Assembly (NCBI GenBank): GCA_023150475.1
Contig: JAKLKU010000002.1
Span: 186,001 to 250,000, forward strand
Length of the DNA: 64,000 nucleotides
Source of the DNA: Planctomycetota bacterium
Lineage (GTDB): Bacteria; Planctomycetota; UBA1135; GCA-002686595
Direction of reading: 5' to 3'
How positions within the stretch are numbered: the first letter of the stretch is position 1; each line of letters opens with the position of its first letter. The position numbers were made by a program, and so were the translations under genes. The notes beneath the pieces were generated by a model. The model was given only the letters and a program-made list of their open reading frames with translations. It was not told where the DNA came from and searched no databases. This document shows positions 1-64,000 of this stretch, in pieces.

Positions 1-877
1 CGACTTCGTAGCCGAGCTCCGCCCGGCGCGAGAGCAGTCGATCGCGGTAGCCGAGGCAGCCCGCGATGCCGCGCACGCGTTCGGCGAGGCCCGAATCGGC
101 GAAGCCCCAATCGCCGAGCGCGGCGGAGACCTCGGTCTGCGTCTCGAACTTCGCGCCTTCGCACTGCGGCGCGGCCCACGCGAAGAACTGCAACGGATAA
201 CGCGCGACTTCTCCGGGATCGTTGCGGCGCAGCGAGCCCGCCGCCGCGTTGCGCGGGTTCGCGAGCAGCGGTTTGCCTTCGGCCTCGCGTTCGCGGTTGA
301 AGCGCTCGAACGCGGCGCGGCCGATCAACACTTCGCCGCGCACTTCGAGCCGGGACGGCACCGCACGCCGCTCGCCGACGAGCCGCAGCGGCAGGTTGCG
401 CACGGTGCGCAGGTTGCGCGTGATGTCCTCGCCGACTTCGCCGTCGCCGCGCGTCAGCCCGCGGACCAGTTCCCCGTCGACGTAGAGCAACGACGCGCTC
501 GCGCCGTCGAACTTCGGCTCGACGCGCCAGTCGAGCGCGTCGCCGGACTCGAGGCCCAGGAAGCGCACGATCTTCGCTTCGAAGTCACGCACCTCGCTTT
601 CGTCGAACAGGCTGTCGATCGAGAGCATCGGCACGTCGTGGCGGACCTTCTCGAAGCCTTGGCCTTCGGAGAGCGGTTCGCCGACGCGTTGCGTCGGACT
701 CGACGGTGTGACGAGCTCGGGATGCGCCGTCTCCAGCGCGACGAGCTCGCGGAAGAGCTTGTCGTACTCCGCGTCGCTGATGACGGGCTTCGCTTCGACG
801 TAGTAGAGCCGATCGTGCCGCGCGAGCTCCTCGCGCAGCGCCTTCACGCGCTGTACGGCGGACTTGGGTGCGGCCAT
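1..877 (-). CDS. ligA: NAD-dependent DNA ligase LigA, N-terminal part (runs off the window)
   Basis: LigA seals nicks in duplex DNA using NAD+ during replication and repair. About 292 residues are visible from the ATG at 877; the rest lies beyond the left edge. The N-terminal Ia region (HDRLYYVE, ISDAEYDKLFREL) that binds NMN is present. It is followed by the adenylation domain with the KxDG motif KFDG at residues 122-125, K122 being the AMP-accepting lysine. Further conserved blocks are RGDGEVGEDIT and NPRNAAAGSLR. The gene is last in a leftward run and starts 79 bp after the cytidine deaminase stop. Family assignment is certain; only completeness is unknown. Confidence 0.97.
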   Translation of the reverse strand, partial: MAAPKSAVQRVKALREELARHDRLYYVEAKPVISDAEYDKLFRELVALETAHPELVTPSSPTQRVGEPLSEGQGFEKVRHDVPMLSIDSLFDESEVRDFEAKIVRFLGLESGDALDWRVEPKFDGASASLLYVDGELVRGLTRGDGEVGEDITRNLRTVRNLPLRLVGERRAVPSRLEVRGEVLIGRAAFERFNREREAEGKPLLANPRNAAAGSLRRNDPGEVARYPLQFFAWAAPQCEGAKFETQTEVSAALGDWGFADSGLAERVRGIAGCLGYRDRLLSRRAELGYEV

Positions 878-956
878 GACGAGTTCGGCGACAGGTGGAG
901 CGGCAAGTGGAACGGCAATTGGGGCGGCAAGTGAGGCGGCGAGTCGGTCGCGAAGC

Positions 957-1379
957 TCAGCCGAGATCGGACGGGCCGAACGAGCGCGGCAGGAGCTCCG
1001 CGAGCGTCGTGTCGACGCGCGGGCCTTGTTTGCCCTGCACGTGGATCACGAGGTCGCTCGCGAACTCGCGCAGCACTTGGCGGCACGCCCCGCACGGCAT
1101 CAATGGATGCGGCTGGCTGCTCGCGATTGCGATCGCGCGGAAGCTCGTGACGCCGGCGGAGACCGCCTTTGCCACGGCGGCTCGCTCGGCGCAGATCGTG
1201 AGCCCGAAGCTCGCGTTCTCGACGTTGCAGCCCGTGAAGATCTCTCCGCTCGTCGACACCAGCGCGGCACCGACTTGGATCTTCGAATACGGACTGTGCG
1301 CGAGCACCGCCGCGGCGTGCGCGACGCGCAGCAGGTCTTGGATGTCGTCTTCCGCGCCCGGGCGAGGGGATTGAGCCAT
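957..1379 (-). CDS. cdd: Cytidine deaminase
   Basis: This enzyme deaminates cytidine and deoxycytidine to uridine and deoxyuridine in pyrimidine salvage. It is a 140-residue protein, the usual length of the small tetrameric class. The zinc site is clear: C63-A-E65 supplies one cysteine ligand and the catalytic glutamate, and P-C96-G-A-C99 supplies the other two cysteines. The substrate-binding segment GCNVENASFGLTICAE is intact. The ATG at 1379 was chosen because upstream in-frame residues are low-complexity and overlap the preceding gene. It follows the DUF669-like gene by 31 bp, so the two are probably cotranscribed. Confidence 0.95.
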   Translation of the reverse strand: MAQSPRPGAEDDIQDLLRVAHAAAVLAHSPYSKIQVGAALVSTSGEIFTGCNVENASFGLTICAERAAVAKAVSAGVTSFRAIAIASSQPHPLMPCGACRQVLREFASDLVIHVQGKQGPRVDTTLAELLPRSFGPSDLG

Positions 1380-1410
1380 GCGCCCACGATCCCAGCGGCG
1401 GCGGCGCGCG

Positions 1411-2031
1411 TCAACGTTCCGGCGGCCGCTCGCGCGCGCGGCCGTTCGCGGAACCGTCGGCCGCGGGACGCAGCCGGGTTCGATCGAATGAGCGGCCGAG
1501 TGAGTGGTCGAGTGAGCGATCGGGCGCGCACTCGGGCGAGTGTTCGGGCGAACACTCGGACGGGCGCTCGTGCACACGCTCGCCGCCGAGGTCGCCTGCG
1601 GCGCCGACACCCGACGTGGTCGCGCCGTCGCCCGACGCCCGTTCCGGTGCGTAGCCGGCGTACGGCACGCGCAGGCGGACCTGGCGGCGACCGGTCACGG
1701 GATCCTCGCGCTCCTCGGGCTCGAGCGTCGCGAACGCGCGCAGGCCGACCAAGTCGGCGGCCTCGATCTCGACGGGGCCGCTCGTGTCGACCCCCAAGGC
1801 GGAAAGCACGCGCTTGACGCGGTGGATGCCGCGGTCGCTCCACGTGATCGCGTCCCACGCGGCGGTGCGGCCGGCGTACTCGCCCTCCGCGACCTCCAAG
1901 CGAAAGCCCCACCTTGCGCTGCCGTCGCGCGCGAGGCCCTCGCGGACCTCGGCCACGCGGCACAGGTAGGTGCCTTCGGGGATGGAAATGAAGGACTCGC
2001 CGTCCTCCAACTGGCTGAAATCGAACTGCAT
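1411..2031 (-). CDS. DUF669-like hypothetical protein with low-complexity C-terminal tail
   Basis: A 206-residue protein of unknown function. The first 130 residues form a compact domain opening with MQFDFSQLEDGESFISIPEG, which resembles the DUF669 family often seen in phage DNA-metabolism clusters; that match is from memory of family style and is tentative. The last 75 residues are a Ser/Pro/Glu/Arg-rich tail with short repeats of the SPE type. An AAAGGAG ribosome site precedes the ATG at 2031. The DNA encoding the tail holds a near-perfect palindrome at 1537-1558. It lies between the glycosidase and cdd in a leftward run. No DNA-binding or catalytic motif was recognised. Confidence 0.7.
   Translation of the reverse strand: MQFDFSQLEDGESFISIPEGTYLCRVAEVREGLARDGSARWGFRLEVAEGEYAGRTAAWDAITWSDRGIHRVKRVLSALGVDTSGPVEIEAADLVGLRAFATLEPEEREDPVTGRRQVRLRVPYAGYAPERASGDGATTSGVGAAGDLGGERVHERPSECSPEHSPECAPDRSLDHSLGRSFDRTRLRPAADGSANGRARERPPER
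1537..1558. repeat. 10-bp-arm inverted repeat inside the DUF669-like gene
   Basis: The arms CGAGTGTTCG (1537-1546) and CGAACACTCG (1549-1558) are perfect reverse complements separated by two bases. They lie in the coding DNA for the low-complexity tail, about 160 bp upstream of cdd. It could be a transcript hairpin that attenuates or processes the message, or simply a result of repeat-rich coding. Confidence 0.6.
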
Positions 2032-2104
2032 GTCTGCTCCTTTCGCTCCGCATTCGTTCGCGGCAACGGAACAGACTGCATCGACTCGCGGCGGTTGCAG
2101 GGAA

Positions 2105-3928
2105 TCACGTTTCGAGCGCGACGATCCGCCCGCCAGTGCGCGGGAGTTCGATCGAGAGCTCGCGCTCGCCCACCCGGATGCGCGCGGTCACCGCCGCGCC
2201 GACACGACAGACGACGAGCTTGCGCCCGCGTTTCGCGACGTGCACGCCGGGGGTGATCGACCAAGCGGGCGGCAACGCGCCGAAGCGCGTGAGCACCGCG
2301 AGCACCGCTTCACGCGTCGGTTCGCAACCGACGACGACGATTCGACCCGCGCCGCGACGCTCGACGAACCCGGTGAGGTATTCGCGGCCGAGCGCGAGCG
2401 CCTGGTGCAATCGCTGGTTCGGATCGTCGGTCCAAGCGCGTTGGACCGCGACGATCGGCTCGCCCGGAACCCGGCGGTACGCGAAGACCGGCCGGCGCGT
2501 GACGAAGCCGAGCGAGCTCTCGAGCGCATCCGGCGCGTGGTGGCTCGTGCCGTCGGGCCACGGCACGCCCGGGACGAGCGTCTGGAACATCACCAGCGTG
2601 CCGCCGCGCTCGACGTACGCGAAGAGTGCTGCCGGGTCCTCGACGACACCGGCGACGAACACGAGCGGCACGGCGGGAAGCTTTCGCGCGGCGCCGGCAC
2701 CCACGAAGTTGGCGCCGGCATCGCCGAAGGCGGCGTCGACATCGACGAAGTCGTACTCCGCTCCACACGCCGCGAGCGCGCCGAAGAGCGGGTCGCGCGG
2801 CCGCTCTCGGCGTGTGGCCGCGGTCTGCTGCCAGCGCCACGACCAAGTCACTGCGAAGCTCGTCTCGGGCGGCGGTGCGTCCTCGAGCTCGACGAACGCG
2901 CGCGCCGCGTCGCGGAACACCGGCGCGAGCCGCGGATCGAGCTCACCGCGGTCGTCGATCGGCGCACCTTGCCAGTTGTCGCGCCCGACCAGCATGTACC
3001 AGTTCCAACCGCGCACTCCGCCGGCGAGCGCCGCGTGCGCGAGGAACCCGTAGTGCTCGGGCGTGTAGTCGCACTTCGCGCCGTGCCAGACTCCGGCGCC
3101 GAACTCGGCGAGGAACGGCGAGCGCGTCACCATTCGCAGCGCGCGCAGTTGCTCGAAGAACTCGGTGGGATCGCCGCCGCACTCCGCGTCCGGATACGGA
3201 TCGATGCCGTAGACGTCCACGAGCTCGGCGAGGTCGCGCCAGTTCTGCGCGTTGACGTAGGGCCACGTGTTGAGCACGAGCGGTGTCGCCCCGACGTGCT
3301 TGCGATACTCCGCGACGACCCAGCGCGCGTAATCGGTCGCCAAGTCGTAGCGATACGCTTGTGAATCGCGGTAGCGCGAGTCCTCGCGGAACGGATGGAG
3401 CGTCGGCAGCGCGTCGGCGAAACAGCGGTAGTCGCTCCCCCACGCCGCGTTGAGCTCTTGGACGTTCGCGTAGCGCCGCGCGAGCCACTCCGCGAAGCCC
3501 TGATCCTCGCCGTAGAAGTGCGGCATCGGATCGATCTCGTTGTCCGCTTGCACGGCGATCACCAGCCGACCGAGATGCGGACGGAGCTCGGCGCACGCCG
3601 CGGCGATCCACGTCGCGGCGGCGGCGCGGAACTCGGGCGAGCGCTTCTCGAAACGCACCACTCGATCGGGCACGCCGAGGTTCTTCCACTCCGCGTAGAT
3701 GTACGGCCCCGGCCGCGCGAAGAACGTGAAGCCTCGCGCTTCGACGAGCGCGAGGAACTCGCGCAGCTCCGTGAAGTCGTGGTCGCCCGGCGCGCGCTCG
3801 TGGTGTTGCCACGGCACGTAGCTCGAGATCGTGCGCACGCCGAGCGAGCGCGCCGCGTCGAGCGCGGCCCCCCAAGACTCCCGCGAGATCCGCCAGTAGT
3901 GGATCTCGCCGGCGAGCATGCCGCTCAT
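2105..3928 (-). CDS. Beta-galactosidase-like glycoside hydrolase (clan GH-A, GH35/GH42-like)
   Basis: A 607-residue retaining glycosidase, probably acting on terminal beta-galactosides. The N-terminal TIM barrel is typical: GEIHYWRISRESW, then YVPWQHHE, then ARPGPYIYAEW. The likely acid/base is the Glu of VQADNEID and the likely nucleophile is the Glu of FLAEFGAG. The stretch with LNAAWGSDY is GH42-like while the opening is GH35-like, so the subfamily is left open. A glutamine-amidotransferase-like fold of the GH42 type may follow (CEPTREAVL). No signal peptide is visible. The ATG at 3928 lies 16 bp after the subtilase stop; an earlier in-frame ATG at 3973 would overlap the subtilase end and precede the conserved barrel start. 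Confidence 0.85.
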   Translation of the reverse strand: MSGMLAGEIHYWRISRESWGAALDAARSLGVRTISSYVPWQHHERAPGDHDFTELREFLALVEARGFTFFARPGPYIYAEWKNLGVPDRVVRFEKRSPEFRAAAATWIAAACAELRPHLGRLVIAVQADNEIDPMPHFYGEDQGFAEWLARRYANVQELNAAWGSDYRCFADALPTLHPFREDSRYRDSQAYRYDLATDYARWVVAEYRKHVGATPLVLNTWPYVNAQNWRDLAELVDVYGIDPYPDAECGGDPTEFFEQLRALRMVTRSPFLAEFGAGVWHGAKCDYTPEHYGFLAHAALAGGVRGWNWYMLVGRDNWQGAPIDDRGELDPRLAPVFRDAARAFVELEDAPPPETSFAVTWSWRWQQTAATRRERPRDPLFGALAACGAEYDFVDVDAAFGDAGANFVGAGAARKLPAVPLVFVAGVVEDPAALFAYVERGGTLVMFQTLVPGVPWPDGTSHHAPDALESSLGFVTRRPVFAYRRVPGEPIVAVQRAWTDDPNQRLHQALALGREYLTGFVERRGAGRIVVVGCEPTREAVLAVLTRFGALPPAWSITPGVHVAKRGRKLVVCRVGAAVTARIRVGERELSIELPRTGGRIVALET

Positions 3929-3944
3929 CTCGTGACCGATCGCG

Positions 3945-5693
3945 TCAGAAGCAGAATTGCACTTCGACGGCATCCGAGAGGCCGATCCCGGTGCCGTCGG
4001 GATGCGTGGGATCGCGGAACCAGAACTGGAAGTCGCGTTTCGCGCCGATCATCGACGAGTCCATCGGGATCGGCACGCTGACCGAGCCGTTCGCATCGAG
4101 CGTGACCACGGGCAAGCGCACGATCGGGAGCTTGACGCACAACGTGCCGCCCATGAACGGCGCCGCGTTGCGCTGCGTGCCCCAGAAGATCACGCCGGTC
4201 TTGCCGGGCACTCCGTTGGCGACGCGCAACTCGAATTGGCCGGCGGAGACGTTCGCGAAGCCGTGCGCGCTGAGCGCCGGCGTCGAACCGATCGACGTCG
4301 TCTTCGCAGTGCAATATACGACCGGCGTCTCGCAGCGCAGTTCCCAGGCGACAGCGACGTCCCAGGCGCCGAACGCATCGCTGGTGCGGCGCGCTTCGAG
4401 CAGGTATTCGCCCGCCGCGAGGTTCGTGAGGTAGAGGTGTTCGACGTTGTCGACGGTGCTCGTGCTCTGCACGTTGCCGCTCGCGAAGTACGGCAACCCT
4501 GCATCCCCCACCAACGTCGTCTGTCCGTTGACCGGATCGACGCGCCAGAGCTCGAGCTCGACGTTCGGCAGCGACCACGCAGCGAAACCGACCGGCACGT
4601 CGCGGTTCCACGCGGCGAGGATCGAGACGAGCGGCTTCGGGCTCTCGACGTCGAAACGCCACCACGTGCTCGCGCCCGAGCTCGTGCTCGCGAGCGCCCA
4701 TGCCGCGTGCGGCGCGTCGGTCGCGGCGCCGGCGCTCGACGCACCGGCCTGCTCCGCTCCGGTCAGGATCCAGTGCGAATGGTCTACGTCGAGCTCGTCC
4801 GCGCCGTACACGGCGTCGAACGGCGTCGTCGTGACGCCGCGCGTCGGTCCACTGGTGGCCGGGTTGTTGGTCCAGCCGGCGCGGTGCTCTGCGCCCGCTA
4901 ACAGGACCGCACGCACGACGTCGGGGCGCTCGGCGTCGGGATTCGACGCCAGCGCGGGGTGCGTGCGCGCCGTCTCGACCATCAACGCGGCGCCGCCCGC
5001 GACGAGCGGAGTCGAGAAGCTCGTCGCTCCTTCGGGCGCGACGATCTCTGGCTTCATGCGTCCGGGGCCGTCGATCGACGCGAGCGTCGGTCCCGCGCGG
5101 TGCTGACCGTCGCTGCGACCGACTGCGATGCCGTTGAACATGTGCGAGAGCAACGGCACGTCGAGCGCGCCGGCTCCGTTGTTGACGCCGTTGCAGTAGA
5201 TCAGGCCTTGCGTGAGCACCGAATAGTCGCACTTGCGCAGGAGCGAGTTCGGGCCCGCGCCCGAGCCGATCCAACTGTTGTTGAAGATCTTGACGTTGAC
5301 GGTGTCCGGCGGAGTCGTGCCGCCTCCGTTGAGGAAACCGTTCGCCATCCACGCCGTCGCGTTCCAACAGTCGATCTCCGTCACGCCGGGCGCGAGGCTC
5401 GACGAAAGGCCGTACCAGCGTTGGCCGACGTAGGTCGCGTGACCGCTCGGGAGCGGGCTCGCGCTCTTGAACGTGAACGTCTTGCCGACGAACTCGGGAT
5501 GCGTCGTGTCGGGCGCCCACCCGCCGGCGCTCGCTTCGACTTGGCCGAGCCGCACGCCCGCGCCGGTCGGTGCACTCGCGCCGAGCCGGTCTTGGAGCGC
5601 CGTCAGACCGGTCTGGTCCTGCACGCTCTGCGCGAAGAGCGGCGAGGCGAAGAGCGACGTGGAGACGACGACAACGACGAGCGAACGCGGCAT
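3945..5693 (-). CDS. Secreted subtilisin-like serine peptidase with C-terminal secretion-type domain
   Basis: A 582-residue S8-family protein with a signal peptide (MPRSLVVVVV... ending FAQS). The catalytic serine is S225 in EGATSFSTPLVAGGAALM and the likely histidine is H85 in SGHATYVG; the oxyanion Asn region is FNNSW. The position normally holding the catalytic Asp (DTG) reads QVEAS, so Glu or no acid is present. The last 110 residues (YCTAKTTSIGS through a conserved Phe/Trp-rich end) form a domain that recurs at the ends of secreted proteins, including the propeller at 43803. AGGAGG precedes the ATG at 5693. Activity is uncertain because of the altered triad. Confidence 0.87.
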   Translation of the reverse strand: MPRSLVVVVVSTSLFASPLFAQSVQDQTGLTALQDRLGASAPTGAGVRLGQVEASAGGWAPDTTHPEFVGKTFTFKSASPLPSGHATYVGQRWYGLSSSLAPGVTEIDCWNATAWMANGFLNGGGTTPPDTVNVKIFNNSWIGSGAGPNSLLRKCDYSVLTQGLIYCNGVNNGAGALDVPLLSHMFNGIAVGRSDGQHRAGPTLASIDGPGRMKPEIVAPEGATSFSTPLVAGGAALMVETARTHPALASNPDAERPDVVRAVLLAGAEHRAGWTNNPATSGPTRGVTTTPFDAVYGADELDVDHSHWILTGAEQAGASSAGAATDAPHAAWALASTSSGASTWWRFDVESPKPLVSILAAWNRDVPVGFAAWSLPNVELELWRVDPVNGQTTLVGDAGLPYFASGNVQSTSTVDNVEHLYLTNLAAGEYLLEARRTSDAFGAWDVAVAWELRCETPVVYCTAKTTSIGSTPALSAHGFANVSAGQFELRVANGVPGKTGVIFWGTQRNAAPFMGGTLCVKLPIVRLPVVTLDANGSVSVPIPMDSSMIGAKRDFQFWFRDPTHPDGTGIGLSDAVEVQFCF

Positions 5694-5903
5694 GGGGCCT
5701 CCTGGATGCTCGCGCGATTCTCGCTGGCGTCGCGGGAACACGCCAGACCTCGGCGCAAGCGTCGGCGCAGGCACGTCGGACCACGACGCGTCGGTCTCGC
5801 GCGAACGCCGGCGAGCAACCGGGTTCGGGCACGCGGGCTCGGGCACGCGAGCTCGCGGCCGACGGCGTGGCGCGAAGTCGATCGCAGGGCGCCGCCGCCG
5901 ACG

Positions 5904-7529
5904 TCAGCGCACGTAGCCGAGCTTGCCGATTTCCTTCAGCGTTTCGTCCGACACTTCCGCCTGTGTGCCGACGAAACGCGCGGAGAGCTCCTGACACGCC
6001 GCTTCGTGCTTCGCGTCGATGTCGCGCAGACGCTTCAAGACGTCCGCGAAGTCCTTGCGGCGTCCCCAGAGGTTCGTCTGCTCGCCGGGATCGGTCGAAC
6101 GGTCGTAGAGCTCCTCGTTCTTCATGTTGAAGAACTCGCGCTTCACGTACGTCCATTCGCCGACGCGGATCGAGCGGACGAGCCGCTGAGGAGCCTTGTG
6201 GACGCCGTCGTACTTCCAGCGCGTGACGATCTCGCTGATCGTCGGTTCGTCGGGCAACGTTCCTTCGAGCAGGGGCAAGAGCGAGCGCCCTTGCAACTCG
6301 GCCGGCGGCGCGACGTCGACCAGCTCGAGCAACGTCGGCATGACGTCGATCAGCCGCACGCGCGCGTCGAAACGGCGCGCTTCGCGCGACGGCAGCCGGA
6401 TGATCAACGGCACGTGGACGAGATACGTCCAGAGCTCTCCCGGATGACCGAACGCGCCGTGCTCGAGGAACTGCTCGCCGTGGTCGGACACGACGACGAC
6501 GATCGTGTCGTCGAGTACGCCTGCAGTCTCGAACACGCCGAGCAAGTCGCCGAGCGCTTCGTCGGCGTAGCGCACGTCGCCGTCGTAGAGCGCTCGCACG
6601 TGGTTCGTCGCCGCGGGATCGTTGCGATCGACGCCGCGCAGCGGAGTGTCGGGCACGACCGCATCGCCGACGTTCCCTCCGAGCGCGTCGAACGCCGCGC
6701 GGCTCGACACGATCGGCCCCGAGTAGTCGGGATCGAACGCCGAATCCCACGGAGGCTTCGGCAGGTACGGCATGTGCGGGATCCACGTGTGCACGAAGAC
6801 GAAGAACGGCTGCGTCCGCGGCTTCGCGAGCCAGTCGGCGACGGCGCTCGGATCGAACCACGGCCCGGCGTTGCCGTTGACGCCCGCGGTCGGTGCGTCG
6901 CCGTACTCGTGGAAGCCTTGCGCGAAGCCGAGCTCGCTCGAGAGGTTCCCGCCGCTCGTGAAGCCCGCGGTGCGCCAGCCATGCTCCGCAAGCACTGCGG
7001 CGAGCGTCTTCACTTTCGGATCCAGGCGGATCGCCTGCGCGTGCTCGTCGTCCTTCTCCGCGCGCTCCTTGCCCGACACGCTCAGGTTCGAGATGCCGTG
7101 CACCGTCGGGTAGAGCGACGTCAGGAGCGACATGTGCGACGGCGCCGTGACGCCGGCCTGCGCGTAGGCGTTCTCGAACACCCAACTTTCGCTCGCGAGC
7201 CGCGCGATCGTCGGCGACGTCGGTCGCGTCGCGCCCCACGGTTCGAGCGCGTCGGCGCGCAGTGTGTCGATCGAGACGAGCAGGATGTTCGGCTTCTTCG
7301 GTGCTGCCGTCGCGCCGTCGTGCGGCGCGCCCGAGCTCGCGCCCGAGCTCGCGCCCGAGCTCCCAGGCGCCGCGGGGGCCGACGCATTCTTCGCGGACGA
7401 TGCGCCGGAGCTCGTCGGGTCCGAGTCGCTGCAAGCCGCGAGCACGACGAGTGCGCAGAACGCCGCGGGCACGCCACGCGCGAGACGCGCGAGCGCCGGC
7501 GCCGGACGGACGAGTCGCTGCGAACGCAT
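5904..7529 (-). CDS. Sulfatase-family lipoprotein with Thr at the formylglycine position
   Basis: A 541-residue alkaline-phosphatase-superfamily hydrolase. The N-terminus is a lipoprotein signal with lipobox VLAAC, followed by a Gly/Ala/Ser linker encoded partly by tandem 12-bp units near 7328-7363. The fold opens with NILLVSIDTLRAD (metal-binding D88) and later has VVVSDHGEQF, another metal site. The nucleophile motif, CxPSR or SxPSR in sulfatases, reads T128-A-P-S-H. Threonine cannot be made into formylglycine by the usual enzyme, so this may be a phosphoesterase, phosphonate or ethanolamine-phosphate type enzyme. C-terminal sulfatase features (WGRRKDFADVL, about 80 residues of helix) are present. 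Substrate is unknown. Confidence 0.88.
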   Translation of the reverse strand: MRSQRLVRPAPALARLARGVPAAFCALVVLAACSDSDPTSSGASSAKNASAPAAPGSSGASSGASSGAPHDGATAAPKKPNILLVSIDTLRADALEPWGATRPTSPTIARLASESWVFENAYAQAGVTAPSHMSLLTSLYPTVHGISNLSVSGKERAEKDDEHAQAIRLDPKVKTLAAVLAEHGWRTAGFTSGGNLSSELGFAQGFHEYGDAPTAGVNGNAGPWFDPSAVADWLAKPRTQPFFVFVHTWIPHMPYLPKPPWDSAFDPDYSGPIVSSRAAFDALGGNVGDAVVPDTPLRGVDRNDPAATNHVRALYDGDVRYADEALGDLLGVFETAGVLDDTIVVVVSDHGEQFLEHGAFGHPGELWTYLVHVPLIIRLPSREARRFDARVRLIDVMPTLLELVDVAPPAELQGRSLLPLLEGTLPDEPTISEIVTRWKYDGVHKAPQRLVRSIRVGEWTYVKREFFNMKNEELYDRSTDPGEQTNLWGRRKDFADVLKRLRDIDAKHEAACQELSARFVGTQAEVSDETLKEIGKLGYVR

Positions 7530-7666
7530 GCCCAGACTCTAACCTCGAACCGCGACGGCTCGTGGAACGCGAGCGGGCGGCACCTCCGACGTTGGGTCGG
7601 GGTCCGCCCGCGCAGAAACCAGCGCGCTCGCACGCCGCGGTCGGCGCACGAGGCTCGCGTTCGCAC

Positions 7667-8407
7667 TCAGCCGAGGTTCGCGGCCGCGAACTCCCAGTTG
7701 AGGAGCTTCTCGATCACGGCCGTGACGTAGTCGGGGCGCTTGTTCTGGAAGTCGAGATAGTAGGCGTGCTCCCAGACGTCGATCGTCAGCAGGCACTTCT
7801 TGCCTTGCGTCAGCGGCGTCTCGGCGTTCGGCGTCTTGACGACCTCGAGCTTGTCGCCGTTCGCGACGAGCCAGGCCCAACCCGAGCCGAACTGCGTCTT
7901 CGCCGCGTTGGCGAACGCTTCCTTGAACTTGTCGTAGTCGCCGAACGACGCGTTGATCTTGTCGGCGAGCTTGCCGGTCGGCTTGCCGCCGCCCTTCGGA
8001 TGGAGGCTCTTCCAGTAGAAGGTGTGGTTCCAGATCTGCGCGGCGTTGTTGAAGACGCCGGCCTTCGACGAGTCGCCCGCGACTTTCTTGATCAGGTCCT
8101 CGAGCGACAAGCCGGCGAGGTCCGGCAGATCCTTCAAGAGCCCGTTCAGGTTGTCCACGTAGGCCTTGTGGTGCTTGCCGTAGTGGAAGGAGATCGTCTT
8201 CGCGCTGATGATCGGATCGAGCGCGGTGTCGGCGTACGGGAGCGGAGGGAGTTCGTGTGCCATGGGGGGACGGAGGATAGCGGTGGATTCCGTGACGGTC
8301 GAGTTGCCCGCGGTGCGCGAAGCAGCGTGCGAGACGGCGGCGAGCGCTCCCGTCGCGAGCGCGGCCTGGACGATTTGACGACGCGACGGTTCGTGAACGG
8401 GGTTCAT
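7667..8407 (-). CDS. sodB: Fe/Mn superoxide dismutase with Tat signal peptide
   Basis: The enzyme converts superoxide to oxygen and peroxide. It has 246 residues, with the catalytic domain starting near residue 49 ([17 protein letters not shown]). Metal ligands sit in FHYGKHH, WNHTFYW and [19 protein letters not shown] is more typical of the iron type. The first 30 residues contain [14 protein letters not shown], a twin-arginine motif followed by a hydrophobic stretch, so export after folding is likely. The start at 8407 overlaps the dipeptidase stop (ATGA) and has AAGGAGG; the internal ATG at 8263, the classical cytoplasmic start, lacks a ribosome site. The translational coupling to a peptidase is unusual. 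Confidence 0.95.
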
Positions 8408-9606
8408 GCGACGCCTCCTTGGCTTTTTGAAGTGTCGAGCGGCGTCCACGGCGCGTCGTGCGCCGCGCTGCCGAGGCCGGTGACCACGGAGAACACGCGC
8501 TCCATGTTGCCGCCGAGGACCTTGCGTACGGCGTCCGGCGCGAAGCCGCGAGCGAGCATGTGCTCGGCGATGCGGCCGTAACAGCCGGCGTGCTCGAGCC
8601 CCTGCGGCGTGCGTTGGATCCCGTCGTAGTCGGAGCCGAGCCCGACGTGGTCGATGCCCGCGACGTCGATCGCGTGGTAGACGTGCTGCATCACGCGCTC
8701 GAACGCGAGCGGCGGCGTCTCGCGCTGCATGAAGTCGGACTGGCGCAGGAAGACGTCGGTCTCGTTCGCGCCACCGATCGCCTTGAAGTCGGCGCGTTCG
8801 CGAGTCGCACCGTCGTGCTTTTGCGCCTCGGCGTCGAGGAACGCCGTGCAGAACACGATGCCGACCACGCCGCCGTTCTGGGCGAGCGCGCGCAGTTGAT
8901 CGTCGGTCAGGTTCCGCTGGTGGCCGTGCAGCGCCTTGCAGCCGGAGTGGCTCGCGATCACCGGTTTCGCCGTCGCGTCGAGCGTGTCGTAGAACGAACG
9001 TTCGCCGGCGTGCGACAGGTCGACCACCATGCCGAGCTCGTTCATCGTGCGCACGACGAGCCGCCCGAAGTCGCTCAAGCCTTCCGGCACGGTCGAGCCC
9101 GCGCCCGGCTGACACGAACGGATCCACGACAAGTGGTTGTTCCAGACGAGCGTCATCACGCGCACGCCGCGTTCGAAGAACCACTCGAGGTGGTCGAGGC
9201 TCTCTTCGATCGAATGACCACCTTCGATGCCCGGGATGCCGGCGACGACGCGCTTCTCGCGCGCTTCCGCGAGCGCGCGGCCGTTGCCGGCGAACTGCAC
9301 GCGGTCGGGTCGACGGCGCACGAGCGCGTGGAACTCGCCGAGCAAGTCGCGCGTGCGCGCGAGCGCGCCGCCCGGACCGCTCTCGTGGAACTTCGGATCG
9401 ACCCACGAGACGAAGACCAACGCTCCGAGTCCGCCCGCCGCGCCGCGTTCGAGGTCGAGATGCCCCGGCCCGGCGACGGCGAGGTCGTGGCCGAGATCGA
9501 GCGCGCGCTGCAACGAGTCCGCGTGTGCGTCGAACACCGGCCGCTCCGCGACCAACGACGCGGCGGCGGATGAGAGTCGGATCACGTCGTCCAAGCGACC
9601 GCGCAT
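8404..9606 (-). CDS. Membrane dipeptidase (peptidase M19, renal dipeptidase family)
   Basis: A 400-residue zinc dipeptidase. Metal and catalytic motifs run in the usual order: FDAHADSL (His-x-Asp), [15 protein letters not shown] (bridging Glu), [27 protein letters not shown], and GLGSDYDGI near the end. Family members cleave dipeptides, often with D-residues at the second position, in cell-wall or peptide recycling. No signal peptide is evident. The ATG at 9606 was chosen because upstream in-frame sequence is antisense to the acetyltransferase gene. The stop overlaps the sodB start by 4 bp and the sodB ribosome site lies within its last codons, so the pair is one operon. Confidence 0.94.
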
Positions 9607-9658
9607 GATAGCGATGCGTCGCGGGCTTCCGGGCCCCGCGCTACGTTCTTCGGCTCCG

Positions 9659-10261
9659 ATGGCAAAACGCCGCGCGAAGACCGAGATCGCACCGCTCACT
9701 CCTGAGCGCTGGGACGATTTCGTCGACTTGCTCGGTCCGCGCGGGGCGTGCGGCGGTTGTTGGTGCATGACCTCGCGGCTCACGAAGCGCGAATTCGCTG
9801 CGAAGAAGGGCGAGAAGAACAAGCGGGCGATGCACGAGCTCGTGAAGCGCGGCCGTCCGACCGGATTGCTCGCGTACCGCGAGGGCCGGGCGGTCGGCTG
9901 GTGTTCGGTCGCGCCGCGCGGCGAGTTCGCGGGGCTCGCGAAGTCGCGCTTCGCGAAGCCGGTCGACGCGGCCGACGCGTGGGCGATCACTTGTCTCTAC
10001 GTCGACAAGGAACACCGCGCGAGCGGCGTCGCGAGCGAGCTCGTGCGCGCCGCCGCCGCCCACGCGTTCGCTCGAGGCGCCGAATGCGTCGACGCGTGGC
10101 CGCATGAAATCACGCGCGGCAAACGCGCGATCGACCTCTTCGTCTGGATGGGCGTACGCCCGTGCTTCGACCGCGCCGGCTTCACCGAAGTCGCGCGCCA
10201 GACTCCGGCGCGGCCGTACTTGCGCGCGCGACGCGGACGCACTTCGCGCAAGTCGGGCTAG
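9659..10261 (+). CDS. GNAT-family N-acetyltransferase
   Basis: A 200-residue protein with the pattern of GCN5-related acetyltransferases. After an N-terminal GACGGCWCM cysteine-rich segment come the beta4 region ITCLYVDKEHRASGVASELV, matching acetyl-CoA binding motif A (R/Q-x-x-G-x-A/G), and a C-terminal strand around FDRAGFTEVARQ. The substrate is not predictable. It is divergent from the dipeptidase, with 52 bp between the two start codons, so they share a compact promoter region. The ATG at 9659 begins MAKRRAKTEIAPL. Confidence 0.87.
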   Translation: MAKRRAKTEIAPLTPERWDDFVDLLGPRGACGGCWCMTSRLTKREFAAKKGEKNKRAMHELVKRGRPTGLLAYREGRAVGWCSVAPRGEFAGLAKSRFAKPVDAADAWAITCLYVDKEHRASGVASELVRAAAAHAFARGAECVDAWPHEITRGKRAIDLFVWMGVRPCFDRAGFTEVARQTPARPYLRARRGRTSRKSG

Positions 10262-10431
10262 GACCGACGCACCCGTAGCGTGGCGGCGCGCCGGCGCGCC
10301 GGCGCGATGGCTCGCTGGCGCGATGACGCGATGACGCGGCGGCGTCGCGGCGCGCTGCCACGATGGAGCGTCGAGCTCGCGTGGTGCGCCGTGGCTGTCG
10401 GCCGCTCGAAGGCGCGCTATCCTCGCGGCGC

Positions 10432-11280
10432 ATGGAGTTCGCACGCTTCGTCTGCGTTTCGCGCGTCGCGTTCGTCCTCGCAGCGGCGATGTCGTTCTCC
10501 GGCGCTGCGCTCGCGCAGGACGGCAAACTGGACGCCGTGCGCGAAGCGGTGCGCGACGGCGCGGACGACGATGACGACGACGGCCACCACGCGGCGTGGG
10601 ACGACGACGACGGCCATGGCTTCATCGGCGAGTTCCTCGGCGAGCTGATCGAGCTCGCGTGCCACGTGCCGGTCGCCCTGCCGCGTTCGCTGCTCGGCGA
10701 CGACGGCCGCGCGTCGGCGCGTTTCCGAGCGAGCCCCGGCGACGGCGGCTCGGGCTACTGGATGAGCGTCGGGACGGAAGGCGCGGACGCGCGCTGGTCG
10801 TTCCGCCCGCGGTTCGAGCTCGGCACCGATTTCGACGCCATCGAACGGCTCGGTCTCTCGCTCGTCGCGGAACACGCGAGTCGTTTCGGCTTCGACGCGA
10901 CGTGGAGTCGCTTCGACGAGGAGCTCGCGAACGGCGACACCGACGAGCTCGAGCTCGGCGACGCGAACTTCGTCTATCGCTTCGCACAGTCGCCGCGCTC
11001 GGCGTGGCGCGCCGGCCTCGGCGTGAACTGGCTCGACGATGCCGAAAGCACCGATCTCGGCGTCAACTTCACCTACGCAGCGGATTTCCTGCCGAGCGAG
11101 CACACGACGCTCGCCATCGAGACCGACTTCGGTTCGCTCGGCGACGCCGGACTCGCCCACGCACGGATCTCCGCGGGTTACGTGCTCGGTCCGGTCGAAC
11201 TCTGCGCGAGCTGGGATGGCTGGCGCATCGGCGGCGCGGATCTCTCGAGCTTTGCGCTCGGCCTGCGCGGCTGGCTCTGA
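10432..11280 (+). CDS. Predicted outer-membrane beta-barrel-like exported protein
   Basis: A 282-residue protein of unknown role. The first 32 residues are a signal peptide (VAFVLAAAMSFSGAALAQ). A very acidic, His-containing segment follows (residues about 43-61, runs of Asp with GHH), then a region of alternating strands such as FRPRFELGTDFDAIERLGLSLVAEH, ending in LSSFALGLRGWL. The alternating pattern and the C-terminal hydrophobic residue fit a small beta-barrel, but no named family was recognised. The Asp/His cluster could bind metal. It converges with the AraC gene, only 12 bp separating the stops. Confidence 0.75.
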   Translation: MEFARFVCVSRVAFVLAAAMSFSGAALAQDGKLDAVREAVRDGADDDDDDGHHAAWDDDDGHGFIGEFLGELIELACHVPVALPRSLLGDDGRASARFRASPGDGGSGYWMSVGTEGADARWSFRPRFELGTDFDAIERLGLSLVAEHASRFGFDATWSRFDEELANGDTDELELGDANFVYRFAQSPRSAWRAGLGVNWLDDAESTDLGVNFTYAADFLPSEHTTLAIETDFGSLGDAGLAHARISAGYVLGPVELCASWDGWRIGGADLSSFALGLRGWL

Positions 11281-11292
11281 GCTGCGCGGCGC

Positions 11293-12264
11293 TCACGCAC
11301 GCGACGCGGACGTCGCACGTTCGCGCGCGCGCCACTGCGCGGGCGAACGGCCGACGAGTTTCTTGAACGCGCGGCTGAACGCGGCTTCCGACGCATAACC
11401 GACTTGCGCCGCGATCGCCGGCAGCTTGTCGTTCGTGTGATCGAGCAACTCCGCCGCGAGCTGCATGCGCCACCGCGCGAGGTACTGCATCGGCGCGAGC
11501 CCGAGCAATGCCGTGAACCGCTCGGCGAGCACCGTGCGCGACGTCGCGGCGCGTTCCGCGAGCTCGTGCAGACTCCAATCGTGCGCCGGACGCTCGTGCA
11601 ACGACGCGAGCACCTTGCCGACGATCGGATCGCGCGACCCGGCGAGCCAGCCCGTGCTCTGCGGCGCGAGCGACTCGACGTGACGCCGCACGACTTCGAT
11701 GAACATCAACTCCGCGAGCCGCGTGACGACGAGCTCGCCGCCCGCGCGACTCGCCTCGGCTTCCGTGAGCGCTTGGCCTACGAACGCGTTGAGCCAATTC
11801 GTCTCTCCGCCGTGCACGAGCAACTGCTTGGGCAAGCTGTCGAGCAACGGGTTGAACGGTCCACGATCGCACCCGAGGAAGCCGCACACGAACCGCGCGG
11901 GCGCGCCGCCGCTGCCCATCCGCAGCGAAAACGGCAGGCGCGTCGCCGCGGGCAAGACGATCGGTTCCATCGGGCCGCCGAGGCCGCACGCGCTCGAGAG
12001 GTGGTGCGGCGAACCGTGCGGGAAAACCACGACGTCGCCCGCGCGCATCGACGCCTGCTCCGCGCCGCGCAAGCCCGCCCAACACTCGCCTTCGACGAGC
12101 ACGTGGTACGCGATCAAGTGCTCCGAGCGCGGCAACACGCGCGGTTCCTGTTCCGTCGCGGGCACGGTCTCGACCCACCACGGCGCGCTCGCGTCGACGC
12201 GATAGAAGTACGCGCCGTCGAGCCGCACGACGCGCAAGACGTCGGAGAGCAGATCGACGCTCAT
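11293..12264 (-). CDS. AraC-family transcriptional regulator with cupin sensor domain
   Basis: A 323-residue regulator. Residues 1-200 form the cupin-type sensor of the AraC_binding/cupin_6 kind, opening with MSVDLLSDVLRVVRLDGAYFY and containing AGDVVVFPHGSPH. The C-terminal 100 residues are two helix-turn-helix units (SLHELAERAATSRTVLAERF and LPAIAAQVGYASEAAFSRAF) followed by the signature PAQWR. The ATG at 12264 coincides with the conserved family start; upstream residues are Pro/Ala-rich filler. It is divergent from the methyltransferase 195 bp away, its likeliest target. The effector is unknown. Confidence 0.93.
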   Translation of the reverse strand: MSVDLLSDVLRVVRLDGAYFYRVDASAPWWVETVPATEQEPRVLPRSEHLIAYHVLVEGECWAGLRGAEQASMRAGDVVVFPHGSPHHLSSACGLGGPMEPIVLPAATRLPFSLRMGSGGAPARFVCGFLGCDRGPFNPLLDSLPKQLLVHGGETNWLNAFVGQALTEAEASRAGGELVVTRLAELMFIEVVRRHVESLAPQSTGWLAGSRDPIVGKVLASLHERPAHDWSLHELAERAATSRTVLAERFTALLGLAPMQYLARWRMQLAAELLDHTNDKLPAIAAQVGYASEAAFSRAFKKLVGRSPAQWRARERATSASRA

Positions 12265-12458
12265 CTCGAACCCGCGCCCGGAAGGACCGGACTCCGGGCC
12301 AGATGGGCCAGACGGGCGGTCGGCAGCGGGTCGTGCGGCGGCCGCGCGAGCATGGGGTGCGGACGCACGGTCATTCCGTCGGAGCGCGTGCCGACCGATC
12401 TTGTCGTCGAACGTTCGCACATCCGCGAGCCACGACCACGACCTCCCCCTGACGAACC

Positions 12459-13322
12459 ATGCTGCACACTCGACATCTTACTGGCCGATCCGACTGCTCT
12501 CCGACCGCTCCCGTAACGCCGACGATCGACTTCGAGGCGCTGAAGGCCCGTCAGCGCGCGACGTGGGCCTCCGGTGACTTCGCCGTGATCGGCGCGACGC
12601 TCCAAGTCGTCTCCGAGGACCTCTGCGAAGCGGCCGAGCTCCGCGCCGGCTCGCGCGTGCTCGACGTCGCGTGCGGCCACGGCAACACGGCGATCGCGGC
12701 CGCGCGGCGCTTCACGCACGTCGACGGCGTCGACTACGTCGAGAGTCTGCTCGAGCGCGCTCGCGAACGAGCTCGCGTCGAACGCTTCGAGATCGGCTTC
12801 GCGCTCGGCGACGCAGAAGCGTTGCCGTTCGACGATGCGACGTTCGACGCCGTGTTGTCGACCTACGGTGTGATGTTCGCGCCGCAACAGGAGCTCGCCG
12901 CGCGTGAGCTCGTGCGCGTGACGAAACCCGGCGGGCGCATCGCGCTCGCCAACTGGACCCCGAACGGCCTGATCGGCGAAGTGTTCCGAGTGATGACGCG
13001 CTTCGTGCCGCCGCCCGCGGGCGTCGCGTCGCCGTTCACGTGGGGCGACGAGGAAGAGCTCGCGCGGCTCTGCGTCGGCGCGCGGATCGTGCACGCCGAG
13101 CGACGTTCGTTCGTGTTCCGCTATCGCTCGGCCGAACACTGGATCGACGTGTTCCGCACGTGGTACGGCCCGACGAAGCGCGCGTTCGAAGCGCTCGGCG
13201 ACCTGCGTCGGGCCGAGCTCGAGGCGGCGCTGCTCGACGTCCTGCGCCGCGCCAACGTCGCTCGCGACGGCGCGCTCGCGGCGCCGAGCGAGTACCTCGA
13301 AGTGGTGCTCGAACGCACCTAG
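12459..13322 (+). CDS. Class I SAM-dependent methyltransferase
   Basis: A 287-residue methyltransferase. Motif I, which binds S-adenosylmethionine, is VLDVACGHGNTAIAAARR; the acidic residue after beta2 is in VDGVDYVESLL; motif III-like FDAVLSTYGVMFAP and the post-motif VTKPGGRIALANW follow. The C-terminal half (FRTWYGPTKRAFEAL) matches the group of UbiE/MenG-like small-molecule methyltransferases, but the substrate cannot be read from sequence. It is transcribed divergently from the AraC regulator, which is probably its controller. The first ~24 residues are not conserved-looking, so a later start is possible. Confidence 0.9.
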   Translation: MLHTRHLTGRSDCSPTAPVTPTIDFEALKARQRATWASGDFAVIGATLQVVSEDLCEAAELRAGSRVLDVACGHGNTAIAAARRFTHVDGVDYVESLLERARERARVERFEIGFALGDAEALPFDDATFDAVLSTYGVMFAPQQELAARELVRVTKPGGRIALANWTPNGLIGEVFRVMTRFVPPPAGVASPFTWGDEEELARLCVGARIVHAERRSFVFRYRSAEHWIDVFRTWYGPTKRAFEALGDLRRAELEAALLDVLRRANVARDGALAAPSEYLEVVLERT

Positions 13323-13517
13323 CCAGCGACTGTCGCCGACGTACCCTTGCCGATCCGCTCGAGCGGCAGCGGCACGGGCGACCACCTGCCGCGGCGCGTA
13401 CCCGCCGCGTGCGGACCGGTCCGGCTCGAGGAAGCCTGCCGGTGTGAGGCGAGCCACCGATGCAGGAATGCCGCTTCGCGTGTCACGATCGGGGCGTCCA
13501 GTCCATCGAGCGTTCGC

Positions 13518-14765
13518 ATGGGTCCGAAACACTGGGGCACGAGGCTCGCGCTCGCCGTCGCGGCCGTCTCGCCGGCCGTGGCGACGCTGACGGTCTGCGC
13601 GTGTTCGCGCGTGCCGGACCCGCCCGAGATCGTCGTCGTCCGACCAACCGCGAGCGACCGGTCGACGCGCGTCGCAGAGATTCGCCAGCAGTACGACGAC
13701 GCGCACGAGCGCTGGCTGGCGACCCACCGCGCGCTGGGCGAGCGCGACGCCACGCGCTTCTCGGTGCTTCACCCGCCGCCGCGGCTGACGCCGTGGCTCG
13801 GGCTCCTGTGGGAGATCGTCGACGCTCGGCCGGACGACGACGCCGCGCTCGAAGCGGCGTGTGTCGTCGCCACGCGTCAGCGGCGTGGCGCGGACTGCGA
13901 GCGTGCGCTCTCGATCGCAGTCGAGCACCACGTCGAAAATCCGCGCATCGGTGAGTTGCTGCGCTCGCTCGACATTTCCGCCAGCGCATCCGCCGAGCGA
14001 CTGCTCGAAGCCGTGCTTGCACGGAACCCCGAGCGCGACGTGCGCGGCCTGGCGTGCCTGACGCTCGGCATCGGGCGGCTCGAGTTCGCCGCGTTGATCG
14101 AGCGCTCTCCGAAGCCCGACGATCTCGAGAGTTACGTCGCGGATCTCGGTTGGATCACCGACGCCGACGAGCGCTTCGAAGCCGTCGCACGCGCGCGCCG
14201 CACCTTCGCGGCCGACGCCGAGACGTTGCGAGCGTCCGCGGTCGCCGTGTTGCGGCGCGCCGTCGACGAGTTCGACGACGTTCCCTACTTCGACGAGACG
14301 ATCGGCGAGAAGGCGCGCGCGGCGCTGATCACAGCGCTCGAGCTCGGGGTCGGCCAACCGGCGCCGGAGATCGTCGGCGAAGACCTCGATGGCCGGCCGA
14401 TGAAGCTCTCGGAGTTCCACGGCAAAGTCGTCGTACTCGACTTCTGGGGCGATTGGTGAGCGCCGTGCCGGGCGATGTACCCGCACGAGCGGTCGCTCGT
14501 GGAACGCTTCGGCGACGAACGCTTCGCGATCGTCGGCGTGAACAGCGACGAGGACCGAGACGCGCTGCGCCGGCGCATCGCGGACGAACGCATCACGTGG
14601 CGCTCGTTCTGGGATGGCGGCAGCACAGACGGATCGATCTCGAAGCGCTACGGCGTGCGCAAGTGGCCGACGCTCTACGTGCTCGATCGCAGCGGCACGA
14701 TCCGCTTCCGAGAGGTCTACGGCGACGAGCTCGAGCGAGCGATCGAGACGTTGCTCGCCGAGTGA
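13518..14765 (+). CDS. Selenocysteine-containing lipoprotein with TlpA-like thioredoxin domain (TGA at 14457-14459 read as Sec)
   Basis: Predicted 415-residue thiol/selenol oxidoreductase anchored to a membrane. The start MGPKHWGTRLALAV leads to lipobox LTVC. Residues about 40-290 are helical, TPR-like. The thioredoxin domain begins at GVGQPAPEIVGEDLDG, and its first beta strand VVVLDFWGDW is followed by TGA, then APC. In every normal TlpA/ResA homologue this position is the first Cys of CxxC, so the site reads U314-A-P-C. The frame continues for 102 codons with the expected later features: FAIVGVNSDED, the cis-Pro loop KWPTLYVLD, and a final helix before TGA at 14763. An 11-bp hairpin follows the internal TGA. 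The alternative of a nonsense mutation is unlikely given the exact position and a second example at 26688. Confidence 0.88.
14461..14491 (+). promoter_or_regulatory. Candidate bacterial SECIS hairpin after the TGA codon
   Basis: The stem starts two bases after the TGA. CGC (14461-14463) pairs with GCG (14489-14491), CGUGC (14464-14468) with GCACG (14483-14487), and GGG (14470-14472) with CCC (14480-14482). C14469 and A14488 are bulged. The apical loop is 14473-14479, CGAUGUA, with a G at its second position. This gives 11 pairs in the coding sequence where SelB-dependent recoding elements lie. The UGA-to-loop distance of about 13 bases is near the short end of known spacing. GC-rich DNA makes chance hairpins common, so this is supportive rather than proof. 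Confidence 0.6.
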
Positions 14766-15248
14766 GCGGGCCGGTCCGATAGCAGCCCGACCCTGCGGGG
14801 CGCACCCCCGATCCCGCGGAGCGGACCTCCGCCCCGGCGGAGCAAACCGACGGGGTCGACGCCGTGAGTTCCACTGCCGGCGGTTCGCCTCCCCGCTCGT
14901 TCGACCGACGCCGGATGAGGCGGTGGGAATGCCGTCCGTGCGTTCGGGCAGGCGTGTCTCGGCGCCGCCCGCCGCGCCTAGCGCGCGCTCGGCTTCCGAC
15001 GCCGGCCCGGCGCCCGCGCGCCGCGCCAGAGGCTGCTGCCAAGCTGGCAGAAAGGCTGCCGGCAGCCAGGGGCCGCTGCCGGTCTGGCAGAGCTGCTGCC
15101 GGCCGGTCGACCACGGAGCCCCAACCGGCGGCCGGTACGCCGGTCGCCACCACTAGATACGGCGGCGAGCGGAACGGTCGGATCGGCCAGGCCCCACCGG
15201 CACAGGCTTTGCTTTTTCCGGCGCCCGCTCATCCTCCGGGCCCCTTCC
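14766..15248. other. 483-bp intergenic region holding the groESL upstream control array
   Basis: No convincing coding sequence was found between the Sec lipoprotein and the response regulator. The first 80 bases hold GC-rich inverted segments (around 14795-14845) that could end the upstream transcript. 15033-15112 contains the 20-bp periodic GCTGCC array described separately. No CIRCE element (TTAGCACTC-N9-GAGTGCTAA) is present. Confidence 0.7.
15033..15112. promoter_or_regulatory. 20-bp periodic GCTGCC array with CTGCC-N5-GGCAG sites upstream of groESL
   Basis: CTGCC occurs at 15036, 15056, 15076 and 15096, exactly 20 bp apart. The first and third are followed by N5 and GGCAG (15036-15050 and 15076-15090); the second is a zero-spacer palindrome GGCTGCCGGCAGCC (15054-15067). 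The first site, GCTGCCAAGCTGGCAGAAA, is nearly identical to one upstream of clpB (51484-51502). Two-turn spacing puts sites on one DNA face, as expected for an operator array. The binding protein is unknown; HrcA and HspR sites have different sequences. Confidence 0.65.
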
Positions 15249-15641
15249 ATGTTGCCTACGCGACGGATTCTGATCGCCGACGACGACCTGGAAGTCCGCA
15301 GGGGGGTGGTCGACCTGCTCACGCCGCTCGGCCAGGAGATCCTCCAGGCGGAGAGCGGCTTGGAGGCCCTGAACCTCCTCAGCGAGCGGGCCCCGATCCA
15401 TCTGCTGCTGCTCGACATGCACATGCCGGGCTGCGGCGGGCTCGAAGTGATCGATCGCATCCGCGGTCGCTTCGAGATGCCGTTCATCTGCTACTCGGGC
15501 AGCGCGACACGCGAGCTCGAGAGCCAGGTGCGCGCCGCGGGTGCGTTCGCGTTCCTTCACAAGCCCGTGCAACCCGATCGCCTGCGCGCCGAAGTCGTCC
15601 GCGCGCTCGGCGGTTGGGATCCGTCGTCCAGGCCGAAGTGA
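15249..15641 (+). CDS. Single-domain response regulator (CheY-like)
   Basis: A 130-residue stand-alone receiver domain. The acidic pocket is D11-D12-D13, the phosphorylated residue is D56 in [10 protein letters not shown], the switch Ser is in CYSGS (S83), and the conserved lysine is K105 in FLHKPVQP. There is no output domain, so it must act through a partner protein or in a phosphorelay. It lies 76 bp upstream of groES and downstream of the GCTGCC array, so it may be stress-induced with the chaperonin. The hybrid kinase at 17808-19661 is a nearby candidate phosphodonor, but they are on opposite strands. Confidence 0.93.
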
Positions 15642-15717
15642 CGCCGCCCCGACTCCTCGGCGCGGATCACCGGTCACCCCCTCACCCGAAACCCTCCAGA
15701 ACGACAAGAAGAAGCCC

Positions 15718-16032
15718 ATGACCACCAAGACGAAGTCGAAGGCCAACATCCGTCCGCTCGGTGACCGCGTGCTCGTCCAGCGCGTCGAAGCCGAAGAGAA
15801 GACCGCCGGCGGCATCCTGCTGCCCGACAGCGCGAAGGAGAAGCCGAAAGAAGGCAAGATCGTCGCGATCGGCACCGGCAAGACCCTCGACAACGGTCAG
15901 AAGACCACCTTCAGCGTCAAGGTCGGCGATCGCGTGCTCTTCACGTCGTACGCCGGCACCGAAGTCAAGGCGCTCGGCACCGAGTACCTGGTGATGCGCG
16001 AAGACGACATCCTCGGCGTGATCGAAGACTGA
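15718..16032 (+). CDS. groES: Co-chaperonin GroES
   Basis: A 104-residue GroES, slightly longer than usual through an N-terminal Lys/Thr stretch ([10 protein letters not shown]) before the conserved [23 protein letters not shown]. The mobile loop ([18 protein letters not shown]), which contacts GroEL, and the ending [16 protein letters not shown] are intact. It caps the GroEL ring during ATP-driven folding in the cytoplasm. groEL follows by 32 bp, forming the standard operon. Confidence 0.98.
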
Positions 16033-16064
16033 GCCCGAGAACGCGCCCCAACCAGGAGTCCTAC

Positions 16065-17672
16065 ATGACCGCAAAACAGATCAGCTACGACGCCGAGGCA
16101 CGCGAGCACATCCGCAATGGTGTGCGCCGCCTCGCCCGCGCCGTCAAAGTCACGCTCGGCCCCCGCGGCCGCAACGTGATCATCCAGAAGTCCTTCGGCT
16201 CGCCGACCGTCACCAAGGACGGCGTCACCGTTTCGAAGGAGATCGAGCTCGAGCACCCGTACGAGAACATGGGCGCGCAGCTCGTGAAGGAAGTCGCGCA
16301 ACGCACCAGCGACAACGCCGGTGACGGCACGACGACCGCGACCGTGCTCGCGGAAGCGATCTTCGAGGAAGGCCTCAAGAACGTCACCGCCGGCGCGAAC
16401 CCGGTCGCGTTGAAGCGCGGCATCGACAAGGCCGTCGACGCCTGCATCGAGCAGCTCAAGAAGATCTCGACGCCGGTGAAGGGCGACAAGGAAGTCGCTC
16501 AGGTCGGCTGCATCGCCGCCAACAACGACGAAGAGATCGGCCGCATGATCGCCGACGCGATGAACAAGGTCGGCAAGGACGGCGTGATCACCGTCGAAGA
16601 AGGCCGCGGCATCAAGACCGAGGTCGAGTGGGTCGAGGGCATGCAGTTCGACAAGGGCTACCTCTCGCCGCACTTCATCACCGACCCGAAGTCGATGACG
16701 GCGACCTACGAGAAGCCGTTCATCCTGATCAACGAGAAGAAGATCTCGTCGATCAAGGAGCTCATCCCGCTGCTCGAGCAAGTCGTGCAGGCCGGCAAGG
16801 CGCTCTTGATCATCGCGGAAGACATCGAAGGCGAAGCGCTCGCCACGCTGGTGGTCAACCGCCTGCGCGGCACGCTCAACGTCGTCGCGGTCAAGGCGCC
16901 GGGCTTCGGTGATCGTCGCAAGGCGATGCTCGAAGACCTCGCGGTCCTGACCGGCGCGACGCCGATCTTCGAAGCGACCGGCAAGACGCTCGAAGGCGTG
17001 ACGCTGAAGGACCTCGGCACCGCGCGCAAGGTCATCGTCGGCAAGGACGACACGACCATCATCGAAGGCGCCGGTTCGAAGGACGCGATCAAGGGCCGCA
17101 TCGCCCAGATCCGTGCCGAGATCGACGTGACGAAGAGCGACTACGACAAGGAGAAGCTCCAAGAACGTCTCGCCAAGCTCTCGGGCGGTGTCGCGCAGAT
17201 CAACGTCGGCGCGGCGACCGAAGCCGAGATGAAGGAGAAGAAGGCGCGCGTCGAGGACGCGCTGCACGCGACGCGTGCGGCCGTCGAAGAGGGCATCGTG
17301 CCCGGCGGCGGTGTCGCGCTGATCTCCTGCATCGACTTGGTCGAGAAGCTCTCGCTCTCCGGCGACGAGAAGGTCGGCGCGATGATCGTGCGCCGCGCCC
17401 TCGAAGCGCCCATGCGCCAGATCGCGGCCAACGCGGGCCAAGACGGCGCCGTCGTCGTGCAGAACGTGCGCGGCAAGAAGACGAAGAACTGGGGCTACAA
17501 CGCGGGCACCGACACGTACGAAGACCTCGTCGCGTCGGGCGTCATCGACCCGACCAAGGTCACGCGCACCGCGCTCCAGAACGCGGCTTCCGTCGCGAGC
17601 CTCCTGCTGACGACCGACGCGCTCGTCAGCGACCTCCCCGAGAAGGAAGAGAAGGCCTCGAAGGCCGACTGA
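16065..17672 (+). CDS. groEL: Chaperonin GroEL without GGM tail
   Basis: A 535-residue HSP60 chaperonin. ATP-binding motifs [10 protein letters not shown] and [15 protein letters not shown] (catalytic D87) are intact, as is the equatorial segment [26 protein letters not shown]. The apical domain has the hydrophobic substrate-binding segments. The protein ends [14 protein letters not shown] and lacks the repeated Gly-Gly-Met tail of classical GroEL, a trait common in extra chaperonins of multi-copy genomes, so another groEL may exist elsewhere. The ribosome site is AGGAGT before ATG 16065. A strong terminator follows at 17710. Confidence 0.98.
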
Positions 17673-17709
17673 TCCCTCGATTCGAGTTCTCGGGTCCATC
17701 CCGACATCA

Positions 17710-17742
17710 CGGGCCGCTCCGTCGCAGAGACGGGGCGGCCCG
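17710..17742 (+). terminator. Rho-independent terminator after groEL
   Basis: A 14-bp stem (17710-17723 with 17729-17742, one G-U pair) closes a 5-base loop GCAGA and is followed by TTT. It lies 37 bp after the groEL stop, between convergent genes, and may also serve the histidine kinase gene on the other strand. Confidence 0.8.
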
Positions 17743-17807
17743 TTTCGATTCGACTCGACCGTGCAACTCCCGTGCGGTCGAGGCGCAGCCCGTGCGCCTC
17801 GCGAGGC

Positions 17808-19661
17808 TCAGCGCACGGGCAACGCGCGCTGCACCGAAAGCGTCGCGAAGAGCTCGTCGAAGTCGAACGGCTTCTGCACCAACGGCCGGCGACAACGATC
17901 GGCGAAGCGCACCGAATCCGTCGACGCGAGATCGCCCGTGACGAAGACGGCGCGCTCGAGGAGCGCTGGATCCTGCTCCGACAGACGATCGTGTAGCTCG
18001 ATGCCGCCGATGCCCGGCATGCGCAGGTCGCACAACCACGCGTCGAAGTCGGCGAGCTCGTGCCCGAGCGCGAGCGCCGACTCCGCGGAATCGACTTCGG
18101 TGACGAGCCAACCGCGCCGTTCCGCTTGCACGCGCAACGCCGAGCGCACCGCAGCTTCGTCGTCGACGATCAGCAGCCGCTTGCCGAACGCCGCGCTCGA
18201 CGCGACCTCCACGCGCTTCGTCGGCGCACGCCCCGCGGCGCGCACGCGCGGCAGGCCGACACGCGCGCGCGTGCCTCGACCGTCCGGTCCGTCTTCCAAC
18301 GTGATGGTGCCTCCGTGGGAGCGCACGATGGCGTGCGCGATCGCGAGCCCGAGCCCGCTGCCGCGCCCCGGTGCCTTGGTCGTGAAGAACGGTTCGAAGA
18401 CGCGTGCGCGCAGTTCACGCGGGATGCCGGGACCACGGTCGGTGATGGTCAACACGACCTCTCGTTCGGTCGCGTGCGCGTCGAGCTCGACGCTTTCGGT
18501 CGCCGGGCTCGCCTGCAACGCGTTGGCGACGAGGTTGGTGAGCACTTGCTCGAGTCCGACGCGGTCCGCACGCACGCGGATGCCGTCGAAATCGGCGACG
18601 CGCAGGCGTTGGCTCGCGCCCCAAGGCCCACCGGGTCCCCGTAGGCCGACGGAGAAGCCGCGGACGACTCGTGCGACGAGTTCGCGGACCTCGATCTCCT
18701 CCGCCGCTCGCGGCGAGCGCGCTCCGAGCGCGGAGAGGTCGCGCACGATCGCGCGACAGCGTTCCGCCTGCTCGCCGATCACGCGCGCGCTCTGTTCGTC
18801 TCCGATGCCGCAGCGCAGGAGATCCGCGTGCCCGAGAATCGCGGTCAACGGGTTGTTCAGTTCGTGCGCGACGCCGGAGACGAGCGTGCCGAGCGCGCGC
18901 AGTCGCTCGTCGCGTTCGAGCTCACGCCGCAGTCGCTCGCGCTCTTCTTCGGCGGCGCGCAGACGGTGTTGCGAGTCCTCGAGCACACCGAGCATCCAAC
19001 CGATCCCCAAAGCGAGTTGGACGCCCGTGTCGAGGAACGAGTTGAGCGAGAGCACGTAGTGCATCCAATCGATCTGCGCGTTCGCGAGCACCGCGGCTGC
19101 GTGCACGGACCAGGAGATCGCGAGCGCCAACAGCGCACCGCGCACGACGCGCAGCCCGATGCCCTCGCGGCGCACGTGCGACAGCGAGCGCAAGGCGAGT
19201 AGGGCGCAAGCGACCATCACCGGAGCTTGGGCCACGAGGAGACTGTTGACGTTCCCGTCGATCCAGGGCAACACGACGGCGATCGAGACGCCGGGCCAGA
19301 GCGCGCGTCGCAACCAACTCGGCTCCGCGCGATCCGCGAGGTAGGCGCTGCCTCGGACCAGGAAGAAGCCGAACGCGATCTTGAGCGAGAGGTACGCCGA
19401 GTAGAGCACCGACGGAAACCACGCTCCGTCGCGCCAGAACTCGATGTCTCCGGTGACTTCGTGCGAACGGAAGAAGCGCACGCTCATCACGGTCAATCCG
19501 AGCGCGAGCGCGATGAAGGCCGCGAAGTAGTCGTCGAACGCGCGCGACGCGCCCGAACGGCTCTTGAGCGAAGCGGCGACCGCGACGAACACCCACGCGA
19601 GGAGCGTCTGAACGAAGAGCCCGATCAACGCGATCAGGTCGATGCTCTCGAGCAGGAACAT
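17808..19661 (-). CDS. Membrane-bound hybrid sensor histidine kinase with receiver domain
   Basis: A 617-residue sensor. Residues 1-225 contain about six or seven hydrophobic segments, a membrane-embedded sensor rather than a periplasmic loop. A coiled-coil linker (EEERERLRRELERDERLRALG) leads to the HisKA domain with phosphoacceptor H266 in SGVAHELNNPLTAILGHADLL. The HATPase domain has the N box (N380), G1 DRGPGIP and G2 GSGLGLAIAHAI. A C-terminal receiver (residues about 494-610) has D500-D501, phosphoacceptor D546 in LCDLRMPGIGG and the KPF lysine. The receiver can return phosphate or pass it on; the single-domain regulator at 15249 is a possible partner. Confidence 0.94.
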   Translation of the reverse strand: MFLLESIDLIALIGLFVQTLLAWVFVAVAASLKSRSGASRAFDDYFAAFIALALGLTVMSVRFFRSHEVTGDIEFWRDGAWFPSVLYSAYLSLKIAFGFFLVRGSAYLADRAEPSWLRRALWPGVSIAVVLPWIDGNVNSLLVAQAPVMVACALLALRSLSHVRREGIGLRVVRGALLALAISWSVHAAAVLANAQIDWMHYVLSLNSFLDTGVQLALGIGWMLGVLEDSQHRLRAAEEERERLRRELERDERLRALGTLVSGVAHELNNPLTAILGHADLLRCGIGDEQSARVIGEQAERCRAIVRDLSALGARSPRAAEEIEVRELVARVVRGFSVGLRGPGGPWGASQRLRVADFDGIRVRADRVGLEQVLTNLVANALQASPATESVELDAHATEREVVLTITDRGPGIPRELRARVFEPFFTTKAPGRGSGLGLAIAHAIVRSHGGTITLEDGPDGRGTRARVGLPRVRAAGRAPTKRVEVASSAAFGKRLLIVDDEAAVRSALRVQAERRGWLVTEVDSAESALALGHELADFDAWLCDLRMPGIGGIELHDRLSEQDPALLERAVFVTGDLASTDSVRFADRCRRPLVQKPFDFDELFATLSVQRALPVR

Positions 19662-20331
19662 GGTGCGGCCGCGAGTATATCGGTCCTCGCTCGGACGATC
19701 GGACGCGCGGCGATCGCGCGCAGGTTCGGCTCGCTCGTCGCGCGCGGGGATGCCGCAGGAACGTGGGCTCTCGCGTTCGGCGATCTCGCCAACTTGCGTG
19801 GCGCGCTCGACGCTCGCGGAGCGCCCGCCGGTCGTCCGCGGACTTCGGCGAGCGGTGCGCAGCGGTGAGGACCGGGCGCGCGGCGAGTGGCCGTTCACCG
19901 CGTGGTCCGACCGAGTGCGACCTGAAAGGGCATCGCTCGCCGAATGCACGTGTGTCGTCGCGCCTCGTGTTCGCGGCGACGAGGTCAGCGCAATGGGGAG
20001 GGCTCGCGTCGAGCCGCTCACGGGCCGATCGTGATCGCCGCAAGCCAGCGATGCGGTCCGGTCACGCGGCGGGTCCCGGACCACACGCGGAGCACCGAAC
20101 TCGTCGCGCCGCCGGGGCCCAGGACAGCGTCGAGCTCGACTCGCTCGGCCGCGCCGCGCGTTGCGTGCCGGGCTCGCCCCATCGCCGCCGTCTCACGACA
20201 GCGTCGGTCGCCGGGCCGGGTCAGCGCGCCGGGTCAGCGCGCCGGGTCAGCGCGCCGGGTCAGCGCGCCGGGGCATAGGATCGCGGCACCGGCGCGCCCG
20301 GACACGCCGGGCTCACGGACGCCCGCGGGTG
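19662..20331. other. 670-bp region without a recognisable gene
   Basis: Neither strand gives a credible protein. It presumably includes the kinase promoter at its left end. 20221-20272 holds a 13-bp tandem repeat. The right part precedes a degenerate WD40-like fragment, so it may be decayed coding DNA. Confidence 0.6.
20221..20272. repeat. 13-bp tandem repeat, four copies
   Basis: TCAGCGCGCCGGG is repeated four times without mismatch, with a partial copy just before it. 13 bp is not a multiple of three, so it is unlikely to be coding. It is a candidate variable-number repeat. Confidence 0.85.
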
Positions 20332-20667
20332 GCCATCGTGCGCCCGCATGCGGGCTCGAGTTGGCATGTCGACTGGAGCCCCGACGGACACGTGATCGCC
20401 AGCGCGGCGCAGAGCGACGGCATCGGGCTGACCGACGATCGTCCGCTCGCCGCGCGACTCGCCGCGCAACGTGCCGCCGTCGAACGCATGGTCGCCGCGC
20501 GGCGCTGGGTCGAGCGAGAGCTCGACGTGTCACGCCGGTCACCGAGCGAACTTTCCGACGCGCTCCGGCAGGACCCGGCGCTTTCGCCGGAGGAACGCGA
20601 AGCCCGACTGGCCGCACTCACGTCGGCGCTCGCGGGGATTCGGGACCAAGTGCTCGGTTACCTCTAG
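20332..20667 (+). pseudogene. Degenerate WD40-repeat fragment
   Basis: About 111 residues from a GTG resemble the C-terminal end of a WD40-repeat protein. SSWHVDWSPDGHVIASAAQSDG corresponds to a typical blade, but the closing Trp-Asp position reads GIGLTDDRPLAARL, where IRLWD would be expected. A helical tail (ERMVAARRWVERELD... PALSPEEREARLAAL) follows to TAG. Only one blade is present, with no start region or kinase domain, so it is probably the remnant of a kinase-WD40 protein. A real small protein cannot be excluded. Confidence 0.5.
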
Positions 20668-20814
20668 GCCCGCGCGCGACGCGCCACGCGGCGTCGCGGG
20701 CGTCCGCGCGAGTTCGATTTCCGGCGTTCTCCGTCGGCAACGGCGCCCCTCACGCTCGGGGCGCCGCGCGACGCGGCGAATCCTCGCTATCGTCGACATC
20801 CGGAGTTAGCCGCC

Positions 20815-23034
20815 TTGCACGACCCGCACCCGCCCACGCAGTCGCCGGGAGAATCCGGCGGCAGCGAAGAGTTGCTGCGCTGGATCGACGAGTTCCTGCA
20901 GTTGCTCGACGAAGGCCTCCAGCCGGACATCGACGAGTTCGTGAAGCGCGCGCCCGCTGCACTCGCAGCGCGACTGCGCGAGAGCTGTCAGGAGCTCGCG
21001 TCGCTCAAACGTGCGCTGCCGTTGCGCGAGCAGGACATCGTCACCGGCAAACAACTGGGCGACTTCCGCATCCTGCGTGAGCTCGGCCACGGAGCGATGG
21101 GCGTCGTGTACCTCGCGTTGCAGGAGTCACTGCAACGTCTCGTCGCGCTCAAGGTGCTGCCGGTGCACCTGACGCTGCTCGAGAACCGCGTCGAGCGCTT
21201 CCGCCGTGAAGCGCTCGCCGCCGCGAAGCTGCGCCATCCTTCGATCGTGCCGATCTTCGCCGTCGGTGAAGAGCGCGGGATGCACTACTTCGCGATGGAG
21301 TACGTGCGCGGCAAGAACCTCGCGCAAGAGCTCGAGACCCAACGCGCGAGGAAGCGCGACGAACGTGTCGCCGATTCGAGCGACCGCCTCGGCTCGCGCG
21401 CCAATGGCTACATCGGCCACGCGTGCGAAATCGCGGCGCGCATCGCTCGAGCGCTCGACTACGCGCACGGTCAGGGCGTGATCCACCGCGACGTCAAACC
21501 GCAGAACATCCTGATCGACGAGAACGGCGAACCGTTCCTCGTCGATTTCGGCCTCGCGAAGGACTTCGAGCTCGAATCGCTCTCCGGCACGGGCGATCGC
21601 GCGGGCACGCCGCACTACATGAGCCCGGAACAGGCGCTCGCCCGGCGCGCGAAGATCGACCACCGCACCGACGTCTTCTCGCTCGGCGTCGTGCTCTACG
21701 AGATGCTCGCGCTGCGCCGCCCGTTCGAAGGCACGACGTTCGACGAGATCCTGCACGAGATCGGCACCAAGGATCCGCGCCCGGTGCGCACGTTGAACCG
21801 AGACGTGCCGCGCGACCTCGCCGTCATCGTCGAGAAGGCGCTCGAGAAGGACCCCGCGCGACGCTACGCGACCGCCGGCGCGTTCGCGGAGGACCTCGAG
21901 CGATTCCTGCGCCACGAGTCGATCATCGCGCGGCCGCCTTCGCTTTTCGAAATCGGACGCCGCAAGCTCGCGAGGCACCGCCTCGCGGTGTCGGTCGTGA
22001 CGACGGCGGTCGCGGCGCTCTCGCTTGGCATCTGGTGGCGAGGCCGCGACGTGCGCGCGGCGTTCGCGACGGTCAGCATCACGACGGACGTGCCGGGCGC
22101 GCGCGTGACGGCACGGCCGTTCGTCGCGAGCGACGACGAGCTCGGCCCGGCGCTCGAGCTCGGACGCACGCCGGTGACCGACGCGCAGTTGGAACCGGGG
22201 TTCTATCGCTTCGTCGTCGCCACGTCGGACGGTTTCGCGGAGCTTGCGCGCTACGTCGACGAGCCAGGCAAGGCGTACGCGTTCGAGGCTCGCATTCGCC
22301 CGACGGCCGGCGTCGTCGCCGACATGGTTCGCATCGACGGCGGCGATTTCGTCTGCGGAGAGCCGACGGACACGACGTCCTCGCTGCGAGGCCGCACGGC
22401 TCGAGTCGCGCCGTTCTGGATCGATCCGTACGAAGTGTCGAACGCGGAATACCGCGAGTTCGTGCTCGCGACCGGTCACCGAGTGCCTCCGCTGTGGAAG
22501 CCCGACTACCGCCCGGAGTTCGACCGTCTCCCGGTCGCCGGCGTGACTCGTGAGGACGCCGTCGCGTTCGCGGAATGGGCCGGCAAGCGGTTGCCGACGG
22601 ACCTCGAGCTGCAACGCGTCGGCCGCGGCCGCGACGGACGCCTCTTCCCTTGGGGCGACACGCCGGACCGAAGCGGCACCCGCGCGCGCGTCGGCGCTCC
22701 CGGGCTCGATCTCGGCGGTGATTTCGCCGCCAACTTCCTCGCCGGCGTCGTGCCCGTCGATTCGCTCGCCGAAGGTGCGACGCCCGAAGGCGTGTTCCAC
22801 CTGATCGGCAACGTGGCGGAATGGACGGACTCGCTCGCGTACTCGGTCACGCTCGACGGCAGCACCGTGCCGCCGACCCGAATCGTGAAACCGCATCCGA
22901 CGTTCCACGACATACTGGGCGCAGCGTGGCCGGACTCACCCGCGGCGACGCTGACGTTCCGCAGGACGCAGTGCCACGTCGACACGCCCGTGCACGTCGC
23001 CGGCATTCGCTGCGCGAAGAGCGTCGAACCCTGA
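20815..23034 (+). CDS. Ser/Thr protein kinase fused to a formylglycine-enzyme-like (SUMF1) domain
   Basis: A 739-residue one-pass membrane protein. The kinase domain (residues about 84-375) has GHGAMGVVYLA (P-loop), K113 in VALKV, HRDVKPQN with catalytic D226, and DFG D244. A transmembrane segment lies near 390-408 (VSVVTTAVAALSLGIWW). The outer part has a PEGA-like stretch, then a SUMF1/FGE-sulfatase fold from MVRIDGGDFVCGEP through PFWIDPYEVSNAEYREFV, VTREDAVAFAEWAGKRLPT, FPWGD and GNVAEW. The usual FGE active-site cysteines are not evident, so it may be a binding module. TTG at 20815 is the only start that includes the N-terminal region. It probably forms an operon with the His-rich gene 50 bp downstream. 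Confidence 0.92.
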   Translation: MHDPHPPTQSPGESGGSEELLRWIDEFLQLLDEGLQPDIDEFVKRAPAALAARLRESCQELASLKRALPLREQDIVTGKQLGDFRILRELGHGAMGVVYLALQESLQRLVALKVLPVHLTLLENRVERFRREALAAAKLRHPSIVPIFAVGEERGMHYFAMEYVRGKNLAQELETQRARKRDERVADSSDRLGSRANGYIGHACEIAARIARALDYAHGQGVIHRDVKPQNILIDENGEPFLVDFGLAKDFELESLSGTGDRAGTPHYMSPEQALARRAKIDHRTDVFSLGVVLYEMLALRRPFEGTTFDEILHEIGTKDPRPVRTLNRDVPRDLAVIVEKALEKDPARRYATAGAFAEDLERFLRHESIIARPPSLFEIGRRKLARHRLAVSVVTTAVAALSLGIWWRGRDVRAAFATVSITTDVPGARVTARPFVASDDELGPALELGRTPVTDAQLEPGFYRFVVATSDGFAELARYVDEPGKAYAFEARIRPTAGVVADMVRIDGGDFVCGEPTDTTSSLRGRTARVAPFWIDPYEVSNAEYREFVLATGHRVPPLWKPDYRPEFDRLPVAGVTREDAVAFAEWAGKRLPTDLELQRVGRGRDGRLFPWGDTPDRSGTRARVGAPGLDLGGDFAANFLAGVVPVDSLAEGATPEGVFHLIGNVAEWTDSLAYSVTLDGSTVPPTRIVKPHPTFHDILGAAWPDSPAATLTFRRTQCHVDTPVHVAGIRCAKSVEP

Positions 23035-23084
23035 TCCCATTCGAACCTGCCCGACGAAAACCCGAGGAGAAGACGAGGAGCATC

Positions 23085-23792
23085 ATGGAGAAGCCCGCGA
23101 GAGAGCTGAAACCGCCGTACGTCGTCACCGAAGCGTTCTACGAGCTCTGTCACGACGACGATCGCGCGAACATCTACTTCAAGCTGCCGCTCGAAGAACA
23201 AGTGCGCGTGATGTCGAACCTGCTGACGGAAGTCGAGAAACGGATCGGCGGCGACAACGCGAAGCTCGGCGCCAAACTGCTCGCCGACTGGGCGACCCCG
23301 AAAGAGGTCAAGGGTCTGCCGCAAGTGAACGGGCACGACCACTTGACCGAGGAGTTCGCGGACGAGTTCCTCGACGGCCGAGCGGCAGAAGTCCAGGCGC
23401 TCTACGCGCAGACCGCCGTCGTGCGAACGTCGGTGAAGAAACCGTGCCCGAACTGCATTCCGTTCGGCGAGCTCCACCTCTCCGTCCGCGGCACGTATCT
23501 GCTGATCGACGGGGAGTACGCCACGGTGCGTTCACCGACCAGCCTGCGCCGCGACATCGTCGCTCGCATCGGAGTTCGCATGCGGCTCACGACGAAGATG
23601 CACCCGCTGGCTCCCGGCGCGCACGCGAGTCACGGCGCGCACGACCACAGCACGCACGACCACGGCAACCACGACCACGGCGCGCCGAGCGAGCCACTCT
23701 CCGACGCGACGCTGCGCCCGCCGCGGCGCGGCGCGAACCCGAAAGTCGCTCCGCCGAAGAGGTCCGCGCGAAGCCCGCGGAACGACCGCTGA
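23085..23792 (+). CDS. Hypothetical cytoplasmic protein with His-rich metal-binding tail
   Basis: A 235-residue protein not assigned to a family. Residues 1-165 look globular and contain CPNCIP, a CxxC pair, in a segment ending FGELHLSVRGTYLLIDGEYATVRSP. Near residues 180-205 is a His/Asp stretch (ASHGAHDHSTHDHGNHDHG), a typical Zn, Ni or Cu binding run. The tail is basic and Pro-rich. No signal peptide or membrane segment is seen. GAGGAG lies before the ATG at 23085. Its position just after the kinase gene suggests it is a substrate or partner of that kinase. Confidence 0.72.
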   Translation: MEKPARELKPPYVVTEAFYELCHDDDRANIYFKLPLEEQVRVMSNLLTEVEKRIGGDNAKLGAKLLADWATPKEVKGLPQVNGHDHLTEEFADEFLDGRAAEVQALYAQTAVVRTSVKKPCPNCIPFGELHLSVRGTYLLIDGEYATVRSPTSLRRDIVARIGVRMRLTTKMHPLAPGAHASHGAHDHSTHDHGNHDHGAPSEPLSDATLRPPRRGANPKVAPPKRSARSPRNDR

Positions 23793-23808
23793 CGCGTGCC
23801 AAGGAAAT

Positions 23809-23847
23809 CGGCCGCCGCGTCTCGTCTCGCGACGAGGCGGGGCGGCC
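23809..23847. terminator. Imperfect GC-rich hairpin between convergent genes
   Basis: The segments CGGCCGCC...TCTCGTC and GACGAGG...GGCGGCCG pair over most of their length around a TCGC loop. It sits between the His-rich gene and the convergent M1 peptidase, where a bidirectional terminator would be expected. A second small hairpin, CCACGC-GGTT-GCGTGG, lies near 23910-23926. Confidence 0.5.
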
Positions 23848-23981
23848 GGGTCTCGCTGGACCGCTCGGCAGACTCCAGAAGACGAGCGGCCCGACCCGCT
23901 CGCGAAACCCCACGCGGTTGCGTGGGTTCCGCGCCGAATCCGCGCGAACCGTGAAACGACTCTCGCCGCCCCGCCGCCGAG

Positions 23982-25862
23982 TCAGGGCGTCCAGCCGAGC
24001 AACTTGTCGATCGTGCCTTGCGACACGGCGTGGTAGCGGGGCCGAGCTTCCGCGTAGATCGCACGCGCCCGCGCCAAGCCGTCCGGCGTCTTGACGAGCT
24101 CACCGTACAACGGCTTCAGGAACTTCCTGCGCCCGACTTGGTTCAGGAACTGCGACAGCCGTTCGTCGGCGGCGAGGTAGCGGCGGCGAATCGCGACGAC
24201 CAACCAGTCGCAGAGGATCTCGCAGTTCTTCGTGGCAGTGAACCCGAAGGCGCGGTCGAGCTCGACGAGCCGCTCGTTCGACACGTCGGCCGGCAACGTG
24301 TGGATGAAATGCTGCCACTGTTGCGTCACCCAACCTTCCGTCTGCAACTCCGCGGCCGACGTCCCGGCGAGCCAGCGCTCCCGCTCGCGGTCGACGTCCG
24401 CGAGGGCCCGCGACTCGAAACGCGGCGCGTCGGCGGGCAGGCTCGGTTGTTCGAGCCACGCTTCGAGGTCGATCGACTTCGCCTTCGCCGGATCGATCGC
24501 GAAGAGCCGCGCGCGCAGCCAGGCGAGGAAGTCCTCGGTCGTGATGCTCTGGAACGCGTGACCGTCGAAATAGCCCTTCAGGAACCGGTCGAACTCGGGG
24601 CGCCCCCAAATCTGTTCGAGCCGTCGCAGGAAGAGCGCCCCCTTCTCGTAGGGCACTCCGGAGAAGCCGTCGTCGGGATTCTTGCCGGCGAGGTCGATGT
24701 GGAGCACTTGCTGCCACGGTTCGAGATCCTTCATCTCGAGCTCGAGCTCGTGCCGCGCGAGGCTCTTCTCGAGCTCGGAGCGCGCGGGATCGAAGACTTC
24801 CTCCATGATCCGTTGCTCGCAGTAGACGGTGAAGCCTTCGTTGAGCCAGAAGTCGCGCCACGTCGCGTTGGTCACGAGGTTTCCGGACCAAGAGTGCGCG
24901 AGCTCGTGCGCGACGAGAGCGACGAGCGACTTGTCACCCGCGAGGATCGTCGGAGTCGCGAACGTCAGCCGCGGGTTCTCCATGCCGCCGAACGGGAACG
25001 ACGGAGGCAACATGATCAAGTCGTAGCGCTCCCAGCGATACGGTCCGAAGAGCCGCTCGGCCGCTTGGATCATCGCTTCGGTGTCGACGAGCTCGTCGCG
25101 CGCGCCTTGCACGATCGACGGTTCCGCGTACACGCCGCAGCGCTCGGAGATCTCCGCGAACGCGAGGTCGCCGGCTGCGAGCGCGATCAAGTACGGCGGG
25201 ATCGCTTGATTCATGCGGAAACGCCACGCGCCGTCCTCGCCGCGGCCGAATTGTTCCGCGCTCATCACGACGGTGAGCTCGCGCGGCGCGCGCACGGCGG
25301 CCGAGTACGTGACCCGCACGCCCGGCGAGTCCTGCAGCGGGATCCACGTGCGCGTCAGGATCGACTGACCCTGCGTGAAGAGGAACGGCTGCTTGCGGTC
25401 GGCGGTCTGCTCCGGCGTCAGCCACTGCAGCGCGCCCGAACGTTCGGTCGTGTGGTACGCGATGCGCACCTGGTGGTCCTCGGCGGCGAGTTCGACCACC
25501 AGAGCCGCGCCGAGGATCGGATCCTCTTCGGTGAGCCGCCAACGCCGCGGACGACCGTCGGGACCGACGATGTCGACGATCGCGATCCCTTGCGTGTCGA
25601 GGATCAACGGCGCGGACGCGTCGAAGCGGTCGAAGGAGAGCTCGGCGGCACCGCGCAGTTCCTGGGCCGCGAAATCGAGGGTGAGGTCGAGGTCGACGTG
25701 CGTGACACGCACTCGATTGGGCTCGGAACGGCTGTGCAGATCCATCGGAAGCTCGCGCGGCGTGAACGCCGGTTGCCAGACGGGCGCCGGTTCCTCGAAC
25801 GACGGCACGCTCGCGCATGCGGCGAGCGAGCAGAGGAGCGCGGCGGTCCAAAGGCGACTCAT
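23982..25862 (-). CDS. M1-family metallo-aminopeptidase (leukotriene A4 hydrolase-like), lipoprotein
   Basis: A 626-residue zinc aminopeptidase. The N-terminus MSRLWTAALLCSLAAC gives a lipobox (LAAC). The order is: N-terminal beta domain (VRVTHVDLDLTLDF), substrate amino-group motif FGGMENPRL, zinc motif HELAHSWSGN with downstream Glu in NEGFTVYCE, then the helical LTA4H-type C-terminal domain (LYGELVKTPDGLARARAIYAEARPRYH). Epoxide hydrolase activity known from eukaryotic LTA4H is not implied. It probably trims peptides at the cell surface or in the periplasm. Its promoter should lie in the adjacent 25863-26501 region. Confidence 0.95.
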   Translation of the reverse strand: MSRLWTAALLCSLAACASVPSFEEPAPVWQPAFTPRELPMDLHSRSEPNRVRVTHVDLDLTLDFAAQELRGAAELSFDRFDASAPLILDTQGIAIVDIVGPDGRPRRWRLTEEDPILGAALVVELAAEDHQVRIAYHTTERSGALQWLTPEQTADRKQPFLFTQGQSILTRTWIPLQDSPGVRVTYSAAVRAPRELTVVMSAEQFGRGEDGAWRFRMNQAIPPYLIALAAGDLAFAEISERCGVYAEPSIVQGARDELVDTEAMIQAAERLFGPYRWERYDLIMLPPSFPFGGMENPRLTFATPTILAGDKSLVALVAHELAHSWSGNLVTNATWRDFWLNEGFTVYCEQRIMEEVFDPARSELEKSLARHELELEMKDLEPWQQVLHIDLAGKNPDDGFSGVPYEKGALFLRRLEQIWGRPEFDRFLKGYFDGHAFQSITTEDFLAWLRARLFAIDPAKAKSIDLEAWLEQPSLPADAPRFESRALADVDRERERWLAGTSAAELQTEGWVTQQWQHFIHTLPADVSNERLVELDRAFGFTATKNCEILCDWLVVAIRRRYLAADERLSQFLNQVGRRKFLKPLYGELVKTPDGLARARAIYAEARPRYHAVSQGTIDKLLGWTP

Positions 25863-26501
25863 GGGCGAGCCACTTCACCGCGCGCGTCGCTGGAGCGCAA
25901 CGTGGGCCGTTCCGCGGGGAGAGACGGACGATCGCGAAGGACGCGCCATGCGCGGCGCGCGAGTCGCACCGTGCACACGGCGGCCGTGCGCGTCACGCGA
26001 TGGAACTGCCTCGTTTCGTTGGACAGGAAATTTCGCTCGGGTCGCAACCCAAAGAGCCCACGTCGGTCTTTGCAGGAAGCCGGTTCGTCGGGACTGCGAG
26101 CCGGAGGCACGTCGCGACGGCCAAGTCCGGCATGTCGGGCTCGCGCGGCCCCGCCTCGCCGACGTCCTTGCCTCGCGCGGCCATCCATCCCGCGACGCTC
26201 GAAGCGCGCGTCGACCGCGACCCAGGGAGTCGCCGCACGGAACGAACCATGGCATCTGGCGCGCGCGCCAGAAAACCGCGCGCCAGCGCTCACGGAGGCC
26301 GAATTCCGAGCGCAACCAAGCGAGGCAGTTCCGTCGTGGTGCGGAAATGTAAGGCCCACGCAACGACCGGCCCGATCGCTCGCGCCGCGGCGTCGACGCG
26401 CCGACACGGTGGCCGCCGCCTCGCACGGCACGGACCTGCGAGGAACTCCGCGAGCTCTGCTAGACTCGCTCGGTCTTCATTCCCGACACGAAAGGACGTC
26501 C
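25863..26501. other. 639-bp intergenic region with no supported gene
   Basis: It lies between two divergent genes and probably holds both promoters. An open frame from an ATG near 26001 (MELPRFVGQEISLGSQPKEP) can be read but shows no domain, and the opposite strand is also open. The base composition is slightly less GC-rich between 26000 and 26120 than around it. Confidence 0.55.
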
Positions 26502-27479
26502 ATGAAGCTCAGCCGAATCTGGCTGCCGCTCCTCGCGCTCGCGGCGCTGCACGCGCCCGTCGTCGCGCAAGGGATCGGCGGCACGATGCCGGCGGTCGTC
26601 GAACTCGAAGGCTACTCGCAGACCAAAGCGAAGAGCTTCGAAGAGTTCCTCGGTCGCGCGGTGCTCGTCGAGTTCTTCGCCTATTGGTGAGGCCCCTGCG
26701 GCTCGTCGGTCCCCCACCTCAACGAACTGCAAGAGCAGTATGGCGGGAAGGGACTGACGGTTCTCGGCGTGACCGATGAACCCCAAAAACTCACCGAAGA
26801 TTGGGTCGCGAAGAAAGGTGCGAAGTACGCCTACGCGTACGACAAGGGCGGGAAGCTCTCGAACTTCTTCGGCGTCAGCGGCATCCCGCACGCCGTGTTG
26901 GTCGACGCGACCGGCAAGATCGTCTGGCGCGGTCACCCCGCCAGTCTCGACGGCAAGGTGATCGAAAAGGCGCTCGACGGTGCACTGCCGCTCCCGATGT
27001 GGGAGTGGCCGGCGTCGGCGAAAGCGGTGCGCGCCGCGGTCCAGAAGCAGAACTGGGCAGACGCGATCGCGGCGGCGGCGAAGGTCTCGGAAGCCGACGG
27101 CGGTCCGACGATCGCGGACGCGCTGAAGCGGCTCGTCGCGGGACGCGTGGCCAAGATGAAGGCGGACCTCGAGGCCCGCAACTTCTTGGGAGCGCAGGAT
27201 GCTGCTGCGGCGCTCGCGAAATCGCTGGGCTCGTTGCCGGAGAAGGCCGAAGCGGACGCGGTGCTCGCCGCGATCAAGGCCGACAAGGAAGCTGCGAAGG
27301 TCATCAAGGGCCAACAGCAGATCCGCAGCATCCGCGAAGCGAACCCGTCGAAGCGCAAGGAGATCGACGCGGCGATCGAGGACTTGAAGAAGATCGCCAA
27401 GGACCTGCCCGACACGTTCGCGGCCACCGAGGCGAACGCGCTGATCGAGGCGCTGATCGACAAGAAGCGCGCGAAGTGA
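26502..27479 (+). CDS. Selenocysteine-containing exported thioredoxin-like protein (TGA at 26688-26690 read as Sec)
   Basis: Predicted 325 residues. A signal peptide (MKLSRIWLPLLALAALHAPVVAQ) precedes a TlpA/AhpC-TSA-like thioredoxin fold. The strand AVLVEFFAYW is followed by TGA and then GPCGSSVPHLNELQ, so the active site reads U63-G-P-C. The frame continues 263 codons to TGA at 27477 with the rest of the fold: LTVLGVTDEPQKL, the cis-Pro loop VSGIPHAVLVD, and GKIVWRGHP. The final 150 residues are a Lys/Ala-rich helical domain. It shares little with the Sec lipoprotein at 13518 outside the active site. The ATG at 26502 follows GAAAGGACGTCC. A terminator follows at 27509. Confidence 0.88.
26706..26757 (+). 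promoter_or_regulatory. Candidate SECIS-like structure after the second TGA
   Basis: UCGGUCCC (26706-26713) can pair with GGGACUGA (26750-26757), 8 pairs including one G-U. It encloses the hairpin ACUGC-AAGA-GCAGU (26726-26739). The inner loop lies about 40 bases from the TGA, longer than usual for bacterial elements. UGAGG (26688-26692) can also pair with CCUCA (26717-26721). The fold is less convincing than the first gene's and needs comparative support. Confidence 0.35.
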
Positions 27480-27508
27480 CTCATCGCGACTCGCGCCGAG
27501 TCGCAGCA

Positions 27509-27540
27509 GACGGCCCGTCGGACCGATCCGGCGGGCCGTC
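27509..27540 (+). terminator. Terminator after the second Sec gene
   Basis: GACGGCCCGTCGG (27509-27521) pairs with CCGGCGGGCCGTC (27528-27540) with one G-U pair, and CCCGTTT follows. It lies 29 bp after the stop and 49 bp before the next start. Confidence 0.75.
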
Positions 27541-27588
27541 CCGTTTCCGGAGCGCTCGGTTACACTCCGAAGCTCAGCCCCAACGGAC

Positions 27589-28791
27589 ATGGACTCCCGC
27601 CGCGGCCGCTGGCTCGCGCTCGCCATTTCGAGCGCCGTCTCTCTGCTGATCCTGTGGTTCGGCGTGAAAGTCGTTCGTGACCGCCAGCAAGGCTCGGTGC
27701 TGATGCAGCACGGCGACTTCTCCGAGCCGGTGGATCGCGCAGGCGCGCGGAACGCCGGCGACGCGTTGGCCGGACGGGAGCTCGACCCGGAGGATCCGCA
27801 GCGCTGGCGATTCCATCTCTCGGATGCGGAAGTGGAGAAGTTCTTCGCGCTCTCGAGTGATACGCGACTCGTCAACGACCCTTGGACCGCCACGCGCTTC
27901 GTGCCGGGACTGAACGATCGATTCGGGTGGCGCGAGCATCCGGACGGTGAGTTCTGGTTCCGGACGAACGGCATCGGCCTTCGTGAAGATGGCGAACTCG
28001 CGAGCCCTCCCAACGACATCCGCATCCTGGTCGCAGGCGACTCGCATACGTGCGGCCTTTGCAACAACTCGGAGAACTTCTGCAGCGAACTCGAGCGCAA
28101 GCTCGGCGCGCGTCGTCCGGGCAGGTCGATCGAAGCGCTCAACACCGGCATCGGTGGCTACCACTTCCTGAACTACCTCGGCACGCTCTATCGCTTCCGC
28201 TCGTTCGAACCGCAGGTGTTCGTGTGCACCATCTTCGGCGGCAACGATTTCACGGAGTTCTACTGGCTCTACTTGCACTTCACTCAGCGGCGACCGCCGG
28301 CGGGAACGGGCAAGCAGTACAGGAGAATCCAAGAGGCGGCCAGTATCTCGCCGGACGCCTGTGGCCAAGGACTGGCGGCGCTCGACTTGTTGCGCAACTA
28401 CCCCGACGAGCGTCGGATCATGGTGTTCGGCGCGCTGCAGATGTGCCTCGAGATGCAACGCGCGGCTGCGGTGCGCGGCACCGACGTCGTCTTCGTGCAC
28501 ATCCCCTCGCCGTTCGAGTTCCAGTGGAAGAAGCCCGAAGCGCGGTACGTCCGTGCGCGCGACGCCCTCGGACTCGAGGACGAGGACTTCGAGATCCTCA
28601 GCGACCTCTCGAACGAGTTCTTCGCCGGACTGCGCGCAAAGGGTCTACGCGTGGTCGACATGCGGTCGCGCTTCGCGGCCGAGCCCGAGCCGCCCTACTG
28701 GCGCGCCGATTTCCACATCAACATCCGCGGCCACGAGCTGATCGCCGACGAGCTCACGCCCGTGATCGACGAACTGCTCGCGCAGGACTGA
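27589..28791 (+). CDS. SGNH/GDSL-like hydrolase, membrane-anchored
   Basis: A 400-residue protein with an N-terminal hydrophobic segment (LALAISSAVSLLILWFGV) likely to anchor it. SGNH blocks are visible: block I VAGDSHTCG with nucleophile Ser, a Gly block near NTGIGGYHF, block III IFGGND, and block V DFHINIRGHELIADEL with the catalytic Asp-x-x-His. Such enzymes deacetylate or deacylate cell-surface polysaccharides and lipids; the substrate is unknown. Its last 38 bp overlap the convergent M16-like gene. Confidence 0.85.
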   Translation: MDSRRGRWLALAISSAVSLLILWFGVKVVRDRQQGSVLMQHGDFSEPVDRAGARNAGDALAGRELDPEDPQRWRFHLSDAEVEKFFALSSDTRLVNDPWTATRFVPGLNDRFGWREHPDGEFWFRTNGIGLREDGELASPPNDIRILVAGDSHTCGLCNNSENFCSELERKLGARRPGRSIEALNTGIGGYHFLNYLGTLYRFRSFEPQVFVCTIFGGNDFTEFYWLYLHFTQRRPPAGTGKQYRRIQEAASISPDACGQGLAALDLLRNYPDERRIMVFGALQMCLEMQRAAAVRGTDVVFVHIPSPFEFQWKKPEARYVRARDALGLEDEDFEILSDLSNEFFAGLRAKGLRVVDMRSRFAAEPEPPYWRADFHINIRGHELIADELTPVIDELLAQD

Positions 28792-30070
28792 CGCTGCGGG
28801 CGAGCGCTTTCGCGTCCAACGGGCCGGTCGCCGCGACGACGCACGCGTCGGGATGCAAGTGCTTCTGCGCGACGCGGCGCACGTCGTCCGCGGTGATCGC
28901 CGCGTACTCGCGCGGCAGCCGCTCGAGGATGTCGGCGGGCAACTTGTGGCGCTCCATCGAGATCAAGTAGCCCGCACGCCGCGACGCGCGTTGGAAGCCG
29001 AGCGCGAACGAGCCGATCAAGTAGCTCTTCGCCGTCGCGAGCTCTTCTTCGCCGACCGGTTCCTCGCGGATCCGCCGCATCTCGGCGAGGAAACCACGAA
29101 TCGCGGTCGCGAGGTGCTTCGGCGACGTGCCGATGTACGCGCAGAACGTGCCCGGCAGGATGCCGGCGCTCGCGTGGATCGCGGCGTTGACGCTGTACGC
29201 GAGCCCGAGCTCGTCGCGCAGCTTCATGGAAATGCGATTCGTGAAACCCGGCCCGGTGCCGAGCACGTGATCCATCACGGTGAGCGCGACGTAGTCAGGG
29301 TCGCTGCGCGCGACGCCGAGGTGCCCTAGGTACACGTGCACCTGTTGGCGGTCGGCGCGGAACACGTCGGTGCGCACCGCACGCTCGGGGAACTTCGACT
29401 CGGTCGCCACGAACGGCGTGCCGGGACTCCACCGCGCGAGGCGCTTCGCGAAGAGCGCACGCACGTCGTCGGGGTCGACGTCGCCGCAGACCGCGACGAT
29501 CGTGCGGCGGCCGACCCAGTTCGCCCGTTGGAACTCGAGCACGTCGCGCCGCGTGATGCGGCGCACGCTCTCGAGCGTCCCGTACGCGTTGCGTCCGAGC
29601 CAGTGCGCACCGTAGACGAGCTTGCGGAACAAGAGCTCACCTTGCGCACGCGGTTCGTCGCGTTCGACGAGCAGACGCTCGAGCAACCGTTCTTTCTGGC
29701 GCCGGAACTGCTTCTCGGGATAAGTGGGCTCGACGATCGACTCGCACGCGAGCTCACAGAGCAACCGCCAGTCGCGGCCCGCGATTTGGCCGGACACCCC
29801 GCTCGCGTCGCCGGAGAGACTGCCCGCCGCGGGCTCGAGCAACTCGGCGATTTCCTCTTCGCTGCGCCGTCGCGTGCCTTGGTCGGCGAGCGCTCCGGCG
29901 AGGTACGCCGTGCCCTCCTTGCCGCGCGGATCGAGCGAATGCCCACCGCGGACGTGCGTGTGCAGCGCGAAGACCGGAGCACCGGCGCGCGGCGACACGA
30001 GCAGCGTGACGCCGCAAGGGAGCTCGAAGCGTCGGATCGCGAGTTCGATCGTCGGAACGGTCGGGTTCAT
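28754..30070 (-). CDS. M16-like peptidase subunit lacking the zinc motif
   Basis: A 438-residue protein with the M16 two-domain fold (FELPCGVTLLVSPRAG at the start; LGHLGVARSDPDYVALTVMDHVLG in the second half). The zinc-binding HxxEH of active members is replaced: the corresponding stretch reads GKEGTAYLAGALADQGT, with no ligands. Family pairs usually consist of one catalytic and one inactive partner forming a clam-shell heterodimer, and the catalytic one lies directly upstream with an ATGA overlap at 30067-30070. The 3' end overlaps the convergent SGNH gene by 38 bp. The role is probably to complete a substrate chamber. Confidence 0.9.
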   Translation of the reverse strand: MNPTVPTIELAIRRFELPCGVTLLVSPRAGAPVFALHTHVRGGHSLDPRGKEGTAYLAGALADQGTRRRSEEEIAELLEPAAGSLSGDASGVSGQIAGRDWRLLCELACESIVEPTYPEKQFRRQKERLLERLLVERDEPRAQGELLFRKLVYGAHWLGRNAYGTLESVRRITRRDVLEFQRANWVGRRTIVAVCGDVDPDDVRALFAKRLARWSPGTPFVATESKFPERAVRTDVFRADRQQVHVYLGHLGVARSDPDYVALTVMDHVLGTGPGFTNRISMKLRDELGLAYSVNAAIHASAGILPGTFCAYIGTSPKHLATAIRGFLAEMRRIREEPVGEEELATAKSYLIGSFALGFQRASRRAGYLISMERHKLPADILERLPREYAAITADDVRRVAQKHLHPDACVVAATGPLDAKALARSVSPARAVRRSRA

Positions 30071-31416
30071 CGCGCCTTCGCTTTTCGGCCGCGGCGGGTC
30101 GTCGAACGCGACTTGGCGGCGGAGCGCGCCTGCGCCGGCTCCTTCGGCAGGCACCAACCGACGACGCGCCGTTCGTTGCGCAGGAAACGCTGCGCGACGT
30201 CGCGCACGCTTTTCGCGTCGACGCGACGCACCCGGTCGATCGCTTCGAACGCGAGCCGCCAGTGCGCGTCGGTCGCGTGTTCGCCGAGGTCTTCGGCGAT
30301 GTCGGTGACGGTCTCGTGGTCGTACGCTTCGGACGCCTCGAGCATGCGCTTGACGCGCGCGAGCTCCTTCGCCGGCACGGGCTCGTCACGCAGCTTCGCG
30401 AGTTCCTCGTCGATCGCGCGCTCGAGCGTTTCGGGCTCGACGTCCTGCGCGCATTCGGCGAAGAGCCAGAAGAGCCCGCCTTCGACGCGCGTGTCGTTCG
30501 ACGTCGAGATGCTGGTCGCAAGCGCGCGCTCGAGCACCAGTCGCCGGTGCAAGCGCGAGAGACGTCCGCCGGTCAACACGCTCGAGATCACGTCGAGCGC
30601 CGCATCGTCGTCGGTCGCGAAACGAGCGCTCGGAAACGCCATGCACACGCGTTTGCCTTGATCGTCCCACGAAAGCGAGAGCCGCTGCTCGCCGCGCGGT
30701 TCGGCGTCGGTCGGCCGGAACGTCTCGACCGGCGCCGGCGGATCGCCCGCGGGCAGGCCTTCGAAGTGTCGGCGCACCGTCGCGAGCGCGCGCTCGGCGT
30801 CGACGTCGCCGCAGATCACGAGCGTCGCGTTGCCCGGTCGATAGAAACGGCGGTAGTAGTCGCGCATCGCGTCGACCTTCAACGAGGACAACGCGTCGGT
30901 GAAGCCGATGATCGGCCGGCGATACGGGTGGCGCGTGATCGCCGCGGCTTGCACGCGCTCGGAGAGCACGCGCCACGGATCGTCCTGCCCCATCGCGAGT
31001 TCTTCGAGCACGACCGCGCGCTCGGCGTCGTATTCCGCGGGCTCGAGCGTCAACGTGCGCATCCGATCGGCTTCGATCTCGAGCGCGCGCTCCCAACGAT
31101 CGGACGCGAGCTCGAACCAATACGCCGTGTGGTCGTAGCTCGTGAACGCATTGTTCGCGCCGCCGAGCTCGGTGGTGATGCGATCGATCTCGCCTTTGCC
31201 GAAGCGCGCCGAGCCCTTGAACATCATGTGTTCGAGGAAGTGCGACACGCCGGCCTCGAAGTCGCGCTCGTCCTTCGAGCCGACCTTGTACCAGACCATC
31301 ACGGCGACGACGGGATCGCCGCGACGCTCGGCGATCAGCACGTTCAGACCGTTCTCGAGCCGGTGTTCGCGGATCGTCGCGGAGAGAGCGCGGCGCGTGG
31401 CAGTGCGCGACTTCAT
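30067..31416 (-). CDS. M16-family zinc metallopeptidase, catalytic subunit
   Basis: A 449-residue pitrilysin/processing-peptidase-like enzyme. The inverted zinc motif is HFLEHMMFKG with the distal Glu in ERAVVLEELAM. The N-terminal half starts HRLENGLNVLIAERRGDPVVAVMVWYKVGSKDE, typical of the family; the C-terminal half carries the R/Y substrate-binding type segment. The tail is basic (KSRSTTRRGRKAKAR). Its start overlaps the rluB stop (ATGA, 31413-31416) and its stop overlaps the inactive partner, so all three are one translationally coupled operon. No signal peptide is seen. Confidence 0.95.
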   Translation of the reverse strand: MKSRTATRRALSATIREHRLENGLNVLIAERRGDPVVAVMVWYKVGSKDERDFEAGVSHFLEHMMFKGSARFGKGEIDRITTELGGANNAFTSYDHTAYWFELASDRWERALEIEADRMRTLTLEPAEYDAERAVVLEELAMGQDDPWRVLSERVQAAAITRHPYRRPIIGFTDALSSLKVDAMRDYYRRFYRPGNATLVICGDVDAERALATVRRHFEGLPAGDPPAPVETFRPTDAEPRGEQRLSLSWDDQGKRVCMAFPSARFATDDDAALDVISSVLTGGRLSRLHRRLVLERALATSISTSNDTRVEGGLFWLFAECAQDVEPETLERAIDEELAKLRDEPVPAKELARVKRMLEASEAYDHETVTDIAEDLGEHATDAHWRLAFEAIDRVRRVDAKSVRDVAQRFLRNERRVVGWCLPKEPAQARSAAKSRSTTRRGRKAKAR

Positions 31417-32699
31417 CGTTCTCTCCGTTGCGAGCCGCGCCCCGAGCCGCCGCCCGGACGTCGCCCCGAGCCTCGCGCGCCGCCACGGCCCGTGCCGCGG
31501 CCGGCATCTCGGCCTGCTCCGCGCCCAGTGCCGAGCGCGGCGCCGCGCTCCGCGCCGCGCTCGCGACGGCCGAAGCCGCCCGAACCGCCGCGACGTTCGC
31601 CGAACTCGCGTGCACCGGATTCGGCGCGAGCCGCCGGCGCGTCGCCGCGCCGCTCGAATCGTGCTTCGCCACGCTGGTGACGGCCGAGGCCTCCGGAGCG
31701 CCGCCGTTCGCCGCCGTGTTTCGGTCCGCGAGCTCGCGAGAAGCCCTTCTTGTGCTTGGCGCGCGACCGAATCGGGTCGACGGGCGCGTCGCCGACCGCG
31801 ACCGCCTTCAAGTCCTCGACTTCGGCGCGCGTCAACGGGCGCCAGTCGCCTTCGCGCAGGTAACGATCGGTCAGGTTGCCGATGCGCACACGCCGCAGTT
31901 GCAGCACCTTGAAGCCGACCTTCGCGAACATGCGGCGCACTTCGCGGTTCTTGCCTTCGCGCAGCACGATCGTCAACGCGGTGAACTCCGCCGTGCGCTT
32001 CTCGACCTTGATCTCGTCGGCGTGCGTGCGACCTTCGGCGAGGAACACGCCTTTCTCGAGCTCGCGCAGCGCTTCGTCGTCGACGCGCCCGCGGATCTTC
32101 GCCCAATACGTCTTCGGCACGCCGTGACGTGGGTGCGAGATCACGTTCGCGAACTCGCCGTCGTTGGTGAGCAGGATGAGCCCTTGGCTCTCCTCGTCGA
32201 GCCGCCCGACCGTGTAGATGCGCCCCTTCTTCGGATCGGTGATCATGTCGATCGCACGCATCCGCGGTTCGCGCTCCTCGTTGGTGCAGACGACGCCCCT
32301 CGGCTTGTTCAGCAGGTAGTAGCGCTTCGACGGACCTTCGGGCTTCAGCACTTCGCCCGCGACTTCGACGGTCTGCGTCGTCGGGTCGACCTTGGTGCCG
32401 AGCTCGGTGACGACCTTGCCGTCGATCGACACGGCGCCGGCGGTGATCAGCTCGTCGCACTTGCGCCGCGACGCGATGCCGCGGTCGGCGAGGTACTTGT
32501 TGAGGCGGACGAGTTCGCCTTCGCCGGCATCGGCGCCGGCGCCGGCATCGGCGACTTCGTCGTCATCGTCGTCGCCGTCGCCGCCAGCGCCATGAGCAGC
32601 ATCGGCGCCGTCAGCGGGTTCGAGGGCGGCTTCGTGAAGCTCGTTGGCGGACTCGTCGGCGTGCGCGTCGAGCGGCTCGGAGGAATGGGTCATCGGCAT
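31413..32699 (-). CDS. rluB: Pseudouridine synthase, RluB/RsuA family, with acidic head and Arg/Gly-rich tail
   Basis: It isomerises uridine to pseudouridine in ribosomal RNA, probably 23S. The 428 residues run: an acidic low-complexity head (residues 1-60, Asp/Ala-rich), an S4 RNA-binding domain (VRLNKYLADRGIASRRKCDELI), and the catalytic domain with Asp in VGRLDEESQGLILLTNDG and the RluB-type KTYWAKIRG and EGKNREVRRMF. A 120-residue Arg/Gly-rich tail with RGG-like repeats may bind RNA. The exact target site is uncertain between RluB, RluE and RsuA. The ATG at 32699 begins MPMTHSSEP. Confidence 0.92.
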   Translation of the reverse strand: MPMTHSSEPLDAHADESANELHEAALEPADGADAAHGAGGDGDDDDDEVADAGAGADAGEGELVRLNKYLADRGIASRRKCDELITAGAVSIDGKVVTELGTKVDPTTQTVEVAGEVLKPEGPSKRYYLLNKPRGVVCTNEEREPRMRAIDMITDPKKGRIYTVGRLDEESQGLILLTNDGEFANVISHPRHGVPKTYWAKIRGRVDDEALRELEKGVFLAEGRTHADEIKVEKRTAEFTALTIVLREGKNREVRRMFAKVGFKVLQLRRVRIGNLTDRYLREGDWRPLTRAEVEDLKAVAVGDAPVDPIRSRAKHKKGFSRARGPKHGGERRRSGGLGRHQRGEARFERRGDAPAARAESGAREFGERRGGSGGFGRRERGAERGAALGTGRGAGRDAGRGTGRGGARGSGRRPGGGSGRGSQRRER

Positions 32700-33082
32700 G
32701 GTTTCCGGACGCTTTCGGGCCGCAGAGGGTACCCCTCGGGCGCGTTGCCGTCGCCTGCGATCCCCGGCGCGACGCGGCGCGACGCAAATCCGACGAGCGG
32801 CGCGCTCCGAAGCTCGAATTCCCGCACCGCCGACCGAACCGGCGGTGACGGCCGCGCGGAAACGGCCGGTTCGCGTCGAGCGCGCGCTCGGGGAGCGACG
32901 GGCCTCCCCCGAAACGTCCCACGGCGTGACGGTGCTCGACGCAGCCTGCCGAGCGGTGGGTCGCCCGCCGAGGCACGGCTCGCCTCGCGTCGCGAGTGCC
33001 GCCCGCCGCGATCCCGCGGATCCGTGAAGGGCGCCCGGCGCATTCGTCGTGTGAAGGGCGAACCCCAAGCGGTTTCGACGCC
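32700..33082. other. 383-bp divergent intergenic region
   Basis: It lies between rluB and a rightward membrane-protein gene. Nothing coding was supported. It likely contains the rluB operon promoter. GC-rich imperfect inverted segments occur around 32815-32875. Confidence 0.55.
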
Positions 33083-33910
33083 ATGCCCGACTTCACGCTC
33101 ACCGCCGCCCCGGTCGCTTGCGCGGGCACCCGTTGTGCCGCGCTCTCGGCAAGCGTTCGGCGGGGCGCGACGAGCGCGCGGTTCTGGATCGCGAGGTACC
33201 TCGCCCAGGACCTCGGCTCGAAAGCGGTCGCGCTCGGCGCCGGGGCTTGGGCGTCGGCCGAGGGCGCGTCACACGCGCTGCTCGCGGCAGGCGTCGCGGT
33301 GCTCGAGATCGCGAGCTTCTACGCCATCGCGTTCTGGCGCCGGCGAAGGGTCGCAGCGGCGAACGAGTCACGGCGCGCGAGCTTCGCCCGCTTGCTCGGC
33401 GAGTACGGTCCGGCCGAGCTCGTCGACCTGCTCGTGCGTCCGCTCGCGCTGCGCGCGGGGCTCGCGGCGTGCGAGCACACGGCGCTCGCGCTCTTCGTCG
33501 GCTCGACGCTCGCCGACGTCGCGTTCTACGCTGCGGCGATCGTCGCGGCGCGCCGGCTCGGCGTCAGCGCCCCGGTCGAACGTCGCGCGGCGCGTGGACT
33601 CGCCCCGCGTGCACCGGCTCGAGCGCGTCTCGATCTCGCGCGGACGAACCGAACACCGCGGCTCGTGCCGGCGCGAACCGGTCGCTTCGACGCGCGTCAA
33701 CGCGAACCGATCAGGCGTCGAGCTTCCGCGCGGGCCGTCGCGTGCGCGGCGCCGCCGGCGATCATGTCGGCGACTTCTTCGATCCGCGCGTCGCCGGAGA
33801 GCGTCTCGATCCGCGTGTGCGTGCGGCCCTTCTCGACCACCTTCGACACGCGCAGGTGCAAGTCGGCCGCCGCCGCGATCGCGGGCAAGTGCGTGACGCA
33901 CAACACTTGA
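33083..33910 (+). CDS. Hypothetical membrane protein; C-terminal part antisense to recN
   Basis: A 275-residue frame of unknown function. Residues 30-175 look real: hydrophobic segments around SKAVALGAGAWASAEGASHALLAAGVAVLEIASFYAIAF and TALALFVGSTLADVAFYAAAIVAA, separated by a charged loop (EYGPAELVDLLVRPLAL). After about residue 180 the sequence turns Arg-rich and lies on the opposite strand of recN for 214 bp, so the stop may reflect decay or a frameshift rather than the true end. No family was recognised. Confidence 0.55.
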   Translation: MPDFTLTAAPVACAGTRCAALSASVRRGATSARFWIARYLAQDLGSKAVALGAGAWASAEGASHALLAAGVAVLEIASFYAIAFWRRRRVAAANESRRASFARLLGEYGPAELVDLLVRPLALRAGLAACEHTALALFVGSTLADVAFYAAAIVAARRLGVSAPVERRAARGLAPRAPARARLDLARTNRTPRLVPARTGRFDARQREPIRRRASARAVACAAPPAIMSATSSIRASPESVSIRVCVRPFSTTFDTRRCKSAAAAIAGKCVTHNT

Positions 33911-35571
33911 TGGTGGCGCCCGAGCTTCTTGAGGCGCGCGGCCACTTCCGGTCCGAGCCGGCCGCCGACGCCCGAGTCGATCTCGTCGAACACCAACGTG
34001 CGCCCGGCGCCGGCCGCGGCGAGCACGCTACGCAACGCGAGCATGATGCGCGCCGTCTCGCCGCCCGACGCGACGTCGCGCAAGCGCGCGAGCGGCTCGC
34101 CGGGGTTCGCCGAAAGCCGGAACTCGATCCGTTCGAGCCCACTCTCGCCGAAGCGCGTGCGATCGGCGTCGACGTCGGAGTGTGTCGCGCCGCGCGGATT
34201 CGGCGCGTCGGCCGCAGAGTCGGCCGGCAAGTCGATCGCCGCTACGGCCGGCGCGTGCTCGTCGCGACGGCCACCACCCGTTGAAACGCTCGCATCACGC
34301 GCCGCATCGCGCGGTTCGAGCGCGACGGCGAATCGTGCGCGTTCGAGCCCGAGCTCGGCGAGCGCCGCGTGTGCGCTCTTCGCGAGCTTGTCGCACAAGC
34401 CAGCGCGTCCGCGCCGCAGCGCGAGCCCACGCTCGAGCACCACCTTGCGGGCCGCGTCGATCTCCGCCCCGAGGCTCGCGACGCTGGTCTCGTCGCCTTC
34501 GAGCCGCCGGATCTCCGCTTCGAGCTCGTCCGCCAAACGCGCGAGGCCCGCGCAATCGGTCGAGTACTTGCGCTCGAGCCGCTCGAGCTCCGCGAGGCGC
34601 TCTTCGATCGCGTCGAGCCGCGCCGGATCGGTTTCGACGCGCTCGGCGAAGCCCTGCAGCTCGCGCGCGGCGTCCTCGAGGTGCACCAACGCGCCGTCGA
34701 GCGCGGTTTCGGCGTTGGCGAGGCTCGCGACGCGCGCGCGCCACGAGCGCACGACCTTCGCGGCGGCTTGCAGGCGCGAGAGCAACGCACGATCGCTGTC
34801 GACGAGCTCGTCGACCAAGCCGCCGAACACTTGCCGCAGCTCGGCACCGTGGCGCAGGAGCTCGCGCTCGGCGGTCAACGCAGCGCGCTCCTCCGCATCG
34901 GGCCGCGCCGCGCGCAACTCGCCCGCTTGGAAACGCGCGAGGTCGAGACGATCGCGGCGTTCGCGTTCGCCGGCTTCGAGCGCGGCGAGCCGTTCGACGA
35001 GCGCCAGCCACGCCGCGCGCGCTTCGCGATAGCTCGCGAGCGCCGGTTCGAGCCCGCCGAACGCGTCGAGCAGCCGCATTTGCTCCGCCGGCTCGAGCAG
35101 CCGTTGGTGGTCGTTCTGTCCGTGGATCTCGAACACGCGCGGCGCGAGCTCGGCGAGCTGCTTGACCGTGACCGCACGGCCGTTGACGTGGCTCTTCGTG
35201 CGCCCGTCGGCGCCGACCGAACGCGCCAGGATCAGCTCGCGTTCGGCGTCAGGGTCGAGCGCCTCCCAATCCTCGGCGACGACCGGCAGCTCGCGCGCGA
35301 TCCAGTCGACGAGCGCACGCGCGCCGCCAAAGGCTCCGGAGCCGCGGGCGCTCGTGCCGCCGATCGAGAACCGCGCTTCGACCGACGCACGCGCGGCGCC
35401 GGAGCGCACGAGGTTCGGCCGCGGACGATCGCCGCAGAGGAGCTCGAGCGCGCCGACGAGCAAGCTCTTCCCCGCGCCCGTCTCGCCGGTGATCGTGTTG
35501 AGGCCCGCGCCAAACGTCAGCTCGGCACGTTCGATCAGTGCGAGGTCGCGGATCTCGAGCTCGGTCAACAT
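33697..35571 (-). CDS. recN: DNA repair ATPase RecN
   Basis: An SMC-like ATPase acting in double-strand break repair. The 624 residues include MLTELEIRDLALIERAELTFG, Walker A GETGAGKS at 29-36, the Q/RecN segment VNGRAVTVKQLAELAPRVFEIHGQNDHQRLL, a long coiled-coil centre, the ABC signature ASGGETARIMLALR and Walker B LVFDEIDSGVGGRLGPEVA, then H-loop VTHLPAIAA. Length is somewhat above the common 550-560 because of an insertion before the signature (residues about 430-460, Asp/Ala-rich). The 3' end overlaps the rightward membrane ORF. Confidence 0.97.
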   Translation of the reverse strand: MLTELEIRDLALIERAELTFGAGLNTITGETGAGKSLLVGALELLCGDRPRPNLVRSGAARASVEARFSIGGTSARGSGAFGGARALVDWIARELPVVAEDWEALDPDAERELILARSVGADGRTKSHVNGRAVTVKQLAELAPRVFEIHGQNDHQRLLEPAEQMRLLDAFGGLEPALASYREARAAWLALVERLAALEAGERERRDRLDLARFQAGELRAARPDAEERAALTAERELLRHGAELRQVFGGLVDELVDSDRALLSRLQAAAKVVRSWRARVASLANAETALDGALVHLEDAARELQGFAERVETDPARLDAIEERLAELERLERKYSTDCAGLARLADELEAEIRRLEGDETSVASLGAEIDAARKVVLERGLALRRGRAGLCDKLAKSAHAALAELGLERARFAVALEPRDAARDASVSTGGGRRDEHAPAVAAIDLPADSAADAPNPRGATHSDVDADRTRFGESGLERIEFRLSANPGEPLARLRDVASGGETARIMLALRSVLAAAGAGRTLVFDEIDSGVGGRLGPEVAARLKKLGRHHQVLCVTHLPAIAAAADLHLRVSKVVEKGRTHTRIETLSGDARIEEVADMIAGGAAHATARAEARRLIGSR

Positions 35572-35677
35572 GCGCGCAGTTCTAACCGCCGAGCGCGCGC
35601 CGCGAAATCGCCGACGCGCACGCAGCGCGGAATCGCCAGCCGCGGGCCGCGACGGAATCGGCTGCGGCGAGCGCCGC

Positions 35678-36316
35678 TCAGCGCCGGTGCTTCTCGAGCT
35701 CGGCCGCGCACGCGTCGCGCAGCTCGAACAACGCCGCGTGCACGTGCGCCGGCAAGTCGCCGACCAACGCGCGGTCGAGGTCCGCGAGCGCGAGGCTCCA
35801 CTGCGAGCCCGCCATCAACTGCACCGCGCGGCTCGCGTGCAGGATCGCGCCTTCGCCGAGCTCGCCTTCGAGTCGCTCCACGCGCTCGACTTCGATCCAC
35901 GCTCGGCCGAGGAAACACTCGCGCACTTTTCCGGAGAGCCGCAGGCGCTGGTACGGCTTCGCCGCGGCGAACGCGGTCTCGGCGGGCGTCCCGCGGCGCG
36001 CGAAGACGAGCCCGAACGGGTTCTCGAATTCTTCCCGCAACCAAAGCGACTGCTCGTCGGTCCACACCGACAACGCGCGGTAGTCCACGGGCCCGAAACG
36101 CGTCAGGTACGGATTCCACGCGGCCGGAGCCTCGCGGACCTGCACCGTGAACTCGATCGTCTTGCCGAAGAAGGACTCCGGGCTCGCCCGGACGAGCCCG
36201 AGCTCGGTCGCTTGCGCCGGCTCGTCGCCTTGCCCCTGACCGCGCAGCGGCGACCCGACGACCGCGGCGAGCAAGAGACAGACGATCAGGGCCGTCGTGA
36301 CCTGGTGGGCCTTCAT
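35678..36316 (-). CDS. Secreted hypothetical protein
   Basis: A 212-residue protein with a signal peptide (MKAHQVTTALIVCLLLAAVVGSPLRGQ). The mature part contains ASPESFFGKTIEFTVQVREAP, YRALSVWTDEQSLWL and YQRLRLSGKVRECFLGRAWIEVERVE, a mostly beta layout resembling OB-like secreted domains, ending in a helical region. No catalytic motif or named family is recognised. It starts 138 bp from the divergent gene at 36455 and ends 106 bp before the recN start. Confidence 0.75.
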   Translation of the reverse strand: MKAHQVTTALIVCLLLAAVVGSPLRGQGQGDEPAQATELGLVRASPESFFGKTIEFTVQVREAPAAWNPYLTRFGPVDYRALSVWTDEQSLWLREEFENPFGLVFARRGTPAETAFAAAKPYQRLRLSGKVRECFLGRAWIEVERVERLEGELGEGAILHASRAVQLMAGSQWSLALADLDRALVGDLPAHVHAALFELRDACAAELEKHRR

Positions 36317-36454
36317 CCGGGCCCCAGATCGGCGAAAAATCGTCCGGCCTGAAGTGTTCCCTCTCCCGCGGTCGAGCGTTGGAATCGGTCCCGCCCCCGC
36401 GGGCCCCGCCCGGCGGTCCTGCCGAACCGGGCCGTTCCCAGTCGGGTCGCCCCC

Positions 36455-37069
36455 ATGCTCGCCGCCTCCAATCCCTGGGTCCTCCTCTACGTCGCCGCGA
36501 TGTTCGCGTTCGCGGGAGCGATCCTCTGGCGAGTCCGGGTGGTCCAGCAGCGCACCGCGGCGGCTTGGCAGCGTTTCGCGAGTGAGCGCGGCCTGCGTTT
36601 CGTCCGACCCCAGACCGCGTGGTGGCAGGGAAGTCGGTTCCACATCGAAGGCGAGGTCCGCGGAGTCGACTTCCGCATCGAGAAGCACGTCGTCCGCCGC
36701 GGCAAGAACACGCAGCTCTACACGCTGCTCACCGCGCGCGGCGTCGAGCGCACGTCGTCCGAGCTGAAGGTCGTGCCCAACGATCTCGGGGCGAAGATCA
36801 CGGGCTTCTTCGGCGTGAAAGGCACGCCGCTCGGCGATGCCGAGTTCGACCAGCGCTTCGTCGTGCGCGGCGGCGGCGCCGAACGGCCCAGCGACGTGCT
36901 CCACGAAGCGCTGCGCGCGAAGCTCGGCGAGTTCGAGCCCTTCACGGAGTTAGTGCTGCACCACGATCGGCTGACGCTGCGTTGGTTGAAGCTCGAGCCG
37001 AACCCGGAGAAGCTGCAACGCGCGATCGAGCTCGCCGTGCTCGCGTTCCTGCCGCCGCGCGCGCCTTAG
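36455..37069 (+). CDS. Hypothetical single-pass membrane protein
   Basis: A 204-residue protein with one N-terminal transmembrane helix (WVLLYVAAMFAFAGAILW). A cytoplasmic-type soluble domain follows, beginning RTAAAWQRFASERGLRF and continuing with GEVRGVDFRIEKHVVRRGKNTQLYTLL. The pattern resembles DUF3137-like proteins that pair a membrane anchor with a compact alpha/beta domain, but this is weak. It converges with the gene ending at 37099. Confidence 0.72.
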   Translation: MLAASNPWVLLYVAAMFAFAGAILWRVRVVQQRTAAAWQRFASERGLRFVRPQTAWWQGSRFHIEGEVRGVDFRIEKHVVRRGKNTQLYTLLTARGVERTSSELKVVPNDLGAKITGFFGVKGTPLGDAEFDQRFVVRGGGAERPSDVLHEALRAKLGEFEPFTELVLHHDRLTLRWLKLEPNPEKLQRAIELAVLAFLPPRAP

Positions 37070-37098
37070 GGGCTCGGCGGGCGCGACCGGCGAGACGA

Positions 37099-37704
37099 CT
37101 ACGCGTCGAGCACGGGCTCGTTGCGATAGCCGTAGCGCAGCGTCACTCGGTAGTGGCCCAAGTTCTTCGAGCGCTCGAACTGCAGGTCGCGGCTGAAGCT
37201 CAGCGTGTTGTCGCTCTCGAAGCGCAAGAGGAAATCGATCGGGAGGAAGACTTCGTCGTTGCGTCCCCGCGTCGACGCGGCCTCGAGGTCGCGCGTGAGC
37301 GGCAAGATCGTCTTGTAGAACGCCGTGAACGACACGCAGTCGCGCGGGAAGCCCGACTGCGCGAGCTCGAGGCCGCGCGCGTGGAAGTCGTCGAAGAACT
37401 TCGCGTCGAGCGCGGCCGCCGCGTCGCGCACTCCGCCGCCGTCCTGCTCGATCAACCAGCCGTACAAGAGCACGTCGAGTCCGTCGTTCTCGAGGTCGAC
37501 CTGATGCAGCAGCATCGGCAACGGACTCGTCGTGCGCACGTCGCCCGAGCCGTACGAACCGAGGCTTCGATAGCCAGTGGCGAACGGCTGCCCCTTGCGA
37601 CTGACGCCGTAGCCGATGAAGTTCATCTCGTCCTTGCCCCACTCGCCGACGGCTTCGTTGAGGCACTGGACCCGAGTCATCGAAAGCGTGAAACGGAAGC
37701 TCAT
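37099..37704 (-). CDS. Hypothetical protein with WGxDE motif
   Basis: A 201-residue protein of unknown function. It begins MSFRFTLSMTRVQCLNEAVGEWGKDEMNFIGYGV; the Cys...Glu-x-x-x-Glu-Trp-Gly-x-Asp-Glu pattern recurs in uncharacterised bacterial proteins and may bind metal. No signal peptide or membrane helix is seen. It lies 31 bp downstream of nagA in the rsmD-nagA operon. GAAAGGCAGC precedes the ATG at 37704. Confidence 0.72.
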   Translation of the reverse strand: MSFRFTLSMTRVQCLNEAVGEWGKDEMNFIGYGVSRKGQPFATGYRSLGSYGSGDVRTTSPLPMLLHQVDLENDGLDVLLYGWLIEQDGGGVRDAAAALDAKFFDDFHARGLELAQSGFPRDCVSFTAFYKTILPLTRDLEAASTRGRNDEVFLPIDFLLRFESDNTLSFSRDLQFERSKNLGHYRVTLRYGYRNEPVLDA

Positions 37705-37735
37705 GGCTGCTGCCTTTCGTGGGGAACCTCGACGC

Positions 37736-38908
37736 TCAGCGGAGCAGTGACTCGCCACCGACGAACACGTCGCGCAGCTCGAGCGTCCTCGGATCGAGCA
37801 CCAACACGTCGGCCCGCGCGCCGACCGCGAGCGCGCCGAGCTTTCTCTCGAGCCCGAGCGCTCGCGCCGGCGTGGTCGCCGCCATCGTCAACGCGTCCTC
37901 GATCGAACACACGCCGCGCGCGACGAGCCGTTGCACCATTTCGAGCTGCGACATCGCCGAACCGGCGAGCTTGCGTTCGCCGTGCGCAGCGTGACTCGGA
38001 TAGTACGCCGTGCCGCAGTCGATCACGTGCGAACGCCCGTGGCTCTCGAAGCGCTCGCAGCCGGTGCCGGCGCCTTGCAGCGCGTCGCTGACGAGGCACA
38101 ACCCCGCCGGCCCGCGCGCGGCGAGCGCGAGCTCGAACGCGTCCGCGCCGACGTGCACGAGATCGCCGATGATCTCGGCAAAGAGCGCGTCTTTCGACAG
38201 CGCGAAACCCGCGAGCCCGATCTCGCGGTGGTGCACCGGCCCCATCGCGTTGAAGAGGTGCGTCGCACCGTTCGCGCCGGCGCGCGCGGCGGCGCGAGCT
38301 TCCGCGGCGGTCGCTTGGCTGTGGCCGAGCGAGACACGCACGTTCGAGCGGACGAGCTCGCGAACGAGTTCCGGCCCTCCGGCAAGCTCACACGCGAGCG
38401 TCATCGTGCGCACGCCGCGCCCCGCACCGCTCGCGGGCCCGAGGATCGCGCGCAGACCTTCGACCGACGGCGTCGCAAGGTCGCCGGGCGGCAACGCGCC
38501 GGCGCGCTCTGGGTTCACGAACGGACCTTCGAGGTGCAAGCCGACCACACGGGCGCCGCGCATTACGCCTGCGTTGGCAGAGCTCGCCGCGCTCCACACG
38601 CGCTCGCAATCGGCGCCGAGTTTCGTCGGCTCGCCGGGGAAGAGCGTCGGCTGGAACGCCGTCGTGCCCGCGCGCGCGAGCGCTCGCGCCATGCCCGCGA
38701 GGTCGTCGAGCGGATCGAATCCGCCGAACCCGTGGATGTGCAGGTCGACGAAACCGGGCGCGACGAGCGGCAGGTCGGGATTCGCGACGCCGAGCTCGCC
38801 GAGCTGGATCTCGACGATGCGTCCGTGCGCGAACTCGAGCCGTCCGGAGACGAACCGGCCGCCGACGAAGAGCTTGCCGAGCAGCGCGTTCGTTGCGCCG
38901 TGATTCAT
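37736..38908 (-). CDS. nagA: N-acetylglucosamine-6-phosphate deacetylase
   Basis: It removes acetate from GlcNAc-6-phosphate in amino-sugar and cell-wall recycling. The 390 residues show the amidohydrolase metal motif DLHIHGFGG, then HLEGPFVNPERAGA, SLGHSQAT, GATHLFNAMGPVHHRE, the catalytic Asp in LVSDA, and the C-terminal ALGLERKLGALAVGARADVLVLD. Its start overlaps the rsmD stop (ATGA, 38905-38908). No nagB or PTS genes are nearby, so it probably feeds a recycling rather than uptake route. Confidence 0.95.
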   Translation of the reverse strand: MNHGATNALLGKLFVGGRFVSGRLEFAHGRIVEIQLGELGVANPDLPLVAPGFVDLHIHGFGGFDPLDDLAGMARALARAGTTAFQPTLFPGEPTKLGADCERVWSAASSANAGVMRGARVVGLHLEGPFVNPERAGALPPGDLATPSVEGLRAILGPASGAGRGVRTMTLACELAGGPELVRELVRSNVRVSLGHSQATAAEARAAARAGANGATHLFNAMGPVHHREIGLAGFALSKDALFAEIIGDLVHVGADAFELALAARGPAGLCLVSDALQGAGTGCERFESHGRSHVIDCGTAYYPSHAAHGERKLAGSAMSQLEMVQRLVARGVCSIEDALTMAATTPARALGLERKLGALAVGARADVLVLDPRTLELRDVFVGGESLLR

Positions 38909-39501
38909 GCGTCCCTCCGAGTCCGCGCCGCCAGGATCCACACGTCGTTGGTGCCCCACGTGCGGCGTTCGGCGGCGATCGCCGGCGCGAAATCGGTCTC
39001 GCGCAGGAGCCCGCGCGGCACGTGCACGACGAGCCGACCGAGCGGCTCGAGGTGCGCACCGACCAACGTGCCGAGCGCCGCGAGCACTTCCGGCCGCGTC
39101 CGCGCGTCCTGCATCAACGGATACGGCGGATCGCAGAAGATCAGGTCCCACTTCGCGCTGCCGCCGACGAGCTCGCCGCCTTGCCACGCGCGTGCGGAAA
39201 GTGCGTCGGCGTTCGAGAGCTCGACGGAACCGTCGAGCCCGAGCTCGCGCACGTTCTCGGCGAGCAGCGCAAGCGTCGGAGCGTGGCGTTCGACCATCCG
39301 CGCGACCTTCGCGCCGCGCGAAAGCGCTTCGAGCCCGAGCGAGCCCGACCCTGCGAACAGGTCGAGCACCTTCGCGTCTTCGATCCAGTCGCGCAGCGTC
39401 GAGAACAACGCTTCGCGCACGCGATCGAGCATCGGCCGCGTGCCGAGCCCCTCCGGCGCGCGGATCCGTCTGCCGCGATGCTCTCCGGCGATGATGCGCA
39501 C
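38905..39501 (-). CDS. rsmD: 16S rRNA (guanine-966-N2)-methyltransferase RsmD
   Basis: It methylates G966 of 16S rRNA. The 198 residues begin at a GTG codon with the conserved opening RIIAGEHRGRRIRAPEG, followed by RPMLDRVREALFSTL, SAM motif VLDLFAGSGSLGLEALSRGA and catalytic motif DPPYPL. The GTG start at 39501 is set by that conserved N-terminus. It is the first gene of the rsmD-nagA operon and divergent from pdxJ, 141 bp away. Confidence 0.95.
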   Translation of the reverse strand: MRIIAGEHRGRRIRAPEGLGTRPMLDRVREALFSTLRDWIEDAKVLDLFAGSGSLGLEALSRGAKVARMVERHAPTLALLAENVRELGLDGSVELSNADALSARAWQGGELVGGSAKWDLIFCDPPYPLMQDARTRPEVLAALGTLVGAHLEPLGRLVVHVPRGLLRETDFAPAIAAERRTWGTNDVWILAARTRRDA

Positions 39502-39642
39502 GGTTCCAAGGTACGCGAAGCTCGCGGGCCGCTCCATCGGCCAGCGGCGCGCGCGCTCGAGCGGAACTTCGTTCCCGGAGGCGACGTTTCGGAGCTCGAG
39601 CGCTGGCGTCGCGACCCGCAGAGCTACAATCCGGCCGCCCCG

Positions 39643-40362
39643 ATGGTCCGCCTGCACGTCAACGTCGATCACGTCGCGACCGTCCGGCAAGCGCGGCGAG
39701 GCGAGAACCCCGACCCGGTCGCGTGGGCGCTGCTCGCCGAACAAGCCGGCGCGCACGGCATCACCTGCCACCTGCGCAAGGACCGCCGGCACATCCAGGA
39801 CGACGATCTGAAGCGCCTGATGAAGAAGGTGCGCACGCTCGTCAACCTCGAGTCGAGCCTCGATCCCGAGATGGTGCGCATCGCGCTCGCGAGCAAGGCG
39901 CGGTGCATCTGTCTGGTGCCCGAGAATCGCCAGGAGATCACCACCGAAGGCGGACTCGACGTCGCCGCCGAGCGCAAGGCGCTCGCGAAGGTCCTGCCGC
40001 TCTTCGCGCGCAAGAACCAAGTCGTCAGCCTCTTCGTCGATCCGGATCCGAAGCAGCTCGCGATCGCCGCCGACCTCGGCGCGCCGTTCGTCGAGTTGCA
40101 CACCGGTTCGTACGCGAATGCAAAGGGCAAGGCTCGCGAGCGCGAGCTCGCGCGGCTCCAGAAGGCCTGCGAGTTCGCTTACGACAAGGGTCTGCGCGTC
40201 AACGCCGGGCACGGGCTCGACTACGTCAACGTCGCGGCCGTCGCGCAGTTGCCGCACGTCGAGGAACTGAACATCGGACACGCGATCGTGTCCCACGCTC
40301 TGACGGTCGGCGTGCATCTCGCCGTGAGGCAGATGCTCGCGCAGATGGGAGTCGCCAAATGA
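39643..40362 (+). CDS. pdxJ: Pyridoxine 5'-phosphate synthase PdxJ
   Basis: It condenses 1-deoxyxylulose-5-phosphate with 3-amino-2-oxopropyl phosphate in vitamin B6 synthesis. The 239 residues open with the family signature LHVNVDHVATVRQARRG, followed by GITCHLRKDRRHI, CLVPENRQEITTEGG, FVELHTGSYA and LRVNAGHGLDYVN near the C-terminus. The fold is a TIM barrel and the length is normal. The stop overlaps the dapA start (ATGA, 40359-40362), so the two genes are coupled. Confidence 0.97.
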   Translation: MVRLHVNVDHVATVRQARRGENPDPVAWALLAEQAGAHGITCHLRKDRRHIQDDDLKRLMKKVRTLVNLESSLDPEMVRIALASKARCICLVPENRQEITTEGGLDVAAERKALAKVLPLFARKNQVVSLFVDPDPKQLAIAADLGAPFVELHTGSYANAKGKARERELARLQKACEFAYDKGLRVNAGHGLDYVNVAAVAQLPHVEELNIGHAIVSHALTVGVHLAVRQMLAQMGVAK

Positions 40363-41237
40363 ACACGCCGTTCCGAGGCAGCTTCGTCGCTCTCCCGACG
40401 CCGTTCCGCGACGGCGAAGTCGACTTCGACGCGCTCGACCGCGTGGTCGAGTTCCATGTCGAGAAGAGCGACGGCGTCGTCGTCTGCGGCACGTCCGGCG
40501 AAAGCGCGACGCTCTCCGACTACGAACGTCGCAGCGTCATCGAAGCCGTCATCGAGCGCGTCGACGGGCGTTTCCCGGTGATCGCCGGCGTCGGCACCAA
40601 CGCGACTCGTTCGACGATCGAGCTCGCCGGCTTCGCGCAAGCCGCCGGCGCCGATGGTCTGCTCGTCGTCACGCCGTACTACAACAAGCCGACGCAGAAG
40701 GGCCTCTTCGCGCATTACGCGGAACTCGCCGAGTCGGTCGAGACGCCGATCGTGCTCTACAACGTGCCGAGCCGCACCGGCGTCGACCTGAAGCCCGACA
40801 CGGTCGCCGAGCTGCGTCGCGAGTACTCGAACATCGTCGCTCTGAAGGAAGCGACGGGTTCGGTCGGCCGCGCGCAAGAGATCCTCGCGAAGACCGACAT
40901 CGCGTTGCTCGCGGGCGAAGACGCGCTGATCGCGGAGTTCGTCGCGCTGGGCGGCGTCGGCGTGATCGGCGTCGTCAACAACGTGGCGCCGCGCGAGGTC
41001 GCAGAGCTCTGCCGCGTCGCGCGCCCCGGCGGCGACGCCGCGCGCACCGCCGAGCTCGTGCATTTCCTCGCGCCGCTCTGCCGCGACCTCTTCATCGAGA
41101 CCAACCCGGTGCCGCTGAAGACGGCGCTCGCAGCGATGAAGCTCTGCTCGCCCGAAGTCCGCCTGCCTCTCGTCGCACTCGAACCCGAGAACCGCGACCG
41201 CCTGCTCGCCACCCTGCGGGAAGCGAGCCTCGTCTAG
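40359..41237 (+). CDS. dapA: 4-hydroxy-tetrahydrodipicolinate synthase DapA
   Basis: It condenses pyruvate with aspartate semialdehyde in lysine and diaminopimelate synthesis. The 292-residue protein has GTSGESATL, VVTPYYNKPTQKGLFAHY, YNVPSRTG with Tyr134, and Schiff-base Lys163 in VALKEATGSV. Length and order are standard. It is the second gene of the pdxJ-dapA operon. The glycosyltransferase-like gene converges with only 3 bp between the stops. Confidence 0.97.
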   Translation: MNTPFRGSFVALPTPFRDGEVDFDALDRVVEFHVEKSDGVVVCGTSGESATLSDYERRSVIEAVIERVDGRFPVIAGVGTNATRSTIELAGFAQAAGADGLLVVTPYYNKPTQKGLFAHYAELAESVETPIVLYNVPSRTGVDLKPDTVAELRREYSNIVALKEATGSVGRAQEILAKTDIALLAGEDALIAEFVALGGVGVIGVVNNVAPREVAELCRVARPGGDAARTAELVHFLAPLCRDLFIETNPVPLKTALAAMKLCSPEVRLPLVALEPENRDRLLATLREASLV

Positions 41238-41240
41238 CCG

Positions 41241-42782
41241 TCACCGCCGGACGCGGAAGAGGAAGCCGCCGGCGATGCGCCGGGGCGCGCCGAAGCGGAC
41301 GGCGAGCAGTGGGAAGAGCTGCATGCCGACGCCGTCGAACGACGGCAGCAGGACGTAGTCGAGCGCGTGTTTCGCGACCAGCTCGTCGAGCTTCGACGAA
41401 TCGCGTTCGCGCGACCACGCGACGTAGAGCGACCACACCGGCCGGTCCAGGTACAGCGACAGGTGCCAGCCGAACGGGGCGCCGAGCCGTGCGTCGACCG
41501 CTCCGTCGCGCTCGAGCGCCTCGTCGACGGCCGCGCAGAACCGCGCGTGCCGCTCGTGCTGGGCCTCGATCTGCGCGCGGTGCCCGTACGGATCCGGCCC
41601 GGACACGGCGATCGCGGCGAGACCGACGACGAGCAGGCCGCTACGAACGAGCTCCGGCGCACGAGCGAGCCACGCGTACACGGCGTCGCTGGCCCCGACG
41701 AGCGCGAGCACCCAGATCGGCAGCACCAAGCGCTCGTGGAAGCCGAAGTAGACCGCGACGATCGCCGCGTACCCGACGAGGTAGATCTCGGCCGCCCGGC
41801 GCCGACGGAGGAGCGTCACGCACGCGAGTCCGAGCAACACGCCGCCGAGGACCCTCGCACCGAGCGACGCCGCGTCGCTCGCCATCGCCGTGCCGACGAG
41901 CGAGAGTACCTGGTCGACGCGCTCCGGCACCTGCGCGAGCAAGTCGCTCCACGTGGCCAGCGGCGAGTTCGGATCCGACGGATCGACGTGACCTATGCCG
42001 ATCGCGTACGAAGCGATGCGCGTCTGCTCGACTTGTCCGCGCGGCGCGAAATGCGCGTCGCGCAGGCTCCAAGGCAAGATCACGCACGCCGGCACGAGCA
42101 CCAACGGCGCGAGGCGTCGCCGTGCGAAGGCGAGCCAAGGCTCGCCGCCGGTGAGCGCTCGCGTCGCGACGCGCTCGAGCACGAGCGCCGGCACGAGCAG
42201 CAACGCCGCCGTGCGCAAGTACGCCGAAACGCCGAGGGCGAGGCCGAGCACGAGTTCGCGGCGCGCCGACCCGCGCTCCGTCCAACGCGCGAGCAACAAC
42301 GCACCGAACATCGTCGCGAGGCCGGGCACGTCGGTCATCGCGCGGTTGCAGAAGTCCTGGAAGAACCCGTTCCAGAAGACGCAGAGCGCCAGAGCAGCGC
42401 CGACCCACTCGCCGACGAAACGCACGCTCCACGCGAAGAGCAGCGCGACCGTCGCGACGCCGAAGAGGCTGACGACGAGGTTGATCGCCGCGAAATCGAA
42501 ACCGCGCGTCGCGACGAGCGGCGCGAGCAGCGCCGACATGCCCGGCGGCCGGATCACGAACGGCTCACCGAGGTAGCTGTAGCCTTCGCCGGCGACCAAC
42601 GACTTCGCGCAAGCGAGGTACATCGCCGCGTCGCGCGCGCCGGGCATCGCCGGATGCCACGGATTGACGAGCCACGGCAGCGACGCGAGCAGGCCGAGGA
42701 CCAGGACGACGAGCACGACGCTCGTGCGCCGGGTCCAGAGTCGTGTGCCGGAGCCCGGCGCTTCGCGGAACGACAGCGTCAT
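41241..42782 (-). CDS. Integral membrane glycosyltransferase-like protein (GT39/ArnT type)
   Basis: A 513-residue protein with about ten hydrophobic segments. After the first (VVLVVLVLGLLASLPWL) comes an acidic loop with PGARDAAMYLACAKSLVAGEGYSYLGEP, the place where polyprenyl-phosphate-sugar glycosyltransferases of the PMT/ArnT fold carry the catalytic acid. The C-terminal soluble part (AVDEALERDGAVDARLG) is outside the membrane. It may move a sugar from a lipid carrier to a surface polymer or protein; the acceptor is unknown. The ATG at 42782 begins MTLSFREAPG. Confidence 0.85.
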   Translation of the reverse strand: MTLSFREAPGSGTRLWTRRTSVVLVVLVLGLLASLPWLVNPWHPAMPGARDAAMYLACAKSLVAGEGYSYLGEPFVIRPPGMSALLAPLVATRGFDFAAINLVVSLFGVATVALLFAWSVRFVGEWVGAALALCVFWNGFFQDFCNRAMTDVPGLATMFGALLLARWTERGSARRELVLGLALGVSAYLRTAALLLVPALVLERVATRALTGGEPWLAFARRRLAPLVLVPACVILPWSLRDAHFAPRGQVEQTRIASYAIGIGHVDPSDPNSPLATWSDLLAQVPERVDQVLSLVGTAMASDAASLGARVLGGVLLGLACVTLLRRRRAAEIYLVGYAAIVAVYFGFHERLVLPIWVLALVGASDAVYAWLARAPELVRSGLLVVGLAAIAVSGPDPYGHRAQIEAQHERHARFCAAVDEALERDGAVDARLGAPFGWHLSLYLDRPVWSLYVAWSRERDSSKLDELVAKHALDYVLLPSFDGVGMQLFPLLAVRFGAPRRIAGGFLFRVRR

Positions 42783-43024
42783 CGGCTCCCCGCCGCTCGT
42801 ACGTCGGTCGCGGCAGCGCCCGGGGCTCGCTTTGCGGGCCGGCGCGGAGCTCTGCAAACCGCTCGGACGGCGTCGAGACCGCCGGGGCCACCCTCGGGGC
42901 ACCCGCGGCGCGCGGCGCGATCGGCGCCGTTCACACCGAGGCGGAGTTCGTGCGGACGCGACATGCGAGCGGCCGAGCTTCCGTGCCGAGCGGTGTTCAC
43001 GCAAGTCGCAGGCCCGGTTCGGGA

Positions 43025-43489
43025 ATGTCGCGCCGTCACCCGCGTAAGGGGCGGCTCTCGACCGTGGACACCCAAGCTCGAAATCGCGCGGTGCTCGTCA
43101 TCACGCTCTCGATCCTCGCCGTCGGCGCGCTCGCGCTGCTCGCGGTGAGCTTCGCGTACACGCCCGAGACGATCGTCGACGGCGGGCCGCTCGCGAGCCT
43201 GCGTGTCGCGCCGTGCCCGGGTTGCGCGTTGTGCGGCATGTCGCGCGCGTTCTGCGCGGCGAGCCACCTGCGGCTCGACGAAGCGTTCGCCTTCAACCCG
43301 CTCGTCGCCGTGATCTACCCGTTGGTGTGGGCGCTGGCGATCGGCGGGCCGTGGCTCGCGTGGTCGCGCTGGAAGAGCCGCCCGCAGCTCGAGCGAGTCG
43401 AAGTCGCGCGAACGGCGGAACGGGCGACGCTCGCCGTTGGAGGCGCAGGGAGTTGCCCGACGCTCGCGGGAACGCGAGCAAGGAGTTGA
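43025..43489 (+). CDS. DUF2752-family membrane protein
   Basis: About 154 residues with three hydrophobic helices. The central Cys-rich loop CPGCALCGMSRAFCAASHLRLDEAFAFNPLV matches DUF2752, a family of unknown function with a conserved C-P-x-C-G-x-T/S-R stretch. The start is uncertain: ATG at 43025 is listed, but GTG at 43064 follows an AAGGGG ribosome-like site. The next small membrane gene begins 3 bp after the stop, so they are cotranscribed. Confidence 0.82.
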   Translation: MSRRHPRKGRLSTVDTQARNRAVLVITLSILAVGALALLAVSFAYTPETIVDGGPLASLRVAPCPGCALCGMSRAFCAASHLRLDEAFAFNPLVAVIYPLVWALAIGGPWLAWSRWKSRPQLERVEVARTAERATLAVGGAGSCPTLAGTRARS

Positions 43490-43492
43490 ACG

Positions 43493-43762
43493 ATGCTTTC
43501 CACCGCTTCGCTGGTGTTGTTCCTCTTCTCCGCGCTCTTCACGCTGCTCGGGTTCCCGTGCTGCCTCGGTTGCCTGAACTGGATCGCGGCGCCGCTGTGC
43601 CTCGCGACGGCGATCGTCGGCTTCGTCGGACTGATGTTCGACCGCGATCCGACGACGCGCGAAGGTCGCGCGACGAACACGCACTTGATGGCGTTGGTCG
43701 GCGGCCTCGTGCTGCTCTCGATCTCGGTCGGCCGCTGCTTCATGGGCGGCGGCGTGGTCTGA
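43493..43762 (+). CDS. Small hypothetical membrane protein
   Basis: An 89-residue protein with two hydrophobic segments separated by a charged hairpin (MFDRDPTTREGRATNTH). A Cys cluster lies in the first segment (LGFPCCLGCLNW). AAGGAG lies 7 bp before the ATG. Placement 3 bp after the DUF2752 gene suggests the two products work together in the membrane. No family is named. Confidence 0.8.
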   Translation: MLSTASLVLFLFSALFTLLGFPCCLGCLNWIAAPLCLATAIVGFVGLMFDRDPTTREGRATNTHLMALVGGLVLLSISVGRCFMGGGVV

Positions 43763-43802
43763 GGGAGCGCGGCGCGCGAAGTCGCGCGAATCAGGCCGGG
43801 CG

Positions 43803-45128
43803 CTAAGGCGCGAAGGTGACGGCGGCGGCGGTCGAGAAATTGAAACCGCTGCCGCCGGGTCCTTGCGGATCGCGCGTCCACGCTTGGAAGTAGCTCGTCG
43901 CGCCGGCGACGAACGGCAACGACGAGCCCTGCGCGGCCGCGAAGTCGAGCACGAAGTCGAGCCTGCCGCTCGCGCCGATCACGCCCGACGCCACGCGGCG
44001 CACCGGCGAACGCGCGACGAGCAGATACCCGTCGCCGAACGGCTTCTGCGTCGCCGCCGTGCCTTGGAAGAGCAGCGCGGGTTCGCCAGGAGGCGCCGCG
44101 TGCAGCTCGAGCGTCAGATCGGCGAGCGCGAGGCTCGACGAACCGCGCGCGACCAACGTCGCGCCGGGACCGAACGAGTTCGGCGCGAGCGGGCCGTACA
44201 CCGCCGCATCCGGTCGGAACGCGAGGAACGTCGGGAAGTCGCTGCCGCCCGCGCCGGGCGCGACGAAGACGTCGACGAACGCGCCGGTCGCCGCGTCGTA
44301 GCGCAGCACGCTGTCGGTGTTGCCACTCGCGACGTAGAGCTTGCCGTCGGGACCGAACGTGAGGCCGGTCGGAGCGTCGAGCCCGCCGGTCTCGTTCGCC
44401 GGCGTCAGCGGGTCGTCGATGACGAGCGCCTTGACGAACGCTCCGGTCGTCACGTCGAAGACGAGCACACGATCGTTGCCTTCGCTCGTGACGTAGATCC
44501 AACCGTTCGGCCCGAACGCGACCGTGCGCGGCCGGGAAAGCCCGCTGCCCGCGGCGAGCGGGAAGTTGCCGAGGTACGAGCCGTCGACGAGCGAGTAGCG
44601 CTTCACTTGGTTCGTCCAGAAGCTCGGCACGTAGAGATTGCCGTCCGGACCGATCGTCATGCCGGCGTCGGGGCCGTTGAGTTGGCCGAGGTTCGGAGTG
44701 ACGAGCACGCGCACGAACGCACCGGTGCGGCCGTCGTACTCGAAGATCGCGTCGAGCGCGAAGCTCGCGACGAACGCGTGGTCGTCGGGGCCGAACACGA
44801 TCGCGCTCGGTTCGTCGAGGCCGCCGGTCTCGTCCTGCGGCGTCGCCAGATCGTCGAACACGAAGGCACCGAGGTGCGCGCCGCTGGCGGCATCGAAGCG
44901 CTCGATCGAGTCCGTGAGCTCGCTCGCGACGTAGAGCGCGCCGTCGGGGCCGAGCGCGAGGCCGAGCACGCCGTCCTGGCCGGCGGCGGCGAAATTCGCG
45001 AGCCACGCGCCGCTCTGCGCGTCGTGGCGCGCGATCGAGTCGGATGCGTACGCCGCGACCAAGAGTTGGTCGCCGAAAGCGAGCGGAGCGAAGCACGACG
45101 GGGCGCAGAGAGTCAGGCCGAGCAACAT
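43803..45128 (-). CDS. Secreted NHL/six-bladed beta-propeller protein
   Basis: A 441-residue exported protein with a signal peptide (MLLGLTLCAPSCFAPLAFG). Residues 25-325 form propeller blades with repeated GPDGxLYVAS motifs (LGPDGALYVAS, GPDDHAFVAS, GPDGNLYVPS, GPNGWIYVTS, GPDGKLYVAS), as in NHL or SMP-30-like folds. The last 100 residues (LLFQGTAATQKPFGDGYL to ATSYFQAWTRDPQGPGGSGFNF) match the ending of the subtilase at 3945, likely a shared surface-targeting domain. The ligand is unknown. The AraC gene starts its own unit 205 bp upstream. Confidence 0.88.
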   Translation of the reverse strand: MLLGLTLCAPSCFAPLAFGDQLLVAAYASDSIARHDAQSGAWLANFAAAGQDGVLGLALGPDGALYVASELTDSIERFDAASGAHLGAFVFDDLATPQDETGGLDEPSAIVFGPDDHAFVASFALDAIFEYDGRTGAFVRVLVTPNLGQLNGPDAGMTIGPDGNLYVPSFWTNQVKRYSLVDGSYLGNFPLAAGSGLSRPRTVAFGPNGWIYVTSEGNDRVLVFDVTTGAFVKALVIDDPLTPANETGGLDAPTGLTFGPDGKLYVASGNTDSVLRYDAATGAFVDVFVAPGAGGSDFPTFLAFRPDAAVYGPLAPNSFGPGATLVARGSSSLALADLTLELHAAPPGEPALLFQGTAATQKPFGDGYLLVARSPVRRVASGVIGASGRLDFVLDFAAAQGSSLPFVAGATSYFQAWTRDPQGPGGSGFNFSTAAAVTFAP

Positions 45129-45333
45129 GGGATTCCTCGTGTGGTGGAGCTCTCGAGCTTCGCGCGAGGGCCGGCCGCGCGCTGTCGAAAACTTGCTCGC
45201 CGGCACGCCGCGCACGCGCGGCTTGCCAACGGGCGGCGACGGGTCCGGGGCAGTCGTGGTGGAGCTCGACGAGCGCCGACGAGATGCGGCGGCGCGTTCG
45301 ATGTGTCGTGCCAGGCTCGTCGCGCTCGGGCCG

Positions 45334-46227
45334 TCACGCACGCGCGCGCCACGCCGACGGCGTCACGCCGTAGCGACGGCGGAACGCAGCCGTGAAGTGG
45401 CTGTGGCTCGAGAAACCGACGCGCGCCGCGAGGTCGGTCAAGCCCGCGTCGCGCGGCGCGTACGCGAGCTCGTCGAGCGCCAGCGCGAGCCGGCGGTGCA
45501 CGAGCTCCGCGTGCAGCGTCGTGCCGAACCGCGCGCGAAAGACCCGTGCGAGGTGGAACGGCGAGACACGGAGCTCGCGCGCGAAGTCGTCGAGGCCGAG
45601 CGGGTCACACGCGCGTCGCACGAGCAGTGCGCGCGCCGCGTCGGCGAGCTCGCGGTGCGCGCGCGAGAGCCGTGGTGGGCCTGCGGCGATCTGCGTGCGT
45701 GCCGCGACGCGCGCCGCGTGCCGAGAGCACGCCGCGACCAGGCCGAGCACACGCTCTTCGAGCTCGAGCCGTTCGCGGGTCGCCGCGTCGCGCACGAGCG
45801 CGAGCGCCGCGAGCTCGAGCTCGGCCGTCACCGGCGCGTGCGACGACACGAACGGACGCTCGGGCCGCTCGGCAGCGCGTGGATCGAGCTCCGCGGCGAG
45901 CGTCGCGAGCGCGTCGTGGCGCACAGACAGGTAGTACCCCGCGTCGCCGACGCCGTGCGGATGGCTCGAGCACCAACACTCGCCGCGGTTGAAGAACACG
46001 ATCGAGCTCGGGTCGACGAGCACCTCGCGGCCCTCGAGGTGCTTCACGTAGACGCCACGCCGCGGGAAGTTGATCGTGTGCGCGGGCTGCAACTCTTCGG
46101 CGCCACGCAGCGCGTTCGTGTGGGCGCAGCGATAGAGACCGAGCGTGACGAGCGGCGTGCGCGCGAACGCGCCGAAGCTCTTCTCACCCGGATTCGGCTC
46201 GGTGGGTCGCGCGTCGCGTCGGAGCAT
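45334..46227 (-). CDS. AraC-family transcriptional regulator
   Basis: A 297-residue regulator with an N-terminal sensor (FPRRGVYVKHLEGREVLVDPSSIVFFNRGECWCSSHPHG, a cupin-like pattern) and a C-terminal pair of helix-turn-helix motifs (LGLDDFARELRVSPFHLARVFRARFG; LTDLAARVGFSSHSHFTAAFRRRYG) with the closing PSAWRAR. The signal and targets are not visible. It lies directly upstream of the secreted propeller on the same strand, separated by 205 bp that could hold an operator. Confidence 0.94.
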   Translation of the reverse strand: MLRRDARPTEPNPGEKSFGAFARTPLVTLGLYRCAHTNALRGAEELQPAHTINFPRRGVYVKHLEGREVLVDPSSIVFFNRGECWCSSHPHGVGDAGYYLSVRHDALATLAAELDPRAAERPERPFVSSHAPVTAELELAALALVRDAATRERLELEERVLGLVAACSRHAARVAARTQIAAGPPRLSRAHRELADAARALLVRRACDPLGLDDFARELRVSPFHLARVFRARFGTTLHAELVHRRLALALDELAYAPRDAGLTDLAARVGFSSHSHFTAAFRRRYGVTPSAWRARA

Positions 46228-46314
46228 GACGGAGCGTGTTCTACCGCGACGGCTCGCGCGGATACGTTCGAACGCTGTTCGAGGCTGCCGGAGGCCGGCA
46301 ATTCCTTCCGTTGC

Positions 46315-48243
46315 TCAGCGCTCGCCCGCGCCGCCGCAGTAGTCGCACGTCACGCGCTGGCTCGAAACCCAACGCGTGCTCGTCACGTAGTGCGAGACGC
46401 CCGCATTGTCGGTGATCCAGCTCGAGTACGACTCGCTGCCGCCGCCTTTGTAGACCATGCCGACGCCTTCGCACATGTAGCACGTCCGCAGCGGCGGTGC
46501 CGAGCCATCGTTCCCGCGCAACTCGCGCTCGCCTCGGATCGCCTCCCAATACGCTTTCTGCATCTCGTCGTACGCGATCTGCTCCGCGACGCGTTGCTCG
46601 TCGAGCCGCCGTTGCTCCGCGAGACGATCCTCTCGCATCCGATCCATCGAGAGCGCCCAGTCCTCCGGCGACATCCACGGCACGAGGTTCCCGGCGAGGT
46701 CCGTGATCGCGTCCATGTCGCTCTTCGTGAGCACGTCGCCGCAGCGCCGCCACGGTCCGGCGACGCCGAGCGAGTAGAAGCCCGCGTACCAATCGTTCGG
46801 TCCGTACGTGAGCCGCACGGGGCCGTCGGGCACCAGACGATCGCCATCGACGTAGCCTTCGCCGAGCAGCACGAACTCGTCCGCGGTGCGCACCGCGAAG
46901 CTCTGGCGTTCACCGAGACCTTCGACCGGCTTGCCGGGGATCGTCGCGCGCTCGAAGAACTGCCGCACGCGCAGGGAGTCATCCGGGTGTCGCCCGAAGC
47001 GGCCCGCGCCGACGTAGGGCTTAACGCCTCGGCGAAGCAGCACGCCGTGGCTCTCGAACCCAGTCGTGCCGATGAACACGCTGCCGTCGTTGAACGTGCG
47101 CAAGCAGCGCGGCGGCGCCGGCGGCTTGGACGACCATTGGACGTACATCAGCGTCGGCTTGAGCTCGACGTCCCACGTCGACGTGAAGCGACCGACGCCG
47201 TGCTCCGGCTTCGTGCTGTCGACTTCGATCACGTCGTCAGCGACCTGGATGCTCAGCCCGAGCTCCTCGGATGCGAAACGCACGGTCTCGCCGTTGCGCT
47301 CGACCACGGTGAGGCCATCGACTGCGGAGAGCGCAGCGCGCAGGTCGAGCGTCGCCAGATCCTCGAGCGAACGTCCGTGGAGGTCGCCCGACTGCACGTG
47401 CCGCACGTCGGCGTTGATGCGGTCGCGCACCGACTGATCGACGCGCTTGGCGGCCGCGTGAGGCTCCAACAGCGCGTAGTTCGCGTTGATGTTCTTCATC
47501 GCGTCGAGCGCCCACGCCGGTTCGCCCATCTCGTAGAGCAGGTTCTCGATGCGCACGCTGAGCACGGTCGCGACGCTCTTCGCGCCCGGGTCGTCGGGAC
47601 CGTCGTGCAACGATTCCGCGTACGCCGCCGCCGTGTACTCGGCGAGCGCGGGCTCGAAACGCCCCGCATCGCGCAGCAGGTCGCCGAGGTAGACCTGCGC
47701 GAGGATGCGGTGGGGATGCGGCCCGAGTTGCGTGTCGGAATACTCCGTCTCCATGAGAGCGCGCGCCGCGACCCACTCCCCTGCCTCGCAGTGACGCCCC
47801 ATACGCATGAAGACGTCGATACGCGGGTACCTGGACGCGCCGTTGCGCTCGAGCACCTCGACTCCATAGGTCTTGGCGAAGCGCCACAGCTCGCGCGGAG
47901 CGTCGAAGTCATCCAACAACTCGATCAGCAGGACGGCCGCGACGTCGAGCTTCCGTACGAGCTCGCACGCCTCGAACATCTTCCACGCGTTCGTCGCCTC
48001 GGAAGGCGTGACGACGGGGTTGTACTTGCGCGTCAGCTCCTCGGCGCGCGCGGCCGCACCGTTCCAACTTCCGGCGGCGTACAGCGCGGCGAACTGAGAG
48101 TCGGCGAAGTCCAGGAACTCGCGCTCGTCGTCGACCTTTCCACCCGAATCGTCGGGGCCCGCGGCGTTGGGAGCGGTGGCGCACGATGGAAGCGCAAGAA
48201 CGAGCGACGCGAACGCGAGGACACGAATGAGGACGGAGAGCAT
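46315..48243 (-). CDS. Lipoprotein with C-terminal DnaJ-like CxxCxG zinc motifs
   Basis: A 642-residue lipoprotein of unknown function. The lipobox is LALPSC. The N-terminal half is helical and TPR-like (WKMFEACELVRKLDVAAVLLIELLDDF). The middle part has beta segments. The C-terminus carries two Cys pairs, CYMCEGVGMVYKGGG and CDYCGGAGER, the CxxCxGxG signature of the DnaJ zinc-binding domain, 50 residues apart. Half of a DnaJ zinc centre on an exported lipoprotein is uncommon. Neighbours give no clear role. Confidence 0.75.
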   Translation of the reverse strand: MLSVLIRVLAFASLVLALPSCATAPNAAGPDDSGGKVDDEREFLDFADSQFAALYAAGSWNGAAARAEELTRKYNPVVTPSEATNAWKMFEACELVRKLDVAAVLLIELLDDFDAPRELWRFAKTYGVEVLERNGASRYPRIDVFMRMGRHCEAGEWVAARALMETEYSDTQLGPHPHRILAQVYLGDLLRDAGRFEPALAEYTAAAYAESLHDGPDDPGAKSVATVLSVRIENLLYEMGEPAWALDAMKNINANYALLEPHAAAKRVDQSVRDRINADVRHVQSGDLHGRSLEDLATLDLRAALSAVDGLTVVERNGETVRFASEELGLSIQVADDVIEVDSTKPEHGVGRFTSTWDVELKPTLMYVQWSSKPPAPPRCLRTFNDGSVFIGTTGFESHGVLLRRGVKPYVGAGRFGRHPDDSLRVRQFFERATIPGKPVEGLGERQSFAVRTADEFVLLGEGYVDGDRLVPDGPVRLTYGPNDWYAGFYSLGVAGPWRRCGDVLTKSDMDAITDLAGNLVPWMSPEDWALSMDRMREDRLAEQRRLDEQRVAEQIAYDEMQKAYWEAIRGERELRGNDGSAPPLRTCYMCEGVGMVYKGGGSESYSSWITDNAGVSHYVTSTRWVSSQRVTCDYCGGAGER

Positions 48244-48415
48244 GTCCCAGTATCGCCTGCGTCGCGCGAGTTGTTGAGCCGCACGCAGAGTCGACCGCGA
48301 ACCGCTGCGCGTCCGATCACGATCTCGCCGCGCCTCGACGCACGGCCGTGGAATTCCTTGCCGCCGTCGCTGCAGCGGCGGAAGTGGCCGCGTCCGAGCT
48401 CTTCGCTCGTCGCGC

Positions 48416-51352
48416 CTACTGTGGCAGGATCACGTCGCGACGCCGCTCCGGCGGGTCGACGACCCAACGCTCGAGCTTGCCGTCGCGCCACGTCGCTTCG
48501 ACGACGGTGTTCCTCGGCGCGTGCAGGCGGAACGAGACGTTCCAGTGCTTCGGCCAAGCCGGCAAGAGACGGATCGTGTCGCCGTTGCACTGCAGCAACA
48601 TGAGCTGCGTCAACCCGAGCAGGTTCGAACCGTGGTCCTGGTCGGGCAGCCAATCGAAGTTCGGCCCCCACATGGCCGGGAACCGGTGCGCGGGATTCGA
48701 ATTGCGCGCTTTCGCGGCGAGGCTGCGTGCCGCTTCTTCGTTGAGCCCGAGCAGCGCGGCGAAATGTCCGTCCTGCGTCCAACCGACGTCGCTCTTGTCC
48801 GCGCGGCGCTCGAAGGCCGCGCGCGCTTCCTCGAGAAGCGGCGTGCCGAGCCCGACCAAACGGAACGGGAACACGCCGTAGAGCTCCGGCGTCTCGACGT
48901 TCTGGCGGCTCGGATCGAAACGTTCCGCGGCGGCGAGCACGCGCACGCCGTCGCGCTCGGCGACCGGCAACTCCGGTGTCGCGTCGCGCATGCGGCGCCA
49001 GAAACTCCGCTCGTTCGCGTCCGCGACGGACTCAGGCAATTCGAGCAGCCGTTCGGTGACGTCGAGCAGCCCCGCGACCGTCGGCGCGTCGTTGACGACG
49101 CCATGCCAGTGCGTTTCGAGCGCTTGGGTCGGCGTGATCGAGAGCTTGCCGCGCTCGTCGCGCGCGAAGCGCGAATCGAAGTAGTCGAGCACCGCACGCG
49201 CGAGCGGCACGAGCTCCTCGCGCGCGAAACGTTCGTCGCCGGTGTAGTCGTAGTGGTCGAGCATCAGCGCGACGAGCTCGGGCCCTTGGTTCCACGCCCA
49301 TTGCCACCAAGGACACAGCACTTCGTTCGCCGCGTGACCTGTGCGATCCCAACCGTAGTCGCCGTTCGCGTACGTGCCGAAGCTCGTTATCGTCTCGGGG
49401 AAGTACGCGCCGCGCACGCCGTGGTAGAGCTTCGCGCGCGCCGCGCAGAGCGGCAGCACGTCGCGATAGAAGCGGAAGAGCGGCTCCTGCATGTCGAAAT
49501 CACCCGACGCGAGCATCGGGTGGTACGGCAAGCGCGTGTTCTGCCACCAATAGTCGCCGCCCCACTTGCGCCAATCGGGATCGAAGTCCGGGCCGCCCGT
49601 GTACTGCGGGTCGACGGTGAAGATCGAGCCGTTGAACTTGATCGGGAAGTTGCCGCGGCCCGCGCAGGCTTGGATCCACCGTTGGAGCACGTAGCCCTGC
49701 GTGATGCGCGATGGCGGCGACGGATCGCGGCGCGCTTCGGTCGACTTGAGCGCTCGGCCGTCGAGCCAGAGCACGAGTTCGTAGCTCGCCGCGTCGTAGC
49801 TCGCCGCGACGTGGTGCCAGCCGGGGCGTTCGAGCGCGTGCTCGACCGTCAGGATCTTCTCCCCGACGATCAGCCGCAGCGACTTGCCCGGGTGCGTGTC
49901 GAACAGGAAGCCGTCGCTGCGGCCAGCGGTCAGCTTGTCGAAGATGCGGCCGACCGGCTGCGTCGCCGAGAGCTCGAGCCACGCTTCGAGCGTGAAGCTC
50001 CCGAAGTCGAACGCGTCGTCGTCGTCGACCGCGAGCGCGCCGCCGGAAAGCGTCGCGCAGCGCACGCCGTCGAGCTCGCTCGTCGCAACGGCGCCCTGCG
50101 GGCGCGCGACGAGGCCTGCGCCGACGCCCGCAGCCGCGTCGTTCGAGACGGAGCCGTTCGTGAGCTCGCCGAGCCGCCAGCTCGCGACGCGATCGGCCAT
50201 CTCCGGCGCGCGCGCATCGGGACGCGTCGCCGCGAGCGCCGCGATCTCGGCGGCGCGCAGCGCGCGCGAGAAGACGCTCGCACGTCCCAACGCGCCGTGG
50301 AACAGGTTCTGGCCGTTCGAGTCGGCTCCGATCCGCAGCGGATGCGCGTTCGCCGGCGCGCCGCTCGCCGTGTCGCCTTCGACGAACACCCACGAACGCG
50401 ACCAGAACGCACGCCACCACTCGGCGGTCTCCGCGCGTGCGACGTCCGCCGAAGGCGCACCGTCCGCGAGCAGTCCGAGCGCGTGCCGCCACTCCGCGAC
50501 GCTCTCGGTTTGCGCCGAATGCGTGGTGATCGCGACTTCGAACGCACGCAGCGGCTCGTGCGACGCGAGCTCCGTCGAACTGCGTTTCTCGAATCCGCTC
50601 GCGCGCACCGCTGCGCCGAACGTGCGCCGGATCAACGGATCCCGCGCCGCGTCGCTCACGCTCTCGAGCCCTTGATGCGCAAGCGTGAGCGGCACGATCG
50701 AATGCTCGTTGCGGTGGTACCACACGAGCTCGTGCGGCGCGGCGGTGGCGTCGAGCAGGACGTCGGGCGACTCCCACACTTCGAGCGACTTCGGCGCGTC
50801 TCGCATCGTCCACGACGAGGCGAGTTCGTCGCCGACGAGCACCTTCTTCGCCGTGCGCCACGGTTCGAGCGTCACCTGGACCGAGACGGGACGTTGGCTC
50901 TCGCCGAGCACGCGCACGACCGGTCGTTCGCTGTCGACGAACACCCGGAGCTCGGTGAGCGCGTGCGGCACGCCGCCTTCGATCTCGAGCACGCCTTCGG
51001 AGAGCTTCAGCGTCTGACGGAACGGCGCGTTCGCCGCGAGCGTGTTCGGCTCGAGCCGCACGCGCACCTTGCCGAGCTTCAGCAGTCGATTCGCTTCGCT
51101 CCACGCGTCGGTGCGCGCGAGGTAGAAGCAGAGGTCCCCGTTGGCTTCGACCCACGCGCTGACGCCGACTTCGCCGTTGCCGAGCGGCATCGCGCCCGAC
51201 GGGTCGCCGCCAGGCGAAGTGAACACGGGCTCGTACCGAGCGAGCTCGTCGGGCACGCCGCGCGGCGTCGCGCGACATGCCGCGAGCGAACCGAGACACG
51301 TCATCACGGTGAGCGCGACGAACCAGCGAAGCAGCATGCGCAGAGCCCTCAC
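48416..51352 (-). CDS. GH95/DUF5703-like glycosidase lipoprotein with rearranged LamG insertion
   Basis: A 978-residue lipoprotein (lipobox SLAAC). The N-terminal beta domain (WVEANGDLCFYLARTDAWSE) and C-terminal (alpha/alpha)6-barrel (YPHPMLASGDFDMQEPLFRFYRDVLP-like region, WWQWAWNQGPELVALM) match the GH95/DUF5703 type often acting on fucosylated or other plant and algal glycans. Between VFVEGD and ITQGYVLQRWIQACAGRG about 230 residues form a LamG-type jellyroll in unusual order: PLRIGADSNGQNLFHGALG (normally the end of LamG) precedes the start (FTLEAWLEL) and the WHHVAASYD strand. Substrate is unknown. Confidence 0.85.
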   Translation of the reverse strand: MRALRMLLRWFVALTVMTCLGSLAACRATPRGVPDELARYEPVFTSPGGDPSGAMPLGNGEVGVSAWVEANGDLCFYLARTDAWSEANRLLKLGKVRVRLEPNTLAANAPFRQTLKLSEGVLEIEGGVPHALTELRVFVDSERPVVRVLGESQRPVSVQVTLEPWRTAKKVLVGDELASSWTMRDAPKSLEVWESPDVLLDATAAPHELVWYHRNEHSIVPLTLAHQGLESVSDAARDPLIRRTFGAAVRASGFEKRSSTELASHEPLRAFEVAITTHSAQTESVAEWRHALGLLADGAPSADVARAETAEWWRAFWSRSWVFVEGDTASGAPANAHPLRIGADSNGQNLFHGALGRASVFSRALRAAEIAALAATRPDARAPEMADRVASWRLGELTNGSVSNDAAAGVGAGLVARPQGAVATSELDGVRCATLSGGALAVDDDDAFDFGSFTLEAWLELSATQPVGRIFDKLTAGRSDGFLFDTHPGKSLRLIVGEKILTVEHALERPGWHHVAASYDAASYELVLWLDGRALKSTEARRDPSPPSRITQGYVLQRWIQACAGRGNFPIKFNGSIFTVDPQYTGGPDFDPDWRKWGGDYWWQNTRLPYHPMLASGDFDMQEPLFRFYRDVLPLCAARAKLYHGVRGAYFPETITSFGTYANGDYGWDRTGHAANEVLCPWWQWAWNQGPELVALMLDHYDYTGDERFAREELVPLARAVLDYFDSRFARDERGKLSITPTQALETHWHGVVNDAPTVAGLLDVTERLLELPESVADANERSFWRRMRDATPELPVAERDGVRVLAAAERFDPSRQNVETPELYGVFPFRLVGLGTPLLEEARAAFERRADKSDVGWTQDGHFAALLGLNEEAARSLAAKARNSNPAHRFPAMWGPNFDWLPDQDHGSNLLGLTQLMLLQCNGDTIRLLPAWPKHWNVSFRLHAPRNTVVEATWRDGKLERWVVDPPERRRDVILPQ

Positions 51353-51483
51353 GCGCGCCGGCGCGCGAACCTCTCGCGCGGCGGAAGCACGCGAGGCGAC
51401 TCTAGCGGGCTCGGGCCGCCCGCCGCGCCGCGCGATGTGCGCAGCGATGCGGCCACGGCTCAGCGGCCAGGCAGGCAGGCCGT

Positions 51484-51502
51484 GCTGCCAAACCGGCAGA
51501 AA
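51484..51502. promoter_or_regulatory. CTGCC-N5-GGCAG element upstream of clpB
   Basis: GCTGCCAAACCGGCAGAAA lies 114 bp before the clpB start. It differs from the groESL-upstream site at 15035 only in three central spacer positions. Two heat-shock loci sharing this sequence argue for a common regulator. Confidence 0.65.
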
Positions 51503-51615
51503 AATCGGCCCTGGAAACCCTGAAAACCGCCCTCGCGGCCTCGCGCACGAGCTCGCATTCCGAGGGCACTCCTGGCATGGGCGTTGCGCTTTCGCGGCCG
51601 CCCAAGGAGGGCGCC

Positions 51616-54168
51616 ATGCAGCAACCCCAGTACACGACCAAGGCCGCCGAAGCGATCCAGTCCGCGCAGAAGCTCGCGTTGGATTCCGGGCATCCCGAGC
51701 TCGTCCCCGCGCACCTCGCCGTCGCGCTCTTCAGCGCCGCCGAAGGTCTGACCGCCGCCGTGCTGACCAAGCTCGACGTCGATGCGAAAGTCGTCGCGGG
51801 TGAGCTCGTGCTCGCGCTCGATCGCTTGCCGCGGTCGCAAGGCAGCACGACGCAGCCGTCGCGAGCGTTGATGGAGGTCGTGCAGGAAGCACAGGCGCAA
51901 GCGAAGAAGCTCGAGGATCAGTTCGTCTCGACCGAACACCTCTTGCTCGCGCTCGCGAAACGCGGCGGACCGGAAGTGCAAGGCGTCTTCGCGGCGCGCA
52001 AGCTCGGGTTCGACCGGCTCGAGAGTGCGTTGCGCGAAGTGCGCGGCTCGCGGCGCGTGACGAGCCCCGATCCCGAGTCGACGTTCGAAGCACTGAAGAA
52101 GTACGCCCGCGACCTGACCGCCGACGCGCAAGCCGGCAAGCTCGACCCGGTGATCGGCCGTGACGTCGAGATCCGCCGCACGATGCAAGTGCTCTCGCGG
52201 CGCCGGAAGAACAACCCCGTGCTGATCGGCGACCCGGGCGTCGGCAAGACGGCGATCGCGGAAGGCCTCGCGAACCGCATCGTCGCAGGCGACGTGCCCG
52301 AGGGGCTCAAGAACAAGAAGATCATGGCGCTCGATCTCGGCGCGATGCTCGCCGGCGCGAAGTTCCGCGGCGAGTTCGAGGAGCGCCTGAAAGCGGTGCT
52401 CGCCGACATCGCCGAGTCGCAAGGCGAAGTCATTCTCTTCATCGACGAGCTCCACACGCTGGTCGGCGCCGGCGGCGCGGAAGGTGCGATCGACGCGGCG
52501 AACATGCTCAAGCCGGCGCTCGCCCGCGGCGACTTGCGCTGCATCGGCGCGACGACGCTCGACGAATACCGCAAGCACGTCGAGAAGGACAAAGCGCTCG
52601 AACGCCGCTTCATGCCCGTGATGATCGGCGAGCCGTCGGTCGACGACACGATCGCGATCTTGCGCGGCCTGAAGGAACGCTACGAAGTGCACTACGGCGT
52701 GCGCATCCTCGACGAGGCGCTGATCGCGGCCGCGCGGCTCGCCGATCGGCACATCACCGACCGGTTCATGCCGGACAAGGCGATCGACCTGATGGACGAG
52801 GCGGCGGCGCAGTTGAAGCTCTCGATCGATTCGCTGCCGCCCGAGCTCGATCAGTTCGAGCGCAAGATTCGCCAGCTCGAGATCGAACGCACCGCCCTCC
52901 AGAAGGAAAAGGGCGAGGAGAAACGCATCCAAGCGATCGCAGCGGAGCTCGCCGAGCTCGCTGAGGGCTCGAAAACGATCCGCGCGCGCTGGCAGAACGA
53001 GAAGGAGCTGATCACGTCGCTGCGCGCCGGCAAGGCGCTGATCGAGACGTTGCGCGCCGAGGCGGAGCGCAAGGAGCGTGAAGGCGACTACGAACGCGTC
53101 GCGAAGATCCGCTATGGGGAACTGCCCGGCGCGGAGCAGAAGCTGAAGGACACCGCCGAGAAGCTCGCGCGCGCGCAGAAGGACGGCGCGTTGCTGCCCG
53201 AGGAAGTCGACGCGGAGATGATCGCGAAGGTCGTCAGCCGCTGGACCGGCATCCCGGCGCAACGACTGCTCGAGACCGAGCGCGAGAAGCTGCTGCACAT
53301 GGAAGATCGGTTGCGCGAACGCGTGATCGGCCAAGACGCGCCGCTCGCCGCGATCTCCGAAGCCGTGCGGCGCGCGCGCGCCGGATTGCAGGAGACGTCA
53401 CGGCCGCTCGGCTCGTTCCTGTTGCTCGGACCGACCGGCGTCGGCAAGACCGAGACCGCGAAGGCGCTCGCCGAGTTCTTGTTCGACGACGAGAGCGCGA
53501 TGGTGCGCCTCGACATGACCGAGTACATGGAGAAGCACTCGGTGTCGCGACTGATCGGCGCGCCGCCGGGTTACGTCGGGTACGACGAAGGTGGCGCGTT
53601 GACGGAAGCGGTGCGCCGCAAGCCGCACTGCGTGATCCTGCTCGACGAAGTCGAGAAGGCGCACCCCGACGTCTTCAACGTGCTGTTGCAGATCCTCGAC
53701 GACGGACGTTTGACCGACGGTCACGGCCGCACGGTCGACTTCACGCAGACGCTCGTCTTGATGACGTCGAACCTGCGCTCCGACAACCAACTGCGCGACT
53801 TCTTCCGGCCCGAGTTCATCAACCGGCTCGACGAAGTGCTCACGTTCCACGCGTTGCAGCCGGACCAGATGCACGCGATCGTCGAGATCCAGTTGAAGCG
53901 CCTGCAGAAGCACCTCACGGAGCAGGAGCTCGAGCTCGAGTTGACCGGCGCGGCGAAGGAAGCGCTCGCGCAGGAAGGCTACGACGCCGAGTTCGGCGCG
54001 CGGCCGCTCAAGCGCGTGATCCAGAAGCGCATCCAGAACCTGCTCGCCGAAGCGATCCTCGCCGGCAAGCTCCCGGCCGGCTCCCGCGCCTCGATCGACT
54101 GGCGCGCAGGCCGCTTCGAGCTCGCAAGCAAACGCCCCGAGCCTCGACAAGCGGCTGCCGCGGGTTAG
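51616..54168 (+). CDS. clpB: ClpB disaggregase (Hsp100)
   Basis: A cytoplasmic AAA+ disaggregase working with DnaK. The 850 residues include the N domain ([16 protein letters not shown]), NBD1 Walker [14 protein letters not shown] and [16 protein letters not shown], the coiled-coil middle domain, NBD2 Walker [22 protein letters not shown] pore loop, and sensor/C-terminal region [22 protein letters not shown] precedes the ATG at 51616. The last 141 bp of conserved coding DNA (54003-54143) occur again, identical, at 56065-56205, followed by a different tail; here the protein ends RQAAAAG. The end is therefore probably a replacement tail brought by the inserted module. Confidence 0.97.
54003..54143. 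repeat. Left 141-bp direct repeat (clpB tail)
   Basis: Identical over all 141 bases to 56065-56205. It encodes 47 residues from GARPLKR's Pro-Leu-Lys to KRPEP. The base before and the bases after differ between copies (TCGACAAG versus GGAATCCC follow), so these are the exact ends of identity. Confidence 0.97.
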
Positions 54169-54192
54169 GCACCACCGGCAGTTGGCCAGCGA

Positions 54193-54208
54193 CGAGTGCA
54201 AACACTCG
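54193..54208 (+). terminator. Short hairpin between clpB and the ATPase gene
   Basis: CGAGTG pairs with CACTCG around a CAAA loop, 25 bp after the clpB stop. No T-run follows, so termination is uncertain. TAGACT (54221-54226) just after it could be a -10 element for the ATPase gene. Confidence 0.45.
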
Positions 54209-54235
54209 GGCGCCCGTCGCTAGACTGACTGCCCG

Positions 54236-55456
54236 ATGATCCGCCGCATCAAGATCGAGGGGTTCAAGAGTCTCCAGCGGGTCGAATTGGAGCTCGGGTC
54301 GCTAAACGTCTTCATCGGCGCCAACGCGAGCGGCAAGTCGAACTTCTTCGACGCGCTACGCGTCCTCCAAGGCATCGGCTACGGATTCACGCTCAGCGAG
54401 ATCCTCGACGGCAAGCCGAAGAGCGCGAGCAGCGAGGTCTGGGATCCGATTCGCGGCGGAAGCGCACGAGCCGCATTCGCGAACGGGACGACGGCCGACA
54501 GGATCCGGTTCGAACTCGATGTCGATGTCGGACCAAACCGAAAGCACCTAGCGAAGTACGTCATCGCGTTCGCACCGTCGACGGGCGGGCTGCTCGAGGA
54601 GTCGCTTTGCCTCGATGGCGTTGACGTCTACGCGAGTGCCGACATCGAGAATCCTCTAACCCAACCGTACTTCGAGGTATATCCGAAGCGGATGGTGCGG
54701 GGCCCGAGGCCTCGCATCAAGTTCGATCGATCGCGTGCGGTTCTCGGTCAATTCTCGCGTTCGGAACACTGCCTGGAGAAACATCGAGAGCTCGTGCAGG
54801 CGTGCTCGAACGCGCTCTCGAACACCCAGAGAATCGACCCGTCTCCTGCGATCTTGCGCGACTATTCAGCAGCCCAGTCGGTGAATCGCATGGGCGAGCG
54901 AGGCGAGAACTTCGCCGCGCTCGTCAAGACGATCTGCGCGACCCCCGCATCTCGGGACGCGTATGCATCGTGGCTGCGCCAACTCTGGCCGAGCGAGGCG
55001 ATCGAAGATGTCGCCGTACTGCACGGTGCGCTCGGAGAGCCTCTGTTTGCGATCCGAGAGCGCGGGAAAGATCAGCCGGCACCCGTGCTCTCGGACGGAA
55101 CGCTCCGATTCGCCGCGATCACGGCCGCGTTCTTCCAACCTGACAAGCCAGAACTGCTCACGATCGAGGAACTCGAGAGTGGTATCCACGCGTCTCGAGT
55201 CCGCGTGCTAGTCGAGCTGCTTCGCTCGCAAGCCAAGGCAGGGCAGGTGCAGGTGATGGCCACGACGCACTCACCTATCGTGCTCGCGTGGTTGCGCGAC
55301 GACGAGTACGACACGACGTTCTATTGCGACCGCGACGCCGGAACCGCCGCGTCGACCATCCGTCCGCTGTCCAAGGTCCCCAACTTCCTGAGAGTGCTCC
55401 AGAAACAGCCGATCGGCGAGCTGTTCGCGGAGGGGTGGTTGGAGGGAGCGCTTTGA
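54236..55456 (+). CDS. AAA15/AAA21-type ATPase (OLD-like), cassette gene 1
   Basis: A 406-residue SMC/RecF-like ATPase. It starts [21 protein letters not shown], with Walker A GANASGKS at 28-35, the signature [11 protein letters not shown], Walker [13 protein letters not shown] and H-loop [11 protein letters not shown]. The pattern fits ATPases of abortive-infection systems such as AbiL, PARIS AriA, Gabija and Septu relatives, but the protein is not assigned to any of them by name. The stop overlaps the next gene's TTG start by 4 bp, so the products are made together. It sits in a unit bounded by the clpB repeats. Confidence 0.9.
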
Positions 55457-56016
55457 GTTTTCGTGCACTCGTCGTTCCGGAAGATCCGACGAACGATCGC
55501 TACATCCTCAAGCCGCTCGTGGAGACCATGCTCGACACGCTCGGCAAGCCACATGCGAAGGTCGACGTTCTCTCGAGCCCGAGGATCTCCGGGTACTCCA
55601 ACGCCAAACAACTGCTCGTGGATCGATTACTCGAGCAGTACTGCGATCGTGAGGTGATCCTGTTCCTTCCGGACAGCGACCTGCGAGACCGGACCGCGGA
55701 GTTCTCGCGCTTGGGGGAAGAGGCGCGACGCCATGGCGCGAAACTCATTTGCTGTGCCGCCGTCCCTGAGGTTGAAGCGTGGCTCCTCGCGGGTCACGTG
55801 GACAAGTTAAGCTTCGCTTGGAGCGATCTGCGCGCACATCCCACGCTCAAGCAGTCGATCTTCGAGCCCTTCCTCGCCCAGTACGGCGATCCGCGCCGTC
55901 CCGGTGGCGGTCGCGATCTGCTCATGCGAGAAACACTACGGAACTACGCCGGGCTGGTCGCGCGCTGCGCCGAACTCGGTCACCTCGAGTCCGAGATTCA
56001 AGGTCTGCTTTCGTGA
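55453..56016 (+). CDS. DUF4276-like TOPRIM-fold protein, cassette gene 2
   Basis: 187 residues from a TTG start (GGAGGGAG ribosome site) overlapping the ATPase stop as TTGA. The fold reads like TOPRIM/DUF4276: ALVVPEDPTND with E10, LFLPDSD with D74 and D76, and AVPEVEAWLLAGH with E106 or E108, a metal-binding acidic set typical of OLD-family nucleases. Partner genes of this kind in defence systems are the effector nuclease or its sensor-release component. The family match is from motif memory, so a profile search would be decisive. Confidence 0.8.
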   Translation: MSFRALVVPEDPTNDRYILKPLVETMLDTLGKPHAKVDVLSSPRISGYSNAKQLLVDRLLEQYCDREVILFLPDSDLRDRTAEFSRLGEEARRHGAKLICCAAVPEVEAWLLAGHVDKLSFAWSDLRAHPTLKQSIFEPFLAQYGDPRRPGGGRDLLMRETLRNYAGLVARCAELGHLESEIQGLLS

Positions 56017-56064
56017 CCGTCGCGGCTTGGCGTCACCGCGCGCCGCCTTGCAAGCGGCGTCGGC

Positions 56065-56205
56065 GCCGCTCAAGCGCGTGATCCAGAAGCGCATCCAGAA
56101 CCTGCTCGCCGAAGCGATCCTCGCCGGCAAGCTCCCGGCCGGCTCCCGCGCCTCGATCGACTGGCGCGCAGGCCGCTTCGAGCTCGCAAGCAAACGCCCC
56201 GAGCC
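56065..56205. repeat. Right 141-bp direct repeat (clpB tail remnant)
   Basis: A perfect copy of 54003-54143, in the same orientation. It continues in frame into a tail whose stop overlaps that of the DUF1444 gene. Confidence 0.97.
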
Positions 56206-56248
56206 GGAATCCCCGGAATCCACCGCAGCCCGCGTCGGACGCAGTTAG
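56065..56248 (+). pseudogene. clpB 3'-end fragment, probably the original chromosomal end
   Basis: Codes for [19 protein letters not shown] ClpB C-terminus, then ESPESTAARVGRS and TAG at 56246-56248. That TAG overlaps the TAA of the opposite gene (56245-56247) in TTAG, the tight convergent ending expected of undisturbed neighbours. It therefore looks like the ancestral clpB end displaced by the insertion. It has no start codon of its own. Confidence 0.85.
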
Positions 56249-56808
56249 TCGCTCGCGACCGGCCGCCAGACGCCGCGTTCGCGGCGGACGAGTGACTGCG
56301 TCAACGGATGATCCTCCGTGCCTCGCACGCGTTCGCAGAGGTCGCGCAGCTCGCGCAGCGCTTGCGGAGAACCTGAATCGCCGAACGCCATGACGTCGCG
56401 AGACGGAATCGCGGCGACCGGACCGTTCGGGACGAGGTGGCCGTACCACTCGGTCCAGAACTCGTCGAGCAGCAGCAGACTCGCTTCGAAGTTGCCGCCG
56501 GCGACCACGGCGAAGATCGAACCGTACGGATGCACTTGCGCGTTCGTTTCGGCGAACGCGCGCAGGTTGCGCAGACCGAGCTCGTGCAGCTCGTCTTCCG
56601 TCAGCCCGGCGCCGCGCAAGTGCCCGACTTGGACGTACTGGAACCTGTCGCCCTCGTCGACGAGGTACGCGACCAGGAACTCGTCGCCGTGAGGCCGCAG
56701 GATCGGCGCATCGAGCTCGGCCGGCGTGAAGGTCTCCGAGTCGTCGCGCACGACGACCTTCAAGTACGCGATCGCACGCGAGCACCAGTGCCGAATCGAA
56801 GCATCCAT
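56245..56808 (-). CDS. DUF1444 (YtpQ-like) family protein
   Basis: 187 residues. FLVAYLVDEGDRFQYVQVGHLRGAGLTEDELHELGLRNLRAF and IFAVVAGGNFEASLLLLDEFW followed by VAAIPSRDVMAFGDSGS match DUF1444, a soluble alpha/beta family of unknown function. The ATG at 56808 begins MDASIRHWC. It converges with clpB, sharing the TTAG stop overlap with the displaced clpB tail. Confidence 0.88.
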   Translation of the reverse strand: MDASIRHWCSRAIAYLKVVVRDDSETFTPAELDAPILRPHGDEFLVAYLVDEGDRFQYVQVGHLRGAGLTEDELHELGLRNLRAFAETNAQVHPYGSIFAVVAGGNFEASLLLLDEFWTEWYGHLVPNGPVAAIPSRDVMAFGDSGSPQALRELRDLCERVRGTEDHPLTQSLVRRERGVWRPVASD

Positions 56809-57197
56809 CGTCTTCTCCGTCGGCCTACCAGCCGCGCGCCGAGTCTCAGGTCGTGTCCGACGCCTCGCAAGAGCCGCGGCCGACAAGACGTTGGTCACGC
56901 CGAGAGTCGCACGACCCGTAGAGGTTGGGCGCCGTCGAGCGCGAGCCCCTGCTCGGCGCGCACCGGATGCGGGCGCTTGCGAGCACCCGTGGAAAACCCT
57001 GCGGCTCGACGCGCGCGGCTGCCAAGCTCGGTCGGCCGTGAACGGGAGGTTTTGCGCACCGATCGGGGCCGCGGCCGCCCGCGAGCGCGGCGCGGATCGC
57101 AGATGAGACGGAGAGCTCGCCCGACTCGTTGCACGCGCGGCGAGCGGTCGAAAGACTGCCGCAAACTCCAACGGGCCCCCGCCCGATCCCACTCACC
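56809..57197. other. 389-bp divergent intergenic region
   Basis: It lies between the DUF1444 gene and the rightward S1 protease. No coding sequence is supported. It should contain promoters for both, but no clear -35/-10 boxes were identified in this GC-rich DNA. Confidence 0.55.
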
Positions 57198-59246
57198 ATG
57201 CGACTCAAGCTCTTCGCGCTCTCCTGTCTCGCCGCGCTCCTTCCGCTCGCCTCCAGCACGGCGCGAGCGCCCGCCTCCGCCCAAGCGCCCGCCGCCGAGT
57301 TCGAGGTCGCGATCGAGTCGTCGCTCGATTCCGTCTACATGCTCGGCATCGCGCGACGCGGCGGCGCGGGACCCGAAGTCTTTCAGTTCGTCGGCACCGG
57401 CTGGGTGATCGCCGAAGGCAAGCTCGCGACCAACGCGCACGTCGCCGAAGCGTTGCTCGAAGGCTCGCTCGAAGGCCGTTTGGTCGGCAAACGTTCGTGG
57501 AGCGATCGCGACGAGCTCGCGCTCAGCCCGTCTTCGATCCGCATCCATCCGGCTTACGGTCCGTGGAACGCGCGGCTCAAACGCGTGATCGTGCGCAACG
57601 AGAACGATCCGAACGCGGCGCGCACGATGAGCTTCATCCCGATCGCCGACGTCGCGATCATCGAAGTCGAAGCTGGCAACACGGGCCGTCCGCTCGTGCT
57701 CGCCGATCCGAACGAAGTCGAGCCGGCGCTCAGCGAAGCCGTCGTCTACCTCGGCTTCCCCCACGAGAACATCTCGGGCTTCCCGACGCTCCACGCGGTG
57801 CCTGGACACGTCACGGCGAAGACGGACTTCTTCTTCCAGCGTGCGCCGTGGGCCGATTCGTACTTGATCCACTACGGCGGCACGGTCGTCGGGGGCGCGA
57901 GCGGCAGTCCGTTGCTCAATCGCGCGGGCCAGGTGATCGGGCTCATCTCCGCGGCCGAACACAACTTCGCGGAAGGCGTGCGCACGAGCTTCGGGTTCGC
58001 GTACGGCCAACGCGCGGATCTCGCGAAAGAGCTCCTGAACGACGACTTCGCGTCGGTGCAGACGCGCCGCGACGGCGTGTGGTCGCAACGCCTCGCGAAC
58101 CTCTTGATCCCGCCCGACGAACTGCTCGAGCAAGTCGCGAACGAACAAGGCGTGCGCGACGGCGTGCAGCGGCTCGCCGCGGGCAACACGGTCACTCGCC
58201 GGCAGATGGTCGTGAAGCAGAACGAGTCCGCGAAACTGCAAGTCACCATCGAACCCGGGATGCGCTACGGCTTCCTCGCCGCCGCGCACGACGGTTCGGA
58301 CGTCGACGCACAAGTGGTCGCGCGCGACAACGAGGAAGTGCTCGGCGTCGACGTCAAGGGCGACTACTTCCCGGTGGTTTGGGTCGGCCCGCTCGATCGG
58401 CGTTGCGCCGTCACGTTCGAAGTCGCGGCGTCGGAGAAGCTGCTCCAAGACACGCCTTGCTCGCTACACGTCTACAAGTACGAGCCGCAGATCGTCGCGA
58501 TCGGCGGGGAAGAGAAGGACGACGGCAACTTCTTCGTCGCGACGCACACGACGAGCGACGAAGGCGCGAGCGTCGCGACTTGGCGTTTCCACGTCGAGTC
58601 CGGCGCGCAACTGCTCTTCTCCGGCGAGTCGGCGGACCTCTACGACATCGACCTCCTGCTCGCGCTCGACGGCACGGTCGTCGCGTCCGACGAATCGCTC
58701 GACGCGCTGCCGATGGTGATCTGGACGGCGCCGAACGCCGGTACGCTCGAAGTGCGTCTGCGCATCCCGGACGGCATCCCGACCGGCGCGGAGTTCACCG
58801 TGAAGGGCTTCCTCTTCTCGGGCGACAAGCCGACGGCGCTCGACGGCACGCCCGCGCCGTCCGAGGAAGAGCTCCTCTCGCGCGAGGAGATCTTCGCGTT
58901 CGTCGATCAGCTGCTCGACGTCATCTGGAAGGACACCGGCACGGTCGGCGAGACCATCGCGGAGGACGTCGGCTCGCTCGAAGGCCACGTCGAGCTCGAG
59001 TTCGACGTGCCCGCCGGAGCGTTGCCCGTGTTCATCGCGGTGGCGCCGCACGGCGAGGACATCGACTTGCAGGTCCTGGTCGGCGGCGAAGTGCTCGCGC
59101 AGGACGTTTCGGGCGACGCGACGCCGCTCGTCGCGATCCCGGTCGCCGAAGTCGACCGCAAAGTGACGCTGCGCATCGTCGAGAACCTCGCCGACGCGAA
59201 GGTCGAGCAGGTGGCGTACCGCTACGCGCTGGTGCGCCAGAAGTAG
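57198..59246 (+). CDS. Secreted trypsin-like (S1) serine protease with C-terminal beta domains
   Basis: A 682-residue exported protease (signal MRLKLFALSCLAALLPLASS). The triad is visible: H81 in TNAHVAE, D151 in IADVAII, and S235 in GGASGSPLLN. The proximal FVGTGWVIAEGKLATNAHV and VIGLISAAEH are typical of the trypsin/DegP fold. After residue 300 come repeated beta segments (pre-peptidase-C-like, for example FHVESGAQLLFSGESADLYDIDLLLALDG and LEFDVPAGALPVFIAVAPHGEDIDLQVL), each with acidic DxDL patterns fitting calcium binding. A palindromic terminator candidate follows. Confidence 0.92.
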   Translation: MRLKLFALSCLAALLPLASSTARAPASAQAPAAEFEVAIESSLDSVYMLGIARRGGAGPEVFQFVGTGWVIAEGKLATNAHVAEALLEGSLEGRLVGKRSWSDRDELALSPSSIRIHPAYGPWNARLKRVIVRNENDPNAARTMSFIPIADVAIIEVEAGNTGRPLVLADPNEVEPALSEAVVYLGFPHENISGFPTLHAVPGHVTAKTDFFFQRAPWADSYLIHYGGTVVGGASGSPLLNRAGQVIGLISAAEHNFAEGVRTSFGFAYGQRADLAKELLNDDFASVQTRRDGVWSQRLANLLIPPDELLEQVANEQGVRDGVQRLAAGNTVTRRQMVVKQNESAKLQVTIEPGMRYGFLAAAHDGSDVDAQVVARDNEEVLGVDVKGDYFPVVWVGPLDRRCAVTFEVAASEKLLQDTPCSLHVYKYEPQIVAIGGEEKDDGNFFVATHTTSDEGASVATWRFHVESGAQLLFSGESADLYDIDLLLALDGTVVASDESLDALPMVIWTAPNAGTLEVRLRIPDGIPTGAEFTVKGFLFSGDKPTALDGTPAPSEEELLSREEIFAFVDQLLDVIWKDTGTVGETIAEDVGSLEGHVELEFDVPAGALPVFIAVAPHGEDIDLQVLVGGEVLAQDVSGDATPLVAIPVAEVDRKVTLRIVENLADAKVEQVAYRYALVRQK

Positions 59247-59284
59247 CGGCGGACTCTCCGGGATCCGGAAAGTCTTGCCGGGCT

Positions 59285-59304
59285 GCGCGGCGGGCCCGCC
59301 GCGC
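59285..59304. terminator. 20-bp perfect palindrome after the S1 protease
   Basis: GCGCGGCGGGCCCGCCGCGC is fully self-complementary and lies 38 bp after the protease stop. It lacks a T-run on the right, so it may be a terminator hairpin or a protein site. Confidence 0.55.
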
Positions 59305-59345
59305 CGGCCGAGATTCGAACTAGGACGTTTCAATTCATGCCTGCG

Positions 59346-59365
59346 GCGGAGCCGATCGGCTCCGC
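59346..59365. promoter_or_regulatory. 20-bp perfect palindrome upstream of the FliD-like gene
   Basis: GCGGAGCCGATCGGCTCCGC lies 60 bp before the TTG start of the FliD-like gene and 41 bp after the other palindrome. The AT-richer segment between them (GATTCGAACTAGGACGTTTC) could be promoter DNA. An operator is the inference. Confidence 0.5.
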
Positions 59366-59425
59366 GGGAAGAGCAGGAATGGAACGCGGGAGCTCCGTCG
59401 CGGGCCGCATGGCCGGAGGACTCGA

Positions 59426-62368
59426 TTGAGGATCGAGGGCTCGGGCTTTCTGCAGAACCTCTACGGCGCATCCGTGCACGTCACGGCGCCGAAGACGTCC
59501 GCAGCGAAGAGCCTGCTCGCGCAGAAAGAGGATGCGCAGAGCCTGGTCCGCGTCGGTGAACTCCTGCGCGGCTTCCAGCGCATGCTCGACGACGGCCGCT
59601 CGCGCGTCGGCAGCGCGAGCCGCACGAAGATGTGGAGCGACGTGCGGCTCTACTCGAGTTCCTCGCTCGGACTCAGCGAGGACCCGAGCGCGGCCGTACT
59701 GCAATCGAGTTCGTCGCTCGGTGGCACGTTGGGCACGCACTTGCCCGGCACTCCGACGTGGAACGCGACGGAGAAGCCCGCGGTCACCTTCGGCGGCACG
59801 TACGACGGCTCGAGCGGCGATCAGACGTTGACGCTGCGCGCGACGAGCAGCGGCACCATCGGCGTGGACGACATCACGCTCGACGTCGTCGACGAGAGCG
59901 ACACCGTGCTCGAGCAACTGACGTTCTCGAGCAGCTACACCGCAGGCACCGACGTCACGCTCGCGAACGGACTGACCGTGGCGCTCGGCGACGGCGTCGT
60001 GGCGGCTGGCGACGAGTTCGACGTCGACGTCGCGTACACGGTGACCGATCCGGAAGGCACGTACACGCCGAGCGACCCGACGTGGAGCTGGCTCTCGAAG
60101 CCGACCACGGCGATCGGCGGCACCTACGACGGCTCGAGCGGCTCGCAGACCCTGACGTTCACGGTGATGCGCGCCGGCGACGTCGGCACCGACGCGCTCA
60201 CGATCGACGTGCGCGACGAAGCGGATCAGCTCGTCGAGCGCATCCAAATCGCGAGCGACTATGCGCCGGACACGGAGATCACGCTCGCGAACGGAATGAC
60301 GCTGACGCTCGGCACGGGCACGATGAACGTCGGCGACGAGTTCACCGTCGACGTCGACTACTCCGTCGGGCCGGATCAGAACTCGTTCTCGCCCGGCACG
60401 CCCGCGTGGAGCTCCGGTTCGACCGCCGCAGCGTCGGTCGGTGGCACGTACGATGGTTCGAACGGCACGCAGACGTTGACGTTCCTCGTCTCGAGCGGAG
60501 GCACGATCGGCGTCGACGACGTGCTGATCGACGTGCTCGACCAGAACGGGCAACTGCTCGAGCAACTGACCGTCGCGAGCGGCTATCAGGCGGGCACCGA
60601 CCTCACGCTCGCGAACGGACTCACGGTCGCGTTCGCCGACGGCGACGCGTTCGGCGGTGACCAGTTCCAAGTCGACGTCGTGAACACGCCTGGCACGCCG
60701 CAGAGTTCGTACACGCCGAACGCGCCGACTTGGACGCCCGATGCGAAGCCGACGCCGACGCTCGGCGGGACGTACGACGGTTCGAACGGCTCGCAGACGT
60801 TGACCTTCCAAGTCTCCGACGGCGGGTTGCTCGGCGACGACGCGTTCGTGATCGACGTGCTCGACGAAAACGGCTCGTTGCTCGAGCAGTTGCTGATCGC
60901 GGCCGACTACCAAGCCGACACGCCGATCCAACTCGCGAACGGGATGACGTTGGCGCTCGGCGCCGGGCTCGCAGCGGTCGGCGACGAGTTCACCGTCGAC
61001 GTCGCGTACGACGCCGGCGGCGTGCAGAGCTCGTTCTCGCCGGACACCGGCTGGACTTCGACGGCGAAGGCCGCTGCGGTGGTGCGCGGCGAGTACGACG
61101 GCTCGAACGGCTCGCAGACGTTGACGTTCCGCGTCGCGAACGACGCGGTCGTCGGTACCGACGCGTTCTCGGTCGAAGTGCTCGACGAGAACGGCAGCGT
61201 GCTCGAACAACTCGACTTCGCAAGCGACTACGTGGCCGACACCGAGCTCACGTTGTCGAACGGACTGACGTTGAAGCTCGGCGACGGATCCCTTGCTGCC
61301 GGCGACGAGTTCACGATCGACGTCGCGACGGGACTCGCCGTCGATCCGGCGCAAGCGTTCGACGGCTCCGGCGGTTCCGCGCCGACGTTCCCGAGCGGCG
61401 GCACGGTCGTCGACGGCTCGTTCGAGCTCAACGGCACCACGATCGACGTGTACGCGAGCGACTCGATCGACAGCGTGCTCGCCCGCATCAACGCGGCGGA
61501 TCTCGGCGTCACGGCGACCTACGACTCGGACGCCGGCAAAGTCGTCCTCACCCACGACACCGTCGGCGCCGCGGGTTCGATCGTCGTCGAGAACGACACG
61601 AGCGGCTTCCTCGCGGCGACCGAGCTCGACGACGCGACGCTGGTGGCGGGCGCAGACGGCGATTTCGACGACGCACTCGCGACCGTCGCGTCGCTCTCGG
61701 GCGTGCAGAGCGGCACGCTCGTGGTCAACGGGCAATCGATCTCGATCGACGTCGACACCGATTCGCTCGACGACGTGGTCGCCCAGATCCAAGCGCTCGG
61801 CGTCGGGCTCGAGTACTCCGACTCGACCGGCAAGTTCCTGCTGCACGACAAGGGCAAGATCGAGATCGACGACGGCGACACGGGCTTCTTCGCGAGCCTC
61901 GGCATCGCGGACGGTGAGTACGGCGAAGCCGCGAAGTCACGCGGCTTCGGCCGGCCCGACGAAGTCGCGAAAGCGCTCGAGGACCTCGCGAAGGCGTGGA
62001 ACTCGCTCTTCGACGAGAAGCTCGCCGGCAGCGGCGGTCGCCAGGCGGACAGTCTCCGCGCGGCGCTCAAACTCGCGCTCGATCAGCGCTTCGCGGCCGA
62101 CGGCCAGGGCAGCACACGCGGCGGCGTCAGCACACTCGGCATTTCTTTCGACTTCGGCAAGAACGGCCAGATCGACTTCGCGCTCGACGAAGAGGAGCTC
62201 GGCCGAGCGCTCGCCAAGGACGCGGAGAAGCTCGAGGAGCTGCTGCTCGGCTCCGACGAACGCGCGGGCCTGTTCGACGTCTTCGCGAAGGCGTTGAAAC
62301 CGACCGCGAACGTCGTCGACGCGTTGCTCGAGAACCGCGGCCTCGCGACGCTCGACCTCTACGCCTGA
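59426..62368 (+). CDS. FliD-like flagellar hook-associated protein with five 108-residue repeats
   Basis: 980 residues from a TTG preceded by GGAGGA. The middle (residues 123-about 660) is five modules beginning GGTYDGSxGxQTL at 123, 231, 339, 447 and 555, each exactly 108 residues (324 bp) apart. Their shared ending is ANGLTxxLGxG...GDEFxVDVA. The C-terminal part matches FliD: hook_IN-like ELNGTTIDVYASDSIDSVLARINAADLGVTATY and the FliD_C type STLGISFDFGKNGQIDF. FliD caps growing flagella. The N-terminus lacks the usual FliD_N coiled coil, and no other flagellar genes are in the window, so an adhesin or other filament cap is possible. Confidence 0.82.
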   Translation: MRIEGSGFLQNLYGASVHVTAPKTSAAKSLLAQKEDAQSLVRVGELLRGFQRMLDDGRSRVGSASRTKMWSDVRLYSSSSLGLSEDPSAAVLQSSSSLGGTLGTHLPGTPTWNATEKPAVTFGGTYDGSSGDQTLTLRATSSGTIGVDDITLDVVDESDTVLEQLTFSSSYTAGTDVTLANGLTVALGDGVVAAGDEFDVDVAYTVTDPEGTYTPSDPTWSWLSKPTTAIGGTYDGSSGSQTLTFTVMRAGDVGTDALTIDVRDEADQLVERIQIASDYAPDTEITLANGMTLTLGTGTMNVGDEFTVDVDYSVGPDQNSFSPGTPAWSSGSTAAASVGGTYDGSNGTQTLTFLVSSGGTIGVDDVLIDVLDQNGQLLEQLTVASGYQAGTDLTLANGLTVAFADGDAFGGDQFQVDVVNTPGTPQSSYTPNAPTWTPDAKPTPTLGGTYDGSNGSQTLTFQVSDGGLLGDDAFVIDVLDENGSLLEQLLIAADYQADTPIQLANGMTLALGAGLAAVGDEFTVDVAYDAGGVQSSFSPDTGWTSTAKAAAVVRGEYDGSNGSQTLTFRVANDAVVGTDAFSVEVLDENGSVLEQLDFASDYVADTELTLSNGLTLKLGDGSLAAGDEFTIDVATGLAVDPAQAFDGSGGSAPTFPSGGTVVDGSFELNGTTIDVYASDSIDSVLARINAADLGVTATYDSDAGKVVLTHDTVGAAGSIVVENDTSGFLAATELDDATLVAGADGDFDDALATVASLSGVQSGTLVVNGQSISIDVDTDSLDDVVAQIQALGVGLEYSDSTGKFLLHDKGKIEIDDGDTGFFASLGIADGEYGEAAKSRGFGRPDEVAKALEDLAKAWNSLFDEKLAGSGGRQADSLRAALKLALDQRFAADGQGSTRGGVSTLGISFDFGKNGQIDFALDEEELGRALAKDAEKLEELLLGSDERAGLFDVFAKALKPTANVVDALLENRGLATLDLYA

Positions 62369-62674
62369 ACGGGCGACGCACCCCGACGCGCTGATCCGTC
62401 GGACCCGACGCTACGTGCGTCGACGGTCCACGAGTTCGGCGAACGGCGCTTCGCCGAGCCGAAACGTGCAGCGCCGCACGCACGGTCAAGCGAGGTTTGG
62501 TGCGCAACGTCGCCACGCGAACTCGCGGGCCGAACGCGACCGGAGCTTTCCGACTTTTCGTGCAACTCGCCTGCACCCGCCGGAACGAGCCCGGCATGGT
62601 AGGGTCGATCGTCCGTTGATCTGGGACGCGGGAGTCCCGCCGAGACGGTCGCCCAGACAAGCCTCGAATCCATC
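62369..62674. other. 306-bp intergenic region
   Basis: A hairpin TCGGCGAA/TTCGCCGA (62436-62443 with 62450-62457) could end the FliD-like transcript. No gene is supported; the right part presumably holds the promoter of the RCC1-like gene. Confidence 0.5.
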
Positions 62675-64000
62675 ATGTCCAGCATCCGAGTCGCACGTTC
62701 CTCGTTCGAGTTCCCCACTGCCCTTTGCCGCCGAAGCCTCGCGCTCCTCGCCCTCACGCTCGCGGCAGCGTCGAGCTCAGCCCAGGCGAAGCTCGTCGGC
62801 TGGGGCGGTGCGAGTTTCGACAGCACGTTCAGCGCCGAAGCGTTCGTCGAAGCCGACGCCGGCGGTTACTTCACGATCGCGCGCCGCGCGGACGGCACGT
62901 TCGCCGCGCTCGGCCTCAACGGGTTCGAGATCGGCGGGGCGCCTGCGCTGCCGAGCGGAGTCACGTACACCAAGCTCGTCGCGACTTCCGGGCACGTGCT
63001 CGCGTTGCGCAGCGATGGTTCGGTGATCGGTTGGCCCGACGCAGGCGTCGGACACGCGCCGTTCTTCGGCCAGGCCGTGGTCGACATCGCCGCGGGTTCC
63101 GGGCACGCGCTCGCGCTGCTCGCGAACGGCGGCGTGATCGCGTGGGGCGACAACGGCTTCGGCCAATGCTTGGTCCCTTCGCTGCCGAGCGGCGTGACGT
63201 ACGTCGGCATCGGCGCGGGTAGCTACACGTCGTTCGCGATGCGCAGCGACGGCACCGCGGTCGGTTGGGGCAACAACGCCGGAGGCGAACGTGACGTGCC
63301 GCCGCCGCCCTCGGGCCTGACCTACACGCAGATCAGCGGCGGTTGGTACCACTCGGCCGGCATCCTGAGCGACGGCACGATCGTCACGTGGGGCCTGGAC
63401 TTCGCTGGCCAACTCAACGTGCCGGCACTGCCGAGCGGCGTCACGTACACCAAGGTGAGCTGCGGCACCGCGAACTCCGTCGCGCTGCGCAGCGACGGCC
63501 AGATCGTCGGTTGGGGCCACAACGTACAAGGTCAATGCGACGCGCCGGCGCTGCCGAGCGGCGTGACGTACGTCGACGTGACGGCGACGCGTCTGCCGAA
63601 CACCGTCTACTTCTTCAGCCATTGCGCGGCGCTGCGCAGCGACGGCAAGGTCGTGACGTTCGGTTGGAACGGCTTCAGCCAACGGCTCTTGCCCGAACTC
63701 GCGTCGGGCGTGTCGTTCGTCGACATCGACGCGAGCGAGGGCGGCGTCGATCTCGGCGGCCCGATCGCGATGGGCCACACGCTCGCGCTGACGAGCGACG
63801 GCAACGTGCTCGCGTGGGGTGACGAGACCAACGGACAGACCAACGTGCCGGCGCTGCCGGTCGGGAAGACGTACGTCGAGATCTCCGCGGGCGGCTTGCA
63901 CAGCGTCGCACGCTTGAGCGACGGCACGGTCGTCGATTGGGGCAACGACAGTTGGGGCCAACTCGGAGGCACGCCGGGGCTCAACGACTTCGTCGCGATC
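62675..64000 (+). CDS. Secreted RCC1-like beta-propeller protein (cut by the window edge)
   Basis: 442 codons are visible and the frame is open at the edge. A signal peptide (SLALLALTLAAASSSAQA) precedes at least six blades with RCC1-type endings: ALRSDGSVIGW, ALLANGGVIAWGDNGFGQ, AMRSDGTAVGWGNNAGG, GILSDGTIVTWGLDFAGQ, ALRSDGQIVGWGHNVQGQ, ALTSDGNVLAWGDETNGQ. Linkers PALPSGVTYTK recur, showing recent duplication. RCC1 propellers mediate binding; the partner is unknown. Whether a targeting domain like that of the subtilase follows cannot be seen. Confidence 0.9.
   Translation, partial: MSSIRVARSSFEFPTALCRRSLALLALTLAAASSSAQAKLVGWGGASFDSTFSAEAFVEADAGGYFTIARRADGTFAALGLNGFEIGGAPALPSGVTYTKLVATSGHVLALRSDGSVIGWPDAGVGHAPFFGQAVVDIAAGSGHALALLANGGVIAWGDNGFGQCLVPSLPSGVTYVGIGAGSYTSFAMRSDGTAVGWGNNAGGERDVPPPPSGLTYTQISGGWYHSAGILSDGTIVTWGLDFAGQLNVPALPSGVTYTKVSCGTANSVALRSDGQIVGWGHNVQGQCDAPALPSGVTYVDVTATRLPNTVYFFSHCAALRSDGKVVTFGWNGFSQRLLPELASGVSFVDIDASEGGVDLGGPIAMGHTLALTSDGNVLAWGDETNGQTNVPALPVGKTYVEISAGGLHSVARLSDGTVVDWGNDSWGQLGGTPGLNDFVAI

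Follow-up and report, generated by a model that had tools for sequence, protein, structure and literature searches.

An in-frame TGA very likely decoded as selenocysteine in a planctomycete TlpA/ResA-like gene, with a displaced mRNA element in two parts as its probable SECIS

Described selenoproteins and the gene studied here

The prokaryotic inventory in the available part of a 2026 review (PMC13188914) includes UxxC thiol-disulfide isomerase-like proteins (cd02966) and Redoxin (PF08534) among its selenoprotein families. The same part gives a rule for the bacterial SECIS (bSECIS), namely a loop of 3-9 nt with a G in the first two places, an upper stem of 4-16 pairs, an energy of -7.5 kcal/mol or lower and a distance of 16-37 nt from the UGA, and adds that some genes do not fit it. 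Selenoproteins have been reported in two other planctomycetes (PMC4807772); these share with the present case the phylum, full selenocysteine (Sec) machinery and several redox selenoproteins, and the available portion of that paper makes no mention of a displaced SECIS. The word planctomycet does not occur in the main texts of PMC13188914, PMC9312934, PMC5029168 and PMC12013277. A search of the open literature, with subscription papers mostly outside it, found no report of a displaced bacterial SECIS or of the gene family described here.

The gene lies in a stretch of 64,000 nt (the window, which is the whole of the DNA analysed) from the Planctomycetota bacterium assembly GCA_023150475.1, contig JAKLKU010000002.1, forward strand 186,001-250,000. 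An initial annotation had noted an in-frame TGA at the catalytic position of a thioredoxin-fold gene, and reading the frame directly bears this out: the frame starts with ATG at 26502, has its in-frame TGA as codon 63 and ends with the stop TGA 27477-27479, the residues around codon 63 being ...VEFFAYW-TGA-GPCGSSVPHLNELQ... The long frame after the TGA is thus real, although it holds 262 sense codons and not the 263 first counted. The features are collected in Table 1.

Table 1. Features of the target gene and of the first TGA gene in the window. Signed positions count from the U of the UGA.
Feature	Position in window	Strand	Evidence
TlpA/ResA-like predicted selenoprotein CDS, TGA codon 63 read through, 325 residues	26502..27479	+	Sequence; Redoxin PF08534 64.1 bits (cut-off 26.6)
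Predicted signal peptide, residues 1-23, MKLSRIWLPLLALAALHAPVVAQ	26502..26570	+	By eye; AlphaFold pLDDT <50 for residues 1-20
Thioredoxin-like (TlpA/ResA/DsbE-type) domain, about residues 30-157	26589..26972	+	Pfam; 4nmu_A TMt 0.79, 3gl3_A TMt 0.85
5' strand of predicted alternative helix, -6..0, pairing with +84..+90 (26772-26778), which would mask the distal hairpin	26682..26688	+	Folding; weak covariation
Active-site motif W-U-G-P-C	26685..26699	+	Cys at U63 in 10 close full-length aligned homologues
Putative Sec63 codon (in-frame TGA)	26688..26690	+	TGA in 190/214 family genes
Predicted mRNA spacer arm, +17..+70	26705..26758	+	Helix scan, folding, bridging-pair counts
Candidate SelB-binding SECIS (distal hairpin), +71..+94; stem of 9 pairs, U bulged at +89	26759..26782	+	Helix scan, covariation, folding
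Apical loop C-G-U-G-A of distal hairpin, +80..+84	26768..26772	+	Fits the bSECIS loop rule in the available part of PMC13188914
C-terminal all-helical domain, residues 171-324	27012..27473	+	AlphaFold model (Cys at the Sec position), mean pLDDT 89.5
First gene, in-frame TGA in W-U-A-P-C; the window's second Sec candidate	14457..14459	+	Motif search; AhpC-TSA match
First gene, predicted proximal hairpin, +7..+30, usual SECIS place	14464..14487	+	z -1.21 against codon resampling (modest)

The target is predicted to encode an exported TlpA/ResA-like protein of thioredoxin fold. Its N-terminus has a hydrophobic stretch ending VVAQ (read by eye only), and AhpC-TSA is matched above the Pfam cut-off (58 bits, cut-off 26), as is Redoxin. 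The AlphaFold model, with Cys replacing Sec, has a pTM of 0.79. By sequence and by fold the nearest solved structures are ResA and DsbE, and export, if the prediction for the target is right, would be common to it and to the ResA/TlpA/DsbE oxidoreductases. It differs from these in having Sec for Cys and an extra C-terminal domain, and it scores far under the NCBIfam cut-offs for ResA, DsbE and TlpA (59.6 of 170, 46 of 123.15 and 40 of 230 bits). NF041054, WAxxUGC_long, is ResA-like too and carries a Sec motif in its name, but the target reaches only 44.4 bits against its cut-off of 300 and has U-G-P-C rather than U-G-C. With the UxxC selenoproteins of PMC13188914, in the part available, the target shares the thioredoxin fold and a Sec in place of the first Cys of the CxxC; unlike them, its family has a C-terminal helical domain of its own and is spread through planctomycetes. 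As predicted from its sequence, the protein is a further UxxC redoxin, and so of a known kind.

Two further features were seen at the locus. A GC-rich inverted repeat, ACGGCCCG ... CGGGCCGT, lies at 27510-27539, shortly 3' of the stop (found by eye), and is possibly a terminator that has no T run. An antisense open frame of 563 codons (26460-28151, minus strand) spans the gene and is likely to be a by-product of high GC.

The TGA codon across the gene family

A protein search with the target returned 122 homologues, of which 120 were compared. In 99 of these the protein starts at query residues 69-107, just past the Sec site, as is usual for gene callers at a TGA; one starts at 54, and 20 reach the N-terminus. 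At position 63, ten close full-length homologues have Cys in the alignment.

The codon itself was then read from genomes. In a collection of named genomes all 21 loci have TGA at the Sec codon, these being MAGs titled Planctomycetota, Planctomycetia or planctomycete, and in three cases only bacterium. Within the order of the window's genome, 127 of 154 genomes match the family at E 1e-25, and at least one in-frame TGA is present in 136 among the 150 matches listed; in a sample of the phylum 171 of 392 genomes match at the same E value. Two sets of genes were aligned by codon. The first, from the window's order together with two genes from named genomes outside it, has 131 distinct matches with TGA in 123, TGC in 5, TGT in 2 and GAG in 1; one of the TGC matches was spurious and partial and was dropped, leaving 7 non-TGA genes. 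The second, of 86 genes from outside the order, has TGA in 69, TGC in 11, TGT and TCC in 2 each, and GAT and GAC in 1 each. Two of its TGA genes (L279 and L280) duplicate genes of the first set and were removed from the final counts, and four further genes identical to another over +0..+97 were retained.

Together the sets hold 214 family genes from the same phylum, with TGA in 190, TGC in 15, TGT in 4 and other codons in 5, while TAA or TAG is found at this codon in none of the 214. These are family genes and not strict orthologues, because several genomes carry more than one copy. With TGA in 190 and the other two stops never used, chance is excluded, and the view of the initial annotation that mutation or error is implausible holds well. 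The conservation is as decisive for Sec coding as a sequence can be. Elsewhere in the gene TGA is scarce: among 186 aligned rows, further TGA codons occur 18 columns past the Sec codon in one gene (L201) and near the C-terminal end in L201 and L222.

Some genes depart from the general pattern. The second in-frame TGA of L201 (G008:C36:45330-46307) is the one 18 columns past the Sec codon. Three entries that are apparently one gene (L086, L100 and L158) have an in-frame TAA seven codons upstream of the Sec TGA, by error, decay or some other cause. In five genes the site codes for something other than Sec or Cys, although the rest of the protein is kept, namely L297 (GAT), L308 (GAC), L352 and L361 (both TCC) and L184 (GAG).

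RNA structure downstream of the TGA

For the RNA analysis, controls were made by resampling synonymous codons so that the amino acids and each gene's codon habits were preserved. Across the 123 TGA genes of the first set, synonymous choice is strongest at codons +28, +26, -3, +27 and +1 from the TGA (z 11.2, 9.1, 8.6, 7.7 and 6.3), and codons past +30 have a mean z of 0.64 and a maximum of 5.3. An unbiased scan for four-pair helices between -45 and +107 in the same genes ranks first a hairpin of +73-79 with +85-91, loop +80..+84, with z up to 15.4. Its five core pairs (75-89 to 79-85) are all present in 72 of the 123 genes, and at least four of the five in 80. These 80 are here called group A, and the 43 that lack the distal hairpin group B.

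In group A the distal pairs are formed in 98.4% of cases, against 74.2% in the resampled control, and their covariation is 0.979 against 0.156, with none of 300 controls as high. The change is seen in whole codons, codon +25 appearing as AUC, GUU, CUC or AUU with codon +29 as GAU, AAC or AGC, GGG, or AGU. RNAalifold run on group A gives the distal hairpin and nothing else. A separate covariation test used 40 of the 65 distinct distal hairpins: 98.2% of cells pair, 36 cells are changed on both sides against 12.3 when shuffled and at most 8 in slid registers, and the covariation score of 0.391 compares with 0.209 for shuffles and no more than 0.156 after sliding. By two other measures of this test, the number of pairs changed on both sides (2) and the further pair types, the 40 hairpins are not above the shuffles, nor in the first case above a slide of +1. 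Covariation and codon choice together show that the RNA is under selection.

The loop opens with N-G-U in all 72 full hairpins of the first set, and is mostly CGUGA or CGUGU. In the target, folded from +3, four core pairs have probabilities of 0.97-1.00. Its stem of 9 pairs with one bulge, at -11.7 kcal/mol for +66..+98, falls within the bSECIS rule for stem and energy, as CGUGA does within that for the loop. The spacing does not: the apical loop is 77 nt from the UGA, twice the distance that the rule permits (16-37 nt), and a conserved spacer arm lies between. No accepted bacterial-type SECIS hairpin was found near the target TGA, and a search with Rfam models, at gathering as well as permissive thresholds, matched no known SECIS within the gene. 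A covariance model built on the distal hairpin (R1) was run on the genes that lack it and on other Sec genes. In the window the target, a training member, comes first with 27 bits, and +71..+93 of the first gene (14528-14550) second with 18.7 bits; this is not claimed as a distal hairpin, as it forms only three of the five core pairs. In group B the model did not usefully pick out the proximal hairpins.

Other helices above control in the group A scan, +38-42/+47-51, +22-25/+62-65 and +16-19/+68-71, are all nested and make up one arm. The target folded from +3 has this arm, with the hairpin directly after it. For pairs bridging +10..+32 with +52..+72, group A has an expected number of 13.1 and group B one of 1.8, where controls that preserve the hairpin codons have 6.4 and 4.1 respectively. 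The arm was first found in the first set, and is present in all 22 genes of the second set that have the full hairpin (mean 14.7 bridging pairs; 14.6 against 6.2 in the control when the two duplicates are included). The remaining second-set genes have few such pairs: 1.9 in 6 TGA genes with four core pairs, 2.6 in 39 with fewer, and 3.6 in 17 non-TGA genes.

A two-part element was defined as at least 8 bridging pairs with a hairpin probability of at least 0.5. So defined, the element occurs in 96 of the 190 TGA genes and in 2 of the 24 without TGA (p 5e-5). Once the genes are clustered at 65% identity the figures are 62 of 127 and 2 of 21 (p 6e-4), and for the second set by itself they are 22 of 67 and 1 of 17 (p 0.03). 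These p values are too small, because the thresholds were chosen after seeing the data and the sequences are related. Codon-resampled genes have it in 49 of 960 cases (5%).

We must then ask whether the target might be a selenoprotein with an unrecognised canonical SECIS just past the UGA, in which case the distal element would have some other role, such as pausing, folding or mRNA stability. The stem in question (+9-13/+24-28) has a G-G-U-C loop, which we take to resemble that of E. coli fdhF. Many members allow such a UGCGG...CCGCA stem to be drawn, and the pairs involved (+0-4/+29-33 and +9-13/+24-28) number 313 against 297 in the codon control, with none of 500 controls equal to it; in group A proximal pairs are at 0.672 against 0.621 (0 of 300). 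The available part of PMC13188914, moreover, describes the bacterial SECIS as immediately downstream. Against this, the proximal region has no excess of energy (-385.7 against -396.3 in the control) and no excess of covariation in group A (0.041 against 0.055), and the drawn stem was rejected as the main element for that group.

Another comparison is between genes with and without the distal element. In group B a strong hairpin tends to occupy the usual SECIS position, examples being GUGGGG-CGUGG-CCUCAC with its loop at +19, AGGUGC-AGUUCC-GCACCU at +20 and CACCU-CGUUG-AGGUG at +32; 17 of the 43 best local hairpins of this group are of these kinds. Measured against the codon control, the proximal folding-energy z in the first set is 0.05 for group A and -0.96 for group B (p 1e-6), and the 7 non-TGA genes have 0.15; in the second set the values are -0.25 (28 genes) and -1.08 (39 genes; p 1.3e-3); and over all TGA genes it is 0.15 with the two-part element and -1.07 without it (p 1.7e-14). 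A strong proximal hairpin (z -1 or lower) is found in 7 of 96 genes with the element and 48 of 94 without, and so is seven times rarer where the distal element is present. Proximal and distal z anticorrelate over the 190 TGA genes (rho -0.42; -0.43 clustered at 65% identity, p 5e-7), all these p values being inflated because the genes are closely related. Both signals are present in 7 of the 190 TGA genes and neither in 46. The two places thus tend to exclude each other, and the target itself, with a proximal z of +1.8 and a distal z of -2.2, is of the distal kind. On a single FastTree tree (130 proteins, midpoint rooting, no support values) at least 9 changes of the A/B label are needed, against a mean of 35.8 with shuffled labels, and 11 changes of the two-part label. 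We consider a hidden canonical SECIS unlikely for the target, but the most serious of the alternatives.

A second alternative gives the distal hairpin no link to Sec and sees in it a by-product of the codons and amino acids chosen in the conserved I-I-G-V-T-D-E segment. The non-TGA genes bear on this from both sides. The five-pair core is kept in 5 of the 24 (L182, L322, L349, L351 and L353), two of which (L182 and L353) have the whole two-part element, and these five may once have been Sec genes. When the second set is taken by itself, TGA genes show no enrichment of the core hairpin (22 of 67 against 4 of 17, p 0.57), and two Cys redoxins of the target genome reach four of the five pairs. 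The codon-resampled control, however, preserves the amino acids and gives far less, and the arm separates TGA genes from most of the non-TGA cases. As the true family offers only a small non-TGA control (24 genes), a paralogous and mostly Cys family with the same G-V-T segment served as the larger one; none of its 27 readable genes, three of which carry TGA, forms the complete core at the fixed offset. A by-product would on this evidence be decidedly improbable.

It is worth adding that in this paralogous TlpA-like family (WATWCGPC), the three genes with TGA at the first Cys (L255, L256 and L258) apparently gained Sec separately.

The bases around the UGA may also affect the hairpin. Its probability in the target is 0.06 when -6..+2 are included in the fold and 0.97-1.00 without those nine bases, and the group A mean rises from 0.48 folded from -6 to 0.86 from +3 and 0.94 from +15, with resampled controls at 0.10-0.24. 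We put forward masking by the alternative helix of Table 1 as a hypothesis only, because its covariation is confined to one weakly covarying pair, -4/88. As a main structure this long-range helix was rejected, the unbiased scan having ranked the local hairpin first, and it is kept as a possible masking form.

Selenocysteine decoding and its significance

The genome that contains the window (5.94 Mb in 85 contigs, 91% complete) was surveyed for three thioredoxin-fold families and four families of the Sec machinery. All four of the latter are above their cut-offs: tRNA-Sec (72.7 bits by Rfam, with ARAGORN concurring, anticodon tca), SelA (497 bits, cut-off 267.9), SelB (337 bits across 644 residues, cut-off 242.25) and SelD (326 bits, cut-off 125). 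The initial annotation had named a genome lacking such machinery as what would speak against Sec, and this genome has it. SelA, SelD and tRNA-Sec lie within 10 kb on one contig (C9). SelD (L066, G000:C9:28812-29762) has an in-frame TGA of its own, in the N-terminal segment CAG-U-AGK, and is a Sec candidate too.

Among the AhpC-TSA matches of the genome, 5 of 23 have one in-frame TGA; the Thioredoxin_8 and Thioredoxin searches, with TGA in 3 of 13 and 3 of 14 matches, recover three of them and add no others. The five comprise the target, the first gene (...LDFWGDW-TGA-APCRAMYPH...), a relative of the first gene on contig C66 with the motif W-U-G-P-C, a Bcp-like peroxiredoxin with TPGU and a peroxiredoxin-like protein with UPTC, so that with SelD the surveyed families hold six Sec candidates. 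The proposed survey for W-TGA-xPC, run here by family, thus returned three W-U-x-P-C proteins: the target, the first gene and the C66 gene. In the window the pattern TGG-TGA-NNN-CCN-TGY occurs three times, the third occurrence (minus strand, 3564) being by eye not thioredoxin-like. The target and the first gene had been called unrelated; they are distant, but both match PF00578. Routine use of Sec in redox proteins, also proposed at the outset, is supported, but not its limitation to exported ones, since the TPGU and UPTC peroxiredoxin-like proteins are among the candidates. Proximal z is -1.2 in the first gene and -1.4 in the UPTC gene. It varies with the stretch folded in SelD (-0.6, or -1.5 over a longer stretch) and in the C66 gene (0.0 or -2.4), and the Bcp-like gene shows neither signal (+1.8 and 0.1).

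TGA conservation and this machinery together argue that the target is a selenoprotein, and its TGA is very likely decoded as Sec, as far as can be judged from sequence. Readthrough by a non-Sec route, with another amino acid or a near-cognate tRNA, is a further alternative; the full Sec machinery and the Cys found at the site in relatives oppose it, as does the use of TGA to terminate the target itself and its near absence elsewhere in the gene, and we regard it as very improbable. A lone in-frame stop in one draft genome could mark a pseudogene or a sequencing error, a reading that is refuted by the same TGA, with a long frame after it, in many genomes and several families, and has a negligible chance of being right.

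The reading we prefer is that the UGA is very likely decoded as Sec with the help of the displaced two-part mRNA element, which probably acts as SECIS; taken as a whole we hold this with good, though not full, confidence. When the UGA is in the A site, the next 14 nt or so (+3..+16) are in or near the mRNA channel. On the target mRNA, a ribosome that places UGA 26688 in its A site would occupy this stretch, the arm would fold as a spacer and stack on the short hairpin, and SelB with Sec-tRNA would bind the C-G-U-G-A loop, leading to insertion of Sec63. The arm would thereby bridge the gap, so that a SelB-binding hairpin 77 nt downstream would come to lie at roughly the contour distance found in relatives whose hairpin starts near +13. 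More weakly, before the ribosome arrives -6..0 may pair with +84..+90 and hide the hairpin, which would then form only as the ribosome reaches the UGA. Once the protein is exported, W-Sec-G-P-C would serve as the active site of a thiol-disulfide reductase or isomerase.

We further hypothesise that in bacteria a SECIS can sit far from its UGA, with a conserved arm of about 54 nt presenting the SelB hairpin at the canonical contour distance, that the UGA-containing masking helix is a ribosome-gated switch, and that the family has repeatedly swapped distal and proximal forms (9 or 11 label changes on the one tree); this wider proposal we place only slightly above even. The target element would have action at a distance in common with archaeal and eukaryotic SECIS, if it does act. 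Those lie in 3' untranslated regions (PMC13188914, available part), whereas the target element lies within the coding sequence, and the SelB of its genome is of the bacterial type. If it works in the way we infer, the two-part RNA element, which the initial annotation had not noticed, would be a new form of SECIS.

The family is also a mis-annotated selenoprotein family, 99 of the 120 compared database entries being fragments that begin past the Sec codon. That the SECIS lies close to the UGA is central to the accepted account of Sec decoding in bacteria and is built into the model used to search for it (PMC13188914). If our reading is true, widespread natural rule-breakers beside rule-keeping relatives would show what SelB measures, namely contour or path and not nucleotide count, and would explain why some bacterial selenoproteins are overlooked.
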